From: Acidobacteria bacterium Mor1 | GTDB taxonomy: Bacteria > Acidobacteriota > Polarisedimenticolia > Polarisedimenticolales > Polarisedimenticolaceae | Direction of reading: 5' to 3' | Assembly: GCA_001664505.1 (NCBI GenBank) | Contig: CP011806.1 | Location: forward strand, 3,535,385 to 3,599,384 | DNA length: 64,000 bases | Part shown: positions 1 through 64,000 of the stretch, one piece after another | Numbering within the stretch: position 1 is the first letter of the stretch | Layout: every line of letters begins with the position of its first letter | Notes under the pieces: model-generated | Databases searched by the model: none | The model's input: only the letters and a program-made list of their open reading frames with translations | What the model was told of the DNA's origin: nothing | Made by a program: the position numbers and the translations under genes

Positions 1-82
1 GGTGACGGTGGACCATCTATTCTTGCGGGTATTCGACTGATCCGAATCCCCGGTTCCCCGTGGGATTCACAGGGGAGCAAGC

Positions 83-679
83 ATGCAGAACATCGCTTCG
101 GCCTTGTATCAGGACCTCTACCTGATCAAGGAACACGTCGGCATGTTCAAGGCGGCCAACAACTACGACATCCACGACCCGCAATCGGGGCAGGTGATCC
201 TCGAGTGCCGCGAGCCGAACCTTGGCCCGTTCACCAAGATGCTGCGCTTCACCGACTACAAGCGCATGACGCCGTTCGATCTGAACATCCAGACGCCGGG
301 GGGCGAGACGGTGCTGAGCGTCCAACGGGGCGTCTCGCTGTTTCTCTCCAAGGTCGACGTGGTCGACGCCCAGGGCGCGCGCCTGGGCGGGTTCCAGCAG
401 AAGTTGTTCTCCATCGGCGGGAAGTTCGACGTGCTGGATAGCGGCGACATGCCCCTGTGTACGCTTCAGGGCAAGTGGACCGGCTGGGAGTTCAAGTTCC
501 AGAAGGACGGCGTGGAGATGGCAAAGGTCTCCAAGAAGTGGAGCGGCCTGGGGAAGGAGTTCTTCACCAGCGCCGACAACTACATCCTGCAGATCGCCCC
601 GACCGTGGCCAAGGACGACCCGATGCGCCCGCTGATCATCGCCGCCGTGATGTGCATCGACATGGTGCTCAAGGAGTAG
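83..679 (+). CDS. LURP-one-related / phospholipid scramblase-like protein
   Basis: A 198-residue soluble protein that reads like the LURP-one-related/scramblase superfamily (tubby-like beta-barrel). It alternates short beta strands of the form 'ILECREP', 'GGFQQKLFSIGGKFDVLDSGD', 'LCTLQGKWTGWEFKF' and ends in a hydrophobic helix (LIIAAVMCIDMVL), as LOR barrels do around a central C-terminal helix. Start: ATG preceded by GGGGAG. It ends 6 bases before the M29 aminopeptidase start, so the two are probably co-transcribed. Function in bacteria is not established; membrane or lipid sensing is only suggested by the family. Family assignment is from pattern recognition of the fold, not from a search. 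Confidence 0.75.
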   Translation: MQNIASALYQDLYLIKEHVGMFKAANNYDIHDPQSGQVILECREPNLGPFTKMLRFTDYKRMTPFDLNIQTPGGETVLSVQRGVSLFLSKVDVVDAQGARLGGFQQKLFSIGGKFDVLDSGDMPLCTLQGKWTGWEFKFQKDGVEMAKVSKKWSGLGKEFFTSADNYILQIAPTVAKDDPMRPLIIAAVMCIDMVLKE

Positions 680-685
680 CTTCGA

Positions 686-1876
686 ATGTCTGTCGAGATT
701 TCCGAGAAAGACCTGGAGACCTGGGCCGAATACCTGCTGAGCTACTCGCTGGGCGGCATCGAACCCGACGACGTGGTGATGCTCAAGGGAGAGCCGGTCA
801 CCTGGCCGCTGCTCTCCAAACTGCAGGACAAGGTCTTCGCCGCAGGGGCGATCGCCGATCTGAACCTGGTGGCGCCGGACAACGACCGGGGCAAGGTCTT
901 CGGCGCCTCGATAGCCCGCCACGGCAGCGTCGAGCAGATCGCCCGGGTGCCCGGCTGGCACCGGGAACGCTACGAGTCGATGACCAAGTACGTCGAGGTG
1001 ATGGGTTCCGAACGGCCGGAGCTGTTCGACGGCCTGCCCGACGACACCGCCATGGCGCTGGCCAAGGCGGACGAGGAGTTCCGGCGCACCCGCGGACTGA
1101 AGCGCTGGGTGTTGACGCTGTTTCCGACCCAGGGCTTCGCCGACATCGAGGAGATGAGCCTCGCGGACTACGCCCGGGTGGTGGTCGCCGCCTCGACCCA
1201 GGATCCGCGCAAGCTGGAAACCATCGAGGAACCGATCCGTCAGCTGATGGATCGCAGCAAGCGGCTCCGTTTCGTTACCCGATGCCCCAAACACGACCGG
1301 GATCTCGAGCTGTCCATCGACATCTCTCCCGGCAAGGCGATCCCCTGCACCGGCATCCGCAACTTCCCCGACGGCGAGGTGTTCACCAGCCCCGATTCCC
1401 GCCACACCGAGGGAGAGATCTTCGTCGACATGCCGGTGTTCCAGGGGGGCGCGGTGATCGAGGGGGTCTACCTCAAGTTCGAGGGAGGCAACATCGTCGA
1501 CTACCGGGCGAACAAGGGGGGCGACGCCCTGGCCAAGATCATCGAAACCGACGCCGGCTCGAAACGGCTGGGCGAAGTGGCGCTGGGGATGAACGCCGGC
1601 ATCGAGGCGGTGCTGCGCCATCCACTGTTCGTCGAGAAGGTCGGCGGCACCGTGCACATCGCCATTGGCGCCAGCTACCCGATCTGCTTCACCGACGACC
1701 CCGCTTCCGAGGCGGGCCAGGCGCGGGTCGCCGCATTGGCCGAAGAGGGCGTGTTCAACAAGTCCGCCCAGCACGTGGACATCGTCACCGACTTCCGCGG
1801 CAACGGCGCCGGCAAGGCGGTGTTCTTCGACGACACGGAAGTGGTGGTGCGGGACGGAATCTGGGTGCTGCCGTAG
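686..1876 (+). CDS. M29-family aminopeptidase
   Basis: Cytoplasmic metallo-aminopeptidase of family M29 (AmpS/AmpT/PepS type), which removes N-terminal residues using a two-metal centre. Length 396 is typical of the family (about 400). The expected metal ligands can be placed: E231 in NFPDGEVFTSP, E297 in RLGEVALGMN, H324 in GTVHIAIGASYP, and H363/D365 in AQHVDIVTDF; the general-acid Glu is probably E244 or a near neighbour. Start ATG lies 6 bases after the preceding stop. Second gene of a two-gene unit with the LURP-one-like protein. Ends tail-to-tail with the regulator on the other strand, with only 12 bases between them and no obvious terminator hairpin. Confidence 0.9.
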   Translation: MSVEISEKDLETWAEYLLSYSLGGIEPDDVVMLKGEPVTWPLLSKLQDKVFAAGAIADLNLVAPDNDRGKVFGASIARHGSVEQIARVPGWHRERYESMTKYVEVMGSERPELFDGLPDDTAMALAKADEEFRRTRGLKRWVLTLFPTQGFADIEEMSLADYARVVVAASTQDPRKLETIEEPIRQLMDRSKRLRFVTRCPKHDRDLELSIDISPGKAIPCTGIRNFPDGEVFTSPDSRHTEGEIFVDMPVFQGGAVIEGVYLKFEGGNIVDYRANKGGDALAKIIETDAGSKRLGEVALGMNAGIEAVLRHPLFVEKVGGTVHIAIGASYPICFTDDPASEAGQARVAALAEEGVFNKSAQHVDIVTDFRGNGAGKAVFFDDTEVVVRDGIWVLP

Positions 1877-1888
1877 TGGCTGACCGAA

Positions 1889-3322
1889 CTAGGGCTGCTG
1901 GAAATGCCGAGCGAGTAGAGCACTGAAGCGCGGCTCGTCATCAAGAGATTCGAAGACCGGATCGAGAGGGACCCAGACGAAGCCTCTCGCCCGACCCTCG
2001 AGAAGCTCCTCGAGCAAATCGAGAGCAAGCTCTTCGCGACCCAGGCCGACGTAGATCTTCGCGCGATCAAAACCCCGCTCCGGAGATGGGCCCATCTCCC
2101 GCACGAGTTCCATCGCCCCTTCCTCACTTCCGAGAGTCGCCAGCAGGTAACCGAACTCACCGGGAAGGTGGACGTCCCCACGACGGGACAGTTTGGCCAC
2201 GAGCTCGAGAGCCTCTTGCCGACGTCCAAGTTCGGCGAGGGCGAATGCCCGATACGTCAACAGCCGGCTTGCATGCTTCGGTTTGCGCCCGTCGAGCCAC
2301 CCCCCGGCACTCAGCGCCACAACGCGATCGAAGGCGCTCAGGGCGTGGAAGGTCTTGATCACCCGTAGCCGCCAGCGAAAGGCCCCGTCGCCGGTCGGCA
2401 GTCGCGCATACGCCTGCTCTGCCGCCCGGCGGGCCTCTGCCCGACGCCCCTGCAGGCCCCGAACGTGAGCCAACCGCAGGTGGCTTTCAATCGAGCCCGG
2501 GTTCTGGTCGACCGCGTGTTCGATATCGGCCGCGATCGTGGTCAGATCGCTGCCGGCCAGAACTTCGACACGGGCTCGGGCGAGACGGCTGCGCTCCCAG
2601 TCAGGAGCGGCTAGCACCGCACTCTCAGCGGCCACGCGAGCCCGGCCCAAACCGCCGGTCTCGCGGCTCTCCGGCCTGGCCTCCAGCTCCACGACCTTCA
2701 CCTGGGCGGGCGCGTGGAACGGATCGAGATCCGCCGCGACCCGGAACAAGCGATCGGAGACCGCCGGCCGGTCGATCTGCGATCGACGGAGCTCGGACGC
2801 CTCGGCGAACACCTGCTCGGCAAGTTGCTCTCGAGGAGTAGGTGGATGGGTGCGATTCACCCACATTGCCAGAGTCGCCAGGGCCACCAGCGAAGCCGCC
2901 GCCGCAACCGACCTTCTCGACATCCTCCGGCGCGTTGGGCCACCGGCGTCCGGTGCCGGGGCGGGTGCCGACGCGGCCCGGGGGACCACCGTCAAGCGAT
3001 AACCCTTCCCCCGTACGGTCTCGATCAACCGGTCGTCGGGACCGCCGAGGACACGACGCAACTCCCAGACCGCGGTGGTCAGGACCGCGTCGGTCACGAA
3101 CACGTCTCCCCAGACCCGTTCGAGAATCTCCTGGCGCCCGACTAGCTCAGGCGCCCGGGACGCCAGGCAGAGCAGCACTTGCAGGCTCTTGTTGTGCAGC
3201 GACGTGATCTGTCCAGACCGGTCGATCGTGGCGGTGGCCGGATCGACCCGGGTTTGGCCCAGGAGAAACGGACCCCGGCTCCAATCGCGGCGACAATCAG
3301 CAGGTGGCAAACGCTTTGTCAT
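1889..3322 (-). CDS. Membrane-anchored winged-helix regulator with TPR-like domain (CadC/ToxR-type)
   Basis: 477 residues from the chosen ATG, which is preceded by a GGGG-rich stretch; the frame stays open to 3424, but the domain begins only after this start. Residues about 17-115 are an OmpR/PhoB-type winged helix (EILERVWGDVFVTDAVLTTA; RVLGG; IETVRGKGYRL). Residues 138-155 form one membrane helix (SVAAAASLVALATLAMW), and the rest is an alpha-helical TPR-like domain on the far side (for example AEQAYARLPTGD, LALDLLEELLEG). This is a one-component regulator that would sense outside and bind DNA inside. It is divergent from the secreted sulfatase, 116 bases apart, so the sulfatase is the obvious candidate target. 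Ligand unknown. Confidence 0.85.
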   Translation of the reverse strand: MTKRLPPADCRRDWSRGPFLLGQTRVDPATATIDRSGQITSLHNKSLQVLLCLASRAPELVGRQEILERVWGDVFVTDAVLTTAVWELRRVLGGPDDRLIETVRGKGYRLTVVPRAASAPAPAPDAGGPTRRRMSRRSVAAAASLVALATLAMWVNRTHPPTPREQLAEQVFAEASELRRSQIDRPAVSDRLFRVAADLDPFHAPAQVKVVELEARPESRETGGLGRARVAAESAVLAAPDWERSRLARARVEVLAGSDLTTIAADIEHAVDQNPGSIESHLRLAHVRGLQGRRAEARRAAEQAYARLPTGDGAFRWRLRVIKTFHALSAFDRVVALSAGGWLDGRKPKHASRLLTYRAFALAELGRRQEALELVAKLSRRGDVHLPGEFGYLLATLGSEEGAMELVREMGPSPERGFDRAKIYVGLGREELALDLLEELLEGRARGFVWVPLDPVFESLDDEPRFSALLARHFQQP

Positions 3323-3438
3323 GCTCAAACCCCATTCTGATGGAGATCTTAGCTTCGTTTGAGGCTTTGACCCCGCCCCACCCGGTAGACCTGCCCCTGC
3401 GCTTCGCTCAATCCATACACCCATGAGAAGGGGAACGC

Positions 3439-5154
3439 ATGAGAAAAGAGATGATTCAACGGCGGTGGTCCCGGAGGCCTGGACTCCTCAGTGGCCTGCT
3501 CCCCGCGATCGCCCTGGTCCTCACACTGGGCCCGATGGCGGCGGCGGCCGAGGGGAACATACTCGTGATCGTCGCCGACGATCTGGGGGTCGACAAGCTC
3601 TGCCGCTACCGAGGTGATTGCGACAACCCGCCCCCGGACCTGCCGGAGACACCGTTCCTGAACGGAATGATGGACCGCGGGATCCGCTTCGATGGGGCCT
3701 GGTCCAACCCGGTCTGCTCCACGACCCGCGCCACCATCCAGACGGGTCAGTACTCGCGGCGCACGGGCATTCTCGGTGGGTTGGGACCACGCGGCTCCGG
3801 GATTCTGCCCGAGCACGTCACCATCCCGGACATGCTCGCCGCCGTGACCGGCTCGAACGGCCCCGACTCTTACCAGACCGCAGCAATCGGCAAGTGGCAC
3901 CTGAACGCCGAAGAGGATGAAGGCCACGACGCGCCGGTAGCGATTGCGGGCTACGACTTCTTCGCCGGTACACCCGCCAACCTGGGCCGTGAGGAGCCGC
4001 TCGCCGGGCAGAGCGAAGAAAACTACTGCGGCTTCAAGTGGTTCACCTTCCCGGAGTCCGGACCGAATCCGGAGGAGATCACCACCTACGCCACCAGCCA
4101 CACGATCGACGAGGCCATCGAGTGGATCGAGACCGCGGACAAGTCCCGCCCATGGTTCGTCTACGTCGCGCTACACGCACCCCACGATCCGTTCCAACAG
4201 GCAATCAAGGAGCCGCTCGAAGTACCCTGGGACGTGAATCCCGAGATCACGGAACCGGTCTACTCCTGTGGCCCGATCCTCGACCCACACGGCGACAACC
4301 CACCGCCCCGTCAAGAGATCGTCGACGCCCACACCACCATGATTGAAGCGATGGACCGTGAAATCGGCGTCCTGTTGGAGAAGCTGCAGCACTACGCCCT
4401 TCAAACGGACGAGAGTCATATCGACTTCCCCACCGTGATCTTTCTCGGCGACAACGGCACAGACAAGGAGGCGCTCGACCTGGACTTCTATCCCCAGGTA
4501 GACGGTAAGTTCCACGGCAAGACCACGGTCTTTCAGGGTGGCGTCCATGTGCCGCTGATCGCTTCAGGCGCCGAGGTTTCCGGTCCGCATGTTGCATCCC
4601 GCGCTGTGAACACCACCGACCTGTTCTTCACCGTAGCCCAGTTGGCGGGCGCTGACCTGAGCGACCTGAACCCACCGCGCCCGATCGACTCCTTCAGTCT
4701 GGTTCCGTTTTTTGACGGCTCTCCACCTGATTGCACCGTCGAAGAGCCCTGTCGCCCGGGGGTCTATGCCGAGATCCTCGGAGGCGGAGCCGTGCTGACC
4801 GACGGGATCCGTCCGGCCTCCGACTCGTTGGCCGTGCGCAGCAGCGACCCCGCGCTAGGCGACTACAAACTCGTGCGCGGCTGCCTCGATTGCACCGACC
4901 CGCAGACACCGGAGTTGATCGAAGCCTGCGCGGTTACCGACTGTGTCGATGGCGACTGCCTGTACAACATCGCTGCGGATCCTGCAGAACTGGTCAAACT
5001 CCAGCCAGAGGATCCGTGCCCCGGCTTCATCAACTGCGGCGCCGTGGCCACGGAACTGGACGCCCTGTTGATGCGCCTGCTCGACGACTTTGCCGACAAC
5101 GACCCTGAGCTGGCGGTCGTCAACGGATGTCTCGTCGACCCGACCAGGCAGTAG
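3439..5154 (+). CDS. Secreted type I sulfatase (alkaline phosphatase superfamily)
   Basis: 571 residues with an N-terminal signal peptide (basic start, hydrophobic LLSGLLPAIALVLTLG, cleavage near AAAA-EG). Metal site residues of sulfatases are present: D47-D48 (IVADDLG) and DNGTD in VIFLGDNGTD. The formylglycine site is C93 in NPVCSTTRATIQTG; the motif reads C-S-T-T-R, so position +2 is Thr rather than the usual Pro/Ala. Other family marks are GKWHLN and GKTTVFQGGVHVPL. It would hydrolyse sulfate esters in the periplasm or outside the cell; substrate unknown. Many Cys pairs near the end (CTVEEPC, CLDC, CAVTDC) suggest disulfides. ATG preceded by GAGAAGGGG. Divergent from a membrane winged-helix regulator that probably controls it. 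Confidence 0.92.
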   Translation: MRKEMIQRRWSRRPGLLSGLLPAIALVLTLGPMAAAAEGNILVIVADDLGVDKLCRYRGDCDNPPPDLPETPFLNGMMDRGIRFDGAWSNPVCSTTRATIQTGQYSRRTGILGGLGPRGSGILPEHVTIPDMLAAVTGSNGPDSYQTAAIGKWHLNAEEDEGHDAPVAIAGYDFFAGTPANLGREEPLAGQSEENYCGFKWFTFPESGPNPEEITTYATSHTIDEAIEWIETADKSRPWFVYVALHAPHDPFQQAIKEPLEVPWDVNPEITEPVYSCGPILDPHGDNPPPRQEIVDAHTTMIEAMDREIGVLLEKLQHYALQTDESHIDFPTVIFLGDNGTDKEALDLDFYPQVDGKFHGKTTVFQGGVHVPLIASGAEVSGPHVASRAVNTTDLFFTVAQLAGADLSDLNPPRPIDSFSLVPFFDGSPPDCTVEEPCRPGVYAEILGGGAVLTDGIRPASDSLAVRSSDPALGDYKLVRGCLDCTDPQTPELIEACAVTDCVDGDCLYNIAADPAELVKLQPEDPCPGFINCGAVATELDALLMRLLDDFADNDPELAVVNGCLVDPTRQ

Positions 5155-5166
5155 GGGCCCTTGATT

Positions 5167-5218
5167 GAGGCAGGGCCGTCGCTGTCGGCATTCGTTTGCC
5201 CGCGCGTGGTCCTGCCTC
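5167..5218. terminator. Possible weak inverted repeat between convergent genes
   Basis: GAGGCAGG (5167-5174) and CCTGCCTC (5211-5218) form an 8-bp inverted repeat with a long loop between the sulfatase and the S41 protease, which converge here. There is no T tract, so termination is only a possibility. Confidence 0.25.
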
Positions 5219-5230
5219 GCACCCGGGAGT

Positions 5231-6643
5231 TCAGCGCTCCGACGCCAACCGCTTCATCACTTCTGCGTGACTCTTGCGCACGTCTTTCGGATCCCAGATC
5301 GTGACCTCCCGCGCCGGCGGGATGCCCTTGCCCTCCCAGAGCACGCCTTCATGATCCAGATAGACTTCGTGTGACAGCGCCAGTTCCCAACCGTTGGGCA
5401 GTTGCTTGTCCAGGATGTCGGAAAGCGCGCCCATGGTGTCGGTGCCCACGTGGGTCACGTTGGGTAACGCCCGCATCGACATGGTGAAGATCTCCGCGGC
5501 GCTGACGGTCACGTCGCTTGTGACCAGGATCACCGGCTTCAGGTAGCGAGGGCCGGAGGCGGGTACCACGTCGAACCGCTGGGGCGGAGTCTCCTTGCGG
5601 AAGGGTTGTTTCTGGTAGGCGTAGGTGCGCTCGGCCGCAAAGTGGGATGCGATGGCGCGGCTGACGTCGTCGAGACCACCTTGGTTGAGCGTCACATCAA
5701 AGATCAGCTTGCGGGTGTCGGCGAGGTCTTGCACCGCCCGGCCGATGATCCGGTGCACCGCAGCGACCTCTTCGTCAATCGTGGCGTCATCGTCGTCGTC
5801 GAACCCGCCCATGCCGTAGACGGTGATGTAGCCGACGTCGCCGATGCGGCCCCACAGCACGTTGCCGCCGGCGGCATCGGTGGAGGAGCGGCCCAGCACC
5901 CGGCGGATGCGCTTCTTGGTTCCGAAGAACCATTCGGTCTGGAACTTGCCCATGGACTTCTTGCGCTTCTTGGTGTGGTAGGCAGCCCGCAGAATCGGGC
6001 CCAACGTGCGGGTGCGCTGTCCGACGAAACGCTCCTGTTCGCCGTCGATCTCGGCGGTGAGGCTCAGATGACCGTCATCGACATCCTCCAGCATGGTGCT
6101 GAAGACCTCGAAGAGCTCCTTGTCGGTCATGTCGGCCCGGATCTTCGACTCGTTGGCCTTGCGCTGCGCCTCCCAGTCCACCTGATGTAGATCGAAGAAC
6201 GCGTAGAGCTCGTTCATCGTCGCGTAGAAGTAGTCGAAGGTGTCCCGGGGTGTGGCTTCCAACTCGCGGCCGCAGCTCGCCGGCTCGGCCCCGATCGAAT
6301 CGAAGCGGAGGGAGGTGGAGTCCGGTTGGTCGGCCAGAACCAACCCGTCGCCCACCCGGGCGTAGCGCCGCACGAGGGTCCCGAACTCCACCGGCTCGAA
6401 GGTTCGGCGCACACAACCGGCCGCCGTTACGTCGATCAACTCGACGGAGTCCGCTTCGAGCCGCAGCAGGCGGCCGTAGCCGCGGTTCTTCCACAGACCG
6501 ACGGCCTCAGGCGCGATCTGTTCGCCGACGAGCAGCATCTCGAAGTCCGACGTTTCCTGAGCGTAGGTCGCCGGCCAGCCTCCGAGGAGAGTGAGAACTA
6601 TCAGGGTGAGGACCGTTCCGGAGGGGCGGACGGGCAGTTTCAT
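5231..6643 (-). CDS. Secreted S41-family C-terminal processing peptidase
   Basis: 470 residues from the ATG at 6643, which has a clear AAGGAG site 5 bases upstream; the longer open frame upstream is not needed. It begins with a signal peptide (TVLTLIVLTLLGGW...YA-QE). The C-terminal part is an S41 (tail-specific protease-like) core: YITVYGMGGF, LIFDVTLNQGGLDDVSRAIASHF, then KPVILVTSDVTVSAAEIF with the probable nucleophile S381 in TVSAAE. Region 150-200 resembles the tricorn-like/IRBP helical part preceding the core. The general-base Lys of Ctp proteases is not clearly placed. Likely periplasmic or extracellular peptidase. Divergent from the Lrp-type gene, 182 bases apart. Confidence 0.88.
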   Translation of the reverse strand: MKLPVRPSGTVLTLIVLTLLGGWPATYAQETSDFEMLLVGEQIAPEAVGLWKNRGYGRLLRLEADSVELIDVTAAGCVRRTFEPVEFGTLVRRYARVGDGLVLADQPDSTSLRFDSIGAEPASCGRELEATPRDTFDYFYATMNELYAFFDLHQVDWEAQRKANESKIRADMTDKELFEVFSTMLEDVDDGHLSLTAEIDGEQERFVGQRTRTLGPILRAAYHTKKRKKSMGKFQTEWFFGTKKRIRRVLGRSSTDAAGGNVLWGRIGDVGYITVYGMGGFDDDDDATIDEEVAAVHRIIGRAVQDLADTRKLIFDVTLNQGGLDDVSRAIASHFAAERTYAYQKQPFRKETPPQRFDVVPASGPRYLKPVILVTSDVTVSAAEIFTMSMRALPNVTHVGTDTMGALSDILDKQLPNGWELALSHEVYLDHEGVLWEGKGIPPAREVTIWDPKDVRKSHAEVMKRLASER

Positions 6644-6740
6644 CGCAGCTCCTTGTTCGACGACTTCGCCCACGAGCACCACGCGGAAACGCGCGAGCGA
6701 GACACCTATCAAGCGTAGCGAGCGAAGTGCGAAGGCGGGC

Positions 6741-6805
6741 GGCGTTTTTCGCCACTCAAACAACGCTTTTCGCCATATCATGCTCCCCAAGCGGCGCTTT
6801 TCGCC
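6741..6805. promoter_or_regulatory. Three repeated Lrp-type operator half-palindromes
   Basis: Near-identical boxes occur at 6741-6753 (GGCGTTTTTCGCC), 6763-6774 (ACGCTTTTCGCC) and 6793-6805 (GGCGCTTTTCGCC). The first and third are GGCG/CGCC palindromes around a T-rich core. Start-to-start spacings are about 21 and 31 bp, close to two and three helical turns, so all boxes face the same side of the DNA. This arrangement fits an Lrp/AsnC octamer binding its own promoter and perhaps the divergent S41 gene. Inference from position and symmetry only. Confidence 0.6.
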
Positions 6806-6825
6806 GCAGACCAGTTGAGGTAGCC

Positions 6826-7275
6826 GTGCTCGACAGCTTCGACCGGGCGATCCTGGAGATCGTTCAGCGGGACAACCAGCGCACTCACGCCGACATCGGC
6901 AGGCAGGTCAACCTGTCCCCTTCGTCGGTGCGGCGGCGTCTGGCCCGTCTGCGGAAAGAGGGGGTCATCCAGGCGGATGTCGCGCTGCTGTCCCTCGGCG
7001 GAGAGTCGATTACCGCCATCGTACGGGTCAGCTTCCAGCAGGAATCCCTCGAGGCCAACAACGCCTTCAAGCGGCGGATGCAGGAATCCCCGGAAGTCTC
7101 CCAGTGCTACGCGGTGTCCGGCGAGACCGACTTCATCCTGGTGGTCCACGCCGCGACCCTGGCTGACTACGAGGCCTGGGGGGAGCGGACGCTGATGTCC
7201 GACCCCGCGATCCGCCGCTACGACACCCACATCGTCTGGTCCCGGGTCAAATTCTCGACGGCGATTCCGCTGTGA
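6826..7275 (+). CDS. Lrp/AsnC-family transcriptional regulator
   Basis: 149 residues from GTG at 6826, which has TTGAGGT upstream; this gives the usual Lrp length, whereas longer frames add an improbable basic tail. Residues about 4-50 are the N-terminal helix-turn-helix (DRAILEIVQRDNQRTHADIG; LSPSSVRRRLARLRKEGVI). The rest is the RAM/AsnC effector domain (CYAVSGETDFILVVHAATLADYEAW; DTHIVWSRVKF). It likely senses an amino acid or similar metabolite. Three repeated T-rich palindromes lie just upstream, suggesting autoregulation, and the divergent S41 protease may be a target. The next gene starts 8 bases after its stop. Confidence 0.93.
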   Translation: MLDSFDRAILEIVQRDNQRTHADIGRQVNLSPSSVRRRLARLRKEGVIQADVALLSLGGESITAIVRVSFQQESLEANNAFKRRMQESPEVSQCYAVSGETDFILVVHAATLADYEAWGERTLMSDPAIRRYDTHIVWSRVKFSTAIPL

Positions 7276-7283
7276 GGATTGCC

Positions 7284-7898
7284 ATGATCGCCAACATCGG
7301 TTTCGTCCTGATCGTCGTCGGTTACCTGGGCGTCGCGACGCGGCTTACCCTGCGCAGCCCGAACAGCGGGTGCGGCCTCCCGATGTTCCTGCTGAGCTAT
7401 TTCTGGTTCCTGGCGGGGCTCCTGCTGGTCGACCTCCGGGTCGTGGCGGGCACCTGGCTCGTATTGGCGGGCATCAACATGGTCGTGCAGTTCATCTACC
7501 TTCGCAGCCTGCCGATCAAACAGAGCCCGCTTCCCGTCCTGCTCGCGTCCTTTTTCATGTGGCCGCTGCAGTTCGGCGCCACGGTCAGTGCGATCGTATC
7601 GGAGCGAGTGTCGGAGAACGATCGGGCCACACAGCGAAAGCGCATCGGCACGCTTCCCGCCGTGGTGCGCGGAACCGTGAGCTTCTCGCACCACATCGGC
7701 AGCGAGAAGGGTGAGGACCTGTTCTGGCTCGAGGAATACGGAGAACTGGGCTTCCGCATCGATGCGGCCCTCTACGATCGCATCGGCGTGGCGGAAGGCG
7801 CAGTCGTGCAACTCACCGTCGACGCAGTTCCCCCGGATGCCGAAGTCGGATCTTCGGCCGATGAACTCTGGGTCACCGCAGGGGAACGCGTCGACTAG
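7284..7898 (+). CDS. Small integral membrane protein, function unknown
   Basis: 204 residues from ATG 7284, preceded by GAGG at good spacing (a GTG 12 bases earlier is also in frame). The first 100 residues hold about four membrane helices (IGFVLIVVGYLGVA; MFLLSYFWFLAGLLLVDL; WLVLAGINMVVQFIYL; LLASFFMWPLQFGATVSAIV). The C-terminal ~85 residues are soluble and beta-rich (PAVVRGTVSFSHHIGSEKGEDLFWLEEYG; VVQLTVDAVPPD). Follows the Lrp gene by 8 bases, so probably in its operon. I do not recognise the family. A transporter role, as seen beside some Lrp regulators, is not supported by the small helix number. Confidence 0.75.
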   Translation: MIANIGFVLIVVGYLGVATRLTLRSPNSGCGLPMFLLSYFWFLAGLLLVDLRVVAGTWLVLAGINMVVQFIYLRSLPIKQSPLPVLLASFFMWPLQFGATVSAIVSERVSENDRATQRKRIGTLPAVVRGTVSFSHHIGSEKGEDLFWLEEYGELGFRIDAALYDRIGVAEGAVVQLTVDAVPPDAEVGSSADELWVTAGERVD

Positions 7899-7925
7899 TC
7901 GTTCATACGCGCAATCCGCTATGGC

Positions 7926-10724
7926 CTACGGCAGCGGCGGGAAGACCCACTCGTCCTGGTAGAACCCACTCGGCGGCGCCACCAGATCCGTCGCCGGATC
8001 GCCCGAGGGGTAGTAACCCGCGGGGATGTGGCCGTAGATCATCCGCGGCGGCATCATCGGCTGCCGGCGCGGATCCACCTGCAGCGTCCAGATCAGGTTC
8101 TCGGTCAGCGCACCCACCTGCAGGCTCTCCACCACCTGGTCCGACGTGTGGCAGGAGAGACAGAAGGCGTTCATCGAGCTATCCGGCCGCGGTTCGTCGA
8201 ACTCCAGCGGCCCTTCGTTGAAGATCAGCCGCTCGCGGATCGACCACGCACCCGCGGGGATGTTGCCCAGGTGGGCGCCGGTCTCTTCGCTGTAGTCGTG
8301 GAAGCAATAGCGGCGGGTCGCCGGCTTCGGTTCGGCGGGGTACGCCTGAAGTTCGCTGGCGTGTCCCGACGTCGGAGCGGAACGGGAAGGACCCGAAGCG
8401 TCCGAGGTCAGGCCCGAGTCGGAGCGCGCCATATCCGGCTGCCCTAACGCGATCGGCTGCAGATTCTCCTCGACCATGGTGCCGCGGGCGTGGTTACAGA
8501 TCACCTCGCGGTTGGGCAGCTCGCCGAAGACCTTGAACTCATCGACCCAGCCGCGGAAACCGGGGGTCGGGTCGTTCTCGATCTTGCCGACCCAGATCTC
8601 TCCCCGGGCCTGGCCGCTGGTCAGCCGGAACAGCGACGTGCCGTCGCTGGAGTTCCAGGTGGTCAGCCGGTCGCCGTTGCGGTAGAGCCTCACCTTCTGA
8701 CCGCCGGGATCGGCCAGCAGACCGAGATGGAACCAACCGACCTGGGGCACGGTCTTCGCCGCCGGCAGGTTGTAGGTCATCTTGACCAGGCCGTCGCCGC
8801 CACGGAACAGGATCTGGGAACGGCCGGCAAGCTGCACCCGGGAGTCGTCGGGGAAACGGATCACGTCGCGGACGACATCGTCGTTGGCGAAGCGCGCGTC
8901 GATGAAGAGCCCGGTGTACCAGTGGCTCTGGTCCGGGTCTTGAGGCTGGGTCTGGGGCACGTCGTAACGGATGCCGGTGGAACCGTCGAGCCACATGCCG
9001 TGGCCGCGGATACCGCCCAGGGCGACCGGCTCCATCCGCGCGTTGCCCCGCAGGCGGCCCGCAGTCGGCAGGTTCCACACGCCGTGGCCGGTGGCGGAGT
9101 TCTGTACCCGAACCTCCTGGGTACCGTCGAAGCCGTCGCCGGTCCAGTTGCCGGTGCGGGCAAAGCCGTCGTAGAGCTCCATGTTGTTGCCGGGAATCTG
9201 GGTCCCGTTCCAGGTCATCGACATGTTCATCTCGGAGTTGATCAGGCCGTTGGGGTTGACCCAGTCGTCGAAGGCGACCTCGTCGGAGACGTGTCCGGTG
9301 TTGACGAACCAGACCACGTCCCGAGGAGTCCGCGGCGTCATCTGGTCGAGTGCATTGAACAACTGCTCGGTGGATTCGATGAACGTGCCGTTGTTGACAT
9401 AGCCCGGCGGGAACTCGGAGACCGGGCCGTTGTTGCGGCCCATGCCGATCCGCACCCATCCGTCACCACCGGGGCCGGTCCCGTTCTCGTAGAGCTGCAC
9501 CATGCGCTGGAACTCGTTCTCGATCTTGGTGCCGAAGTCGTTGTTGTTGATGATCCCGTCGAGCATCACGATCTTGCCCCGGGTCCAGCTACCGAACATG
9601 GACGTCCCGCGCAGGTTGCTCGGCTCGTCGTGGGCCTGGGCATCCTGGTTGGTGAACTGGTCGGCCGGCAGGCAGCCCGGGAACTCGGGGACGCAGGCCG
9701 CGGGATAGCGGGTGGTGTAGGTGCTGGTGTTGGTCGGCCGGTACCAGAAGGTCGAGTGCACCGTGGTGAAGAACAGGTTGGCGCCGGTGCGATCGATCCA
9801 GGGGTAGGAGCCGTTGAAGTCGGTCTCGGTGGTCGTGTTGTCGTAGAACTTGGGGATCAGGTTGCCCTCGGGATCCCGCAGCGGGTAGGCCGCGAAGCCG
9901 TAGCGGGGCTTTCCGTCGCTACCGATCATCCGCGGGTCGTGGTAGGCGTAGCTCACCGAGTGAAACTCGGAGGCGTCCCACTGGGTCACGTCGCAGGGAG
10001 AGTCGGTCTCGTCCCCGACCACATAGAACACGTCGACACCGGGAATGTTCGCGTTGGAGCCGCCGGAGCGTCCGACCAGCAGCCGCCCGTCGGCGGTAAC
10101 CATGGTTTCGAACATCGACAGCGCCGGCACATCGGCGCCCTTGACCGGGGTGCCGTACACGATCTGGGTATCCATGCTGGCGCCGGCGGTCTTGGGGTTC
10201 GAAACCTTGACGGTGATGTCCACCCCCCACATCTCGATGAAGTCGATGGTACTGGGATTGCCGTCGGGCCCATCGAAGATCACCATCGGCGTGATCACGG
10301 TCAGGTCGTAGCAATCCTTGCCGTCGTCTCCCCGGCCGGTGCAGGGTTGCGGCGCAGGGTTTTTCTCGCAGAGCGCCGCATGGCGATCGTCGACGATGCC
10401 GTAGGTCGAAGCGTGGAGGCTGTTGACGTCCAGCAGCAGTCCGCCGCCGGCAGGGTTGGCCACGATCGACGCGCCGTCGGGTGAATCGAGGAAATGCTGG
10501 TTCAGCAGTTCAGGGCTGATCAACATCAGCCGCTTCTCTTTCATGTTGAGGCCGATGCGGCCGTCGAGGCTGGTGCGCACCGGCGGGATATGCGGGTCCA
10601 GCGGCTGACCGTCCTCGATCAGCGCCACGCTGCGGCTGAGCACGGGATTTTCCGGAAGCTGTGCCTGCGCGCTGACGGCGCAGAGAAGCACGGCTGCGAT
10701 GACGATGAGACTGCGTTGCGACAT
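7926..10724 (-). CDS. Secreted LamG-domain protein with one C-terminal CxxCH motif
   Basis: 932 residues from ATG 10724 (GAAGGT upstream), with a signal peptide (SLIVIAAVLLCAVSAQA-QLP). The first ~500 residues look like a large beta-rich domain, possibly propeller- or HZS-type (VVGDETDSPCD, GYVNNGTF, FVNTGHVSDEV). Residues about 520-745 read as a concanavalin A-like/LamG domain (MWLDGSTGIRYDVP, WYTGLFIDARF, GWFHLGLLADPGGQKVRLYRNGDRL, GWVDEFKVFG). The tail has CLSCH at about 855-859, a single c-type heme motif with DSSMNAF before it. Last gene of the minus-strand run, after the four-repeat protein. It may be a periplasmic or surface binding protein with electron-transfer capacity; no known family name is assigned. 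Confidence 0.85.
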   Translation of the reverse strand: MSQRSLIVIAAVLLCAVSAQAQLPENPVLSRSVALIEDGQPLDPHIPPVRTSLDGRIGLNMKEKRLMLISPELLNQHFLDSPDGASIVANPAGGGLLLDVNSLHASTYGIVDDRHAALCEKNPAPQPCTGRGDDGKDCYDLTVITPMVIFDGPDGNPSTIDFIEMWGVDITVKVSNPKTAGASMDTQIVYGTPVKGADVPALSMFETMVTADGRLLVGRSGGSNANIPGVDVFYVVGDETDSPCDVTQWDASEFHSVSYAYHDPRMIGSDGKPRYGFAAYPLRDPEGNLIPKFYDNTTTETDFNGSYPWIDRTGANLFFTTVHSTFWYRPTNTSTYTTRYPAACVPEFPGCLPADQFTNQDAQAHDEPSNLRGTSMFGSWTRGKIVMLDGIINNNDFGTKIENEFQRMVQLYENGTGPGGDGWVRIGMGRNNGPVSEFPPGYVNNGTFIESTEQLFNALDQMTPRTPRDVVWFVNTGHVSDEVAFDDWVNPNGLINSEMNMSMTWNGTQIPGNNMELYDGFARTGNWTGDGFDGTQEVRVQNSATGHGVWNLPTAGRLRGNARMEPVALGGIRGHGMWLDGSTGIRYDVPQTQPQDPDQSHWYTGLFIDARFANDDVVRDVIRFPDDSRVQLAGRSQILFRGGDGLVKMTYNLPAAKTVPQVGWFHLGLLADPGGQKVRLYRNGDRLTTWNSSDGTSLFRLTSGQARGEIWVGKIENDPTPGFRGWVDEFKVFGELPNREVICNHARGTMVEENLQPIALGQPDMARSDSGLTSDASGPSRSAPTSGHASELQAYPAEPKPATRRYCFHDYSEETGAHLGNIPAGAWSIRERLIFNEGPLEFDEPRPDSSMNAFCLSCHTSDQVVESLQVGALTENLIWTLQVDPRRQPMMPPRMIYGHIPAGYYPSGDPATDLVAPPSGFYQDEWVFPPLP

Positions 10725-10784
10725 ACCTTCCCCTTTTTGGACGATCCGGCCCATCCTTCGGGGAGTCCGCACAGCGTTGCTTTG

Positions 10785-10810
10785 CCCCCGCTTCAGAGAA
10801 GAGGCGGGGG
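10785..10810 (-). terminator. GC hairpin between two secreted-protein genes
   Basis: CCCCCGC (10785-10791) pairs with GCGGGGG (10804-10810) around a 12-base loop, directly after the stop of the four-repeat protein (10816, minus strand) and before the LamG gene. The downstream T tract is poor, so it may attenuate or protect the message rather than end it. Confidence 0.4.
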
Positions 10811-10815
10811 GAACA

Positions 10816-11886
10816 TCAGGGGCAGGCGGGAGCGCTCCGGGGAGCGCAGGCGGTGAGCGACGCCGGCCGCTCGCCACCCGCCGAATCCCGCCCGTAGCTG
10901 CCCTCGCGGCTGGCAGTCTGCGCCGTCACCAGGAAGTAGGCCTCCGGCTCCGGTTCATCCATCTCCCAGCTGGTGGCGCCCGCGGTGGAGCAGGTGTTCG
11001 GCTCGTGGCCGGTGAAGATGCCGCTACTCATGTCGCCGGAGTAGACGGCGTAGTCGATGTCCGCGCCGGAGCAGGAAGCGCCCCAGGTCAAGCGCACACG
11101 AGTCGGCGTCAGCCGTTCGAGACGCAGCATGCCCCCGCCCGCGGATGGAGTCTCTCCGGCAGCCTCCACCGGGGACAGGCCGGCCAGGGTCGATCCCGCC
11201 GGCCAGGCCGGATCTGCGGCCCAGACCTGAAACTGATTGCCGTCCCAGCTCACGATCTCGCCGGGGTCCGTTTCGAGATCGAGCAGTTTCCCCGGCAAGT
11301 CGAAAGCCAGCAGCAGGTTCCCGCTCTCGGGGTCCATGGTGGCCGCCACGAGATTCAGTTCGGGCGCGATGTCGAAGGCCTTGGCCTCGAACACCTTGCT
11401 GAAACCGTCGAAAGGTTGAAACAGGTCGGCCGGGGCGAGCAGGTCGCCGTTCGGCTCCACCGGCGAATCGACGGAGAGTACCAGCTCGTCGTTGTCGAGA
11501 CTGCGGTACAGCGCATCGATGGTCACCCATGGCGGGAGGTCCGACGCCTCGCCGTCGAACTCGAGGCTGAAGCTGCTGCCGTCCCAGCGGACCACGTCGC
11601 GGGGCTCGTAGGTCGTTCCTCCCAGGTCCACCGGCCAGCGCACCGAGAACAGCCAGTCGCCATTCTGCTCCCGATGCAGAGATGCGACGTGAAGCGGCGC
11701 CGGCAACGCCGCGGACTCGACGTAGCCGGTCGCCGTGCGGTCGGCCAGGCTCCACGGAGTGAAGGTGCTGCCGCCGAGATCGCTTGGAACGTCGACGGCG
11801 AACAGGTACTCCTGGGCGTTGGCCGGGCTAACGGCGATGCATGCTGCAAGAAAGCCGAGCAACAGCGCTTTGGTCGCGTATCTCAT
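10816..11886 (-). CDS. Secreted four-repeat protein with Fn3-like C-terminus
   Basis: 356 residues from ATG 11886 with a signal peptide (LLLGFLAACIAVSPANA-QE). Four degenerate repeats of about 55 residues follow, at about 26-76, 77-131, 132-187 and 188-243. Each starts with a strand such as WLFSVRWPVDLGGTTYEP or LVLSVDSPVEPNGDLLAP and passes through a W/F-DG turn. Residues about 252-340 form an Fn3-like module (LRLERLTPTRVRLTWGASC; DYAVYSG; YFLVTAQTASREGSYG), ending in EGSYGRDSAGGERP, a tail I associate with Acidobacteriota secreted proteins. The start codon has a weak ribosome site and lies 20 bases after the beta-helix gene. Probably a surface or extracellular structural protein; the repeat family is unnamed to me. 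Confidence 0.8.
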   Translation of the reverse strand: MRYATKALLLGFLAACIAVSPANAQEYLFAVDVPSDLGGSTFTPWSLADRTATGYVESAALPAPLHVASLHREQNGDWLFSVRWPVDLGGTTYEPRDVVRWDGSSFSLEFDGEASDLPPWVTIDALYRSLDNDELVLSVDSPVEPNGDLLAPADLFQPFDGFSKVFEAKAFDIAPELNLVAATMDPESGNLLLAFDLPGKLLDLETDPGEIVSWDGNQFQVWAADPAWPAGSTLAGLSPVEAAGETPSAGGGMLRLERLTPTRVRLTWGASCSGADIDYAVYSGDMSSGIFTGHEPNTCSTAGATSWEMDEPEPEAYFLVTAQTASREGSYGRDSAGGERPASLTACAPRSAPACP

Positions 11887-11906
11887 GGGAACGCCAGCCG
11901 TCGCGG

Positions 11907-12959
11907 CTAGAAGAAGTTGCCGCCCAGGTCGAAGGAGAAATCGCAACGGTATTGATCCGCCCCGTTCACCCGCATGACGTTGTTCTTGATGAAGTTCGCT
12001 TCGACGGGGCCGCCGCAGATGAGCCCGTTGGCGTTGCCGGCGATGAAGTTGTCCTCGATCAGGTTGTTGTCGCCCTGGAAGCCGGCACCGTTGCCGCCGT
12101 TCCCCACGATGGTGTTGTGCTGTGCCCGGCAGCGATCGCCGGCGACGAACAAGCCGGTGGCCGCGTTGTTTTCCAGCAGGTTGCCGCGAAGGGTCACGCC
12201 CACGTTGTTGGACTCGACCCAGATGCCGTTGGCGCTCCCCGCACCGTCGCGGACGACGTTGTCCTCGATCAGCACCCCACCGGCACCCGGCCCGGTGGCC
12301 GCCAGCTTGATGCCTGCGTCGTTGGCCAACGCTGCCGTGCCGACGCCGAAGACCTGGTTGTCGCGGATGTGACCGCCGCTGGCGTTCTGGGTGCGGATGC
12401 CGTTACGTGCCGCCGCGAGGACCACGTTGTGTTCCAGCTCGACGGATAGCGCCGTACCGGCAAGGTTGAGGATCAGCATGCCGTCCCCCGCCGAGTTCTC
12501 CACCCGGCAGCGGCGCATGGTCACGTGGCGCCCGCCGTTGATGTAGAGCGCCGGGCCCGCGGCGTTGACCGCTACCAGATCTTCCAGCACGACACGGCGC
12601 GCAAACCCGGCGCCGCTGTAGACCGACGAGAGCCCGCCATCGAGCCGTCCGTTGCGCAGGGCCACGCCGAGTTGTGTGCCCGCCGTGGCGCCGTCGATGA
12701 AGATCACATCCTGGGCCGCGCTCGTTCCGTTCAAGGTGAAACCGCCGAGATCCAGATCGACGCCGTCGGCGGTGATGGTGATCACCGGACCGCTGGAGTT
12801 CGACAGGTCCCGGGTCAGCACGTAGTCCCCCGGCGTGCTGATCGTGGTCCCCGGCTCGTAGACCGGAATCCGTGCCGGCGAGGCACTCATGGCCGGCAGC
12901 CCCGCGAGCAGGGCCGAAGCCAGGGCCAGAATCAAGAAAAGCCGGTAGTTGCGCTGCAT
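11907..12959 (-). CDS. Secreted right-handed parallel beta-helix protein
   Basis: 350 residues from ATG 12959, with GGGAGA at good spacing and a signal peptide (LFLILALASALLAGLPAMSA). The mature part consists of successive beta-helix rungs: DGVDLDLGGFTLNGT, GGRHVTMRRCRVENSAGDGM, ALSVELEHNVVLAAARNGI, ASGGHIRDNQVFG, VLIEDNVVRDGAGSANGIW, VTLRGNLLENNAATGLFV, NTIVGNGGNG, LIEDNFIAGN. Such NosD/pectate-lyase-like folds bind or cleave polysaccharides, or serve as scaffolds; no catalytic set can be assigned. It sits between tatD and the four-repeat protein in the same direction. Confidence 0.88.
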   Translation of the reverse strand: MQRNYRLFLILALASALLAGLPAMSASPARIPVYEPGTTISTPGDYVLTRDLSNSSGPVITITADGVDLDLGGFTLNGTSAAQDVIFIDGATAGTQLGVALRNGRLDGGLSSVYSGAGFARRVVLEDLVAVNAAGPALYINGGRHVTMRRCRVENSAGDGMLILNLAGTALSVELEHNVVLAAARNGIRTQNASGGHIRDNQVFGVGTAALANDAGIKLAATGPGAGGVLIEDNVVRDGAGSANGIWVESNNVGVTLRGNLLENNAATGLFVAGDRCRAQHNTIVGNGGNGAGFQGDNNLIEDNFIAGNANGLICGGPVEANFIKNNVMRVNGADQYRCDFSFDLGGNFF

Positions 12960-13055
12960 GTCGTTCTCCCTTGCCGGCCCCGCAGACGGGGGCTGACAGG
13001 TAGAACGAAAAGAGCGGAGAAAAGCGGCAAGCCCCGGCGTCAAACCGGCGGGCGG

Positions 13056-13841
13056 TCAGTCCTCGATGCCGTAGAAGCGGCAGGCGTTCTCGTAGGTGCG
13101 GGCGATGAACTCCGCCTCGTCCTCGCCCCGGGCGGCGGCGATGCAGCGGGCGGTATGGGCCACGTAGGCCGGCTCGTTCTTCTTGCCCCGCAAGGGAACC
13201 GGCGCCAGAAACGGCGTGTCGGTCTCGACGAGAATTCGGTCGGCCGGAGCCGCAGCGGCGACCTCGAGGATCGATCTGGCGCGAGGGTAGGTCACGATCC
13301 CGGTAAACGACAGATAGAAGCCCAGCTCCAACGCCGCCTCGGCGAAGGCCTGGTCCTCGGTGAAGCAGTGGATCACCCCGCCGACCTCGGAGGCCCCCTC
13401 TTCGCGCAGGATGTTCAAGGTGTCTTCCCGGGCTTCGCGGGTGTGAATCACCACCGGCTTCTTCGTCCGGTGGCAGAGCTTCATGAAGCCGCGGAAGGCG
13501 TCTCGCTGCTGTTCCCGGGGGGAGCGGTCATAGTGATAGTCCAGACCGGTCTCACCGATGGCGACCACCATCGGATCCGCAGCGAGTTCTTCGATCCGCT
13601 CCATCACCTCGGGGGTGACCTCCTTGGCCTCGTGAGGGTGGATCCCCACCGTGGCCCGGATGGTCTCTGGGTGCTGGTTGGCGATGCGCACGGCGTTCTC
13701 GGCACTGCCGGCGGTACTGCCGGCGCCGATGGTGGTCATCCGCGCGACGCCGGCCTCCCGGGCACGGGCCAGCACGTCATCGAGCTGCTCGAAGACGCCG
13801 GGGTAGTCCAGGTGGCAGTGAGAATCGAAGAGTCCGCTCAT
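13056..13841 (-). CDS. tatD: TatD-family metal-dependent deoxyribonuclease/hydrolase
   Basis: 261 residues, the usual length of TatD (amidohydrolase-type TIM barrel). Metal-binding H8 and H10 are in FDSHCHLDYPG. Further family blocks are GIHPHEAKEVTPE, IGETGLDYHYDRSPREQQRDAF, PVVIHTREAREDTLNIL, GVIHCFTEDQAFAE, LGFYLSFTGIVTYPRA and ILVETDTPFLAPVPLRGKKNEP. Cytoplasmic 3'-5' DNase/RNase-like hydrolase implicated in DNA repair. It lies between the small exported protein and the beta-helix gene, and all read leftward, but gaps of 18 and 96 bases leave its operon membership open. Confidence 0.95.
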   Translation of the reverse strand: MSGLFDSHCHLDYPGVFEQLDDVLARAREAGVARMTTIGAGSTAGSAENAVRIANQHPETIRATVGIHPHEAKEVTPEVMERIEELAADPMVVAIGETGLDYHYDRSPREQQRDAFRGFMKLCHRTKKPVVIHTREAREDTLNILREEGASEVGGVIHCFTEDQAFAEAALELGFYLSFTGIVTYPRARSILEVAAAAPADRILVETDTPFLAPVPLRGKKNEPAYVAHTARCIAAARGEDEAEFIARTYENACRFYGIED

Positions 13842-13859
13842 GAGGCGGCACTATACAAC

Positions 13860-14387
13860 CTACCGAGATTTCCGATACACCGCAGCATACCAATCGCCGC
13901 TGATTCTCCAATAGACGACGCTCCGACTTGGATCGTGTCCACTGAGGGAATCTACTATCGGGAACTGCAGGGATGAGGGCTCACAAGTGTGCACGAAGCC
14001 GACGCGAGAACACCATTCGTCATCGTGACGAGTCGATCGCCAGAAACCTATCTCGCAATCCACCAAGCTGCGGGCGGAATACTGAAGCCCCGCGGCTTTG
14101 AGCAATGTTCGGTACTCCGCAACTCTTTCGTCGGACAACAAACCCGCTGGCCTGACAAGGACGTCGCTCACCTTCGAAAGCTCACTTCCATCCTCTTGGA
14201 ACATCTCGACCAATCTCTCCAACACATCTTCTCTCTCACTCCACTCGGCGGTAATCCTCTTCTCCGCGACGGGCTTGCACGGCGCGCATGCGGTCCATAT
14301 CAAGAGGCACCCAGTCACCAAGAACGAACCCATCGAGCGAACCGACCTACGTCGGCACACGCCATTGCGTCTCCGATCGTTACCCAT
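13860..14387 (-). CDS. Small exported protein of unknown function
   Basis: 175 residues from ATG 14387, which overlaps the deoC stop (ATGGGTAA); an internal ATG at 14333 gives a neater signal peptide (MGSFLVTGCLLIWTACAPC). The Cys after WTA could be lipidated, but Trp at -3 is not a standard lipobox residue. The mature part is mixed alpha/beta (REDVLERLVEMFQEDG; LLKAAGLQYSARSL; VDCEIGFWRSTRHDDEW; SVVYWRISGDWYAAVYRKSR). Base composition is less GC-rich than its neighbours, which may hint at later acquisition. I do not recognise the family. Confidence 0.65.
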   Translation of the reverse strand: MGNDRRRNGVCRRRSVRSMGSFLVTGCLLIWTACAPCKPVAEKRITAEWSEREDVLERLVEMFQEDGSELSKVSDVLVRPAGLLSDERVAEYRTLLKAAGLQYSARSLVDCEIGFWRSTRHDDEWCSRVGFVHTCEPSSLQFPIVDSLSGHDPSRSVVYWRISGDWYAAVYRKSR

Positions 14388-15084
14388 GGCCGCTATCCAG
14401 AATCGCCAACGTGGACGAGCAGCCCAGTCGACTGGCGCCGGCTTCGATCATTGCAAGCGCGGAGACTCGGTCGCGGATCCCACCCGACGCTTTCACACCA
14501 AGACGATCGCCGACACACTCCCGCAACAGCCGCACATCTTCTACCGTCGCGCCGCCGGGACCAAAGCCGGTCGACGTTTTGACGTAGTCCGCTCCCGCCT
14601 TCTCCACCAGCTCACACCCTCGCTTCTTCTCGTCGTCGGTCAGCGCCGCGGTCTCCAGGATTACCTTGACCAAAACCTCCCCGCTCTCCCGAGCCGCTTC
14701 GACCACTTCGCGAATGTCTTCCTCAACGGCGTCGAAGCGCCCCGACTTGAGCTGGCCCAGCGCAATCACCAGGTCCAACTCCTCGGCGCCGGTGATCGCC
14801 GCGAGCTTCGCCTCGTGCACCCGCGCCGCGAGGCTCGAGTTCCCGTGGGGGAAGCCGACGACGCTGGCGAGCTTCGGCCCCTCGCCGTCGAGGCAGTTGA
14901 CGGCGTGTTGGACCCAGCCGCCGGCGACACAGACCGCCTTGCAGTTGACCTTCTTCGCTTCGACGCACAGGCGGTGGATATCTGCGGCGGTCGCTTCCGG
15001 GCGGAGGTCGGTGTGGTCGATGAAGCGGGCCAGCACCTGGGCGACCCGGGGATCGTTCGGCTTCAACGCACGCGTACCCAGCAC
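14380..15084 (-). CDS. deoC: Deoxyribose-phosphate aldolase
   Basis: 234 residues starting at GTG 15084. Reaction: 2-deoxyribose 5-phosphate to glyceraldehyde 3-phosphate and acetaldehyde, in deoxyribonucleoside catabolism. Catalytic residues of class I DeoC are in place: D104 in EELDLVIALG, Schiff-base K169 in DYVKTSTGFGPGGAT, and K198 in GVKASGGIRD; FIDHTDLRPEAT is the N-terminal family block. The start overlaps the end of the DUF6265 gene by 22 bases, and its stop overlaps the following exported-protein start, so these three are tightly coupled. No other nucleoside catabolic gene is visible here. Confidence 0.95.
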   Translation of the reverse strand: MLGTRALKPNDPRVAQVLARFIDHTDLRPEATAADIHRLCVEAKKVNCKAVCVAGGWVQHAVNCLDGEGPKLASVVGFPHGNSSLAARVHEAKLAAITGAEELDLVIALGQLKSGRFDAVEEDIREVVEAARESGEVLVKVILETAALTDDEKKRGCELVEKAGADYVKTSTGFGPGGATVEDVRLLRECVGDRLGVKASGGIRDRVSALAMIEAGASRLGCSSTLAILDSGHG

Positions 15085-15593
15085 CAGCGGCTGCTGCGGG
15101 TCTCGCCGTTCTTGCCCGGTCCTTCGATCCGGGCGCAGAGCTGCTCCCCTTCCAGCCGGTACTCGATGCGCTGGGGGAAATCGTGCTCGGGATTGGTGAA
15201 GGCGGCGAAGCCCTCTTCCACCTCGGTCAGCCGAAAGGGGGTCGGCGGCGCTCCTCGGGGACTGGCCAGATAGGCGATTCCCGCCTCGGTCTGCTCGATC
15301 CGCAGGTACTCGAAGAAGGAGCGCTCGGGGGAGAACACGTCCCGGTGCAGGCCGGGCATGATCCGGCCCGCGGGCTCCATCCAGATCTCTTCTTGTAGAG
15401 GGCCGTCACCGCCGGACTTCCAGTGCCCGGCCATGAAGGCCAGATCCTCGAGACTGAACTGCGAGCTCGATGAGCCGTCCTCCCCCGCGTTGCCCGAAGC
15501 GGCCTGCCCCGCCGCGCCGGCCCCGACAAACAGCGCGGCGCCGAACAGGACCGCCGCGATCCGGCGCAGGTGAAACCGCAACGTTGCACTCAT
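15063..15593 (-). CDS. Exported DUF6265-like protein
   Basis: 176 residues from ATG 15593 with GGGGAGGTCGAG just upstream and a signal peptide (AAVLFGAALFVGAGAAGQA). The mature domain shows the DUF6265 pattern: FMAGHWKS at its start, EEIWMEPAGRIMPGLHRDV, FFEYLRIEQTEAGIAYLASP, GAPPTPFRL and FTNPEHDFPQRIEYR. It is a small lipocalin/beta-barrel-like domain of unknown function. First gene of the leftward unit, overlapping deoC. Ends in the beta strand SSRWCWVRVR. Confidence 0.85.
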   Translation of the reverse strand: MSATLRFHLRRIAAVLFGAALFVGAGAAGQAASGNAGEDGSSSSQFSLEDLAFMAGHWKSGGDGPLQEEIWMEPAGRIMPGLHRDVFSPERSFFEYLRIEQTEAGIAYLASPRGAPPTPFRLTEVEEGFAAFTNPEHDFPQRIEYRLEGEQLCARIEGPGKNGETRSSRWCWVRVR

Positions 15594-15830
15594 CTCGACC
15601 TCCCCGTCGCGCCCCACGTACCGGGCAGGCGCGCTGAATCGATGATGACACAGCCCCGGGAGGTCGGGATCCCGGCATGAGGCGCCGAGAGCACCGTCGG
15701 GATTCCGTCGACTCCCGACAAACCCCTCGAGAAACCGCCCGGAAAAGGGACTTTCCCGTTTGGCACCGCCCTTGCTGTTTACACCGCCGTCATCAGGGCC
15801 TCGTGGAGGCCCTTCCGTGGAGAGGTTGTG

Positions 15831-16970
15831 GTGCACGAAGCGAAGCAACGTAGTGGATCGATCTCGGCCGTCAGCGTGACGCGCAACACCCGGGGCTGCC
15901 GGTTTGCCCAGGACCACCCGGGAACCGAGCAACTGATTCTCATGAGCGAATGGCCCGATCCGGAGATCGAGCGCGATGGCGTCGAACAGATCGGCATCGC
16001 CAAGGAGATGGGCCTGGCCCTCAACTGGAACCTGGGCGCCGCCCGGGCCACCGGCGACTACGTCCTGTTCTGGGACGACCGCTACGAACTCGCCCCGGGA
16101 GGACTCAAGGCGCTGACCGAGGCGCTGGAATCCGACCCGGCGGTCGGCGCTGTCGGTCCCCTGATCAGCAAGCTGGCAATCAACCCCAGGGCGATGAGCG
16201 CCAAACCGACCGAGGTCGACCGCCTGGGTAGTGCCGGCCTGCTGGTGCGCCGTGAGCTGCTGGACAAGATCGGCGGCTTCGACCCCGCCATCGCCACCAC
16301 CGACTGGCTGGTCCACGACTTCTGCATGCGGGCCCAACTGGTCGGCTACCGCCTGCTTCAGGTCGACGCCGCCGCGGCGATGCAGCGCAGCGGTGAACGC
16401 TACGAAGACGACGAAACCCAGCTTCACGCCTGGGAGGCCTTCGCCGAGAAGTGGTCCCTCCCGGCCGGGCGCAACCCGGTGGACAGCTGGTCGGACAAGG
16501 ACATCGAGGGCGTGCTCCTCGATCACCGCCAGCACTACGTCCCGCTGCGGGTCAGTCCGCTCCCGCTGGTCGAAGCCACCGGCACTCGATTCCTGACCCA
16601 CGTGCATGCCGAGGATTCGACCTGGGAACAACACGTCTCGTGCTACCTCGAAGCCTTCGACGGTGCCGACGACGTGACCCTGATGCTTCGGATCGAAGAT
16701 TCGGAGCAGACCGACGACGTCATCCAAAAAATTCAGAACATCGCGGAACAGCGCGGTACCCGTATCGAAGACACCCCCGACTTGCTCCTCGTAGACCTAC
16801 CTTTCAGGCCCGGCGATCAGGCGTCTCTGTTCGCTTCGGCTCACGCGGCCCTGCCCGACGCGAGCCCGGCGAACCGTGCCCACCTCCGACTTGCCGAGCT
16901 CACGGGATGCCCCGTGGTCCAGGAGGTTACGCCGTCTTCGCTGCGCGCCGCCCTCAAAGAGGGAGCCTAA
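15831..16970 (+). CDS. GT2-type glycosyltransferase with C-terminal extension
   Basis: About 379 residues. Two tandem GTG codons (15828, 15831) follow GGAGAGG; the second has the better spacing. The N-terminal GT-A-like domain (about 10-190) has ISAVSVTRNTRG, ALNWNLGAARATGDYVLFWDDRYELAPGGL (DDR in the DxD position), GSAGLLVRRELLDKIGGFD and DWLVHDFCMRAQLVGYRLLQVDAA. The remaining ~180 residues are a second alpha/beta domain (TRFLTHVHAEDSTWEQHVSCYLEAF; DDVTLMLRIEDSEQ) resembling the tail of GT-B-like modules. It is 4 bases upstream of the TPR-GT2 gene, so co-transcribed. Proximity to flagellin suggests flagellin glycosylation, but donor and acceptor are unknown. Confidence 0.82.
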   Translation: MHEAKQRSGSISAVSVTRNTRGCRFAQDHPGTEQLILMSEWPDPEIERDGVEQIGIAKEMGLALNWNLGAARATGDYVLFWDDRYELAPGGLKALTEALESDPAVGAVGPLISKLAINPRAMSAKPTEVDRLGSAGLLVRRELLDKIGGFDPAIATTDWLVHDFCMRAQLVGYRLLQVDAAAAMQRSGERYEDDETQLHAWEAFAEKWSLPAGRNPVDSWSDKDIEGVLLDHRQHYVPLRVSPLPLVEATGTRFLTHVHAEDSTWEQHVSCYLEAFDGADDVTLMLRIEDSEQTDDVIQKIQNIAEQRGTRIEDTPDLLLVDLPFRPGDQASLFASAHAALPDASPANRAHLRLAELTGCPVVQEVTPSSLRAALKEGA

Positions 16971-16974
16971 CGCA

Positions 16975-19071
16975 ATGCCGATTCGTATCGCCCACCTCAA
17001 CAGCCCACAGCTCAAGCGGTGGTACGTCTACGATGCGGAGGCCGCGCTCGGTTCCGACGATCGGACAGGTGCAATCGCAGCGCTTGAGAAAGCGCTGCGA
17101 TTCGCACCGTGGGACGACGACGTGCCGATGACGGCGAGCATGCTGCACTTCCAGCAGGACCAGCCCGCAAAGGCTGCCTATCTGGCGGTGGCCGCCCTGC
17201 GTGCCCGGCGCTTCCATCCCAACGCGATGAACTTTCTCGGCGTGCTCTGCCTGGAATCCGGGCAGCCGCGCCTGGCCCGCCGCATCCTCGGGCGGACCGT
17301 ACAGCTCGCCCCCGGCCTGGCCTCGGCCCGCCGCAACCTGGCCGCCGCCAAGGCGGACCTGCGTAGCGCGCCGAAGGGCGCGGCGGAAGACGCCGACGGC
17401 GCATTCCTTTCCGACAGCGCGGTGCGCGACCTGATCGGCCCCTCGCCGATTCGCCTCAGCGCCTGCGTCATGCGGCGCAAGGACCGCGCGCCGATCGACG
17501 ACTGCATCGCCCGGCTCGCCCCTCACGTGGACGAGATCGTCGTGGTCGACGTCAGCGGCGGCGTGCGCCCCTCGGCGCCCAACGAGAACATTCCCTTCAC
17601 CCTGGTCGACGCCCCCCGGGGCGCCGTGGATCGCGCCGGCGCCTGGAACGCCGGCCTCGATCGCTGCAACGGCGACTGGGTGCTGACCGTGCATGCCGAT
17701 GAGGACTTCGATGCCGCCGAGCTGCGCAAGGCGATCGAAGCTCCGGCGCGCACTTTGTTCCGCAGCGTGACCCTCGAGTATCCCGACGGGACGACCCGGC
17801 TCGCGCCGCGGCTTTTCCGCCGTGCGGCGGGTGTGCGCTACGAAGGCACCCACCTGGCCCGGGTGCTGCCCTCCCTGCGGCGGCTGGCCCATCAGTGGGG
17901 GCTCGAGGAAAACCGCTGCGACGCCCGCATCAAGATCGGCGGCGAGGACAAGACCGGCGCGGCCCGGGAACGCCGGCTGAGCCGGCTGGACATGGAAGTG
18001 GAGGCCGAGGGCACCCGCATCGTCGAACGCATCGAGGCTGCGGAGCTGGAAGTCCGGCTGGGCCAGACCGATCGCGCCCGGCGCCGGGTCGATCGCGCCC
18101 GGGAACTGCTTTACGGGCAGCCGGCCAAACCGACCGACGCCGACATCGAACGATTGGTGGTGGTCGAGGGCCTGGTGATGATGCGTCAGGGCCGGGCGGC
18201 GGAACTCGCCGACCTCTGCGCCGCGCACCACCGCAGCCATCCGGTGACCCACAACACGCTGTTCCTCGAAGGGGTGGCGGCCAAGGGACTCGGCAACGAC
18301 AGCTTCGCCATCGAGCGGCTGCGCAAGGCGGCTTCGTTGCGGCATCACCCTGCCTGGTCCCCGGCGCTGGATGAAGTCTCCGGATCGGGTCTGCAGAACC
18401 TGCTGGGTGCGCTGCTGCTCGACACCAGGGATCTGGACGCCGCCACCGAGGCGTTCCAGAAGGCGCTCGAGATCGACCCCTCGAACCTGGAAGCGGAACT
18501 GGGTCTGCTGGTGATCGAACGCGCCGCCGGTGAGATCGAAACCTTGCTGCGCAAGATGGAGCAACTGGTCGACGACCATGCCGAATCGCTCCAGCTCTGG
18601 ACCGCAGGGTCCGCCGTGCTCAGCAGCCTGCCCGAGATCGCCGGTGCCGAGGTCGACTGGCTCAAGGCCGCCTGCGAGAAGTTCCCGGCGGAACCGGAAC
18701 TGATGGAACGGCTCGGTGCCGCCCAGCTTCGCGCAGGCAATCCCGACGCGGCGCTCCAGGCCTGGAACGGATTGCCCTACCAGGGAGACACCGGCCTCGC
18801 CTCGCGAATCGCCGCGTCCCTGGCCTCGGGAGGCGACGTGCCGCCTGTGAACGGCGCCAACTCCGAACAGCTTCACGGCTGCGTGCTGCACTGGTTCGAA
18901 AGCTGGATGCTGAGCGGCGCCATCGAGTCCCTGGACAAGGCGCTGGTCGAGCTTCACCGCGCCGAGCCGGCGCTGCCCGGCCTGGCCGAGTGCACCTCCC
19001 GGTGGCTCGACCGGGTAGGCCAGCAGGAAGCGGCCAGTCGCCTGCGCAAATCGGTGACCGACGCCGGCTGA
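16975..19071 (+). CDS. TPR-glycosyltransferase fusion (GT2 flanked by TPR)
   Basis: 698 residues from ATG 16975. Residues about 15-125 are TPR-like (GAIAALEKALRFAPWDDDV; AMNFLGVLCLESGQPRLARRILGRTVQLAP). A GT-A domain follows at about 145-270 (RLSACVMRRKDRAPIDDCIARLAPHVDEIVVVDVS; GAWNAGLDRCNGDWVLTVHADEDFD with the acidic metal site; LAPRLFRRAAGVRYEGTHL). The last ~350 residues are again TPR-rich (LGALLLDTRDLDAATEAFQKALEIDPSNLEAELG). Fused TPR-GT architecture is known for protein O-glycosylation, including flagellin maturation proteins. Second gene of the island, 4 bases after the first transferase. Confidence 0.83.
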   Translation: MPIRIAHLNSPQLKRWYVYDAEAALGSDDRTGAIAALEKALRFAPWDDDVPMTASMLHFQQDQPAKAAYLAVAALRARRFHPNAMNFLGVLCLESGQPRLARRILGRTVQLAPGLASARRNLAAAKADLRSAPKGAAEDADGAFLSDSAVRDLIGPSPIRLSACVMRRKDRAPIDDCIARLAPHVDEIVVVDVSGGVRPSAPNENIPFTLVDAPRGAVDRAGAWNAGLDRCNGDWVLTVHADEDFDAAELRKAIEAPARTLFRSVTLEYPDGTTRLAPRLFRRAAGVRYEGTHLARVLPSLRRLAHQWGLEENRCDARIKIGGEDKTGAARERRLSRLDMEVEAEGTRIVERIEAAELEVRLGQTDRARRRVDRARELLYGQPAKPTDADIERLVVVEGLVMMRQGRAAELADLCAAHHRSHPVTHNTLFLEGVAAKGLGNDSFAIERLRKAASLRHHPAWSPALDEVSGSGLQNLLGALLLDTRDLDAATEAFQKALEIDPSNLEAELGLLVIERAAGEIETLLRKMEQLVDDHAESLQLWTAGSAVLSSLPEIAGAEVDWLKAACEKFPAEPELMERLGAAQLRAGNPDAALQAWNGLPYQGDTGLASRIAASLASGGDVPPVNGANSEQLHGCVLHWFESWMLSGAIESLDKALVELHRAEPALPGLAECTSRWLDRVGQQEAASRLRKSVTDAG

Positions 19072-19111
19072 CCGAGACCCCAGCGGCGGCGGTGCGCTAC
19101 GATGCGCCGCC

Positions 19112-20311
19112 ATGAGCTCACGCGTTGAACGCTTCGGCCTGGTGGGATCGCTCTACGTCTCCCAGGCGATTCCCCTGGGGTTCATCTTCGTCGCCCTGCC
19201 GGCGATCCTCGCCCGCCGGGGCGTCCCCGAGGAACAGATCGGCCTGCTGGGAGCGCTGTCGCTCCCCTGGTTGATCAAGTTCCTCTGGGCTCCCGCCGTC
19301 GATCGCTTCGGATCGGCCCGGGGGCACTACCGCTCCTGGTTGATCCCGCTGCAGTTGCTCTCGGTGGCGACGGTGGCGGCGCTGGCGCTGTTCAACCTGG
19401 ACGACGGGCTCGGGCCGCTCCTCGGCTGCATCGCCGCGTTCATGTTCTTCTCGGCAACCCAGGACATCGCCACCGACGGCCTCGCCGTGCGCAACCTGCG
19501 GCCGGAAGAGCGCGGGCTGGGGAACGGTATCCAGGTCGGCGGCTACTACCTGGGGCAGATCCTCGGCGGAGCGGCGATCCTGCTGGTCTTCGCCCGGGCC
19601 GGGTGGGCGGCGGCGGTCCTGACCATGTCGCTGCTGCTGGCGCTACCGCTGGTCCAGGTGCTGCGCTTCCGTGAACCTGCCTACGAGAAGCAGGCCGGCG
19701 AACGGGTCAGCATGGGCGCCCTGGTCGCCTTCATGCGCCGGCCGGGGAACGGCTCATGGATTCTCGTGCTGCTGCTCTACCGCGCCGGCGAATCGACGGC
19801 ACTGCTGATGGTCAACACGCTGCTGATCGACCGGGGCTTCAGTCTGGAACAGGTGGCGGTAACCCTGGGTGCCGCCGGTTCGGTGGCGTCCCTGATCGGA
19901 GCGCTGGTCGCCGGTGCGGCGATCGGCAGGTTGGGCCGCCGGGCGGCGCTGCTCACCTTCGGCACCCTCCAGGCCCTGGCGCTACTGGCCTACCGTTTTC
20001 TCGACGTGCCGGCTCCCGAGTGGGGTGTGGTGCTCGGCGCGGTGATCCTGGTCGCCTTCTGTAGCTCCATGGCAACCGGCGCGCTCTACACCCACATGAT
20101 GGATCGCTCCGAGGCGAGTACGGCGTCGACCGACTTCACCCTGCAGCAGTCCTTCGCGGCGTTGGGGCCGGCGATCGGCGCGGGCTTCAGCGGGTTCTCG
20201 GTGGCGGCGTTCGGCTACGCCACCCATTTCACGATCTGCGCCGGGGTGGCGGCACTGGCGGTGCTGTTGGTCGCGCTTCGGATCAGACCGCGACCCGTGT
20301 CCGCTGCATGA
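19112..20311 (+). CDS. MFS transporter of the AmpG/RhtX-like group
   Basis: 399 residues with about 12 membrane helices. Diagnostic AmpG/RhtX-type segments are LPWLIKFLWAPAVDRFGSARGHYRSW (loop 2-3) and FFSATQDIATDGLAVRNLRPEERGLGNGIQVGGYYLGQ. Family members carry peptidoglycan muropeptides (AmpG) or siderophores (RhtX/FptX); substrate here unknown. The start codon follows a GGCGGC...GCCGCC near-palindrome (about 19084-19111) instead of a clear ribosome site, so the exact start is uncertain. Its end overlaps the end of the large glycosyltransferase on the other strand by 29 bases. Confidence 0.87.
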   Translation: MSSRVERFGLVGSLYVSQAIPLGFIFVALPAILARRGVPEEQIGLLGALSLPWLIKFLWAPAVDRFGSARGHYRSWLIPLQLLSVATVAALALFNLDDGLGPLLGCIAAFMFFSATQDIATDGLAVRNLRPEERGLGNGIQVGGYYLGQILGGAAILLVFARAGWAAAVLTMSLLLALPLVQVLRFREPAYEKQAGERVSMGALVAFMRRPGNGSWILVLLLYRAGESTALLMVNTLLIDRGFSLEQVAVTLGAAGSVASLIGALVAGAAIGRLGRRAALLTFGTLQALALLAYRFLDVPAPEWGVVLGAVILVAFCSSMATGALYTHMMDRSEASTASTDFTLQQSFAALGPAIGAGFSGFSVAAFGYATHFTICAGVAALAVLLVALRIRPRPVSAA

Positions 20312-23300
20312 CCTCCCGGGCCCGGTCGTTGGCCGCGGCGATCTCCCGGTTCCACGGATCGAAGCGCAGCGCCCGCTCGAGGAAGGACATGCCGTTCTCG
20401 AGATCTCCCCGGGCGACGTAGTGCAGTCCGATCGCCGCCAGGATCCGTGCGGAACCGGGATGTTCCCGCAACGCTTCCAGCAGCGGCTTGAGGCTCTGCA
20501 GCCACGCAGCCGGATTCGAAGCATCGGGCAGGTGCAGCACCGGCGGACGATCGTAGGGACCGCCGGTCCAACCCCCGATACCGAGGCGCGCTGCGGCGGG
20601 ATCCACGTCGAGCACGTGGACGTAGGCCCGCGGTGACAACCGCGGCCGCCGGCTTCGCAGCCAACCGGCGATGTCCCCCGCTGCCAGCGATGCCGCGGCC
20701 TCTTCGGTGCGCAGAGCCGCAGTCGCGATCAGTGCGCCGGCCAGTCCGGCGACGCCGATGCGGCGCCCGGACGGCTCGATGGAGGCTGCCCGCTCCCGCT
20801 GGTTGCGGTCGATCTCATCGGGAGACAGCCCGCGGTCGAAGCGCACACGCTGCTCCGGACTGCCGTCGTTGCTCTGAGGCACGACGACGGTATCTCCTTC
20901 AGCCACACCGGCCAGTAGGGACTCGATCCAGTAGGGCGTGACCAGCATCCCGTCGTGAAGCGTAACAACCCAGGTCGCCTTGCTCTCACTCAGGGCGGCG
21001 AGGTCAGGCGCCGCGGCGCTCGGGTTGTCCCGGTAGGGCTCGGTATCCGCCCCCATGCTCTCGGCACAGCGAACGACCTCTTCGTCCCCCGCCTCGTGGA
21101 ACACCCGCACCAGGTGGGGTACGGGGGTATGGCGGGCGATGCGATCCAGGCAGTCGTGGAGATAGGGGCTCCCCCGTCGCGCGGCGACCACAATCTCCAG
21201 GGTCTCTCCACCTGTTCCGAAGGTGCGGGCCGGATCCGAACGGCGCTGGGCATCGTCAAGCCGCACGCGAGCGGCCAGTTCCGAACGGCTGCCCCTGCGG
21301 CGATCGGCCGCCTCGGCAGGCATCGAAACGTCACGTTCGCGCAGCAGGAGGTCGTTGGCCACGACGCAGGGTCCGCGGCGTCCGAGATCGAGCAGGGCAT
21401 CCTGCCAGATCAGCGCCTCGTCGAGTCCGCCGCACTGACGTAACCCGGCGATGTCGATCATCAGGCAGCCGGTCTCGAGCCAGGGCACCTCGTCGACCGG
21501 CCGGTTTTCGGCCAACTGCGCCATCCGCGCTTCGGGACGCTCGGGACGATCTTCCAGCCCCGGCAACCTCGTCATGTCCTGCCAGGATCCCGGCCGGGAG
21601 AGACGCGGTCCCACCGCAACACACCCGGCAGGCAAGCGACGATCGAACGCTAGCGCCAGGTCGGGGCCGAACTGGAAGCGATCATCCAGAACGAGCACTC
21701 GCCGGGTGGCCGCCCCCAGGATCGCCCGCACCACCGGGTCGCTGGTGCTACCCGCAGGCGCCAGGCGCTCCACCTTCATCGAGCCCTCGAGCTCGAACAG
21801 CTCCGCCAACTCGGAGGAACCGGGAACCAGGGTTACCGCCTTCGCCTGAGCCAGGAGCCCGGCGTGGCGGGAGAGGAAATCGTAGCCGGCGTCCAGTTCG
21901 TCGCCGAGCCGGGCGACCAGCGTCAGGCCGTCTTCCAGCGCCGCTTCTTGCGGCACCGACGGCGCGGGCGCCTGGTGGACCGCGGGAGCCGCGTTCTCGA
22001 TCACCTCGGAATAGTTCTGCCAGAAGCGATCGGCGCGACCGTCTACCGAGTAGTGCTGCTGCACATCCTGGTGGGCCTGGTCGGCCATGCGCCTGCGGTC
22101 TGCCGGGTCGTCGATCAGGCGGCGTAGCGCCTGTTCCCAGCCGGCGGGGGTGTGCTCCCGCACCAGCAGGCCGTTCTCTCCGTCCCGCACGACGCCACGG
22201 TAGGCCTCGACATCGGAGAAGGCGCCGACGATGCCGCAGGCGGCGTACTCCATGAACTTGACGCCGCTCTTGGAGCGGTTGAAGTGCAGATCGACCAACG
22301 GCGCGACACCGATGTCGATGCCGGCGGCGGACAGCGCCCGGCCGGCGTTGTGGTAGTCGTCGAACCAGCCGAGGTAGCGGGTGTAGGGCAACCGCTGCAG
22401 CTCTTCGGGGAAGTGGCCGACGAAGGCGGCGCGGACCCGTCCGTCGGACTCCCGCAACAACCGGCTCAGCGGCTCGATCAGCGGACGGAAGTCCTCGGAA
22501 TGGGTGCGGCTGCCGAAGTAGCCCAGGGTCACCGGCTCTTCCGCGCCGCCGCCGGGCGATGGATCGCCGGGGTCGGAGCGGGTGAAGAGCTGCGTATCCA
22601 CGACGTTTTCCATCAACCGCACGTCGGGGTTGTGCTGCCCCATCACCTGCTTGAGCGGCGGCGTGGATACCACGACCCGGCCGGCGCCGCGCAGCAGCGC
22701 CCGCAACACGAACTGGGCCTCGAAGCGGGAAAAGAACTTGGCGCCCTGGTTGAACCAGGGAAGCGAGAACAGATCGTCGTCGATGTCCTGTGCGGTGGGC
22801 ACACCCAGTCGGCGGGCGCTGAGCATCAGGCGGATCGCCCGCAGCCCCCCGTAGCGTTCGAAAAGCACCAGGTCCGTATCGGCCAGCACCGCGTGGCCGT
22901 AGAGATCGCTGCACGAACGAAGATCGATCACCCCGCGGGCGGCCAGTCGTTCGAGCATCGCCATGGTGCGCACCTGAACGCAGGCGCCGACGTTGTCGGG
23001 GATCAACAGCACCCGGGGGCGTTCGGCGGGACGCACGGCAAAGGCGATCAATCCGCCGTCGGACAGCGCGTGTATCGAGCGAAGGGTCAATGCTTCGAGA
23101 TCGCGAACGGCCTCGATGGCCGTCGACGGTGTGCCGTGAGACAGATGCAGCAACAGCCGGCCGGCCGGCGGCAGCTTCGCGCTTGCCGCGGCCAGCGACT
23201 CGCGCAGCGCGACGACATCGTCCGAGCCACGAAGCAGCAGCGTGCCGGGAGTCTCCACGCCGGCATCCGCGGCGCCGCGGGCGACCCTGCCCCGCTCCAA

Positions 23301-23444
23301 CAGGTTGCAGAGCTCTTCCTCGGCGCCGGCTGCGCGCAGCGACTCGGCCAGCTCGGGGGTCCAGGGCTCCGCTTCGCCGCACCATTCGTGAAAGGGCTCG
23401 AGGGCGGTCAGCTCCAACAACTCTCTGAGTTTCGGATCCAGCAT
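20283..23444 (-). CDS. Large two-domain glycosyltransferase (GT-B plus GT2-like) with TPR tail
   Basis: 1053 residues. After an N-terminal helical region, residues about 150-500 form a GT4-type GT-B transferase (RPRVLLIPDNVGACVQVRTMAML; PTAQDIDDDLF; VTLGYFGSRTHSEDFRPLIEPL; IDIGVAPLVDLHFNRSKSGVKFMEYAACG with the retaining-type Glu; GENGLLVREHTPAGWEQAL). Residues about 730-1000 read as a GT2-like module (LEIVVAARRGSPYLHDCLDRIARHTPVPHLVRVF; WVVTLHDGMLVTPYWIESLLAG), and the last ~70 are TPR-like (IGLHYVARGDLENGMSFLERALRFDPWNRE). It lies opposite the other transferases and shares the island, suggesting sequential sugar addition. Start: ATG 23444, with GGGAGAG rather far upstream. Confidence 0.85.
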   Translation of the reverse strand: MLDPKLRELLELTALEPFHEWCGEAEPWTPELAESLRAAGAEEELCNLLERGRVARGAADAGVETPGTLLLRGSDDVVALRESLAAASAKLPPAGRLLLHLSHGTPSTAIEAVRDLEALTLRSIHALSDGGLIAFAVRPAERPRVLLIPDNVGACVQVRTMAMLERLAARGVIDLRSCSDLYGHAVLADTDLVLFERYGGLRAIRLMLSARRLGVPTAQDIDDDLFSLPWFNQGAKFFSRFEAQFVLRALLRGAGRVVVSTPPLKQVMGQHNPDVRLMENVVDTQLFTRSDPGDPSPGGGAEEPVTLGYFGSRTHSEDFRPLIEPLSRLLRESDGRVRAAFVGHFPEELQRLPYTRYLGWFDDYHNAGRALSAAGIDIGVAPLVDLHFNRSKSGVKFMEYAACGIVGAFSDVEAYRGVVRDGENGLLVREHTPAGWEQALRRLIDDPADRRRMADQAHQDVQQHYSVDGRADRFWQNYSEVIENAAPAVHQAPAPSVPQEAALEDGLTLVARLGDELDAGYDFLSRHAGLLAQAKAVTLVPGSSELAELFELEGSMKVERLAPAGSTSDPVVRAILGAATRRVLVLDDRFQFGPDLALAFDRRLPAGCVAVGPRLSRPGSWQDMTRLPGLEDRPERPEARMAQLAENRPVDEVPWLETGCLMIDIAGLRQCGGLDEALIWQDALLDLGRRGPCVVANDLLLRERDVSMPAEAADRRRGSRSELAARVRLDDAQRRSDPARTFGTGGETLEIVVAARRGSPYLHDCLDRIARHTPVPHLVRVFHEAGDEEVVRCAESMGADTEPYRDNPSAAAPDLAALSESKATWVVTLHDGMLVTPYWIESLLAGVAEGDTVVVPQSNDGSPEQRVRFDRGLSPDEIDRNQRERAASIEPSGRRIGVAGLAGALIATAALRTEEAAASLAAGDIAGWLRSRRPRLSPRAYVHVLDVDPAAARLGIGGWTGGPYDRPPVLHLPDASNPAAWLQSLKPLLEALREHPGSARILAAIGLHYVARGDLENGMSFLERALRFDPWNREIAAANDRAREVMQRTRVAV

Positions 23445-23893
23445 GCTCGGCGTTCATCTCTCCCGGGAGGGGGCGCACACCGTCGCGGCGCACAGACACC
23501 TCTCCCCGCGCTCCTTGCACAGCAACGTGCGTACCATCGCCGCGATCTACGGGAAGTGCGGGAATCACGGGCCTTTTCCGCTTGTTTGTTCTAGTGGCGA
23601 CGGCGGGAAGGACGGTGCGCCGGCTCTCGCGGCTTCGATCCCGTCGGGAATCCGACTGCGAGCCGGCGCCATCACCGCAACCGAATTGCGGCACTTCGCC
23701 CGACCGGTCGACGAATCGGGAAAGGTAGGCACCGCGCCCGATTCGCCACGCAAGGGAGGAAACAGGCAGCGCGCAGCAGGCGATTGCAGATTCGTTTGAC
23801 GCGTGACGAAACGTGGCTAGGTTTAGTAGTGGCAGGTTCGCTTAAGCGACCGCTCGAAGCGCAGGGGGGAAACTTTCTCAGGAGGGTAGCCCT
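23445..23893. other. 449-base intergenic region before prkA
   Basis: Divergent region between the large glycosyltransferase (minus) and prkA (plus). An open frame of 118 codons on the plus strand (23443-23799) has mixed, family-less content and no ribosome site, so I do not call it. The last ~100 bases hold the prkA leader: a possible promoter near 23796-23823 and a strong CAGGAGGG ribosome site. No repeat, RNA gene or insertion sequence is evident. Confidence 0.6.
23796..23823 (+). promoter_or_regulatory. Possible sigma-70 promoter of prkA operon
   Basis: TTGACG (23796-23801), a 16-base spacer and TAGGTT (23818-23823). The -35 is good, but the -10 matches only half of TATAAT. It lies 70 bases upstream of prkA. 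No sigma-54 -24/-12 pair with correct spacing was found here. Confidence 0.3.
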
Positions 23894-25942
<2,049 letters not shown>

Positions 25943-25961
25943 AAGAGGACCTACGGCCTCC

Positions 25962-27035
25962 ATGCATCGAATTCAATCCGACGCGAATCGCTTTCGCCAG
26001 ATCGTCCGGGGCAAGGTCCGTGAGGAGCTGCGCAAGCACCTGGGCAGCCAGGAGCTGATCGGGCGCCAGGGTAAGCAGGTCGTCTCGATTCCGATCCCGC
26101 AGCTCGAGCTGCCGCACTTCGCCCACGATCCGGGCGGGCGCGGTGTGGGCCAGGGTGAAGGGGACGGCGAGGGACAGGGCCAGAAGGCCGGCGACAAGCC
26201 GGGCAAGCACCTGCTCGAGGCGGAGTTCACCGTCGAGGAGCTGGCTCAGCTGCTGGGCGAGGCCCTCGAACTGCCGCGGATCGAGCCCAAGGGCAAGCAG
26301 GAGATGGAAGCCCAGAAGTCCCAGTACACCGGTATCGCTCCGGTGGGGCCGGAATCCCTGCGCCATTTCAAGCGCTCCTACCGCAAGGCGCTCAAGCGGC
26401 AGATCGCCACCGGGACCTACGATCCCAAGCGCCCCCGGGTGACCATCGCCCGCGGCGACCGCATGTACCGCACCTCCAAGAAGAAGCCGCTGCCCCAGAC
26501 CAACGCCGTCACGATCTACGTGATGGATGTCTCCGGTTCGATGGGTTCGGAGCAGAAGGAACTGGTGCGGACCGAGAGCTTCTGGCTCGACGCCTGGATC
26601 AAGAGCCACTACCCGTCGCTCAAGACCGTCTACATCGTTCACGACGCCCATGCCAAGGAGGTCGACCGGGAGACCTTCTTCCGTATCCGCGAATCGGGCG
26701 GCACGGTGATCTCCTCGGCCTACGACCTGGCGCTACGCATCATGGCCGAGCGCTTCCCGCCGGAAGACTGGAACCTGTACCTGTTCCACTTCACCGACGG
26801 CGAGAACTACAGCCGCCAGGACACGGCGCGCTGCATGGACATGCTCAACAAGAAGATCCTGCCGCAGCTCAACCTGTTCGGTTACGGCCAGGTCGAAAGC
26901 TACGGCACCAGCGGCGACTTCTACGACGCCCTGCACAAGGAATTCCCCGACGATGAGCGCGTGGCGCTGTCGCGGATTCCCAACCGGAACAGCATCATGG
27001 ATTCGATCAAGACCATCCTGGGGCGTGGACGTTGA
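25962..27035 (+). CDS. yhbH: YeaH/YhbH family (DUF444) von Willebrand A-like protein
   Basis: 357 residues. An N-terminal region has a Gly/Gln/Lys-rich linker (about 59-80). The C-terminal vWA-like domain has a MIDAS-type DVSGSMGS at 189-196, in AVTIYVMDVSGSMGSEQKE. Other family blocks are RGDRMYRTSKKKPLPQTNAV, FWLDAWIKSHYP, YIVHDAHAKEVDRETFF, GGTVISSAYDLAL and FTDGENYSRQDTARC. It works with PrkA/YeaG in stress signalling in other bacteria. Begins 19 bases after prkA, and its stop overlaps the spoVR start (TTGA). Confidence 0.95.
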   Translation: MHRIQSDANRFRQIVRGKVREELRKHLGSQELIGRQGKQVVSIPIPQLELPHFAHDPGGRGVGQGEGDGEGQGQKAGDKPGKHLLEAEFTVEELAQLLGEALELPRIEPKGKQEMEAQKSQYTGIAPVGPESLRHFKRSYRKALKRQIATGTYDPKRPRVTIARGDRMYRTSKKKPLPQTNAVTIYVMDVSGSMGSEQKELVRTESFWLDAWIKSHYPSLKTVYIVHDAHAKEVDRETFFRIRESGGTVISSAYDLALRIMAERFPPEDWNLYLFHFTDGENYSRQDTARCMDMLNKKILPQLNLFGYGQVESYGTSGDFYDALHKEFPDDERVALSRIPNRNSIMDSIKTILGRGR

Positions 27036-28537
27036 TTCCTCTTCCGCAAGAACTGGTAGACGCGCAGGCGCGCATCGAAGACATCGCCCACGAGTTCGGG
27101 CTGACCTTCTTTCCGGTCGTCTTCGAGATGGTGGACTACAAGCAGATGAACGCCCTGGCGGCCTACGGCGGGTTTCCGACCCGCTATCCGCACTGGCGCT
27201 TCGGCATGGAGTACCAGCATCTGAGCAAGAGCTACGAGTACGGTCTGCACAAGATCTACGAGATGGTGATCAACAACGATCCCACCTACGCGTACCTGCT
27301 CGAAGGCAACACGATGATGGACCAGAAGCTGGTGATGGCCCACGTCTACGGCCACGCCGACTTCTTCTACAACAACATGTTCTTCGCCCACACCATCCGG
27401 AAGATGGTGGACGAAATGGCGAACCATGCGACCCGGATCCGCCGTTACCAGGACCGCTACGGCATCGAGCGGGTCGAGAAGTTCATCGACGCCTGCCTGT
27501 CGGTCGAGGACCTGATCGACCCCAACTCGGTGTTCCAGTCCGAGGCCCGCACGCCGGCCCCCTCGGAACAGGCGGCTCCGGAGCCGGCGGCGGACGGCAT
27601 CGGCCGCCTGCCTGCCGAGCCCTACATGGATCGCTACGTCAACCCGCCGGAGTACCTGGAGGCCCAGCGCAAGAAGGTCGCCGAGGCCCAGGAGCGGGAG
27701 CAACGCTTCCCCTCCAGGCCTGAACGGGACGTGCTCGGTTTCCTGATGGAACACGCTCCGCTGGAGAACTGGGAGCGGGACATCCTCGGGATCATCCGCG
27801 AGGAGGCGTACTACTTCCTGCCCCAGCGGCAGACCAAGGTGATGAACGAGGGCTGGGCCTCGTACTGGCACAGCAAGATCATGACCCAGCGGGTGCTGAC
27901 CGACTCGGAGATCATCGACTACGCCGACCATCATTCCGGCACCGTGGCCACGAGCCCCGGCAAGCTCAACCCCTACAAGCTGGGCCTCGAGCTGATGCGG
28001 GACATCGAGCAGCGCTGGAACCGCGGCCAGTTCGGGCCCGAGTGGGACAGCTGCGACGATCTGGCCGAACGAGCCAACTGGGATCGCAAGCTGGGCCTGG
28101 GCCGGGCCAAGATCTTCGAGGTGCGCCGGCTGCACTCCGACGCGACCTTCCTCGACGAATTCCTGACCCCCGAGTTCTGCCAGGAGCAGAAGCTGTTCGT
28201 CTCCGAGGAGAACCAGCGCACCGGTAAGACCGTCGTCGCCACCCGGGAGTTCGAGCAGGTCAAGCAGGCGCTGTTGTTCAACTTCACCAACGGCGGCCGC
28301 CCGGTGATCGAGCTGACCGACGCCAACCACGACAACCGCTCGGAGCTCCTGCTCGCCCATCGCCACGTCGGCATCGATCTCAGGGACGACTGGGCCCGCG
28401 AGGTGCTCGAGAGCCTGGTTCGGATCTGGAAGCGCCCGGTGCGGATCGACACCACAGGCGGCGGCAAGCGCATCCGCCTGGGCCACGACGGCAAGAGCGC
28501 CAGCGAAACCCATCTGGACGAACGGGCGGCCAGCTAG
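27032..28537 (+). CDS. spoVR: SpoVR/YcgB family protein
   Basis: 501 residues, the usual length of SpoVR/YcgB. The start is TTG at 27032 in a TTGA overlap with the yhbH stop, so translation is probably coupled. Family blocks: HEFGLTFFPVVFEMVDYKQMNALAAYGGFPTRYPHW, YGHADFFYNNMFFAHT, DVLGFLMEHAPLENWERDIL, KVMNEGWASYWHSKIM and GKLNPYKLGLELMRDIEQRW. The His-rich signature suggests metal binding; biochemical function is unproven. Last of the trio. A perfect palindrome (28528-28543) spans its stop codon. Confidence 0.96.
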   Translation: MIPLPQELVDAQARIEDIAHEFGLTFFPVVFEMVDYKQMNALAAYGGFPTRYPHWRFGMEYQHLSKSYEYGLHKIYEMVINNDPTYAYLLEGNTMMDQKLVMAHVYGHADFFYNNMFFAHTIRKMVDEMANHATRIRRYQDRYGIERVEKFIDACLSVEDLIDPNSVFQSEARTPAPSEQAAPEPAADGIGRLPAEPYMDRYVNPPEYLEAQRKKVAEAQEREQRFPSRPERDVLGFLMEHAPLENWERDILGIIREEAYYFLPQRQTKVMNEGWASYWHSKIMTQRVLTDSEIIDYADHHSGTVATSPGKLNPYKLGLELMRDIEQRWNRGQFGPEWDSCDDLAERANWDRKLGLGRAKIFEVRRLHSDATFLDEFLTPEFCQEQKLFVSEENQRTGKTVVATREFEQVKQALLFNFTNGGRPVIELTDANHDNRSELLLAHRHVGIDLRDDWAREVLESLVRIWKRPVRIDTTGGGKRIRLGHDGKSASETHLDERAAS

Positions 28538-28543
28538 CTGGCC
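28528..28543. repeat. Perfect 16-base palindrome over the spoVR stop codon
   Basis: GGCCAGCTAGCTGGCC reads the same on both strands and contains the TAG stop. There is no following T tract. It could be part of a hairpin at the 3' end of the prkA operon message, or chance. Confidence 0.4.
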
Positions 28544-28582
28544 GATTCCGCCGCTCCGACCCGCTGAATGCCGGCGGGGGGC

Positions 28583-28609
28583 TCAAGACCTCCGCTCCGG
28601 GGCCGATGA
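28583..28609 (+). promoter_or_regulatory. Sigma-28 (FliA)-like promoter before pilZ gene
   Basis: TCAAGACC (28583-28590), exactly 11 bases, then GCCGATGA (28602-28609); compare TAAAGTTT-N11-GCCGATAA. The -35 half keeps TCAAG, as in the flagellin promoter. Transcription would begin almost at the GTG (28617), implying a leaderless message, and GATGAGG in the same bases also works as ribosome site, so this may be coincidence. Confidence 0.35.
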
Positions 28610-28616
28610 GGCCTGC

Positions 28617-29153
28617 GTGAGCGAAGAACGCCAGCGCGAGTACGCCCGAATCGACGTCCAGCTGTGGGCCAAGGTCGATCTGTTGACCCCGGCCAAGGCC
28701 AACGAACTGACCGAGCGGATCATGAAACGCCCCTCGGTCTGGGCGCCCCGGGAAGAGTCCGCCCTGCGCGAGATAACCCTCACCGGAAGCGGCGTCGAGG
28801 CGATCCTGGCCGGATCGCTGCTCGAGGTCAGCGAGCAGATCGTGCACATCCGCACGGCGCTCCAGGCCCAGGGGCCGAGCAGCCCGGCCACGCTGTTGCA
28901 GCTTTCCGGCGGCGGCGGCCTGCTGTCCACCGAACTGATGCCGGAACTGGACTCGGAGATCGATCTGCAGCTGGACGCCCCGGAACAGGGGGCTCCCCCG
29001 ATCCGCTGCATCGCCCGAATCGTCCATCGGGATCCTCCCGACGTTTACGGTTTTGCATTCGCGGCGATCCATCCCCGGGATCAGGAGCGGCTGATCCGCT
29101 ACCTGTACACGCTGCAGCGGCGCAGCATCCGCGAACACCGCCGCGAAGGCTGA
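28617..29153 (+). CDS. PilZ-domain protein (c-di-GMP effector-like)
   Basis: 178 residues from GTG 28617 (GATGAGG upstream). The N-terminus has the RxxxR-type arm RQREYARIDVQLWAKVDL, the strand entry of PilZ. The second motif, usually D/NxSxxG, appears as QLSGGGG (about residues 93-99), with Q in place of D/N. The C-terminal part (DLQLDAPEQGAPPIRCIARIVHRDPPDVYGFAFAAIHPRDQERLIRYLYTLQRRS) matches the PilZ barrel and closing helix. An insert of ~45 residues separates the two motifs. Located right before flagellin, so a role in flagellar braking or motility control (as with YcgR) is plausible but unproven. Confidence 0.82.
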   Translation: MSEERQREYARIDVQLWAKVDLLTPAKANELTERIMKRPSVWAPREESALREITLTGSGVEAILAGSLLEVSEQIVHIRTALQAQGPSSPATLLQLSGGGGLLSTELMPELDSEIDLQLDAPEQGAPPIRCIARIVHRDPPDVYGFAFAAIHPRDQERLIRYLYTLQRRSIREHRREG

Positions 29154-29165
29154 CCCGATCCCGCC

Positions 29166-29190
29166 AATGCCCCGTTTTCCGGGGCATTTT
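29166..29190 (+). terminator. Rho-independent terminator after pilZ gene
   Basis: AATGCCCCG (29166-29174), loop TTTTC, CGGGGCATT (29180-29188) and then TT. Nine-bp stem that separates the pilZ transcript from the flagellin promoter 20 bases downstream. Confidence 0.75.
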
Positions 29191-29209
29191 CGTCCCGAAC
29201 AGCCCTCCC

Positions 29210-29236
29210 TCAAGTTTTCCCGACCGCGACCGATAC
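29210..29236 (+). promoter_or_regulatory. Sigma-28 (FliA) promoter of flagellin operon
   Basis: TCAAGTTT (29210-29217), 11 bases, ACCGATAC (29229-29236), matching TAAAGTTT-N11-GCCGATAA at 13 of 16 positions with the exact spacer. About 70 bases upstream of the flagellin ATG. Class III flagellar promoters of this type drive filament genes after hook completion. Confidence 0.85.
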
Positions 29237-29305
29237 GTGGTGTGCAGCCGGTACGGCTGACGTCGCGGCAAGGATGCTGCGGCGCAACGACAAGGAGTTT
29301 TCCCA

Positions 29306-30193
29306 ATGGCCGAACTTTTTTCGATCATCAACAACCCGACCACGCTCAACTCGCTGCGTCAGCTCGGTAACTCGCGGGGCGGTCTGAGCAACACCCTGGA
29401 TCGCCTCTCGTCGGGTCTGCGTATCAACTCGGCGTCCGACGACGCCTCGGGTCTCGCCATCGCCGACGGTCTGCGTGCGGATATCTCCGCGCTCAACCAG
29501 GCGGTGCGTAACGCCAACGACGGCATCAGCGTCTCCCAGGTGGCCGACGCCACCCTGGGTGAGTTCTCCGGTCTGCTGCAGCGCGCGGTCACCCTGGCCG
29601 AGCAGGCTGCTTCGGATACTTCCGGTGCCAACGGCGGTGCCGAGAAGCAGGCGCTGAACGACGAGTACCAGGAGATCCTGCAGGAGATCAACCGTCTCTC
29701 CCTGACGGTGGACTTCAACGGCCGGACCCTGTTCGGTGACAGCGGCGCGACCTTCGACATCCAGGTCGGTGCGTCGAGCACCTCGGCGAACAACGTGATC
29801 CAGCTGACGACCTCCTCGCTGAGCTCCACCGGTGCCACCGCCAGCGGCGGCCTGGGCCTTTCCGGCTCCGGTACCGGTATCTCGGTGACCACCACGGCCC
29901 TCAACACCAAGTCCGGTGCCCAGGCCGAGTTGGATCTGGTCCGCAGCGCGATCGACGACATCGCCTCCCGTCGAGGTGATATCGGTGCCAAGCGGAACCG
30001 CCTCGAGAACACGATCAACGTCGTGTCGGTCCAGGCGCAGACGCTGACCGCCGCCGAAAGTCAGATCCGTGACGCCGACATCGCCACGGAGATCGTGAAC
30101 CTGACCAAGTTCCAGGTTCTGAACCAGACCGGTTTGTCGGCACTCGCGCAGGCCAACGCGTCCTCGCAGAGTGTGCTGTCCCTCCTCGGGTAG
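29306..30193 (+). CDS. fliC: Flagellin (filament subunit)
   Basis: 295 residues, a short flagellin with nearly no D2/D3 domains. The N-terminal D0/D1 has FSIINNPTTLNSLRQLG, LDRLSSGLRINSASDDASGLAIADGLR and NANDGISVSQVADATL. The C-terminal D1/D0 has AELDLVRSAIDDIASRRGDIGAKRNRLENTI, SQIRDADIATEIVNLTKFQVL and the end ANASSQSVLSLLG. The middle (about 152-200) is very rich in Ser/Thr/Gly (SSLSSTGATASGG), offering O-glycosylation sites beside the nearby transferase island. ATG preceded by AAGGAG. Driven by a strong sigma-28 promoter and followed by a 15-bp perfect hairpin before flaG. Exported by the flagellar type III system. Confidence 0.98.
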   Translation: MAELFSIINNPTTLNSLRQLGNSRGGLSNTLDRLSSGLRINSASDDASGLAIADGLRADISALNQAVRNANDGISVSQVADATLGEFSGLLQRAVTLAEQAASDTSGANGGAEKQALNDEYQEILQEINRLSLTVDFNGRTLFGDSGATFDIQVGASSTSANNVIQLTTSSLSSTGATASGGLGLSGSGTGISVTTTALNTKSGAQAELDLVRSAIDDIASRRGDIGAKRNRLENTINVVSVQAQTLTAAESQIRDADIATEIVNLTKFQVLNQTGLSALAQANASSQSVLSLLG

Positions 30194-30212
30194 CGCCTGA
30201 CGGAAACCGTGA

Positions 30213-30245
30213 GAGACCCGGGGGGAACCCTTCCCCCCGGGTCTC
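30213..30245 (+). terminator. Strong hairpin between fliC and flaG
   Basis: GAGACCCGGGGGGAA (30213-30227), loop CCC, TTCCCCCCGGGTCTC (30231-30245): a perfect 15-bp stem. No T tract follows and flaG starts 12 bases later. It is more likely a partial terminator or 3' stabiliser, which would set fliC expression far above flaG-fliD. Confidence 0.6.
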
Positions 30246-30257
30246 GTTGGAGACGCC

Positions 30258-30629
30258 ATGAGCGAAATACTCAGTAGCGCCGTGCAGGGCGCCCAGCAGA
30301 CTCCCACCCGGACCGAAGACACCCGCCCCGCCGATTCGATCCAGCGCAGCGCCACCACTACCGAAGGTGAGAAGGCGCAGCCGGAGAACCCGGACGGGAC
30401 CGCGAGCGCCGAGGCGATTCGCGCTGCCGTGGCCGACTCCGATCCGAAGGTGATCCTCGGCGGCCGCAAGGTGGAGTTCGCCTACGACGACGAACTCGAC
30501 CGGGTGCTCGTGACCGTCAAGGACGAAGAGACCGGCGAGACCATCCGCGAGGTGCCTCCCAGGGAGTTCCTGGAGATGGCCGCCCGCTTCCGCGAAATGT
30601 TCGGAGTCCTGTTCGACAAGACCGCCTAA
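30258..30629 (+). CDS. flaG: FlaG-family flagellar protein
   Basis: 123 residues. The N-terminal ~65 residues are polar and disordered-looking. The FlaG domain follows: VEFAYDDELDRVLVTVKDEETGETIREVPPREFLEMAARFREMFGVLFD, with the hallmark TGETIREVPP. FlaG proteins affect filament length and swarming. It lies between flagellin and fliD, the classical position; fliD starts 13 bases downstream. Confidence 0.92.
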   Translation: MSEILSSAVQGAQQTPTRTEDTRPADSIQRSATTTEGEKAQPENPDGTASAEAIRAAVADSDPKVILGGRKVEFAYDDELDRVLVTVKDEETGETIREVPPREFLEMAARFREMFGVLFDKTA

Positions 30630-30642
30630 AGGGGGCGACGCT

Positions 30643-32547
30643 ATGTCCGCGATCAACTTTACCGGCCTGGCCAGCGGGATCGACACCCGCGCCATCATCG
30701 ACGCGATCATCAATGCCGAACGCCAGCCGATCGAGCGGCTGCGGGAGCAGCAGGCGGTTCTGGGGCAGCGCAAGGGCGCCCTCGACGCCCTGCGCAACAC
30801 CCTGCAGGGCTTCGAGAAGTCGCTGCGCGACCTGTCGTCGTCCAGCACCTTCCGCGCCCGCACCTCGACGGTCAGCGACGAGACGGTGCTGTCGGCGCGC
30901 GCCGGCACCGGGGCCGAGCCCGGCCTCTACGACCTCACGGTCACGAGCCTCGCAACCGCGGACAAGTACGTCAGCTCCGGCCTGGTCTCACCCGACCAGG
31001 GCCTGGTCAGCGACGGGACCATCACGATTCAGTCGGGCACCAACGACGAGATCTCCATCGACGTCAGCGCCAACGCGGGCAACAACAGCCTGGAGAGCGT
31101 GCGCGACGCGATCAATGCGGCCGACGCCGGAGTCAACGCGGCAATCGTCTTCGACGGCACCGACTACCTGCTGTCGGTGCGGGCCACCGAGACCGGTACC
31201 GCCAATGCCCTGACCATCACCGACACGACCAACCTCGACCTGGACACCAACCCGCCGGTCTCCACCGCCGCCAACGCCGTGTTCAACATCGACGGCATCG
31301 ACATCACCTCGTCGAGCAACGTGATCACCGACGCGATCCCGGGTGTGACCCTGGACCTCCGCTCGGCCACCGACGCCGGAGACTCGGTCACCGTCGAGGT
31401 CGATACCGACAACGAAGGGGTGGTCAAGGCGGTGCAGGACATCGTCGACCAGTACAACGAGCTGATCGACTTCTTCAACGCCCAGGAGAACCTGGAGGAT
31501 CCCGAGCAGAGCGGCCCGCTGGCCAACGACTCGCTGATCCGCGGGATCCGGACCGACATTCAAAGCTTGTTCACCAGCGGCGTCGACGGCATTCCCCTGG
31601 GCGAGATCCGCGCCATCTCCAGCCTCGGCGTGTCCTTCGACGGATTCACCGGGCGGGCGACCCTCGATTCCAGCGAACTGCAGGACCTGCTCGACACTAA
31701 CTACGACGACGTGGGCGACCTGTTCACCTCGTCCGGCTCCAGCAGCGATGACCGCATCCGCTACTCGAGCTCGACCGGGAGCACCCTGACCGGCGACTAT
31801 GCGGTCACCGTGACCCAGGCGGCGGAGCAGGCGAGTTTGGTCGGTACTCAACCGATCACCACCCTCAGCTTTGACGAAACGTTGACCATCGACGTCGGTG
31901 ACCAATCCCTGGAGGTTGTCCTGTCTCAAGGGGACGACATTACTGCGGTCGTCGACACGATCAACGCTGCTTTCCGTGACGCCGATATCGAAGCCACGGC
32001 AACCAACGATGCCGGGGCGCTCCGGATTTCCACGCGACGGTTCGGCAGCGAGGCGTCCCTTGATGTCAGGTCAAGCCGCAGGGATCTACCCACCGGCGAG
32101 ACCACCGGCTTCGGCCGGCTCGGTCGCTCCGACACCGGTCTCGACGTCGAGGGCACGATCGCCGGTGTTGCCGCGACCGGATCGGGCCAGAACCTGCGTG
32201 CCTCTTCGGACAGCGATGCCGCCGGGCTCAACCTGCGGGTGACCGCCACCGCCGACGAGGTCACTGCGGCGGGCGGCGATTTCGGGACGCTCTCCTTCAG
32301 CCGCGGTCTGCTCTCCGACGTGATCGACGAGCTGGACAACCTGACGAAGTTCAACGAGGGCGTGATCGACACGTCGAAGGATGCCATCGACGCCAACCTC
32401 GAACGGCTGGACGACGACATCCTGCGCCTGGAAGAACGGCTGAGTTCCCGCGAGCTACGACTGATCGCCACCTTCGGCGAAGCCGAACGGGCGATCTCCC
32501 TGCTGCAAAGCCAGCAGGCAAGTATCTCGAGCGCTTCCTTTTTCTAG
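30643..32547 (+). CDS. fliD: Flagellar filament cap protein FliD
   Basis: 634 residues, larger than E. coli FliD (468). The N-terminal FliD domain begins INFTGLASGIDTRAIIDAI and RQPIERLREQQAVLGQRKGALDALRNTLQGFEKSLRDLSS. The C-terminal helical domain ends LDDDILRLEERLSSRELRLIATFGEAERAISLLQSQQASISS. The middle holds repeated beta domains (TADKYVSSG, YDLTVTSLATA; DYAVTVTQAAEQASLVGTQPI), so it carries extra surface domains. It folds flagellin at the filament tip after export. ATG preceded by AAAGGGGGCG. In the flagellin operon. Confidence 0.96.
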   Translation: MSAINFTGLASGIDTRAIIDAIINAERQPIERLREQQAVLGQRKGALDALRNTLQGFEKSLRDLSSSSTFRARTSTVSDETVLSARAGTGAEPGLYDLTVTSLATADKYVSSGLVSPDQGLVSDGTITIQSGTNDEISIDVSANAGNNSLESVRDAINAADAGVNAAIVFDGTDYLLSVRATETGTANALTITDTTNLDLDTNPPVSTAANAVFNIDGIDITSSSNVITDAIPGVTLDLRSATDAGDSVTVEVDTDNEGVVKAVQDIVDQYNELIDFFNAQENLEDPEQSGPLANDSLIRGIRTDIQSLFTSGVDGIPLGEIRAISSLGVSFDGFTGRATLDSSELQDLLDTNYDDVGDLFTSSGSSSDDRIRYSSSTGSTLTGDYAVTVTQAAEQASLVGTQPITTLSFDETLTIDVGDQSLEVVLSQGDDITAVVDTINAAFRDADIEATATNDAGALRISTRRFGSEASLDVRSSRRDLPTGETTGFGRLGRSDTGLDVEGTIAGVAATGSGQNLRASSDSDAAGLNLRVTATADEVTAAGGDFGTLSFSRGLLSDVIDELDNLTKFNEGVIDTSKDAIDANLERLDDDILRLEERLSSRELRLIATFGEAERAISLLQSQQASISSASFF

Positions 32548-32585
32548 CCCGACGTCGAGGAATCGCTTCAGCGCGATCCGCAGCA

Positions 32586-32593
32586 GCCGATAC
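32586..32593 (+). promoter_or_regulatory. Possible sigma-28 -10 element before fliS
   Basis: GCCGATAC lies 42 bases before the fliS TTG and equals the -10 of the flagellin promoter family. The region 11 bases upstream (about 32567-32574) matches the -35 poorly, so activity is doubtful. Confidence 0.3.
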
Positions 32594-32634
32594 GTAGGGG
32601 CACAGGCGACGGCCCGAGCGAAAGGAACAGACTC

Positions 32635-33075
32635 TTGAGCTACAACAACAAGGTCTCGAACAACTACCTGGAGCAAGAGATTCGCAGCGAGGATCCGTTG
32701 GCGCTGACCGCCCGGGTCTACCGCATGGCGTGCGCCGATGTGACCCGCGCCCGCAACGCGCTGCGCGCCGGCAACATGGCGGCCAAGGGCGCGGCGGTCC
32801 ATCGCGCTTCTCGCTGCATCGCCCTGCTCCAGAGTTGGCTCGACCTTGACCGCGGCGGCGAAGTCGCCCTCAACCTGGACCGGCTCTACGGTTACTTTCA
32901 GCGCCGCCTGACCGAGGCTCATCTGGACAACAGTGACGAGGCCTTCGCCGAGGTGCAGAACCACCTCGAAGAACTGGGCGGCGCCTGGCAGACGGTCGCC
33001 GGCCGTTCGCGGCAGGCGGTACCGCCGGGAGCCACTCCGGAGACGCCGGCCGCGCCGGTCGAGGCCGCCCGTTGA
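32635..33075 (+). CDS. fliS: Flagellin export chaperone FliS
   Basis: 146 residues from TTG 32635 (GAAAGGA upstream). FliS-like four-helix pattern: NNYLEQEIRSEDPLALTARVYRMACADVTRARNAL, then SRCIALLQSWLDLDRGGEVALNLDRLYGYFQRRLTEAHLDNSDEAFAEVQNHLEELGGAW. It binds the flagellin C-terminus and prevents polymerisation in the cytoplasm. The usual 'LY..l' core is modified (ALTARVYRMA), and there is a Pro/Ala-rich tail of ~25 residues. The next gene overlaps by 4 bases (TTGA). Confidence 0.9.
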   Translation: MSYNNKVSNNYLEQEIRSEDPLALTARVYRMACADVTRARNALRAGNMAAKGAAVHRASRCIALLQSWLDLDRGGEVALNLDRLYGYFQRRLTEAHLDNSDEAFAEVQNHLEELGGAWQTVAGRSRQAVPPGATPETPAAPVEAAR

Positions 33076-33440
33076 GCGCCCTGCCCGATCACATCGTGAA
33101 GGCGCTGCTGGATGTGGAGCAGGCGACCCGCTCCCTGGCCGACGCGACCCAGCAGACCGAACCGGAAGGGATCCATACCGCGATCGACCACAGGGGCGAG
33201 GCGATCGAACGGCTGCGCACCGCCATCGAAGCGGCTCGTGAGGGCCTGGACGAGAGTGCTCGCGCCGAGCTGAAGACCTGGTCCGAGGATATCGGCACCC
33301 AGGCGGAACAGGTGGAGAGCGCCCTGGGCCAGGTGCTCGAATCGACCCGCGGAGCTCTCGAAGAGCTGGCCAAGGGGATGCGGGCCGCGCGCGCCTATCA
33401 GGACGCGCCGAAGGATCCGACTCTCAACCGTTCGACTTGA
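33072..33440 (+). CDS. FliT/FlgN-like flagellar chaperone candidate
   Basis: 122 residues, all alpha-helical (KALLDVEQATRSLADATQQ; DHRGEAIERLRTAIEAAREGLDE; QVESALGQVLESTRGALEELAKGMRAARAY). Starts at TTG in a TTGA overlap with fliS. Size, helical coil and position immediately after fliS fit a FliT-type chaperone for FliD, but there is little sequence to confirm it. The 3' end overlaps the convergent aminotransferase by 17 bases. Confidence 0.65.
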   Translation: MSALPDHIVKALLDVEQATRSLADATQQTEPEGIHTAIDHRGEAIERLRTAIEAAREGLDESARAELKTWSEDIGTQAEQVESALGQVLESTRGALEELAKGMRAARAYQDAPKDPTLNRST

Positions 33441-34620
33441 TGCCGCGGCCCGGCGTTTCGCAGAGCGCCGCCGCCAATCGGTTCACTCCCTCGCGAAACT
33501 CGTCGACGTCCCCCAGCAGGCTGACGATCAGATACCCCGGCCGCGGAAAGTCGTAGTAGAACCCCGGGTGCACCAGCACCTTCTCCCGGCGCATAAGGTC
33601 CAGGGCGAACGTCTCCTCGTCGAGTTCCCGGCCCACGTCGATCACCCCGTACCAACCTGCCGGCGACCCCGCCGCCGAGGCCCCCGCCCCCCCTAGCGCC
33701 TGATCGAGGGTGGCGCGATTGGCCGCCAGCCGGTCCCGTATCTGCCCGATCAAACCGTCGCGAACGGCGAGCAACGACCGCGCCCCCAGCTGCACCGGCG
33801 TGTTGACCGAGAGGTAGGTGTCGGCGATGGTCTCGAGCCGCTCCAGCGCCTCGTCCCGCCGGGCCGCCGGGCCCGAAACGTGGATCCAGCCCAGCTTGAG
33901 CTGGGGCAGGCCGGCGATCTTCGACAGGCCGCTGGTCACGAAGGTCAACGTGCGCCGTTCACCGGCGAAGCTGACCCGTTCCGGTAACTCCTCGGCGTAG
34001 TCGAGAAACACCTCGTCGACGATCAGCGCCGCGTCATGCTCGAGACAGGCGCTGACGAGCCGGTCCCGCTGGGCGGGACCGGGCATCGTGCCGCACGGAT
34101 TGTGCGGTTGAACCAGGACCACGGCCCGGGCGGTCGGATCGAACCCCGGCCAGGGCGCGCGCTCTACCGCTTCGCCGGGGGTGAACGCTTCCCTGGGCAA
34201 GCTGTAGGGAGCGAGGGTCACGTCGGACAGGGTCGCCAGAAAGTCGAGCAACGGATACGAGGGCACCGGGGTCGCGACCCGGTCACCGGGATCGCAGAGC
34301 AGGCGAAAAAGGTAGTGGTAGGCCTCGCTGGTGCTGGCGGTCAGGACCAGATGATCGGGATCGACCGGCACGCCATGGCCGGCGTAGTACTCGGCGACCG
34401 CTTCCCGGGCGTCTCGCAGGCCGCGAGGCTCAGGGGTGTAGCGCAGGAGCCGGTCGTCGGAGAGCGCCCGGCGAATCGCCTCGTCGGGATATTCGAAGCC
34501 GCAGGCGGTGGGGTTGGAACGCGTCAGGTCCAGAAAGGAGTGACCCGCTGCGCGCAGCTCGCGCTGCTCCCGGGTCAACGGATTGAGACCGTGATCCCAT
34601 GCGGTCCGGCGACTGAACAT
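33424..34620 (-). CDS. Class I/II PLP-dependent aminotransferase
   Basis: 398 residues, fold type I aminotransferase (AspC/AlaA-like). Blocks: LDLTRSNPTACGFEYPDEAI, LTASTSEAYHYLFRLLCDPGDRVATPVPSYPLL, VVLVQPHNPCGT (cofactor-binding Asn), ALIVDEVFLDYAEE (Asp contacting the pyridine N), and SGLSKIAGLPQLKLGWI with the Schiff-base Lys in SGLSK. Substrate amino acid unknown. Codon use resembles its neighbours. It reads against the flagellin operon and overlaps its last gene by 17 bases at the 3' end. No link to flagella is visible other than position. Confidence 0.92.
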   Translation of the reverse strand: MFSRRTAWDHGLNPLTREQRELRAAGHSFLDLTRSNPTACGFEYPDEAIRRALSDDRLLRYTPEPRGLRDAREAVAEYYAGHGVPVDPDHLVLTASTSEAYHYLFRLLCDPGDRVATPVPSYPLLDFLATLSDVTLAPYSLPREAFTPGEAVERAPWPGFDPTARAVVLVQPHNPCGTMPGPAQRDRLVSACLEHDAALIVDEVFLDYAEELPERVSFAGERRTLTFVTSGLSKIAGLPQLKLGWIHVSGPAARRDEALERLETIADTYLSVNTPVQLGARSLLAVRDGLIGQIRDRLAANRATLDQALGGAGASAAGSPAGWYGVIDVGRELDEETFALDLMRREKVLVHPGFYYDFPRPGYLIVSLLGDVDEFREGVNRLAAALCETPGRGIKSNG

Positions 34621-34670
34621 GGAACCAGCTTAGCAAGGCTCCGCGACCGGACGCCCAGCCCGCCGGAGGG

Positions 34671-35693
34671 TCAGTGAGCCGGGATCAACCCGTCCTGCTC
34701 CAGGCGGCGCAGTTTCTCGAGGAAGGTGGTGCGCTTGAGTTCCAGCAGCTCCGCGGCCCGGGCCTTGTTGCCGTCGGCCAGTCGCAGGGACTGCAGGATC
34801 AACTCACGCTCCAGGTTTGAAACCGCCGAACGCAGGCTCAACCCCTCCTCGGTCACCACGACGCTGGCTCCGGCACCGGCGTTCCCCTGGTCCAGCCCGG
34901 AGAACTCGGCGGGCAGGTCGTGAACCGTGACCACTTCCCGCTCGCACATGATCGACGCGTACTCGACGGCGTTCTCCAGCTCGCGCACGTTGCCGGGCCA
35001 GTCGTGGGCGGCCAGCGCCCGCATAGCGTCGGGACCGAACAGCTTGGCCTCGGCCAGGCCCAGCTTCTCGGCGACCCGCTCGCTGAAGTGTTCGACCAAC
35101 GGGGGGATATCGGTCGGACGATCGCGCAGCGCGGGAATGGCGACGGGGAAGGTGTTGATCCGGTAGTAGAGATCGAGCCGGAACTCACCCCGGTCGACCA
35201 GCTCCTTGAGGTTCTGGTTGGTGGCGGCCACCACCCGCACGTTGATTGGACGGGCTTCGCGGTCCTGGGCGCCGAGCCGGGTCACCGTGCGGGTTTGCAA
35301 CACCCGCAGCAGGCGGATCTGGGCTTCCGGCTTCATCGTCGAGATTTCATCGAGAAACAGGGTGCCGCCGTCGGCCTGTTCGAACTTGCCCTGGTGGTCG
35401 CTGACGGCTCCGGTGAACGCGCCCTTCACGTGGCCGAACAGCTCGCTCTCCAGCAGGCTGTCGGGGATCGCGCCGCAGTGGACGCTGATCATCGGGCCCC
35501 GGGAGCGCAGCGGACTGCCTTCGTGAAGCAGGCGGGCGGCCAGTTCCTTGCCGGTTCCGCTTTCACCGGTGAGCAGCACCGAGGTATCGAGGGAGGCCAC
35601 CTTATGAAGGAGGTCCACCACCGAGTTCATCGACGCGCTGCCGGTCACGAAGCGCGTCTTCTCGGAGCCTTCGATGTTCATCGCTTGAGCCAT
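34671..35693 (-). CDS. FlrA/FleQ-type sigma-54 activator lacking a receiver domain
   Basis: 340 residues. The AAA+ domain starts almost at the N-terminus: Walker A GESGTGKE (43-50), GAFTGA sigma-54 loop (91-96), Walker B LFLDE (112-116), [41 protein letters not shown] and DWPGNVRELENAVEYA. The C-terminal Fis-type helix-turn-helix is LILQSLRLADGNKARAAELLELKRTTFLEKLRR. With no N-terminal sensory domain it should be constitutively competent or controlled by partners. Likely master activator of the sigma-54 flagellar tier, since five sigma-54 promoters follow downstream. Start ATG with GAGGT upstream; ATG 35681 is also possible. Expressed from a good sigma-70 promoter. Confidence 0.9.
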   Translation of the reverse strand: MAQAMNIEGSEKTRFVTGSASMNSVVDLLHKVASLDTSVLLTGESGTGKELAARLLHEGSPLRSRGPMISVHCGAIPDSLLESELFGHVKGAFTGAVSDHQGKFEQADGGTLFLDEISTMKPEAQIRLLRVLQTRTVTRLGAQDREARPINVRVVAATNQNLKELVDRGEFRLDLYYRINTFPVAIPALRDRPTDIPPLVEHFSERVAEKLGLAEAKLFGPDAMRALAAHDWPGNVRELENAVEYASIMCEREVVTVHDLPAEFSGLDQGNAGAGASVVVTEEGLSLRSAVSNLERELILQSLRLADGNKARAAELLELKRTTFLEKLRRLEQDGLIPAH

Positions 35694-35750
35694 CTGGTCA
35701 CCTCGGTCGGAAACCGCGTTAAAACGTCATCAATTCAACTAACAACTCGC

Positions 35751-35778
35751 AATATATTTATTGATCTTCAGGAATCAA
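35751..35778 (-). promoter_or_regulatory. Sigma-70 promoter of the FlrA-like gene
   Basis: On the minus strand: TTGATT (35778-35773), a 16-base spacer, TATATT (35756-35751), about 58 bases upstream of the ATG. It lies in the most AT-rich stretch of the window. Its -35 overlaps the -35 of a divergent sigma-28 promoter. Confidence 0.6.
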
Positions 35779-35801
35779 GTTAGATTCTAATATTCCGATA
35801 C
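35775..35801 (+). promoter_or_regulatory. Sigma-28 (FliA) promoter, divergent from FlrA-like gene
   Basis: TCAAGTTA (35775-35782), exactly 11 bases, TCCGATAC (35794-35801); nearly identical to the flagellin promoter. It points toward the TPR-flrB-flrC operon 230 bases away. A sigma-54 promoter lies between, so the product could be a long-leader operon transcript or a small RNA. Confidence 0.7.
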
Positions 35802-35847
35802 GTAGTAGTTTGAAATACTGATAGCCACATGATTGCGGCGTCCGATC

Positions 35848-35877
35848 TCCGACATTCCCGGGGGAATCCCCGTCGGA
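35848..35877 (+). other. Nested hairpin in the sigma-28 transcribed leader
   Basis: Outer arms TCCGAC (35848-35853) and GTCGGA (35872-35877) enclose the inner arms ATTCCC and GGGAAT (35854-35859, 35862-35867). It lies about 45 bases after the sigma-28 start site. There is no T tract. It could be an RNA element or a protein-binding site; no open frame is seen around it. Confidence 0.4.
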
Positions 35878-35915
35878 CTCTCGACGAACAGCCCGGTCCG
35901 GCGCCACCGGCGATA

Positions 35916-35947
35916 CACCTAAACTCCCTTTTTCCAGCGGTTTAAGC
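35916..35947 (+). promoter_or_regulatory. Candidate activator site upstream of the TPR-flrBC sigma-54 promoter
   Basis: CACCTAAAC (35916-35924) and GGTTTAAGC (35939-35947), 23 bases apart, end 16 bases before the -24 GG. The two boxes and the distance resemble those before fliI and fliN. Proposed binding site for a sigma-54 activator; based on comparison of three sites only. Confidence 0.45.
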
Positions 35948-35961
35948 GCTCCGGAGCGTGG

Positions 35962-35977
35962 AGGCACGGCCCTTGCT
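35962..35977 (+). promoter_or_regulatory. Sigma-54 promoter of the TPR-flrB-flrC-flg/fli operon
   Basis: AGGCACGGCCCTTGCT: -24 GG (35963-35964), ten bases, -12 GC (35975-35976), compared with TGGCACG-N4-TTGCW. It is 53 bases upstream of the first ATG. Confidence 0.8.
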
Positions 35978-36030
35978 CAAGGCTCCTGCGGGCCGCGGTG
36001 CGTTACCGCGCCGCCCGAACAGGGAGTCCG

Positions 36031-37896
36031 ATGAAACGCCGAACCGCCATCGCCGCGCTGCTGCTGGCCGCGACCCCGTGGGTTCCGGTTCAGGCCCAGA
36101 ACGAGGCCGCCGATGCCGCCCCGGCAGGCGAAACCACCGCTGCGGCCAACGGCACCGAGGTGGTTCCGCCGCCCAAGGTCATCCGCGGGATGAGCGAATC
36201 CGACGAGGAGCGGTTGATCGACCTGACCCGAGCGGTCCAGTCCGAGAACGCCGCCGAGAGCGCCGGGGCCCTGAACGAGTTGCGCAGCCTGGCTGCCGGC
36301 GACCCCTCGCTGGAACTGACCCGTGAGGTGCTTTTCCTGCTGGCCACCTGGCTGCCGGTCAAGGAGGGGGAGACCGACCCCCAGGCCGTACGCGCCTTGT
36401 CGGCAGCGACCAACCTCTACCCCGAAGATCCCCGCACGCTTTCGATGCTCGAACGGCTGGGCCTGGCCCAGCTCGAGCTGGGCAACGACATCGAGGCCCA
36501 CATCGCGTTCCAGCGTTGGGCGGTGGAAGAAGGGGACGCAGCCACTCCCGGCACGCTGGCTCGCGCAGCCTTCAACGCCTCCCAGGTCGGCGACCTGGTC
36601 GCCGCCTTCGAGTGGTCCCAACACATCCACCTCGACGCCCTCGATGAAACCGAGCGGGGCCTGGCGCTGGTGGCCAAGGTCATCGGCGCCCACGGAACCG
36701 GGCGCTACGACCTGGCTCTCGAACCGATCAAGATCCTCGACGAGACCATGCCCGAGACCCTGCGGATCCACGAGGGTGCCCTGCGCGCGGCCGCCGAGAT
36801 CGATGCGTCCCAGGGGGATGTCGAAAGCGCCATCGAACGCTACCGGCTGTTCGTCAACATCCACTCCCGTGCCACCGACCGGGCCCAGGCGATCTGGACC
36901 ATGTCCGAGCTCGCCGCGAACAACGCCGATACCGAGCGCGCCCAGCGCTTCAAGGCCTGGCTGATCAACGATCATCCGAAATCGGCCGAGGCGGCACAGG
37001 CCCGGGTCGACCTGCTCGAGGGGATGGGACAACCGCCGGACCCTTCGTTGATCGCGGCCTACGTGGTGATGGGCCGGGACGCGCCGACGCCCAAGTCGGT
37101 GACGATGATCTGCGATCGGTTGGCCTCGCGCTTCATCGGTGCGGGCTTTCCCATCGAGGCGATCTCCGCGCTGGGCCGGCTGGCCCGTGAGGACGAGCTG
37201 AAGAGCCTCGCTCCTCTGGCGGCACGCAGCACCCTGCGCAACTATCTCGAACCTGCCATCGGACTGCTGGAGTCCCGCGACGACTACGTCGGGATCGCTG
37301 CGGTCGCCGCCGAGGCGGAGAACCTCGGCGTCACCCTGCCTCGCGAAGTGGGCGGCATCGTCGCCCGTGCCCGGGCCCGGCTCGGACTTCCGGACACCGG
37401 CTCGGGCCTGATCAACGACGCCATCGCCGAGGCCCGTGCCAGGGCGGACGCCGGCGAATGGGCCGAGGTGGTCACGACCCTGAGCGAGATCCTCGAGATC
37501 GATCGCAACCCCACTCCCTACTACCGGCAGAAGATCGGCCGGATGCTGGCCGAAGCGCTGTGGCGCGAGGGCCGGGACGCCGAGGCCCTGGCCCGTACCC
37601 ATTGGGCTCTCGAAGACGAAGGACTGCACGCCAACGAGCGTCGGGCGCTGACGGTGTTGCGCGCCGACATCCTGTTCTCGGCGGGGACTTTCGGCGAGGC
37701 GTGCACCGCCTACGCCAACGCCGCCCAGGTCTTCGACTCGGACTGGGTCGAGCAACAACTCCAGCGATGCACCGAGATTCAAGCCAAGAGCAACATCGCC
37801 ACTACGGCTGCGCTTTTCGGCTCGACCTGGGTTCGGCAACAACTCACACGCTGCATTGAAATCGAAGGCGAAGACGGCAAGGAGAAGAAGGCATGA
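36031..37896 (+). CDS. Exported TPR-rich protein heading the flrBC/basal-body operon
   Basis: 621 residues from ATG 36031 (AGGGAG upstream), with a signal peptide (RRTAIAALLLAATPWVPVQA-QN) and then a ~30-residue Ala/Thr-rich linker. The rest is alpha-helical repeats of TPR/SEL1 character: LFLLATWLPVKEGETDPQAVRALSAATNLYPEDP; LGLAQLELGNDIEAHIAFQRWAVEEGD; EIDASQGDVESAIERYRLFVNIHS; GEWAEVVTTLSEILEIDRNP; DILFSAGTFGEACTAYANAAQVF. First gene after the sigma-54 promoter, and its stop overlaps the flrB start (ATGA). Position implies a flagellar role, possibly a periplasmic assembly or motor scaffold factor. I know no named flagellar protein that matches. Confidence 0.85.
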   Translation: MKRRTAIAALLLAATPWVPVQAQNEAADAAPAGETTAAANGTEVVPPPKVIRGMSESDEERLIDLTRAVQSENAAESAGALNELRSLAAGDPSLELTREVLFLLATWLPVKEGETDPQAVRALSAATNLYPEDPRTLSMLERLGLAQLELGNDIEAHIAFQRWAVEEGDAATPGTLARAAFNASQVGDLVAAFEWSQHIHLDALDETERGLALVAKVIGAHGTGRYDLALEPIKILDETMPETLRIHEGALRAAAEIDASQGDVESAIERYRLFVNIHSRATDRAQAIWTMSELAANNADTERAQRFKAWLINDHPKSAEAAQARVDLLEGMGQPPDPSLIAAYVVMGRDAPTPKSVTMICDRLASRFIGAGFPIEAISALGRLAREDELKSLAPLAARSTLRNYLEPAIGLLESRDDYVGIAAVAAEAENLGVTLPREVGGIVARARARLGLPDTGSGLINDAIAEARARADAGEWAEVVTTLSEILEIDRNPTPYYRQKIGRMLAEALWREGRDAEALARTHWALEDEGLHANERRALTVLRADILFSAGTFGEACTAYANAAQVFDSDWVEQQLQRCTEIQAKSNIATTAALFGSTWVRQQLTRCIEIEGEDGKEKKA

Positions 37897-39033
37897 ATCC
37901 CACCGGTGATTCCACCTCGATGTTGACCAACGCGTTCCAGCGTTTCGAACGGGCCGCCCACCGGCTCGAGGAGAAACACTCCAGCCTGCACGCCAAGGTC
38001 GATCGTCTCGAGCGGGAGTTGCTCGACGCCAACCGGCGTCTCGAGACCGTGCTCGACGCTCTTGACGTCGCGCTGGCCGTGCTGCAACCCGACGGGTCGC
38101 TGCTGCGGGTCAACGCCGCCTTCGAACAGCTCGGCCTCGGCAGCGCCGGGGACACGTTGACCGATCCGGACCTGCGCGAACTGTTGGACAAGACCGACGC
38201 CGAGGCGCAGACCGCGCGCCTGCGGCGGGAGTCTCCCTTCGGTACCCGTGACTTCGCCGTGACCTTCATCCCCGTCGACGACGAGATCGGCACCCGGGTG
38301 CTGACGGTTCAGGACGTCACCGAGATCCGCAAGGAGGAAGCCGAGGGCGGCCGCCGGCAGCGGCTGGAGGCCCTGGGCCGCATGGCTGCCGAACTGGCTC
38401 ACGAGGTACGCAACCCGCTGGGTTCTATCCGGCTGTTCGCCTCGATGCTGGGTGACGATCTGGCCGACCGGCCGGCGGAACAGGAAATGGCGGAACGCAT
38501 TCTCTCGGCAACGTCGGGCCTGGAAGGCACGGTGTCGAACCTGCTGGCCTTCGCCAACCCCAGCGAAGGGGTCTGGCAGACCATCGACCTGCGTGAAATT
38601 GCCGAGGATGTCTGCGGCCTGCTGGCTCCGGCCTGCTCCCTGCGCGGCGTCGCACTCACCTCTCCCGACCGCCGCGGCCCCTGCTGGGTCGAGGGGGACG
38701 GCGAGGGGATGCGCCAGGTGCTGCTCAACCTGGTGGGCAACGCTCTGTCGGCCACCGGCGACGGCGGCAAGATCGTCGTCGACGTGGTGCGCGAGGGCAG
38801 CGAGGCCCGCCTGACCGTCGAGGACGATGGCTGCGGGATCGCCGCCGAGGATCTACCCCGGGTATTCGATCCGTTCTTCAGCCGCACCGAGAACGGAACC
38901 GGCCTGGGCCTCTCGATCGTCCACGGCATCGTCGAACGGGGTGGCGGACAGATCACCCTGCACAGCCGCAAGGAAGAAGGAACCCGCGCAGTGGTCAGCC
39001 TGCCGGTGCGGCCCGCCCAGCCGGAGGTCCTGC

Positions 39034-39041
<8 letters not shown>
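37893..39041 (+). CDS. flrB: FlrB/FleS-type sensor histidine kinase
   Basis: 382 residues, no membrane helix, so cytoplasmic. An N-terminal coiled coil (about 18-58: HRLEEKHSSLHAKVDRLERELLDANRRLETVLDAL) leads into a PAS domain (about 50-145). HisKA follows with phospho-acceptor H170 in AELAHEVRNPLGSIRLFASML, then HATPase_c with N box N283 (LLNLVGNALSA), G1 DDGCGI (311-316), F box FDPFFS and G2 GTGLGLS (335-341). This is the arrangement of FlrB/FleS, which phosphorylates FlrC/FleR during class II-III transition. Overlaps the TPR gene upstream (ATGA) and flrC downstream by 8 bases. Confidence 0.93.
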
Positions 39042-40398
<1,357 letters not shown>

Positions 40399-40408
40399 GG
40401 AGAGGACG

Positions 40409-40804
40409 ATGGAACCGGTCGGACTCGACGATACCGTCTCCCAGCTGCGCCGCGTGCTGGACCGGGTCTCCCGGCGGACCAACGTGACCGCCGCGAACCT
40501 GGCCAACGTGGACACCCCCGGCTACAAGGCGCTGGAGGTCAAGTTCGGCGACACCTTGGCCGGCGCCGTCGAACTGCGTCGCACCGATCCACGGCATCTC
40601 TCCACCTCGGGCGCTCCCCAGGGGATGGGCAAGGTGGTGGAAGCGGTCACCGGGCGCATCCGCAACGACGGCAACACCGTCGACGTCGATATGGAAATGA
40701 CCAACCTGGCCAAGCTTCAGGGTCGCTATTCGGCGGCGGCCAAGATGCTGAGCAAGCGTTTCGCCCTTTTGCAATACGCCGTGAGCAGTCGAGGACAAGG
40801 CTGA
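40409..40804 (+). CDS. flgB: Flagellar basal-body rod protein FlgB
   Basis: 131 residues from ATG 40409 with AAGGAGAGG upstream. Rod signature RRTNVTAANLANVDTPGYKALEVKF near the N-terminus, and the C-terminal helix VDVDMEMTNLAKLQGRYSAAAKMLSKRFALLQYAV. Proximal rod subunit exported through the flagellar type III system. ATGA-type junction with flgC, 10 bases after flrC. Confidence 0.97.
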   Translation: MEPVGLDDTVSQLRRVLDRVSRRTNVTAANLANVDTPGYKALEVKFGDTLAGAVELRRTDPRHLSTSGAPQGMGKVVEAVTGRIRNDGNTVDVDMEMTNLAKLQGRYSAAAKMLSKRFALLQYAVSSRGQG

Positions 40805-41226
40805 TGCTGACTCGTGCATTCGATATCGCCTCCTCGGGATTGACCGCCCAGCGCACCCGGATGGAAGTGGTCGCCTCGAACCTGGCCAACGCGCAGACCA
40901 CGCGCACCCCCGAAGGCGGCCCCTACCGGCGGCAAGAACCGGTGTTCCGCTCCGAGGCGGTCCACGGCAAGTTCGGAGACCTGGTCGGCCAGGCGGTCCG
41001 TTCAGTCCGGGTGCAGCGCATCGCCGAGGACCCCTCCCCCCCGATCCTCAAGTTCGAGCCGGGACATCCCGACGCCGACCCTCGCGGGTTCGTCGCCTAT
41101 CCCAACATCCAACCGGTGCAGGAGATGGTGAACATGCTGTCGGCAACCCGCTCCTATGAAGCCAACGTGACGCTGATCAACGGCGTCCGCACCATGGGCC
41201 GAGCCGCCCTGGAGATCGTCAGATGA
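40804..41226 (+). CDS. flgC: Flagellar basal-body rod protein FlgC
   Basis: 140 residues. N-terminal rod motif FDIASSGLTAQRTRMEVVASNLANAQTTRTPEGGPYRRQEPVF, and the C-terminal block GFVAYPNIQPVQEMVNMLSATRSYEANVTLINGVRTMGRAALEIVR. Proximal rod protein paired with FlgB. Shares one base with the flgB stop and overlaps fliE (ATGA). Confidence 0.97.
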   Translation: MLTRAFDIASSGLTAQRTRMEVVASNLANAQTTRTPEGGPYRRQEPVFRSEAVHGKFGDLVGQAVRSVRVQRIAEDPSPPILKFEPGHPDADPRGFVAYPNIQPVQEMVNMLSATRSYEANVTLINGVRTMGRAALEIVR

Positions 41227-41528
41227 CGGACATCACCTCGATCGTCGGACTGAACAAGCTGCAGGAGCTCGCCGCGCCCGGCAAGGCGGCCTCCTCGGGC
41301 GACATCGGCGGACGCTTCGCCGAGAGCCTCAAGGAGGCGATCGCCACCGTCGACGGCATGCAGAAGGATAGCGAGGCGGCCCAGGCCGCCTACGCCCGCG
41401 GCGAAGAGGTCGACCTTCACGACGTGCTGATCCGCGTTGAAGAAGCGGAGATGGCCTTCAAGACGATGATGGAAGTGCGCAACAAGCTGGTCGACGCCTA
41501 CCGCGAAGTCATGCGGATGGGCGGCTAG
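41223..41528 (+). CDS. fliE: Flagellar hook-basal body protein FliE
   Basis: 101 residues, the standard length. GRFAESLKEAIATVDGMQKDSEAAQAAYARGEEVDLHDVLIRVEEAEMAFKTMMEVRNKLVDAYREVMRM covers the family's signature helix and the final MRM. It joins the MS ring to the rod and is the first rod substrate. Coupled to flgC; fliF starts 30 bases downstream. Confidence 0.97.
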   Translation: MTDITSIVGLNKLQELAAPGKAASSGDIGGRFAESLKEAIATVDGMQKDSEAAQAAYARGEEVDLHDVLIRVEEAEMAFKTMMEVRNKLVDAYREVMRMGG

Positions 41529-41558
41529 CGCCACGCGGTGTAGAGGGAGCTCTCGTCG

Positions 41559-43196
41559 ATGTTCGACCAGATTCGAGAAGCGCTGGACAAACTGAGCGGC
41601 AAGCAGAAGCTGCAGATGCTGATCGCGGTGATCGCCCTGGGTGGCGTGATCTACGGCATCAGCAGCTACGCCACGCGGATCCGCTACGGCGTACTGATGA
41701 CCCATTCCGATCCGGCCCAATCCGCTCCGGCGCTGACCGAGCTTCAGCGCCTGGGTGTGCCCTACCGGGTGAGCGGCGGCGGCAACGTGATCGAGGTCCC
41801 GGTGGAGCGGGTCAACGAACTGCGCCTGCAGCTCGCCGGCGCCGGCGTACTGCCCAAGAGCGGAACCGGCTTCGAGATCTTCGAGAAGCCCAATATGTTC
41901 GCCGACAAGGCGACCCAGGACATCAACTACCGGCGCGCACTTGCCGGAGAGTTGGAACGCACGGTCAGCAGCCTGGACATGGTCGCCTCGGCACGGGTCC
42001 ATCTGGCGCTTCCCAAGGAGAGCGCCTTCCTCGAAGAACAGCAGGAGCCGACCGCATCGGTCGTCGTCGGCATGCGCGGCGGCGGACGGCTGCCCTCGAA
42101 CAAGGTGCGCGCGATCACCTACCTCGTGGCCAGTGGCGTCGAACGCCTGTCCCCCGAGAACGTCAGCGTGATCGACCAGACCGGAAACATCGCGACCCCC
42201 ACCGGCGACCCCGACAACATGAACTCGGCGGGGCACATCGAGCTGGAGCGCAACCGCGCGCGGCAGCTGGAACAGAAACTGATCGCGATCCTAGAGCCGA
42301 TCGTCGGCGTCGGCAAGGTGCGGGCCCAGGCCAACGTCGAGCTGAACATGCGCAAGGTCAGCACCCTGCGGGAGACCTACGACCCCAACGCCGTGCTGAT
42401 CAGTGAGAACAAGTCCAAGTCCGAGGAGACTCCCGGCGCCGCCGGCGGCGGGGTCGGCGGCATCCCCGGAGCGGCCGCCAACTTGCCCGGCGGCAACGCC
42501 GGCGCCGGGGCAAGCAGCGGCCCCCGCAGCAAGACCCAGACGACCACCAACAACTACCAGACCGGCAAGTCGGTCGAGACCATCGAAGAGCCGATCGGCA
42601 CCCTGCTGCGTCAATCGGTGGCGATCGTCGTCGATCACGCCCCTGCGCCGGCTCCTGCCGCGGATGCGGACCCCGAGGCGGATCCCCCCGGTCCGGTGCC
42701 GCGCTCTCCGGCGGAGATGGCCCAGATCACGAGTCTGGCCCAGGCCACCATGGCCTTCGACGCCGACCGCGGCGACACCCTGGACGTGCAGAATGCCCCG
42801 TTCGATACCAGCACCAACCCGGCGGTGATCGACCAGGGCACCGACATGGTGCACCTGGTGCTTCAGGTGCTGCGCTACCTGTCGCTGCCTATCGCGGTGC
42901 TGCTGGTGCTGATGATGGCGATCCGTCCGGGCATCAAGGCAATCAAGGCGCTGCAACCGCCGGCGCCGGACCAACTCACCGAGGGTGAGGCCGAGAACAT
43001 GGAAGGCATCGAACCCGGCGGGCCGATGACCGTGGCCCAGCTCCAAGCTCAGCTTGCCGAGGGCGGAGCCATGGCGCTGCCCGACGGCGGCGGCGGCGGC
43101 ACCATGCGCTCGAAGCTGCTCGAGGCCGCCCGAGACGACCCCAAGACTGCGGCGCTGATCCTGCGCGACTGGCTGGACAAGAACCGATCGGAGTAG
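41559..43196 (+). CDS. fliF: Flagellar MS-ring protein FliF
   Basis: 545 residues. First membrane helix at about 20-38 (LQMLIAVIALGGVIYGISS). The YscJ/FliF ring-building motif follows (LRLQLAGAGVLPKSGTGFEIFEKPNMFADKATQDINYRRALAGELERTVSSLDMVASARVHLALPKES). A Gly/Ala-rich loop comes at about 290-325. The second membrane helix (SLPIAVLLVLMMAI) is at about 445, and the cytoplasmic C-terminus ends with ARDDPKTAALILRDWLDKNRSE, the FliG-binding type tail. Forms the inner-membrane base for the motor and export gate. ATG preceded by GAGGGAG. Confidence 0.97.
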   Translation: MFDQIREALDKLSGKQKLQMLIAVIALGGVIYGISSYATRIRYGVLMTHSDPAQSAPALTELQRLGVPYRVSGGGNVIEVPVERVNELRLQLAGAGVLPKSGTGFEIFEKPNMFADKATQDINYRRALAGELERTVSSLDMVASARVHLALPKESAFLEEQQEPTASVVVGMRGGGRLPSNKVRAITYLVASGVERLSPENVSVIDQTGNIATPTGDPDNMNSAGHIELERNRARQLEQKLIAILEPIVGVGKVRAQANVELNMRKVSTLRETYDPNAVLISENKSKSEETPGAAGGGVGGIPGAAANLPGGNAGAGASSGPRSKTQTTTNNYQTGKSVETIEEPIGTLLRQSVAIVVDHAPAPAPAADADPEADPPGPVPRSPAEMAQITSLAQATMAFDADRGDTLDVQNAPFDTSTNPAVIDQGTDMVHLVLQVLRYLSLPIAVLLVLMMAIRPGIKAIKALQPPAPDQLTEGEAENMEGIEPGGPMTVAQLQAQLAEGGAMALPDGGGGGTMRSKLLEAARDDPKTAALILRDWLDKNRSE

Positions 43197-43199
43197 AGC

Positions 43200-44258
43200 G
43201 TGGCTGAAGAACAAGTCATCGAAGGCGCCGAGGGCGCGGCCGAAGCCGAAGCAGACTCCCGGCCGAATATCGACCACCTCAGCGGACCCCAGCGGGCTGC
43301 GATCGTGATGGCGGTGTTCGGCGAGGAGATCGCCGAGCAGATGCTGCCCCACTTCTCCAAGCGGGACGTGGCTCGAATCGCCAAGGAGATGGCCGACATG
43401 GGCTCGATCGAGCCCGAGATCGCCGACACGGTGCTCGAGGAGTACTACCTCGCGGCGATGAAACCGCCGGGAGCCCGGGGCGGCCCGGAGCTGGCGCGCA
43501 AGCTGTTGTCCGCGGCGGAGATCTCCGAGAACCTGGTGGACAAGTTGCTCGGGCCGGAGCTCGCTCCCGGCGAGGAGTTGCTGGGGCCCCTGCTGGAAAC
43601 CCCGCCTCCGTCGCTGGCCCGAGCGCTGCAGGAAGAACATCCGCAGACCGCGGCGCTGGTGCTGCTGCACCTGCCGGCCAACAAGGCGGCGGAGACCCTG
43701 CGCGCCATGCCGGAGCAGGCGCGGTCGGAAACCGTGTTGCGCATGGCCACCCTGCGGGAGGTCAAGGGTGAAGTGCTGGGGGATGTCGCCAGTTCGCTCA
43801 ACGCTCGCCTGGATGAGAAATCCGGATCCAAGGAACCGACCGACGGCATCGGCCGCACTGCGTCGGTGTTGACCCAACTGGGGCGCGCCGAGATGAAGAG
43901 CATTCTCGAGGCGCTGGAACCGGATCATCCCGACGAGGCCGAGGCGCTCTCGGGACAGGTCTTCACCTTCGACTCGCTGATGGACGTCGACGACCGGGGC
44001 ATGCAGGAACTGCTGCGCCAGGCGGACACCCAGCGTCTGGCCCTGGCCCTCAAGGGAGCCAACGAGGATCTGTCGGAACGCTTCCTGGCCAACCTCTCCG
44101 AACGTGCGTCGGCGATGCTCCGCGAGGAGATCGAGTTCCTGGCCACGGTCAACCCGGACGAACAGGCCGCGGCGCGCAAGGAGATCATCGACATCGCCCT
44201 CAAGCTCGAGGCCGACGGCAACCTGGTGTTCCAGGAGTCGGACACGGAGGCCGCCTAG
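43200..44258 (+). CDS. fliG: Flagellar motor switch protein FliG
   Basis: 352 residues from GTG 43200, 4 bases after fliF. N-terminal region LSGPQRAAIVMAVFGEEIAEQMLPHFSKRDVARIAKEMADMG, the central EHPQ motif in ALQEEHPQTAALVLLHLPANKAAETLRAMPEQARSETVLRMA, and the C-terminal torque domain VFTFDSLMDVDDRGMQELLRQADTQRLALALKG, ending ARKEIIDIALKLEADGNLVF. A stretch EKSGSKEPTDGIGR sits between the middle and C-terminal domains. The N-terminus is more acidic than usual (EGAEGAAEAEADS). Couples stator torque to the rotor. Confidence 0.97.
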   Translation: MAEEQVIEGAEGAAEAEADSRPNIDHLSGPQRAAIVMAVFGEEIAEQMLPHFSKRDVARIAKEMADMGSIEPEIADTVLEEYYLAAMKPPGARGGPELARKLLSAAEISENLVDKLLGPELAPGEELLGPLLETPPPSLARALQEEHPQTAALVLLHLPANKAAETLRAMPEQARSETVLRMATLREVKGEVLGDVASSLNARLDEKSGSKEPTDGIGRTASVLTQLGRAEMKSILEALEPDHPDEAEALSGQVFTFDSLMDVDDRGMQELLRQADTQRLALALKGANEDLSERFLANLSERASAMLREEIEFLATVNPDEQAAARKEIIDIALKLEADGNLVFQESDTEAA

Positions 44259-44261
44259 TCC

Positions 44262-44924
44262 ATGGGCGATCGCAACCGCAGCCGGATTCTGGAGAGCGCC
44301 GAGGTGCGCTCTCCCTTCCCCGAGGCGGCGCCGCGCAAGGCGGGGCCGGAGGAGCAAGCGGCGCAACGGCAGCGTGAGCTGGAGGCGAAGTTCGAGGCCG
44401 GCCGTAAGGAGGGCTTCGACAAGGGCTTTGCCGACGGCGTGGCCCAGGCCACGGCGAAGTTCGAGGAACAGGCCGCCGCCATGCGCAGCGAGATGTGCGC
44501 GGCGGTGAAGCAATTGGTGACCCTGGAAGAGGAGCGGCTCCACGAGGCGGCCCGGCTGCTCGGAGATCTCGCGCTTCAGGCCGCGACGCAGATTCTGCGG
44601 CAGAAGATCGAGGAAGGGGACACCGTGGCGAGCCGCGCCATTCAGGAGGCGATCGGTGTGCTTCCGCAGGGAGTCTCGATGCGAGCCCGGGTGCATCCCG
44701 ACGACATGGACGGCGCCAACAAGGATCTCGACGGCGAGGTTTCCGCGGGCAAACTGACCCTGGTCAGCGACGCGACGATCACCCGCGGAGGGTGCGTTGT
44801 CGAGAGCGACGCCGGGACGGTCGATGCGACGGTCGAGACCGCCGTCGCCGCCGCGGCCGACGCGCTGACCGGCAGCGCCGAGCCGAGCCCCGCGGAAACG
44901 GCGTCTCCGCCGGAATCGGCATAA
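44262..44924 (+). CDS. fliH: Flagellar assembly protein FliH
   Basis: 220 residues. Typical FliH layout: a charged Gly/Ala/Glu-rich N-terminus, the helix ELEAKFEAGRKEGFDKGFADGVAQATAKFEEQAAAM with GxxxG spacing, then the FliH/HrpE domain (LGDLALQAATQILRQKIEEGDTVASRAIQEAIGVLP; ARVHPDDMDGANKDLDGE; ITRGGCVVESDAGTVDATVETAV). Regulates the FliI ATPase, which here sits in a separate block. Last flagellar gene before the porin. Confidence 0.94.
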   Translation: MGDRNRSRILESAEVRSPFPEAAPRKAGPEEQAAQRQRELEAKFEAGRKEGFDKGFADGVAQATAKFEEQAAAMRSEMCAAVKQLVTLEEERLHEAARLLGDLALQAATQILRQKIEEGDTVASRAIQEAIGVLPQGVSMRARVHPDDMDGANKDLDGEVSAGKLTLVSDATITRGGCVVESDAGTVDATVETAVAAAADALTGSAEPSPAETASPPESA

Positions 44925-45033
44925 ACCCGACCAACCTGCTCCATAACCCCTTAGAACCCTTTCTTCAGTCCTACTACAGTGACGACCCAGGGGATTGTCA
45001 CGTAGGCTCGGGAGACGTGGAAAGGGGTCATTG

Positions 45034-46260
45034 ATGATAAGTCGATCGAGAATGTGGGTCGTCGCCATGCTGGCGCTGGCGATGCTGTTGCCGGCTACTT
45101 CGGTCTGGGCCGACAAGAAGGACTCGCCCGACGATGACAAGGAGACGTTCCGCGAAGCGCTGACCAAGGGCAAGTTCGGAGTCAGCCTGCGTTACCGCTT
45201 CGAGCACGTCGACGACGACAACTTCGCCAAGGACGGGAACGCGTCCACCCTACGTACCACCGCCTGGTATCGCACTGCAGGTTACCGGGGATTGCGCGCC
45301 TTCGTGCAGTTCGAGGACGTGACCGACCTGGGCCTCGACGACGATCACAACAGCGGACTCAACGGTGTGACAAACCGGCCGGCGGTGATCGATCCGGCCA
45401 ACACCAAGGTGCATCAGCTCAACCTCAGCTACACCGGCCTCAGGGACACCAAGTTCGTACTCGGCCGCAGCGAGGTCGTCCTCGACGACGCCCGCTTCGT
45501 CGGCAACGTGCTATGGCGGCAGAACTTCCAGTCGTACAACACCGCGATGTTCACCCAGGAGTCGATCGCGCGCACCAAGATCACCTACGCGCACATCTCG
45601 CGGGTCAACAACGTGCGCACCTCGCGGTTCGACGCCAACAACAACCTGTTGAACCTCAACTTCGATCTGGACCGGGCCGGCACCCTGGTCGTCTATCACT
45701 ACAACCTGGATTTCGACGGGAACGCCCTTCCGTCGACGGCGACCACCGGCGCCAGCTGGAACGGCGCGGCGAAGTCCGGCGAATTCAAGTTTCCCTTCCG
45801 CATCGAGTACGCCAGCCAGAGCGATAACGCCGACAACCCGAATGACGTCGACGCCGACTACCTCCGCGGCCTGTTCGGCTTCGCCCGCGGGCCGTGGACC
45901 GTGACCCTGCTCTACGAGAAACTGAGCGGCAGCCCCCAGGACGGTCAATTCACGACTCCGCTGGCCACGCTGTTCAAGTTCAACGGCTGGGCGGACAAGT
46001 TCCTCGCCACGCCGACCAACGGCCTGGTCGACATGGCGCTGACCGCCAAGTACAAGAAGGGTCCGTTCCTCGTGCTGCTCTCGTTCCACGACTTCGAGGC
46101 GGACACCGGCGGCGCGAGCTACGGCGATGAAACAGACTTCCGGTTCGTCTACACGGCGCCCAACGGCCAGGCCTTCTGGGTCCAGGCGGCGCTGTTCAGC
46201 GGCGACAACGGTTTCACCGACACCAACAAGTACTGGGCGATGACCAGCTTCAAGTTCTGA
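45034..46260 (+). CDS. Outer-membrane beta-barrel porin (alginate-export/OprD-like)
   Basis: 408 residues from ATG 45034 (GAAAGGGG upstream) with a signal peptide (MWVVAMLALAMLLPATSVWA-DKK). The mature protein has alternating amphipathic strands: KFGVSLRYRFEHVDDDNF, STLRTTAWYRTAGYRGLRAFVQFEDV, DTKFVLGRSEVVLDDARFVGNVLWRQNFQSYN, FPFRIEYASQSDNA and FLVLLSFHDFEADTG. It ends in TSFKF, with a terminal Phe as expected for BAM substrates. Resembles alginate-export/OprD-like porins. Separated from fliH by ~110 bases and followed by a hairpin, so probably its own transcript inserted between fliH and fliI. Confidence 0.88.
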   Translation: MISRSRMWVVAMLALAMLLPATSVWADKKDSPDDDKETFREALTKGKFGVSLRYRFEHVDDDNFAKDGNASTLRTTAWYRTAGYRGLRAFVQFEDVTDLGLDDDHNSGLNGVTNRPAVIDPANTKVHQLNLSYTGLRDTKFVLGRSEVVLDDARFVGNVLWRQNFQSYNTAMFTQESIARTKITYAHISRVNNVRTSRFDANNNLLNLNFDLDRAGTLVVYHYNLDFDGNALPSTATTGASWNGAAKSGEFKFPFRIEYASQSDNADNPNDVDADYLRGLFGFARGPWTVTLLYEKLSGSPQDGQFTTPLATLFKFNGWADKFLATPTNGLVDMALTAKYKKGPFLVLLSFHDFEADTGGASYGDETDFRFVYTAPNGQAFWVQAALFSGDNGFTDTNKYWAMTSFKF

Positions 46261-46267
46261 CGGTGAA

Positions 46268-46296
46268 CGGCCGGGGTTCATCGAGAGCCCCGGCCG
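46268..46296 (+). terminator. Hairpin after porin gene
   Basis: CGGCCGGGG (46268-46276) and CCCCGGCCG (46288-46296), 9-bp stem with an 11-base loop, 7 bases after the porin stop. Weak T tract. It faces the minus-strand genes, so it may serve both. Confidence 0.5.
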
Positions 46297-46332
46297 CTTG
46301 CGCAGCTGCGAGATCCGCTCGCGGGAACTCCG

Positions 46333-46761
46333 CTAGGCTTCCTCGCTCTCCTCGTGAACCCCGAACTCTTCAATCTGGCTGAGGAGTTCCCGAGCCTCTT
46401 CCAGGCGCTCCGGCTCGACCAGCACCTCGGGGATTCCGATCAACGCGTCGCTGCTGACTCCCGACAACCGGGGGTAGCCCACCAGATCGTGGGTGCGCTC
46501 GTTGGCGATATGGTGGCGAATCCCCTGGGCGTCGAGCAGGGACTTCACCATCGGGATCAGGCCGGTGTTGTGGATTCGCCCCAGCCGCACGAAGCCGGTG
46601 AACTCCGCCTCGCCGGCAGACCCGGCGCCATCGGTGGCCCAATCGGGCTTCTGCTCGGTCAGGCCTTCACCGCACTTGGGGCAGTCGGTCGTTCCGGCAC
46701 GGTACTCTCCGGGGAGTCCGCTGCGGACGACGTCCGGACAGGCTCGGTTGGCACAGTACAT
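46333..46761 (-). CDS. Zinc-ribbon plus DUF2007-like protein
   Basis: 142 residues from ATG 46761 with AGGAGGG upstream; the longer frame upstream has no support. The N-terminal ~35 residues carry two Cys pairs (YCANRACP, DCPKCGEG), like a small zinc ribbon. Residues about 55-135 match the DUF2007 domain: FTGFVRLGRIHNTGLIPMVKSLLDAQGIRHHI and LVEPERLEEARELLSQIEEF, a ferredoxin-like fold proposed as a signal-transducing module. Function unknown. Confidence 0.82.
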   Translation of the reverse strand: MYCANRACPDVVRSGLPGEYRAGTTDCPKCGEGLTEQKPDWATDGAGSAGEAEFTGFVRLGRIHNTGLIPMVKSLLDAQGIRHHIANERTHDLVGYPRLSGVSSDALIGIPEVLVEPERLEEARELLSQIEEFGVHEESEEA

Positions 46762-46834
46762 AGGTACCCTCCTCTCTTGTCCCGATGATACGCCATTTGC
46801 GCCGGTTGGGTTCCGTCGGCCGATGCGTGCGAGA

Positions 46835-47191
46835 TCACGGAGCGCCGGCGGGCTCAATCCTCCGATCCACGGTTGCGTCTCGACTACCGCGGATCCTGGA
46901 CACGATCGCGGCGATGAGCGCCCAGAGGATCGACCCGTTGATCCACGGAACAGCAAACAGCAAGAGGATCGCAAAAGTATTGTCGTACCCGTTTTCGGTA
47001 AACACGAAGAACCAGAGCGGAGCGATCACGAGCGACGTGGGTGCAAGGAGTAGCAACCAGACCATGAATGGCCAGAAGACTCCGTGCCCTGCGCCCAACA
47101 TCGCGATCGCGAACAGGCCGAAGGCCGCGATGACTACCGCATAGCCGACGAGGAAAGCAGGGAACTTCCACGTGCGGTACAGCCGCAACAT
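46835..47191 (-). CDS. Small four-helix membrane protein, function unknown
   Basis: 118 residues from ATG 47191, 2 bases after the DUF1801 gene stop, so coupled to it. About three to four membrane helices: FLVGYAVVIAAFGLFAIAMLG, GVFWPFMVWLLLLAPTSLVIAPLWFFVF, TFAILLLFAVPWINGSILWALIAAIVS. The basic end (SRIRGSRDATVDRRIE) lies inside. No family recognised. Confidence 0.7.
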   Translation of the reverse strand: MLRLYRTWKFPAFLVGYAVVIAAFGLFAIAMLGAGHGVFWPFMVWLLLLAPTSLVIAPLWFFVFTENGYDNTFAILLLFAVPWINGSILWALIAAIVSRIRGSRDATVDRRIEPAGAP

Positions 47192-47193
47192 GT

Positions 47194-47598
47194 CTACGTT
47201 CCGTTTCGCGTGGCGCAACGTCTCATATCCGTGTAGGCCATCTCCAGCAGCATCGCCAACGTCTCCTCGTCGACTTCGTGACCGGGGCCCAGCTTGACGT
47301 GCCGCATCATCTTGCCGCTGCCCTGCAGCAGGCCGGCGGGATCGGGAAGCTCGGCGCCGCGATAAAAGCCCAGGTTGACGTGAGCCTTGAACACCGCGAC
47401 GTAGGCGAAAGCCGCGTCGCCGACACAGGCGGTGGGGTGGCCGTCGTGGATCAACTCCCGCACGTCGTCGCCGCATGCGCGCAGCGCTTCGAACCAGCGA
47501 CGAGCGATCTCACCCAACGGTCCCGGCCGGGAAACCAACCATGCATCGACCCCGGCGTCGCGCTTGCGGGCCGCAGGGAAGCGAAAGAGATCGCTCAT
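47194..47598 (-). CDS. DUF1801-like protein
   Basis: 134 residues. DUF1801-type pattern: VSRPGPLGEIARRWFEALRACGDDVRELIHDGHPTACVGDAAFAYVAVFKAHVNLGFYRGAELPDPAGLLQGSGKMMRHVKLG, the segment in which these proteins predict a small YdhG-like fold with a conserved F.y...HVNLGF. Role unknown. In a minus-strand group with the 118-residue membrane protein downstream and a 78-residue protein 20 bases upstream. Confidence 0.82.
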   Translation of the reverse strand: MSDLFRFPAARKRDAGVDAWLVSRPGPLGEIARRWFEALRACGDDVRELIHDGHPTACVGDAAFAYVAVFKAHVNLGFYRGAELPDPAGLLQGSGKMMRHVKLGPGHEVDEETLAMLLEMAYTDMRRCATRNGT

Positions 47599-47617
47599 GG
47601 CCTCTCCGGTGCCGGCG

Positions 47618-47854
47618 CTAGTCGCCGTGCCGCTCGAACAACTCCTCGATCATCGACTTGTCGTGAATCTCCCCGTCGCTTTTGAAGATCTCGACCTCGA
47701 CGCTGCCGTCGGCCATGAACTCGACCTCCCAGCGTTCGTTGGGAACGGTGATCTCCGCCATCACCGCGCCTTCGCGCAGACTCGAGAGGTGGTAGTGGAT
47801 CTCCGCCTCGTCGAGGCGATCGAGGAAATCGGTCAGCTTGGAGAGTTTCGCCAT
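47618..47854 (-). CDS. Small acidic alpha/beta protein, function unknown
   Basis: 78 residues from ATG 47854. KLTDFLDRLDEAEIHYHLSSLREGAVMAEITVPNERWEVEFMADGSVEVEIFKSDGEIHD, a helix followed by four strands and a final helix (SMIEELFERHGD). A regular small fold with good codon use, so likely real. Family not recognised. First of the minus-strand group, 280 bases from fliI. Confidence 0.75.
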   Translation of the reverse strand: MAKLSKLTDFLDRLDEAEIHYHLSSLREGAVMAEITVPNERWEVEFMADGSVEVEIFKSDGEIHDKSMIEELFERHGD

Positions 47855-48029
47855 CGGGTCCGCCCTGGTTGGAAAAGTCAGCCTGGAAGATCTCGGTTGG
47901 AGCCGGAGCTTAGCACCGGCCCGGCCCGGCCGATCAGCGATCCGCACCCCCTGTCGATACCCGGTCACCGCGGCCGCTGCGGAGCGACGAGATCCCGACG
48001 ACCCCCCTCCGGGGCAAGGCCCACCTCCC

Positions 48030-48060
48030 GACTCAAATCACTGCAATTAATGCACTTAGC
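48030..48060 (+). promoter_or_regulatory. Candidate activator site upstream of the fliI sigma-54 promoter
   Basis: GACTCAAATC (48030-48039) and CACTTAGC (48053-48060), 23 bases apart; the second box ends 18 bases before the -24 GG. A partly symmetric AT-rich piece, TGCAATTAATGCA, lies between them. Compared with the sites before fliN and the TPR gene. Confidence 0.45.
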
Positions 48061-48076
48061 AGCACTGTCGCGCTCC

Positions 48077-48092
48077 TGGTACGCCGGTTGCT
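48077..48092 (+). promoter_or_regulatory. Sigma-54 promoter of fliI-fliJ-motE operon
   Basis: TGGTACGCCGGTTGCT: -24 GG (48078-48079), ten bases, -12 GC (48090-48091), differing from TGGCACG-N4-TTGCW only by T for C. It is 42 bases before the GTG of fliI. Confidence 0.8.
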
Positions 48093-48134
48093 GTGTATCG
48101 GGTCGACGGGCGAGGACCGCCCGCAAGGAGACCC

Positions 48135-49478
48135 GTGACGACCAGCCTCGAGACCCTGTTGGCGCCGGCCCTCAAACGGGCCGCCGAGATCCAGCCCTAC
48201 CGGGCCACCGGGACCGTGTCCCGGGTGGTGGGACTCTCGGTGGAGTCCGACGGCCCCCCCTGCAGCGTCGGCGAGGAGTGCCTGCTGCTCGATACCCAGG
48301 GCAAGGTGCTCTCCCGCTCCCAGGTGGTCGGCTTCTCCGGAAGCCGGGTGATCAGCATGCCGATCGACCGGCTGCATGGCCTGGCCGTGGGCTCCAAGGT
48401 AGTGGCTCTCGGTCGCCAGCCGACCCTCTGCGTCGGCGACGGCATGCTCGGCCGGGTACTCGACGCCGACGGCCAACCACTCGACGAAGGGCCGCCGGTG
48501 GAAACCGATGTGCGCTACCCGCTGGATTGTCTTGCCCCACCGGCCCTCAGCCGCCAACGGATCAGCGAACCCTTCGTCAGCGGCGTACGGGTCATCGACG
48601 GCATGCTCTCGATGGGCGTCGGCCAACGCATCGGCATCATGGCCGGAAGCGGCGTAGGCAAGAGCACCCTGCTCGGCATGATCGCCCGTCACGCCAAGGC
48701 GGACGTGGCGGTAATCGCGCTCGTAGGCGAACGCGGCCGCGAGGTACGGGATTTCATCGAAGAAGACCTGAGCCGGCAGGGCCTGGAACACACGGTGGTG
48801 TTCGTCGCCACCTCCGACGAACCACCCCTGCGCCGCATTCGCGCCGCCCTGGCGGCCACGGCCACTGCGGAGTACTTCCGCGATCAGGGCAAGCGGGTTG
48901 TGCTGTTGATGGATTCGATCACCCGGGTGGCGATGGCCCAGCGGGAGGTCGGCCTTTCCATGGGCGAGCCTCCGTCGTCCAAGGGCTATCCCCCGTCGGT
49001 GTTCTCGCTGTTGCCGCAGTTGGTCGAACGCGCCGGCGCCGTGCGCGATGGAGGCAGCATCACCGGGCTGTACTCGGTCTACGTCGAAGGGGATGACATG
49101 AACGAGCCGATCGCCGACGCGGCCCGCTCCCTGCTCGACGGACATATCGTGCTGACCCGGGACCTGGCCTCGAAAGGGCACTACCCCGCCATCGACGTGC
49201 TGGACAGCATCAGCCGGCTGATGCCCCAGGTCAGCGAACCCGATCAGCTCACTCACTCGAGAGAGTTGCGCCAACGGCTCGCCGCCCATCGGGACGCCGA
49301 GGACATGATCCTCGTCGGCGCCTATCACGCCGGCAGCAATCCCAAGGTCGACGCCGCCCTCCGCTCGTGGGAACCGATGATCGGTTTCCTGACCCAGGAG
49401 AAACAACACGGCGCCTCGTTGGAAGAAACGCGGGCAGCGCTGGCCGCCGCGGCGCTCGCCGGTGAAGAGTCGGTCTGA
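48135..49478 (+). CDS. fliI: Flagellar export ATPase FliI
   Basis: 447 residues from GTG 48135, which has AAGGAG at the right distance; a GTG further up (48093) overlaps the promoter -12 and is unlikely. Walker A AGSGVGKST (170-178). LVGERGREVRDFIEEDL, DEPPLRRIRAALAATATAEYFRDQGKRVVLLMDSITRVAMAQREVGLSMGEPP and GSITGLYSVYVEGDDMNEPIADAARSLLDGHIVLTRDLA are characteristic of FliI/SctN ATPases. It energises substrate unfolding at the export gate. Stop overlaps fliJ by one base. Confidence 0.97.
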   Translation: MTTSLETLLAPALKRAAEIQPYRATGTVSRVVGLSVESDGPPCSVGEECLLLDTQGKVLSRSQVVGFSGSRVISMPIDRLHGLAVGSKVVALGRQPTLCVGDGMLGRVLDADGQPLDEGPPVETDVRYPLDCLAPPALSRQRISEPFVSGVRVIDGMLSMGVGQRIGIMAGSGVGKSTLLGMIARHAKADVAVIALVGERGREVRDFIEEDLSRQGLEHTVVFVATSDEPPLRRIRAALAATATAEYFRDQGKRVVLLMDSITRVAMAQREVGLSMGEPPSSKGYPPSVFSLLPQLVERAGAVRDGGSITGLYSVYVEGDDMNEPIADAARSLLDGHIVLTRDLASKGHYPAIDVLDSISRLMPQVSEPDQLTHSRELRQRLAAHRDAEDMILVGAYHAGSNPKVDAALRSWEPMIGFLTQEKQHGASLEETRAALAAAALAGEESV

Positions 49479-49909
49479 TGCGGCGCTTCGAGTTTCGCCT
49501 GGCGCGGCTGGAGAAAATGCGGGAGCTACGCCGCCGTGAGGCGCGGGTCGCGCTGGCCCAGGCGGTGGCGGCTCGCGACTCGAAACGCCGCGCCCTCGCC
49601 GAAGCGGAAACCATGTACCGCCAGGCGATCTACACCGAGCTGGACGAGGGCGCCCACGACATCACCGTCTGGCGCGAACTGATGGCGCGGCGAGAGCGAG
49701 CGCGGGAAAGCGTGGGCTACGCCGCCACGAAGGAACAGGAGGCGACGCTGTCTCTCGCCGAAGCCGAGGCGGCCTACGCCGAGGCATCGCGGAAGCACCG
49801 CGCCCTTGAACGCTTGCGAGAGAAACGCTACGCCCGTTGGCGTGAAGAAGAGAAGCAAGAGGAACAGAAGTTCCTCGACGAGAACTATCTGCTGAGGTCC
49901 CGACCATGA
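49478..49909 (+). CDS. fliJ: Flagellar export protein FliJ
   Basis: 143 residues, almost wholly coiled coil: RRFEFRLARLEKMRELRRREARVALAQAVAARDSKRRALAEAE and REKRYARWREEEKQEEQKFLDENYLLR. The N-terminal F.F.L..L..mR pattern is typical of FliJ. Stalk protein of the FliHI ATPase ring. One-base overlap with fliI and ATGA overlap with the MotE-like gene. Confidence 0.93.
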   Translation: MRRFEFRLARLEKMRELRRREARVALAQAVAARDSKRRALAEAETMYRQAIYTELDEGAHDITVWRELMARRERARESVGYAATKEQEATLSLAEAEAAYAEASRKHRALERLREKRYARWREEEKQEEQKFLDENYLLRSRP

Positions 49910-50799
49910 GAGTGCTGATCCAGATGAGACCGAAGAGTTCGAAGGACAAGCGCACGGCGAAGGGTGAGGGCAAACCGCGACGACCGGCACGCTGGCTGTT
50001 GGGGTCGGTGTTGCTGCTCGACCTGATCGTCGGGTTGATCGTCCTGCCCGGCAGTCTCGGACTCGCCCCGGCGCTGGCCCAGTCGAAGAAGAAGGGGGAT
50101 CCGCCGCCGAAGTCCCTGACCCTCGACGCGATTCAGTTGCTGGGCAAGGAGCTGGACGCGCGTACCGAGGAGTTGATCCTGCGGGAGAACCAGATGGCCG
50201 ACGCCGCAGCAGCCAAGGCGGAGAAGGAACAGGCGGCGCTGGAAGCGGCAGCCGAGGCGGGCGAAGGAGATCCCACCGCCTTGACGACGCCCAAGCCTCT
50301 CGCCGGAACCGATGGCGACGACCCGGCCGCCAAACTCAACGCCCCGCTCTATACCGCGGGGTCGTTGCGTGCGTTGGGGGAACAGCTGGTCGACCGGGCC
50401 GAAGCGCTGAAGCGCCGCGAAGCGGAGCTGGACGAGGCGCTGCGCGCGGAAGAAGTGCTGCGCCGCTCGGGAGTGCTCGAGCAGCCTGAGGAAGAAACCG
50501 AGCCGGAGCCCGAACCGGAGCCGGAGCCCGAACCCGAGCCCGAACCGGACCCTGCGGCGATCGCGGCCAGGGAAGCATTCGCCCGGCTGCAGCAGGCCTA
50601 CGAGAAAATGGAGCCGGAATCGGCCGCCATCGCGCTGTCGCAGCTCGCCACCCGGGATCGTGAAGCGGTGGTGGCGCTGCTCAACGGATGGAAGCCCCGC
50701 ACTTCCGGCGCGATCCTCGACGCGCTGACCCAGAGCGATCCGGCGCTGGCCGCCGACCTTTCCTACGAGATCTACAAGCGCGGCAAGGACGCGGAGTAG
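49906..50799 (+). CDS. MotE-like protein with MgtE-N type domain
   Basis: 297 residues. N-terminal membrane anchor (RWLLGSVLLLDLIVGLIVLPGSLGLA) after a basic cytoplasmic start, a helical region (TLDAIQLLGKELDARTEELILRENQMADAAAAKAEKEQAA; LRALGEQLVDRAEALKRREAELDEALRAEE), then a Glu-Pro repeat (about 200-216), and a C-terminal MgtE_N-like domain (QQAYEKMEPESAAIALSQLATRDREAVVALLNGWKPRTSGAILDAL). MotE proteins in other bacteria fold MotC or assist motor assembly in the periplasm. Last gene of the operon, then a terminator. Confidence 0.85.
   Translation: MRVLIQMRPKSSKDKRTAKGEGKPRRPARWLLGSVLLLDLIVGLIVLPGSLGLAPALAQSKKKGDPPPKSLTLDAIQLLGKELDARTEELILRENQMADAAAAKAEKEQAALEAAAEAGEGDPTALTTPKPLAGTDGDDPAAKLNAPLYTAGSLRALGEQLVDRAEALKRREAELDEALRAEEVLRRSGVLEQPEEETEPEPEPEPEPEPEPEPDPAAIAAREAFARLQQAYEKMEPESAAIALSQLATRDREAVVALLNGWKPRTSGAILDALTQSDPALAADLSYEIYKRGKDAE
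50506..50549 (+). repeat. Glu-Pro (EP) codon repeat in the MotE-like gene
   Basis: Runs of GAG/CCG/GAA/CCC codons encode EPEPEPEPEPEPEPEP, eight or so repeats. Such EP tracts form stiff rods, here between the coiled coil and the MgtE-like domain. Mixed codons mean it is not a simple DNA slippage repeat. Confidence 0.85.
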
Positions 50800-50850
50800 G
50801 GCGGCCGAGAGGCGGCAAGGCCTTGCCGCTTCGTTGCCGCTCACTTGCTG

Positions 50851-50874
50851 AAAGCCCCTGCTACCGGGGCTTTC
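50851..50874 (+). terminator. Terminator hairpin between motE-like gene and fliK
   Basis: AAAGCCCC (50851-50858), 7-base loop, GGGGCTTT (50866-50873). Eight-bp stem, only 7 bases before the fliK sigma-54 promoter, so it insulates the two transcripts. Confidence 0.7.
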
Positions 50875-50880
50875 GACGAT

Positions 50881-50896
50881 TGGCACGACGAATGCT
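50881..50896 (+). promoter_or_regulatory. Sigma-54 promoter of fliK
   Basis: TGGCACGACGAATGCT: -24 GG (50882-50883), ten bases, -12 GC (50894-50895), perfect -24 half. About 50 bases before the favoured fliK start. No clear copy of the CACTTAGC element at 17 bases upstream. Confidence 0.8.
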
Positions 50897-50944
50897 TCTT
50901 ACGCGGTCGAGCGTTCCAGGGTGGAGCGCCACTGCGAGGAAGTT

Positions 50945-53647
50945 TTGGATCCGTCGTCCTTCAACATCGAGCTACTGACCGGAGGCGCTGCCCTCGACGG
51001 CCGCGACACCGCATCCGGCGTCGATCGCGACCCGGCGCAGTTCCAGCGTGAGTTGGGAGCCGCCCGGGAGATTCAGGATCGAGGCGGGCGATCGGGCAGC
51101 GGCGCAGGCGCCGGTGGCGAAACCGACCCCGAACAAGCCCGCGACGATATCGCCTCGACGGAAACGCCCCGGGAAACTACCGAGAGCGGGCGTGATGCAT
51201 CGTCGGCTGCCCCCCTTGATCGGGAACCGGCCCGGGAGGCTGGCGCGGATCGCGAGCAGGCTCCCGGACGGCCGGCGGCACCGGCGAATCCCTCAAACCC
51301 GGAGACCGCGACGACACCGGCGGAGACCACCGCCGAATCTCGCGGCGCCGATTCGTCGAACGCCTCGGGCGAGCGCTCCGCACCCTTCGACCAGGTTGCT
51401 CCCGGCAGCGGGCAGAGCCCGGGCGGGAATGACCGTCCGTCGAAGGGCGCTGCCGGCGGCTCACCCGGTGAAGCGCCGGCGCCGATCGGTGGAAGCCGGG
51501 CCGACGTAGGCAACCCCGCGCCGGGGCTCGATGACGCCGCGTCCGGCGAAGCCGGATCGAGACCTGTTGGTACCCAAGACGGACAGCCGGCGCCGACTAC
51601 GCCCGGAAGCGATGCGCCGGGTGTGAACCTACCCCGTCCCACCACCCCCGGCACCGACGGTGACTCCGGGAACAATTCTTCGAGCGACGGCACCAACGGC
51701 CGCATCGGAGCAAAGCCCGAGGATCGCGCCGGACAGGCGGAACGGAACGGAAGCGGAGCCGAGGTGCGGGACAACGCCCCGGCGACCGGTGACCGCCGCG
51801 GCGAACGAGCGGGTACCGGCAGCGGTGAACGGACTCCCGTGACCCCCTTCGAGCCGGTCGTCGAACCGGGTTCCGGTTCGCGCCGCAGCGAACTACCGGC
51901 GCAACCTACCGATGAACGAGGCGCGAGCCGGGAAGAAGATCTGCCGCGGCAAGCGCCTCCGGTCAAGGCGCCGGCACCTCAGCCGGTGACCTCACCCGCC
52001 CCGACGGCCGATCTGCCGGCCCCCGGCGCGAACGGGACGGCCGCCGGCCTCGGCACGGGAACCGGCGCCACCGGCGATCCAGCTGCAACTCAGCCGGCAC
52101 CGGCTCCGAAAGCCCCGCGACAGGAAACCGGCGCCGACGCCCAGGCTACCCCTCGAGACAGCGACGGCGCCCCCCGCCAGCGAGTTCCCTTCGAACGGCC
52201 GCTGGACGCTCGCAACGATGTCCCCGCATCGCCTCCCCCGCCTGCCCATCAGGCCTCCGGCGAACCCTCGAGCTACGCGACGCCCAACGAGGCGCCGATT
52301 CGGGACACCCGGCTGCCGATCGAACCCGCTCCGCAAGCACCGACCGACCGGCCGGTCACCCCCTGGGAACAGGTCGAGCGCGCAAGCGATGCGTTGCGCA
52401 ACCTCCCCGCCCAACCGGTGGAACCGGTAGCGGCACCTCCGATCGGCGAAGCGCCTGCGGCACCGCGGCCGGAGCTCCCGATTGCCGACCCGGTGCCCGG
52501 AACCACCATGCCTGGAACCACCGTGCCCGACCCGGAGGCGCAGCAGCAGTCTCCCGAGGGCACGCCGGTGCGGGCCGGAGTTGAAGTCGCGCCGCAACAG
52601 GCGGCCGCCGATACTGCGGCCACGCCCTCCGACAAGGCGATGCCCCGCGCCGATCGTGCCGTGCCCCAGCCCTCGATGGTTGCTGCCGAAACAGCCGTAG
52701 AGCTGAACCCTGCCGGCCGGGTGCCCACGCGGCAATCGGAAGCCGAGGCGCTGGTTCAGCGCACCGCCCGTGAACTCGGCGTCGACGGCGGCCGCGACGA
52801 AGCGACCCACGATCCGCGGGTCCAGGTCGAGGCGGCCTCTGCCGGCGAACCGAACAAGACCCTGGTTCAGCGCCATCGCTTTACTCGGGAAACCGAACCT
52901 CAAACCGCCCGTGGCGTGGCCGGAGATGCCGGGAGCGGCGTGAAGCAGGCCGCGGACACCCGCAGCCCCGAACCCGCTCTCGAGACAGAGCTCGAACTCG
53001 AGCCGGAACTCGAGCTCGCCGATGACGCCGAGCCCCTCAACCGGATCAAGGCCACCGATAGCCGGCTGTTGAGCGCCGCGACGCCGAAGGGCGCCGCCAC
53101 CACGACCTCCAGTGCCTCGACGCCGACGGATTCGGCCACCATCTCCGAAACCCATGCGACCCAGAGCGCCGGCGAAGCGACCCGTGGTGAGGCCAAGACT
53201 GCGCCGATCCCGATCCGTCCCGGCGCGCTGGCCCAGACCCTGGTGGCCCAGGCGCGCAACATGCCGCAGAACGGCTCGATGCAGCTGCGCTTCTCCCTTC
53301 AGCCCGAAGACCTCGGCCTGGTGAAGGTGCGCATCGACGCCAAGGGTGGGCAACTGCGGATCGAGATTCTCGCCTCGTCGGGCCAGGCCCTCGACGCGAT
53401 TCAGTCCGGCGTGGCCCGGTTGGGATCGTCGCTCCAGGATGCGGGCATCCGCGACACCCAGATCGATCTCGGCCTCGACCATGGCGACCCGCAAACCGAA
53501 TCGGACCAGTTGTCCCAGCGCAAGGGAGACGGACGGGGTTCGCGGAATACCGATCGCCGCAACGAGCAACAGGTGGTCGCTCCCCGCTACGTCGAATCGA
53601 GCGGCCCCACCACCGGCGGCGACGGCCGGCTCAACCGGGTGGCATGA
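50945..53647 (+). CDS. fliK: Flagellar hook-length control protein FliK
   Basis: 900 residues from TTG 50945, which has GAGGA upstream; a GTG at 50921 in the same frame lacks a ribosome site. About 720 residues are disordered Pro/Ala/Glu/Arg-rich sequence. The C-terminal ~110 residues are the Flg_hook substrate-specificity domain: RPGALAQTLVAQARNMPQNGSMQLRFSLQPEDLGLVKVRIDAKGGQLRIEILASSGQALDAIQSGVARLGSSLQDAGI. Much longer than E. coli FliK (375). It measures the hook and switches the export gate to filament substrates. Internal tracts such as ELELEPELELA add low complexity. Confidence 0.9.
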   Translation: MDPSSFNIELLTGGAALDGRDTASGVDRDPAQFQRELGAAREIQDRGGRSGSGAGAGGETDPEQARDDIASTETPRETTESGRDASSAAPLDREPAREAGADREQAPGRPAAPANPSNPETATTPAETTAESRGADSSNASGERSAPFDQVAPGSGQSPGGNDRPSKGAAGGSPGEAPAPIGGSRADVGNPAPGLDDAASGEAGSRPVGTQDGQPAPTTPGSDAPGVNLPRPTTPGTDGDSGNNSSSDGTNGRIGAKPEDRAGQAERNGSGAEVRDNAPATGDRRGERAGTGSGERTPVTPFEPVVEPGSGSRRSELPAQPTDERGASREEDLPRQAPPVKAPAPQPVTSPAPTADLPAPGANGTAAGLGTGTGATGDPAATQPAPAPKAPRQETGADAQATPRDSDGAPRQRVPFERPLDARNDVPASPPPPAHQASGEPSSYATPNEAPIRDTRLPIEPAPQAPTDRPVTPWEQVERASDALRNLPAQPVEPVAAPPIGEAPAAPRPELPIADPVPGTTMPGTTVPDPEAQQQSPEGTPVRAGVEVAPQQAAADTAATPSDKAMPRADRAVPQPSMVAAETAVELNPAGRVPTRQSEAEALVQRTARELGVDGGRDEATHDPRVQVEAASAGEPNKTLVQRHRFTRETEPQTARGVAGDAGSGVKQAADTRSPEPALETELELEPELELADDAEPLNRIKATDSRLLSAATPKGAATTTSSASTPTDSATISETHATQSAGEATRGEAKTAPIPIRPGALAQTLVAQARNMPQNGSMQLRFSLQPEDLGLVKVRIDAKGGQLRIEILASSGQALDAIQSGVARLGSSLQDAGIRDTQIDLGLDHGDPQTESDQLSQRKGDGRGSRNTDRRNEQQVVAPRYVESSGPTTGGDGRLNRVA

Positions 53648-53738
53648 CCATGGCCGTTCCTTGCCGCCGCCCGGCACGCTCCTGCCGACCTGCCGTGGAG
53701 ACCCCCGTGAATCGCGCCGAAAACGGCAACGAACAGGT

Positions 53739-53754
53739 TGGCACGGCCCGTGCT
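53739..53754 (+). promoter_or_regulatory. Sigma-54 promoter of flgD-flgE
   Basis: TGGCACGGCCCGTGCT: -24 GG (53740-53741), ten bases, -12 GC (53752-53753). It is 35 bases before the flgD ATG. Upstream there is no clear CACTTAGC-type box. Confidence 0.8.
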
Positions 53755-53789
53755 GTATGTAGCGGCGTGAAAGAGAACGGAGGATCCCG

Positions 53790-54458
53790 ATGCTGACGTC
53801 GCTCAACCCGCTGGTCGGAACGACCCAGTCGAACCTGACGCAAGAAGCTCCCAGCAACGAACTCGGACGCAACGAGTTCCTGCAGTTGCTGGTGGCCAAG
53901 CTCGAGAACCAGGATCCGCTCAACCCCGCCCAGGACACCGAGTTCATCGAACAGCTCGCCACCTTCTCCAGCCTCGAACAGCTGATCTCGGCCAACGACA
54001 ACCTGGAGAACCTGGCCCTGGGTCAGGGCTCGCTGATCAACGCCCAGGCGCTGAGCCTGCTGGGCAAGGAAGCGCTGAGCGCTTCCGACGGCCTGATCGA
54101 ACTGCGAGACGGCCTGCCGGAAAAGATGGTCTACGAATTGCCCGAAGGGGTGCAGAACGCCGAGCTCGTAATTCGTGACAGCGCCGGCAAGCCGGTGCGC
54201 TCGATCGAACTGACCGGCGAACCCGGACTGCGCCACGACCTCGAGTGGGACGGCCTCGATGAGGAAGGCAACCGGCTCGACGACGGTGAGTACAGCTACA
54301 CCGTCACCGCCACCGACGGCAGCGGTGAGGAGCTGCCGGTCAACGTTTTCGAAGCGCTGAAGATCGACGGGGTGAAGTTCCTCAACGGCGGCCTCGCCCT
54401 GCTCTCGGGAGATCGCGAGCTCCGGATGGACGCGATCCTCGAGTTCCGAGAAGGTTAA
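53790..54458 (+). CDS. flgD: Flagellar hook capping protein FlgD
   Basis: 222 residues, ATG with GGAGGATC upstream. N-terminal block NELGRNEFLQLLVAKLENQDPLNPAQDTEFIEQLATFSSLEQLISANDNLENL is the FlgD signature. LLGKEALS and the Ig-like FlgD_ig part (GVQNAELVIRDSAGKPVRSIELTGEPGLRHDLEWDGLDEEGNRLDDGEYSYTVTATDGSGE) follow. It is the cap for hook assembly. flgE starts 51 bases downstream, after a small inverted repeat. Confidence 0.97.
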   Translation: MLTSLNPLVGTTQSNLTQEAPSNELGRNEFLQLLVAKLENQDPLNPAQDTEFIEQLATFSSLEQLISANDNLENLALGQGSLINAQALSLLGKEALSASDGLIELRDGLPEKMVYELPEGVQNAELVIRDSAGKPVRSIELTGEPGLRHDLEWDGLDEEGNRLDDGEYSYTVTATDGSGEELPVNVFEALKIDGVKFLNGGLALLSGDRELRMDAILEFREG

Positions 54459-54465
54459 TCACGAA

Positions 54466-54482
54466 GTTCGGTACTACCGAAC
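54466..54482. repeat. Inverted repeat before flgE
   Basis: GTTCGGT (54466-54472), ACT, ACCGAAC (54476-54482): perfect 7-bp inverted repeat, 27 bases before the flgE ATG. No T tract, so perhaps an operator or an RNA hairpin near the flgE ribosome site. Confidence 0.5.
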
Positions 54483-54509
54483 GACGCACAACGGATAGCG
54501 GAGGTTTCA

Positions 54510-55823
54510 ATGTCCTTTTCGTCCTTCTTCGCCGGATTGTCCGGCCTGCAGGCAAACTCCGATCGCCTCAGCGTGATCGGTAACAACCTGGCCAACGTCA
54601 ACACCGTGGGTTTCAAGGCCAGCCGGGTGACGTTTCAAGACATCTTCAGCAGCGAAGGCGCGTCGTTCAACGGAGCGGGAAACCCGCTGCAGGTCGGCCG
54701 CGGAACCCAGGTCGGCGGCATCGACTCGGTGTTTTCCCAGGGTTCCCTGCAGTCGACCAACGTGCTGACCGACATGTCGATCCAGGGCGATGGCTTCTTC
54801 GTGCTGCGCGACCCGTCGGGTGAGTTGAGCTACAGCCGCGCCGGTAACTTCTCCTTCGATGCCGACGGCTTCATGACCGCGCCCAGCGGACAGATTCTCC
54901 AGGGATTCACCGTGCCCGACGCCAACGGCAACATCCCGGTCTCCGGCGCCGCCAACGACATCCAGATCCCGACGGGTCTGACCGCGTCGCCTCGCGCTAC
55001 CGAGAGCTTCAACGGGTTCATCAACCTCAACGCCGTGGCCCAAGTCGACGATCCCGCGACGTTGACGACCGAGGCCGCCGAGGTCTTTTCGACCAGCGTC
55101 AACGTCTACGACTCCCTGGGCACGAGGCACACGGTGACCCTCAACTTCACGCCGGTGGATACGACCGTTCCCGCCGACGGAGCCCTCGACGAGTGGACTT
55201 ACGAGGTCACCGTTCCCGGCGAGGATGTCTCCGGCGGCACCGCGGGCACGCCGACGGTGATCGGCACCGGCACCATCGACTTCGACGCCAACGGCCAGCT
55301 CTCAACGCCGTCGAACAACATCGCACTGAACTTTCCCGCCTGGAGCAACGGCGCTTCGGCCCAGACCATCGACTGGGAGCTGTTCGACGCCAACGGTGGC
55401 GGCATCCTGACCGGCTTCGCCGGTCCCTCCTCCCTGAGCTCCTCGAACCAGGACGGCTTCGGCGTCGGCCTGCTGCGGACGCTGACCATCGACGCCGACG
55501 GCCTGATCTCCGGCCTGTTCACCAACGGTTCGTCGGTGGAGCTGGCCCGGGTGGTGCTCGGAACCTTCAACAACACCAACGGCCTGCTGCGTGACGGCGC
55601 CAACGGTTTCCTCGAGACCTCCAACGCCGGTCTCGCCACCATCGGCGCGCCGAACTCGGGCGGCCGCGGAGTGGTCACGGCCAACACCCTGGAGTTGTCC
55701 AACGTCGACATCACCAAGGAGTTCACCAACCTGATCATCAGTCAGCGTGGTTACCAGGCCAACAGCCGAATCATCACCACCACCGACGAGATCACTCAGG
55801 AAGCCCTGACCCTCAAACGTTAA
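54510..55823 (+). CDS. flgE: Flagellar hook protein FlgE
   Basis: 437 residues. N-terminal rod/hook motif SSFFAGLSGLQANSDRLSVIGNNLANVNTVGFKASRVTF, the following FQDIFSSEG and Q-rich turn, and the family middle part DGFFVLRDPSGELSYSRAGNFSFDADGFMTAPSGQILQGF. The C-terminus reads VDITKEFTNLIISQRGYQANSRIITTTDEITQEALTLKR. ATG with GGAGGT upstream. Hook subunit, second gene of the flgD unit. A strong terminator follows 34 bases after its stop. Confidence 0.97.
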   Translation: MSFSSFFAGLSGLQANSDRLSVIGNNLANVNTVGFKASRVTFQDIFSSEGASFNGAGNPLQVGRGTQVGGIDSVFSQGSLQSTNVLTDMSIQGDGFFVLRDPSGELSYSRAGNFSFDADGFMTAPSGQILQGFTVPDANGNIPVSGAANDIQIPTGLTASPRATESFNGFINLNAVAQVDDPATLTTEAAEVFSTSVNVYDSLGTRHTVTLNFTPVDTTVPADGALDEWTYEVTVPGEDVSGGTAGTPTVIGTGTIDFDANGQLSTPSNNIALNFPAWSNGASAQTIDWELFDANGGGILTGFAGPSSLSSSNQDGFGVGLLRTLTIDADGLISGLFTNGSSVELARVVLGTFNNTNGLLRDGANGFLETSNAGLATIGAPNSGGRGVVTANTLELSNVDITKEFTNLIISQRGYQANSRIITTTDEITQEALTLKR

Positions 55824-55857
55824 TTCGACTAACCGTTCGTTTATCCCTGCCTTCGAT

Positions 55858-55889
55858 GGGCCGCTCCATGGTGGAGCGGCCCTTTTTTT
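55858..55889 (+). terminator. Strong rho-independent terminator after flgE
   Basis: GGGCCGCTCCA (55858-55868), loop TGG, TGGAGCGGCCC (55872-55882), then seven T residues (55883-55889). Eleven-bp stem; the clearest terminator in the window. Confidence 0.92.
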
Positions 55890-55987
55890 GTTCGGCTTTC
55901 GTGGTGGGAAAGCGAAATGGGGAAATCGCCGGTCGTTTCAGAAACTGTTCCGGCGGATCGGGCGTTTGGATGGGCGGAGGGATTACC

Positions 55988-56770
55988 ATGCTTGGTCGAC
56001 GGCAGTACTGGGTCTTGTGCGCGTGGATGGTCGGGCTTTGCACGGTCGCCTGGGCCGAGGACGTCTCCGGGATCGAGCTGGAGTCGGGGGAGGCGCGACT
56101 TGTCGTCCGGCCGCAGTCGGCCAAGGAGGCGCACGCCTACCTTCTGGGCGTGCTGCGAGACATGCCCTTCTTCCGGGCGAACGGATACGAGGTGGCGCTC
56201 CCGGAGCATCCAGCGTTCAGCGACGAAGTGGAGACGCCCGGAGACCTGGCCCTGTTCCGGCAGGAGATCTACCGGATCGAGCCCTTCCAGCCGGCGCTAC
56301 GGCGGCTGAACGAGGGACGGGACAAGCTGGACGCCACGCTGGCCTGGTTCGCGGGGTTGCCCGAGCTCGATGGATTCCGCCGCTACCCGCTCTACGAGGT
56401 CACGCTGACGCTCTACGGTTCCGGCGGCTCGTACCGCCCCGACACCGGGCGGATCATTCTCTTCACCCGCCCCGACGGCAGCTTCAAGGGCGGCGGCGGA
56501 GTACACACCATCGCTCACGAGATGATGCACCTCGCCGTCGAGGAGGGCATCGTTCAACGCTTCGCCCTGAGCCACTGGGAGAAGGAGCGACTGATCGACC
56601 TCCTGGTCAAGGGCCACCTGGGCCACCTGTTTCCCGACTACCGGCTGCAGCAGAACGGCGTCGACGCCCTGGACCGGTACCTCGACGGCGTACCGCTGAC
56701 CGGCGTCGCGGCCGCGATCGCCGGGTACCGGGCGGATCACCCGGTCGAGCAGTCGCGGGATGCCGGCTAG
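55988..56770 (+). CDS. Exported HExxH metalloprotease-like protein
   Basis: 260 residues from ATG 55988, with GGAGG upstream and a signal peptide (YWVLCAWMVGLCTVAWA-ED). Zincin motif HEMMH at 177-181 in TIAHEMMHLAVEE; the third ligand may be E185/E186 or a later acidic residue. The rest is mixed alpha/beta (EVTLTLYGSGGSYRPDTGRIILFT). Probably a periplasmic or secreted peptidase of unnamed family. It starts ~100 bases after the flgE terminator, and its 3' end converges with the LamG gene. Confidence 0.8.
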   Translation: MLGRRQYWVLCAWMVGLCTVAWAEDVSGIELESGEARLVVRPQSAKEAHAYLLGVLRDMPFFRANGYEVALPEHPAFSDEVETPGDLALFRQEIYRIEPFQPALRRLNEGRDKLDATLAWFAGLPELDGFRRYPLYEVTLTLYGSGGSYRPDTGRIILFTRPDGSFKGGGGVHTIAHEMMHLAVEEGIVQRFALSHWEKERLIDLLVKGHLGHLFPDYRLQQNGVDALDRYLDGVPLTGVAAAIAGYRADHPVEQSRDAG

Positions 56771-56780
56771 CTGAAGAGGA

Positions 56781-56825
56781 TGCTGCAGGCTCGTGCGCCT
56801 GATGACGGTGCAGCGGCCTGCAGCA
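56781..56825. terminator. Inverted repeat between converging genes
   Basis: TGCTGCAGGC (56781-56790) and GCCTGCAGCA (56816-56825), perfect 10-bp arms with a 25-base loop, between the HExxH gene and the LamG gene that converge here. It could terminate both; no T tract. Confidence 0.45.
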
Positions 56826-56838
56826 CCGGTGCGCTACC

Positions 56839-57579
56839 TCAATCGCAACCTCCCGCGACGACGATATCGCTGAGATTCGCCTCGACCGCGATCTCCGAAC
56901 CGGACAACGGTCGCTCGTAGAAGCGCACCTCATCGATGCTCCCGGCGAGGAAGGTCGAAGGTGAGCCTCCGTAGCCGCCTATCGTGACCCCATCGAGGGA
57001 GATCGCTCGAGGCATGTTGTGCATCCGCGCGAGTCCCCTATCCTGCCCGTTGACATACAGGCGATAGTTGGCCGCGTCCGGTTCCCAGCTGAGCGCGAGG
57101 TGATTCCATCGCGCATCGATGTCCTCGCCGACGTCGGCGCCCGTCCAGTAGAAGATCGAGTCGTTCTGCGGTTGAAACGGCATCAGGATGCTGACCAACT
57201 CGCCCGCTACCTGACCGGTCAGCGAACCCAGGTGCAGGTACGGAGCCGCGGGGGCGCTGACCGAGCGGCCGAACAGGCCACCGCCTCCGGCGACTGAGGT
57301 GATCGGGGCTGCCGGCTTGACCCATGCACTGAACCCCTGCAGGACACCGATGAAGCCATCCACCCGAATGTGGCTTTGGACCCCGTCGAACACGGCGGCT
57401 TCACAACGCACCCCGGGCCCGTACGCAACCGGCCCGACTTCCGCGCCATCCAGCATGTAGGGTCCATCGTCCTCGGCATTTCCATCGAGACCGTAGTGGG
57501 CGACCAATCCGTCCCTGGGAGCGGCGGTGACGGCCGCACAGACCGTGAGGGCAAAAGCAGCAACTAGTAGCGCTCGCAT
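56839..57579 (-). CDS. Secreted single LamG (concanavalin A-like) protein
   Basis: 246 residues from ATG 57579 with AGGAG upstream; signal peptide RALLVAAFALTVCAAVTA-APRD. One LamG_3 domain fills the rest: GLVAHYGLDGNAEDDG, VFDGVQSHIRVDGFIG, GFSAWVKPAAP, WNHLALSWEPDAANYRLYVNGQD, VTIGGYGGSPSTFLAGSIDEVRFYERPLSGSEI, the classical order. Carbohydrate or protein binding outside the cell is the family role. Divergent from the HTH-TM regulator, 123 bases apart, so it may be its target. Confidence 0.88.
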   Translation of the reverse strand: MRALLVAAFALTVCAAVTAAPRDGLVAHYGLDGNAEDDGPYMLDGAEVGPVAYGPGVRCEAAVFDGVQSHIRVDGFIGVLQGFSAWVKPAAPITSVAGGGGLFGRSVSAPAAPYLHLGSLTGQVAGELVSILMPFQPQNDSIFYWTGADVGEDIDARWNHLALSWEPDAANYRLYVNGQDRGLARMHNMPRAISLDGVTIGGYGGSPSTFLAGSIDEVRFYERPLSGSEIAVEANLSDIVVAGGCD

Positions 57580-57702
57580 GCGATTCTCCTCTTGAGCAAG
57601 GCGACATTGCCTCATCGCGTAGCCCTGTCGTACGATGGGCGCCAAGCGCGACCTACGGAAAGTGCCGGTATTCCGTTGTTTTCCAACCCTGGGGAGGTGA
57701 CC

Positions 57703-58998
57703 TTGTCAGACCAAGGCAACGGTCGCGGGACCTTGCTTCGCACGTGGAAGGAGATCGGTTCCCACCTGGGTGTCTCCGATCGGACGGCACGTGGCTGGCA
57801 GAAGGATGGGATCCCGGTATACCGCGAGGGGGCCGGCACCCGGGCGACGGTCATCGCCTACTCCCACGAGCTCGACGCCTGGCAAGAAGCCCGTCTGCGC
57901 CAACCCCAGACCCGAAGACGACGCCTTGCCTGGACCGGCGGGGGTGCCTTGCTCCTGGGCATTGCGATGCTGGCCTGGTTGGGGTCGATGCGGTCCAACG
58001 GAGACGACGCAGGTTGGGATCCGCAGCACGTTCTCTTCACCGAGTCGGGCATGCAGATCATCGGTCGCGATAGCGACCCACAACTCACGGTTCCGGTGCG
58101 CGACCTCCCGCTGGACGCCTATTCCGGACTCGTGCGCGACCCCCGGGACCATTTACGTAGCTACCTGGTCTCGGACATCGGTGACGACTCGGAACCGGAT
58201 GTGTTCGTCGCGCGGCTTTTCCATCGAGGTGCCAACGATGAAGTCTGGCGGGTCCGTCACGATGGTTCGATCCCGTGGAAGTTTGCTTTCCGCCAGCCTC
58301 TTCACCGAGGAGAGCGAGTCTTCAACTCCTTCAGAACGCGCATCGTGGGAGTCGTGCATCGCGACCGTCCACTCCTGATCGTACTCGGCACATCCAAGGA
58401 CTGGTATCCGTCACGGTTGGCGCTCGTCGATCCCGAAACCGGCGCTCAGATCGGGCCCGAGTACCTGCACCCCGGCTATTTCAACGATCTGGTGCTTGCC
58501 GACATCGATCAGGATGGACTGGAGGAGTTGGTCTTCGCCGGCGTGAACAACCCGGGGGCCGGACCGGGCTACCCATGCCTCGGCGTGCTGGAGGTGCCCT
58601 TCGGCGAAGCTGCCGATAGCGCGGTGTTTCCCGGCAGAAAGAACCCGGTGGAATCAGCCTACGCGATGTTTCCCCGATTCGACTTTCTCTACAACCGCGC
58701 CATCCGGGCCTTCGAGGTGCGTGTCGAAGATTCCGGCCGTATCAAGACCAAGGTCGGGTTTTATCCTGACTACGTGGAGTACACCCTCGATTCCGAACTT
58801 CGATTGATCCAGGTCCATCACGCCGACAGCATCACCCACGCCCACGAGGATCTTCGTGCTGCAGGAGTGCTGGATCACCCGCTCTCGGCGGATGAACTTC
58901 ACTTCTGGAAAAGCCACGTCGTCCGGTACGCCACGGCTCCCGACGGAAACAGCGCGGAGGTCTCCCGCTTGATGTCCCGGCCCCCCGAGCGCGACTGA
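57703..58998 (+). CDS. One-component HTH-membrane-beta-propeller-like regulator
   Basis: 431 residues from TTG 57703, six bases after GGGGAGG; a GTG at 57697 is less well placed. Residues about 12-60 are a MerR/excisionase-like helix-turn-helix (TWKEIGSHLGVSDRTARGWQKDGIPVYREG; SHELDAWQEARL). One membrane helix at about 76-95 (AWTGGGALLLGIAMLAWLG) is preceded by RRRR. The outer ~330 residues are beta-rich with FG-GAP/VCBS-like blades (YLVSDIGDDSEPDVFVARLF; DLVLADIDQDGLEELVFAGVNN). It would couple an outside signal to DNA binding. It is divergent from a secreted LamG gene and lies just before the fliN block, interrupting the flagellar genes. No named family. Confidence 0.8.
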   Translation: MSDQGNGRGTLLRTWKEIGSHLGVSDRTARGWQKDGIPVYREGAGTRATVIAYSHELDAWQEARLRQPQTRRRRLAWTGGGALLLGIAMLAWLGSMRSNGDDAGWDPQHVLFTESGMQIIGRDSDPQLTVPVRDLPLDAYSGLVRDPRDHLRSYLVSDIGDDSEPDVFVARLFHRGANDEVWRVRHDGSIPWKFAFRQPLHRGERVFNSFRTRIVGVVHRDRPLLIVLGTSKDWYPSRLALVDPETGAQIGPEYLHPGYFNDLVLADIDQDGLEELVFAGVNNPGAGPGYPCLGVLEVPFGEAADSAVFPGRKNPVESAYAMFPRFDFLYNRAIRAFEVRVEDSGRIKTKVGFYPDYVEYTLDSELRLIQVHHADSITHAHEDLRAAGVLDHPLSADELHFWKSHVVRYATAPDGNSAEVSRLMSRPPERD

Positions 58999-59123
58999 CC
59001 CGATCCGGCGCTCGATCGGCCACGGAACGGCTCCGGACGCGGGCGCTTCGCCCCTCTGTCAAGAAACCGTGCGTCTGCCACGCCCGGGGCGTCGTCACAC
59101 CGGCACCCCTCGTCGAGCCCAAA

Positions 59124-59153
59124 CACTTAAACCCCCTATTTTCAACACTTAGC
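59124..59153 (+). promoter_or_regulatory. Candidate activator site upstream of the fliN sigma-54 promoter
   Basis: CACTTAAAC (59124-59132) and CACTTAGC (59146-59153), starts 22 bases apart (two turns), the second ending 17 bases before the -24 GG. Clearest of the three similar sites; a direct repeat of CACTTA. Proposed sigma-54 activator binding site. Confidence 0.5.
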
Positions 59154-59168
59154 ACCGCCACCCACCCC

Positions 59169-59184
59169 TGGCACCGGCGTTGCT
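59169..59184 (+). promoter_or_regulatory. Sigma-54 promoter of fliNOPQR-flhBA
   Basis: TGGCACCGGCGTTGCT: -24 GG (59170-59171), ten bases, -12 GC (59182-59183), nearly perfect consensus. It is 23 bases before the fliN ATG. Confidence 0.85.
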
Positions 59185-59207
59185 CTTAGGTCCGTGCGGA
59201 GGAACGC

Positions 59208-59477
59208 ATGGACGACAAGCAAGCCCGGCTGTTTGCCGGCTTTACCGACATCCCGATCGAGGTGCGGGTCCGGCTGGGCAACGCGCCCTGCCAGCTGAAA
59301 CGCCTCTCGGAGCTGGAGGAGGGGGAAGTGCTCCCCCTCGGCCACGTCGTCGGTGTGCCCTTCGAGCTGGTCTCGGAATCGGTGGCCCTGGCCTACCTGG
59401 AGCCGGTCGCCGACGACGACCAGATGTCCTTCAAGGTGCTCGACATCATCGGGGGGAACAGTGAATCCACCGATTGA
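59208..59477 (+). CDS. fliN: Flagellar motor switch protein FliN (short form)
   Basis: 89 residues, a minimal SpoA/FliN C-terminal domain without the N-terminal extension of E. coli FliN (137). FTDIPIEVRVRLGNAPCQLKRLSELEEGEVLPLGHVVGVPFELVSESVALAYLEPVADDDQMSFKVLDII shows the SpoA pattern, although 'Y' for 'G' (ALAYLEPV) differs from the usual 'AxGExV'. ATG with CGGAGGA upstream. Component of the C-ring. FliM is not in the window. Overlaps fliO by 17 bases. Confidence 0.88.
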   Translation: MDDKQARLFAGFTDIPIEVRVRLGNAPCQLKRLSELEEGEVLPLGHVVGVPFELVSESVALAYLEPVADDDQMSFKVLDIIGGNSESTD

Positions 59478-59814
59478 GACCCTGGCCGCGCCGGAGGTCC
59501 CCTCGTTGATCGGCGCGTCGCTGCGCATGGGCCTAGCCCTGGTGATGCTGTTGCTCGCCGCCTGGGGTTGGCTCCAGTGGCAGAAGCGTCAGCGGGGTGG
59601 TGAACGCCGGGTCGAGGTGATCGACCGGGCGGCGCTCGCCCGCGGATCCAGCGTTGCGCTGCTCAAGGTCGACGACCGCCGCCTGCTGGTCGGCGTCTCC
59701 AACGAGGGCGTTCGCCTGCTGCGGGACGTGACCACGCCGGTTCCCGTTCCGCGCCCTGAAGCCGCCGAATTCGAACGCAAGCTGGCCGCCGCCGCCGGAA
59801 CGGAGGGCAACTGA
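59461..59814 (+). CDS. fliO: Flagellar biosynthesis protein FliO
   Basis: 117 residues from GTG 59461 (GGGGGGAA upstream). A single membrane helix (SLRMGLALVMLLLAAWGWLQWQ) is followed by a soluble part (RVEVIDRAALARGSSVALLKVDDRRLLVGVSNEGVRLLRDV) with the FliO LLVGVS-type core. FliO assists FliP assembly in the export gate. Overlaps fliN and fliP at both ends. Confidence 0.88.
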   Translation: MNPPIETLAAPEVPSLIGASLRMGLALVMLLLAAWGWLQWQKRQRGGERRVEVIDRAALARGSSVALLKVDDRRLLVGVSNEGVRLLRDVTTPVPVPRPEAAEFERKLAAAAGTEGN

Positions 59815-60509
59815 TGCTCGCCTTCCTCGCCTCGGCCGGTCCGTCGTTGACCCTCGATATGGGGGATCTGGGAGAGCCGTCGGGATTGTCCACCGCCGTC
59901 AAGATCGGCCTGGTGATGACGGCGCTGGTGGTGCTGCCCTCGGTGCTTGTGATGTTCACCGCCTTCGTGCGGCTGATCGTGGTCTTCCACTTCCTGCGCC
60001 AGGCGATGGGCACCCAGAGCCTGCCCCCCAACCAGGTGCTGACCGGCCTGGCCTTGATGCTGACCTTCTTCGTGATGGCACCGGTGGCCCAGCAGGTCTA
60101 CGACGACGCCATCATCCCCTACCAGGCCGGCGAGATGGACGGCGAACAGGCGCTCGACGCCGGCCTGCAGCCGGTGCGCAACTGGATGCTGACCAACACC
60201 CGCGAGAGCGACGTGATGCTCTTCGCCCGCCTGGCCCGCATCGAGCGGCCGCAATCCCGGGACGAGATCCCGATGCGGATCGTGCTGCCGGCGTTTCTGA
60301 TCTCCGAACTCAAGACCGGGTTCCAGATCGGCTTCCTGTTGTTCATGCCGTTCCTGGTGATCGACCTGGTGGTCGCCTCGGTGCTGCTCTCGATGGGCAT
60401 GATGATGCTCCCACCGATCATCATCTCGCTGCCCTTCAAGATCCTGCTCTTCGTTCTCGTCGACGGCTGGAATCTGCTCGTCGGCTCCGTTGTCCAGAGC
60501 TTCAACTGA
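59814..60509 (+). CDS. fliP: Flagellar export gate protein FliP
   Basis: 231 residues. Four membrane helices with typical FliP text: LVVLPSVLVMFTAFVRLIVVFHFLRQAMGTQSLPPNQVLTGLALMLTFFVMAPV; IVLPAFLISELKTGFQIGFLLFMPFLVIDLVVASVLLSMGMMMLPPIIISLPFKILLFVLVDGWNLLVGS. Shares one base with the fliO stop. Pore-forming component of the type III export gate. Confidence 0.97.
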   Translation: MLAFLASAGPSLTLDMGDLGEPSGLSTAVKIGLVMTALVVLPSVLVMFTAFVRLIVVFHFLRQAMGTQSLPPNQVLTGLALMLTFFVMAPVAQQVYDDAIIPYQAGEMDGEQALDAGLQPVRNWMLTNTRESDVMLFARLARIERPQSRDEIPMRIVLPAFLISELKTGFQIGFLLFMPFLVIDLVVASVLLSMGMMMLPPIIISLPFKILLFVLVDGWNLLVGSVVQSFN

Positions 60510-60520
60510 GGGGTAGGTCT

Positions 60521-60790
60521 GTGTCCGAAACCATCGTGATGGATATCGCGCGCCAGACGATTCAGGTTGCGCTCATGGTCGCGGCGCCGATGCTGATCGT
60601 CAGCCTCGTCGTCGGCCTGATCATCAGCCTGTTCCAGGTCGCCACATCCCTCCAGGACGTGACGCTGACCTTCGTGCCGAAGATCTGCGCCGTCGGCCTG
60701 ACCCTGCTGCTCGCCGCCCACTGGATCATCGAGCTGTTGCTCGGCTTCTGCCGCAACCTGATCCAGTCGATCCCGGAGTTCATTTCTTGA
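60521..60790 (+). CDS. fliQ: Flagellar export gate protein FliQ
   Basis: 89 residues from GTG 60521, with two membrane helices: ALMVAAPMLIVSLVVGLIISLFQVATSLQDVTLTFVPKICAVGLTLLLAAHWIIELLLGF. Length and text are typical of FliQ. Stop overlaps fliR start (TTGA). Confidence 0.96.
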   Translation: MSETIVMDIARQTIQVALMVAAPMLIVSLVVGLIISLFQVATSLQDVTLTFVPKICAVGLTLLLAAHWIIELLLGFCRNLIQSIPEFIS

Positions 60791-61587
60791 ACGAACTGAT
60801 CTCCATGACCGGGATCATCGACTCGATCCCAGGCTTCGCGCTCGTCCTGCTGCGGGCGTCGGGGGTCGTGGTGTTTCTGCCGATCTTCGGCTCGCTGCAG
60901 GTCCCGGTACGGATCCGGGTCGGCTTCGCCGTGGTGATGGCCATGGCGATGATGTCGGTGGTTGAAGCCGATATCACGGCACCGAGCACGGTGCTCGGTT
61001 GGGCGCTGGTTTCGCTTCGCGAACTGGCCGCCGGGTTCTTCTTCGGCATCGCGGCCCGCACGATCTTCTCCGGCGTCGAACTTGCGGCCGCGATGGTCTC
61101 GGGCCAATCCGGTTTCTCGATGGCCAGCATGGTCGACCCGCTGACCGGCGGCAACGCAGTTGCACCGGCGCTGTTCCTCAATTTGCTGGCCACGGCGCTG
61201 TTTCTCGCCGCCGACATGCACCACCTGATGATCGGCGCGATGCTCAGCAGCTACGACATCCTGCCGGTCTCCACCGAACTGGTACGGGTCGCCCACCTGG
61301 GCGAGGCCGCCGGCAGTCTCGGCATGCGCATGCTCGACATCGCCGTGCAGCTCGCCGCTCCCGGACTGCTCGTCACGTTCTCCATCGATCTGCTGCTGGC
61401 GCTGGTCGGACGCGCCATGGGGCAGGTCCCGATTCTCCTCGTCGGTTACCCGGTCAAGCTCGCCGCCGGCCTGATTGCCATGGCGATGCTGGCGATGGGT
61501 ACCGGTTCCGCGATCGGCTGGCTCGGCCGGACGATCGTTCAGGACGGCCGCGCCATTCTCGGCGCGCTCTCGTCTCAGGGTGTCTAG
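60787..61587 (+). CDS. fliR: Flagellar export gate protein FliR
   Basis: 266 residues from TTG 60787 overlapping the fliQ stop; an ATG at 60808 is the alternative. Blocks: FALVLLRASGVVVFLPIFGSLQVPVRIRVGFAVVMAMAM, SLRELAAGFFFGIAARTIFSGVELAAAMVSGQSGFSMASMVDP and LLVTFSIDLLLALVGRAMGQVPILLVGYPVKLAAGLIAMAMLA. About six membrane helices. Part of the FliPQR gate. Confidence 0.96.
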   Translation: MNELISMTGIIDSIPGFALVLLRASGVVVFLPIFGSLQVPVRIRVGFAVVMAMAMMSVVEADITAPSTVLGWALVSLRELAAGFFFGIAARTIFSGVELAAAMVSGQSGFSMASMVDPLTGGNAVAPALFLNLLATALFLAADMHHLMIGAMLSSYDILPVSTELVRVAHLGEAAGSLGMRMLDIAVQLAAPGLLVTFSIDLLLALVGRAMGQVPILLVGYPVKLAAGLIAMAMLAMGTGSAIGWLGRTIVQDGRAILGALSSQGV

Positions 61588-61590
61588 GCC

Positions 61591-62691
61591 ATGGCCGAAG
61601 ACAAGTCGAACCGCACAGAAGAACCGACATCACGCCGGCTACAGAAGGCCCGTGAAGACGGTCGCGTTCCGCGCAGCAAGGACGTCTCCTCGACGTTGAC
61701 CCTTGTGTTCTTCCTCGTGTTCGCCCAGATCTTCGGCGCCGACTGGTTCATGCGGCTCAAGAACCTGGCCGGATGGTTCTTCGCCAACGCCGGCAGCATC
61801 GCCCTGGATCCGATCTCGGTGATGCCCTTCCTGCGCATGCTGATGGGCAAGATCGCGCTGTTGGTCGCGCCGCCGGTCGGCGTGATGATGGTCGCCGGTG
61901 TCGGCGGCAGCTTCGTCCAGGCCCGGCCGAACCTGACCTTCAAACCATTCAAGCCGGACTTCAGCAAGCTCAACCCGGTCAAAGGCATCAAGAAGATCTT
62001 CTCGATGTCCAAGGTCGTCGAACTGCTCAAGACCCTGGCGAAGCTGGTGGCCTACAGCTGGGTCGCCTGGAACGCGACCCGCTCGTTCCTCGAGAACCCG
62101 ACCGCGCACCTCAACGGCGCCGAGGGTGCCCTGCTGGGCATCTTCATGCTCTGCGCCAAGGTCATGCTCCACGTGGCGGTCCTCGCCGCGCTCCTCGCGA
62201 TCGTCGACTACCTGTGGACCCGCTACGACTACACCAAGGGTCTGCGCATGACCAAGAAAGAGGTCAAGGACGAGCGCAAGGAACTGGAAGGGGACCCCCG
62301 GGTCAAGGGCCGCATCCGCCAGCAACAGATGGCGATGTCCCGCACCCGGATGATGGCCGACGTCGCCACCGCCACGGTGGTGGTGACCAACCCGACCCAC
62401 TACGCCGTGGCGCTGCGCTACGTACCCGGCGAAACCGAGGTGCCGATCGTGGTGGCCAAGGGCATGTCCAAGCTCGCTGCCCGCATCCGCGAAATCGCCA
62501 CGGAGAACAACGTCCCGATCATCAGCGACCCGCCGCTGGCCCGTGCGCTCTACAAAGCGGTCGAGGTCGGAAGCGAGGTTCCCTTCGCGCTGTACAAGGC
62601 AGTCGCCGAGATCCTGGCCCTGGTGCTCAAGGGCAAGGGCCGCCGCCGTGCGCCTGTCCGTCCTAATCGGGGACCTGAGGCCGGCGCATGA
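61591..62691 (+). CDS. flhB: Flagellar export switch protein FlhB
   Basis: 366 residues. Start: TEEPTSRRLQKAREDGRVPRSKDVSS. Four membrane helices. The cytoplasmic domain has the autocleavage site NPTH (267-270) in VVVTNPTHYAVALRYVPGE, followed by VVAKGMSKLAARIREIATENNVPIISDPPLARALYKAVEVG. It switches export specificity with FliK. Overlaps flhA (ATGA). Confidence 0.97.
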   Translation: MAEDKSNRTEEPTSRRLQKAREDGRVPRSKDVSSTLTLVFFLVFAQIFGADWFMRLKNLAGWFFANAGSIALDPISVMPFLRMLMGKIALLVAPPVGVMMVAGVGGSFVQARPNLTFKPFKPDFSKLNPVKGIKKIFSMSKVVELLKTLAKLVAYSWVAWNATRSFLENPTAHLNGAEGALLGIFMLCAKVMLHVAVLAALLAIVDYLWTRYDYTKGLRMTKKEVKDERKELEGDPRVKGRIRQQQMAMSRTRMMADVATATVVVTNPTHYAVALRYVPGETEVPIVVAKGMSKLAARIREIATENNVPIISDPPLARALYKAVEVGSEVPFALYKAVAEILALVLKGKGRRRAPVRPNRGPEAGA

Positions 62692-64000
62692 GTGAAGCGG
62701 CGATGAAGAACCCGGCGATGAAGAATCCCTGGGCCGCAGCAGCTCGCGCCGCCCTGCCGATGGGTGTCGTCGGCCTGATCGGCGTGATGATCGTGCCGCT
62801 GCCCGCCACGGCTCTCGATCTCTTGATCAGCCTCAACGTGGCCCTGAGCATGGTGGTGCTGTTGACCGCGGTCTACATCGAACGGCCGGTCAACTTCTCG
62901 GTCTTCCCCTCGGCGCTGTTGCTGCTGACCATCTTCCGCCTCGGACTCAACATCGCCTCGACCCGGCGGATCCTGCTCCACGGCAACGAAGGTACCGGCG
63001 CGGCCGGTTCGGTCATCGAGGCCTTCGGCGAGTTCGTCGTCGGCGGCAACCTGGTCGTCGGCGTCGTGATCTTCCTGGTCTTGCTGGCGATCCAGTTCAT
63101 CGTCATCAACCACGGTGCCACGCGCATCAGTGAAGTCGCCGCCCGTTTCACCCTGGACGCCATGCCCGGCAAGCAGATGGCGATCGACGCCGATCTCAAC
63201 GCCGGCCTGATCGACGAGGTCGAGGCCAAGGAACGGCGCAAGGTCATCCAGGAAGAGGCGGACTTCTACGGCTCGATGGATGGTGCGGTGCGCTTCACCC
63301 AGCGAGACGCCGTAGCCTCGATCCTGATCGTCGGCATCAACATCATCGCCGGCCTGATTATCGGCATCGTCCAGTCGGGTATGGGGCTCAACGAGGCGCT
63401 GCGCACCTTCTCGACCCTGACCGTCGGCGACGGCCTGGTCACCGCCATCCCGTCCCTCCTGATCTCGGTTGCCGGCGGCCTGGTCACCACGCGAAACGAT
63501 ACCGGCGACGAACTGGGCGGCGACATCGCCGGACAGCTGTTCGCCAACCCCAAGCCGCTGACCGTCGCCTCCGCCTCGCTGGCCACCATGGCGTTGATTC
63601 CGGGGCTCCCCACGGCTGCGTTCCTCTCGCTTGCCGGCGGGCTCGGCGCCCTGGCCTTCGGCGTGCGCGCCAAGCAGAAGGAGGTCGATCCGGCCGAACC
63701 GGTGGAGGCCCTGGGCCCGCCACCGGAAGAACCGATCGAACCGCTGCTGACCGTCGATCCGTTGACCGTCGAGGTGGGCTACGACCTGGTCGAGATGGCC
63801 GGCTCCGATCGTCCCGGCGGCCTGCTGGAACGCATCCGCGGCATTCGCCGTCAGATCGCGCTGGATCAGGGCATGGTGGTTCCGCCGGTGCGGGTCCGCG
63901 ACAACCTGCGGCTGGGCTCCGACGAGTACCTGATTCTGCTGCGCGGCGCCGAGATCGGCCGGGCGCGGCTGCCTCGCGGCACCGCCATGGCCATCGACCC
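62688..64000 (+). CDS. flhA: Flagellar export protein FlhA (partial, 3' end outside window)
   Basis: 437 codons visible of about 690-700, running off the window. Several membrane helices: AALPMGVVGLIGVMIVPLPATALDLLISLNVALSMVVLLTAVYI. The conserved FHIPEP-type cytoplasmic loop reads FRLGLNIASTRRILL and GEFVVGGNLVVGVVIFLVLLAIQFIVINHGATRISEVAARFTLDAMPGKQMAIDADLNAGLI. The cytoplasmic FlhA_C domain begins at about 375 (VEVGYDLVEMAG). ATG at 62688 overlaps the flhB stop. Docking platform of the export apparatus. Confidence 0.97.
   Translation, partial: MSEAAMKNPAMKNPWAAAARAALPMGVVGLIGVMIVPLPATALDLLISLNVALSMVVLLTAVYIERPVNFSVFPSALLLLTIFRLGLNIASTRRILLHGNEGTGAAGSVIEAFGEFVVGGNLVVGVVIFLVLLAIQFIVINHGATRISEVAARFTLDAMPGKQMAIDADLNAGLIDEVEAKERRKVIQEEADFYGSMDGAVRFTQRDAVASILIVGINIIAGLIIGIVQSGMGLNEALRTFSTLTVGDGLVTAIPSLLISVAGGLVTTRNDTGDELGGDIAGQLFANPKPLTVASASLATMALIPGLPTAAFLSLAGGLGALAFGVRAKQKEVDPAEPVEALGPPPEEPIEPLLTVDPLTVEVGYDLVEMAGSDRPGGLLERIRGIRRQIALDQGMVVPPVRVRDNLRLGSDEYLILLRGAEIGRARLPRGTAMAID

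Follow-up and report, generated by a model that had tools for sequence, protein, structure and literature searches.

In the flagellar gene cluster of Acidobacteria bacterium Mor1, a sequence resembling a sigma-28 promoter lies back to back with the sigma-70-type promoter of a gene for a sigma-54 enhancer-binding protein, which raises the question of which transcription unit, if any, the sigma-28 site serves. A sequence-only reading of the window, that is, of the whole stretch of 64,000 nucleotides analysed here, had assigned the site to a late shut-off of the regulator gene. The features of the locus are collected in Table 1, with positions counted from the first letter of the window.

Table 1. 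Promoter elements, repeats and genes at the divergent flagellar locus
Feature	Position	Strand	Remark
Sigma-54 enhancer-binding protein, FlrA-like by position, lacking a receiver domain	34671-35693	-	GAFTGA present
Sigma-70-type -10 TATATT of regulator gene	35751-35756	-	TATGTA, TATGTT or TATAAG in relatives, same spacing
Inverted repeat GAATC-N6-GATTC over both -35 elements	35772-35787		possible operator, suggested by sequence
Sigma-70-type -35 TTGATT of regulator gene	35773-35778	-	TTGA core and 16-nt spacing kept in relatives
Sigma-28 -35 element TCAAGTTA	35775-35782	+	core identical to flagellin site at 29210
Sigma-28 -10 element TCCGATAC	35794-35801	+	11-nt spacer; predicted start at about 35808
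Inverted repeat TCCGAC-N18-GTCGGA upstream of sigma-54 promoter	35848-35877		candidate enhancer-binding site, suggested by sequence
Sigma-54 promoter AGGCACGGCCCTTGCT of TPR-kinase-regulator operon	35962-35977	+	equivalent in 7/7 relatives checked
Exported TPR-repeat protein, first gene of divergent operon	36031-37896	+	signal-peptide-like N-terminus, judged by eye
Histidine kinase, FlrB/FleS-like by position	37893-39041	+	
NtrC-type response regulator, FlrC/FleR-like by position	39034-40398	+	degenerate GAFTGA loop (GGHSRA)
Flagellin sigma-28 promoter TCAAGTTT-N11-ACCGATAC	29210-29236	+	yardstick; flagellin gene 29306-30193

The sigma-28 site and the promoter that it overlaps

The elements of a FliA-type promoter (a -35 element TCAAGTT or TAAAGTTT, a -10 element GCCGATAA and a spacing of about 11 nt) were present at 35775 with a core match of 13/13, and the site scored 12/16 against the E. 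coli sigma-28 consensus. The site had been described as nearly identical to the flagellin promoter and as having an exact 11-base spacer. Its coordinates and spacer agree with the sequence, and 14 of the 16 element bases are the same in the 2 promoters, the spacers being different. Throughout the genome (5.985 Mb), the pattern TCAAGTT-N13-CCGATA had 2 exact matches, the flagellin promoter and the site at 35775, both of which are located in the flagellar cluster. Another 7 sites contained a single mismatch, one of them about 35 bp before flgM, and no recognised flagellar gene was found beside the other 6. At 2 mismatches, the motif gave 76 matches genome-wide and the reversed control pattern 60, so that only the top matches carry information. 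FliA itself, with a score above its curated cut-off, is encoded about 2.8 kb beyond the end of the window, FlgM is likewise encoded nearby, and RpoN is also encoded in the genome.

A site with 2 mismatches and a perfect -10 element, TCAAGAGC-N11-GCCGATAA, adjoins motAB (L199 866-891; G000:C1:3614365, minus strand). It was noted that this site diverges from motAB and faces a small unannotated ORF.

The 111-nt AT-rich patch and the intergenic region were each subjected to 2,000 dinucleotide shuffles, and a search of either strand with spacers of 10 to 12 did not yield a single 13/13 match (0/2,000 in both). The overlap of the sigma-28 match with the regulator promoter is real and beyond chance. 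The sigma-70 -35 element had been placed correctly, and the arrangement of the promoters back to back was borne out, but the claim that this element lies inside the sigma-28 -35 element holds only partially, since the 2 elements have 4 bases in common (35775 to 35778). The plus-strand sequence TCAAG is the complement of CTTGA in the sigma-70 -35 element, and half of the sigma-28 -35 element therefore comes free and is not independent evidence. With this half supplied by the sigma-70 promoter, the exact overlap is less coincidental than it appears, and the independent evidence resides in CCGATA, for which the local chance expectation is about 2e-4 per position at exactly 11 nt and about 5e-4 over the 3 allowed spacings. 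Because of the shared -35 bases, RNA polymerase would be unable to occupy both promoters at once. This mutual exclusion follows from the geometry, but its size does not.

The regulator and its promoter in related genomes

The regulator promoter, TTGATT-N16-TATATT, matched the TTGACA-N16-18-TATAAT-like consensus in 9 of 12 positions. Taken alone the match is weak and not significant, as an equally good one was obtained on the same strand in 27% of the shuffles of the AT-rich patch. We nevertheless regard the promoter as credible, with support from the comparison with relatives rather than from the shuffle statistics. In most genomes with an orthologue of the regulator, a promoter with a 16-nt spacer preceded the same gene, and this spacer was the constant feature across the regulator promoters. 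In one related family, 10 of the 12 genomes had TTGACA-N16-TATGTA before the orthologous enhancer-binding-protein genes, and the nearest relative, G004, contained TTGACA-N16-TATGTT and TTGACG-N16-TATAAG at 2 loci. The promoter in genome G008, GAATTTAACTTGTTT-N16-TATGTT, was identical in 13 of 15 positions to GAATCTAACTTGATT-N16-TATATT in the genome studied here, a similarity equalled by 5 of 200 shuffles. Furthermore, G008 has ACAAGTTA at the equivalent place without CCGATA, which suggests that most of the sigma-28 -35 element came from the older regulator promoter and that only the -10 element had to be gained. This would provide a simple evolutionary route, whereby the complement of CTTGA gives TCAAG and a CCGATA at the right distance makes the regulator promoter two-faced.

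In the TTGACA family, a conserved box, RTGGTCGANNTC, abuts the regulator -35 element directly upstream of TTGACA-N16-TATGTA, and is a possible autoregulatory operator. The box and the -35 element taken together are similar to GTCaNTAAAtTGAC, the FleQ box of Pseudomonas, as quoted in a paper that itself doubts the reliability of this FleQ box (PMC6120874). It may therefore be that regulation is commonly exerted at this position. The box was seen in L018, L019, L020, L022 and others, about 515 to 720 nt upstream of the match to the enhancer-binding protein.

The regulator protein is an AAA+ activator of sigma-54 with a GAFTGA motif and a Fis-type HTH domain, as in FlrA and FleQ. The AAA+ domain begins already at residue 17, and no FleQ/FlrA or receiver-like N-terminal domain was found in the protein. 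The earlier designation as an FlrA-like master regulator is thus upheld for the position, the AAA+ domain, the GAFTGA motif and the HTH domain, but not for the N-terminal domain, and the role of a master regulator is suggested by the position of the gene. Among the orthologues, the N-terminus is a true receiver domain in G018 and of an unrecognised type in G008. An aminotransferase gene (33424-34620, minus strand) was located between the regulator gene and the fliS region, and none was seen there in G004, G008 and G016.

The operon downstream of the sigma-28 site

The sigma-28 site points into an operon, an aspect that the sequence-only reading had overlooked, along with the operon's own sigma-54 promoter. 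Reading rightward from the site, the genes for the TPR protein, the kinase and the NtrC-type regulator are followed by flgB, flgC, fliE, fliF and fliG, of which flgC and fliE were assigned from their position and sequence, and the genes from TPR to fliG overlap or abut as in an operon. The sigma-54 promoter, located 187 bp downstream of the sigma-28 promoter, deviates by one mismatch from TGGCACG-N4-TTGCW and retains the invariant GG and GC. Further matches with one mismatch were observed at 48077, 53739 and 59169 on the plus strand, just upstream of genes in the flagellar cluster.

The sigma-28 and sigma-54 sites were sought in 7 relatives, all from outside the genus (G004, G016, G018, G011, G037, G027 and G031), and the divergent layout of the regulator and the TPR-kinase-regulator genes was read gene by gene in G004, G016 and G018. 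A sigma-54 promoter with 1 to 2 mismatches was present at the equivalent place in all 7, and a sigma-28 site beside it was absent from all 7. In both G004 and G008 the same class of sigma-28 motif precedes flagellin. G008 also contains a weaker sigma-28-like site, TCAAGTTT-N11-GCCGATCG (L042 7088-7113; G008:C2:55087), which lies about 490 bp ahead of the regulator gene, points toward it and would drive its expression there. In the interval equivalent to 35848-35877, G004 has the repeat TCCGAC-N20-GTCGGA.

In the FlrC-like response regulator, GGHSRA replaces GAFTGA and the Walker A motif reads AESGAGKE. The orthologues in G004, G018, G011 and G027 have kept GAFTGA or the close form GAYTGA, which indicates that the loss is derived. 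If the response regulator cannot activate sigma-54, the cascade of this lineage may already have been rewired, and the added sigma-28 promoter would be one more sign of it.

The flagellar cascade of Vibrio and Pseudomonas has 4 tiers, in which FlrA/FleQ acts with sigma-54 on FlrBC/FleSR, which again act with sigma-54, and FliA comes late. The locus resembles these systems in the sigma-70-type promoter of the enhancer-binding protein, the sigma-54 promoter of the kinase/regulator pair and the late class under FliA and FlgM. Unlike them, it has a TPR gene at the head of the operon, kinase and regulator genes that form one run with flgBC-fliEFG, a sigma-28 promoter overlapping that of the FlrA-like gene, and an FlrA-like protein devoid of the FleQ N-terminal domain. 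Operons read from 2 sigma classes are known from other flagellar systems, such as PflgM in P. putida, which is partly FliA-dependent (PMC5026340), whereas the sigma-28 promoter examined here precedes a conserved sigma-54 promoter by 187 bp and is embedded in the promoter of a neighbouring gene. We regard the overlap at 35775 as a variant, specific to this lineage, of the promoter logic known from flagellar systems. A full-text literature search retrieved no paper on the layout of sigma-70, sigma-54 and sigma-28 promoters in a flagellar cluster of Acidobacteriota, a layout that is documented here.

A probable late promoter weighed against shut-off and by-product

On balance, we lean towards interpreting 35775-35801 as a genuine FliA promoter gained by this lineage inside an older one, the sigma-70 promoter of the regulator gene next to it. 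The FliA promoter would serve as a late promoter of the operon and in a hand-over from the regulator and sigma-54. A rightward mRNA of the late phase would start at about 35808, reach the TPR gene after about 220 nt and continue through the kinase and response regulator genes into flgBC-fliEFG, so that transcription gated by FlgM would be added to that from the conserved sigma-54 promoter at 35962. Strong firing after hook completion would lower the synthesis of the regulator through the occupied -35 bases, and the net effect would be that the operon passes from regulator/sigma-54 control to sigma-28 control. From the sequence we infer that the site fires, when it would do so and how the regulator might be affected. 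The absence of the site from all 7 relatives with the matching sigma-54 promoter speaks against a late promoter, and with a long leader and a sigma-54 promoter already in place, a second promoter is dispensable in principle.

It is also conceivable that the sequence is an unused by-product of an AT-rich sigma-70 promoter, as the part provided by TCAAGTTA is common to the regulator promoter of G008, the site is missing from the relatives, and the weaker site of G008 points toward the regulator instead. The chance expectation for CCGATA at exactly 11 nt and the status of the site as one of 2 perfect genomic matches, the other being flagellin, argue against this, and we consider it quite unlikely. 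Very unlikely, in our view, is a promoter for a leader RNA or small RNA within the 220-nt gap rather than for operon mRNA. Sigma-28-dependent small RNAs are known from E. coli and Campylobacter (PMC10578931, PMC4626219), but the 253-nt leader folded no better than its shuffles (z -0.73), giving no sign of a special RNA structure, and a search for rightward sites resembling an intrinsic terminator, from the sigma-28 site up to the TPR gene, found none.

The shut-off proposed from the sequence, in which FliA polymerase would block the sigma-70 promoter after hook completion and end the early programme, shares with the preferred reading the 4 common bases that make binding mutually exclusive. Divergent back-to-back promoters with shared bases, at which polymerase can bind in only one orientation at any moment, are known from E. 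coli, although there the -10 bases are shared and here the -35 bases of 2 sigma classes (PMC12825309). In E. coli, strong activation in one direction clearly represses the other, whereas no interference was measurable at basal activity (PMC12825309). A modest negative effect of FliA has been reported in P. putida, where the activity of 3 promoters, PflgA and PflgB among them, dropped about 2-fold when FliA was present (PMC5026340), and the box that abuts the same -35 element in relatives suggests that this spot may be a usual place of control. Against a pure shut-off, the same firing would also transcribe the flrB/flrC-like and flgBC-fliEFG genes, that is, early and middle genes, which is the opposite of ending the programme, and the site is not conserved in the relatives. 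No report of FliA occluding flrA or fleQ was found in the open literature, which does not prove that none exists. We think it unlikely that the site acts mainly in this manner. Switching the regulator off is probably not its main job, and a hand-over fits better.

A stronger version of the late-promoter reading, in which one sigma-28 binding event takes over the basal-body/regulator operon and simultaneously turns the initiator down as a hard-wired hand-over switch without a repressor protein, is tentative and seems rather doubtful. If this is true, hook completion would feed back on the onset of the flagellar cascade through overlapping promoters alone, with no protein as intermediary.

It was also noted that the flagellin gene and a PilZ gene are immediately preceded by a run of genes for PrkA kinase, DUF444 and SpoVR proteins (23894-28537, plus strand).
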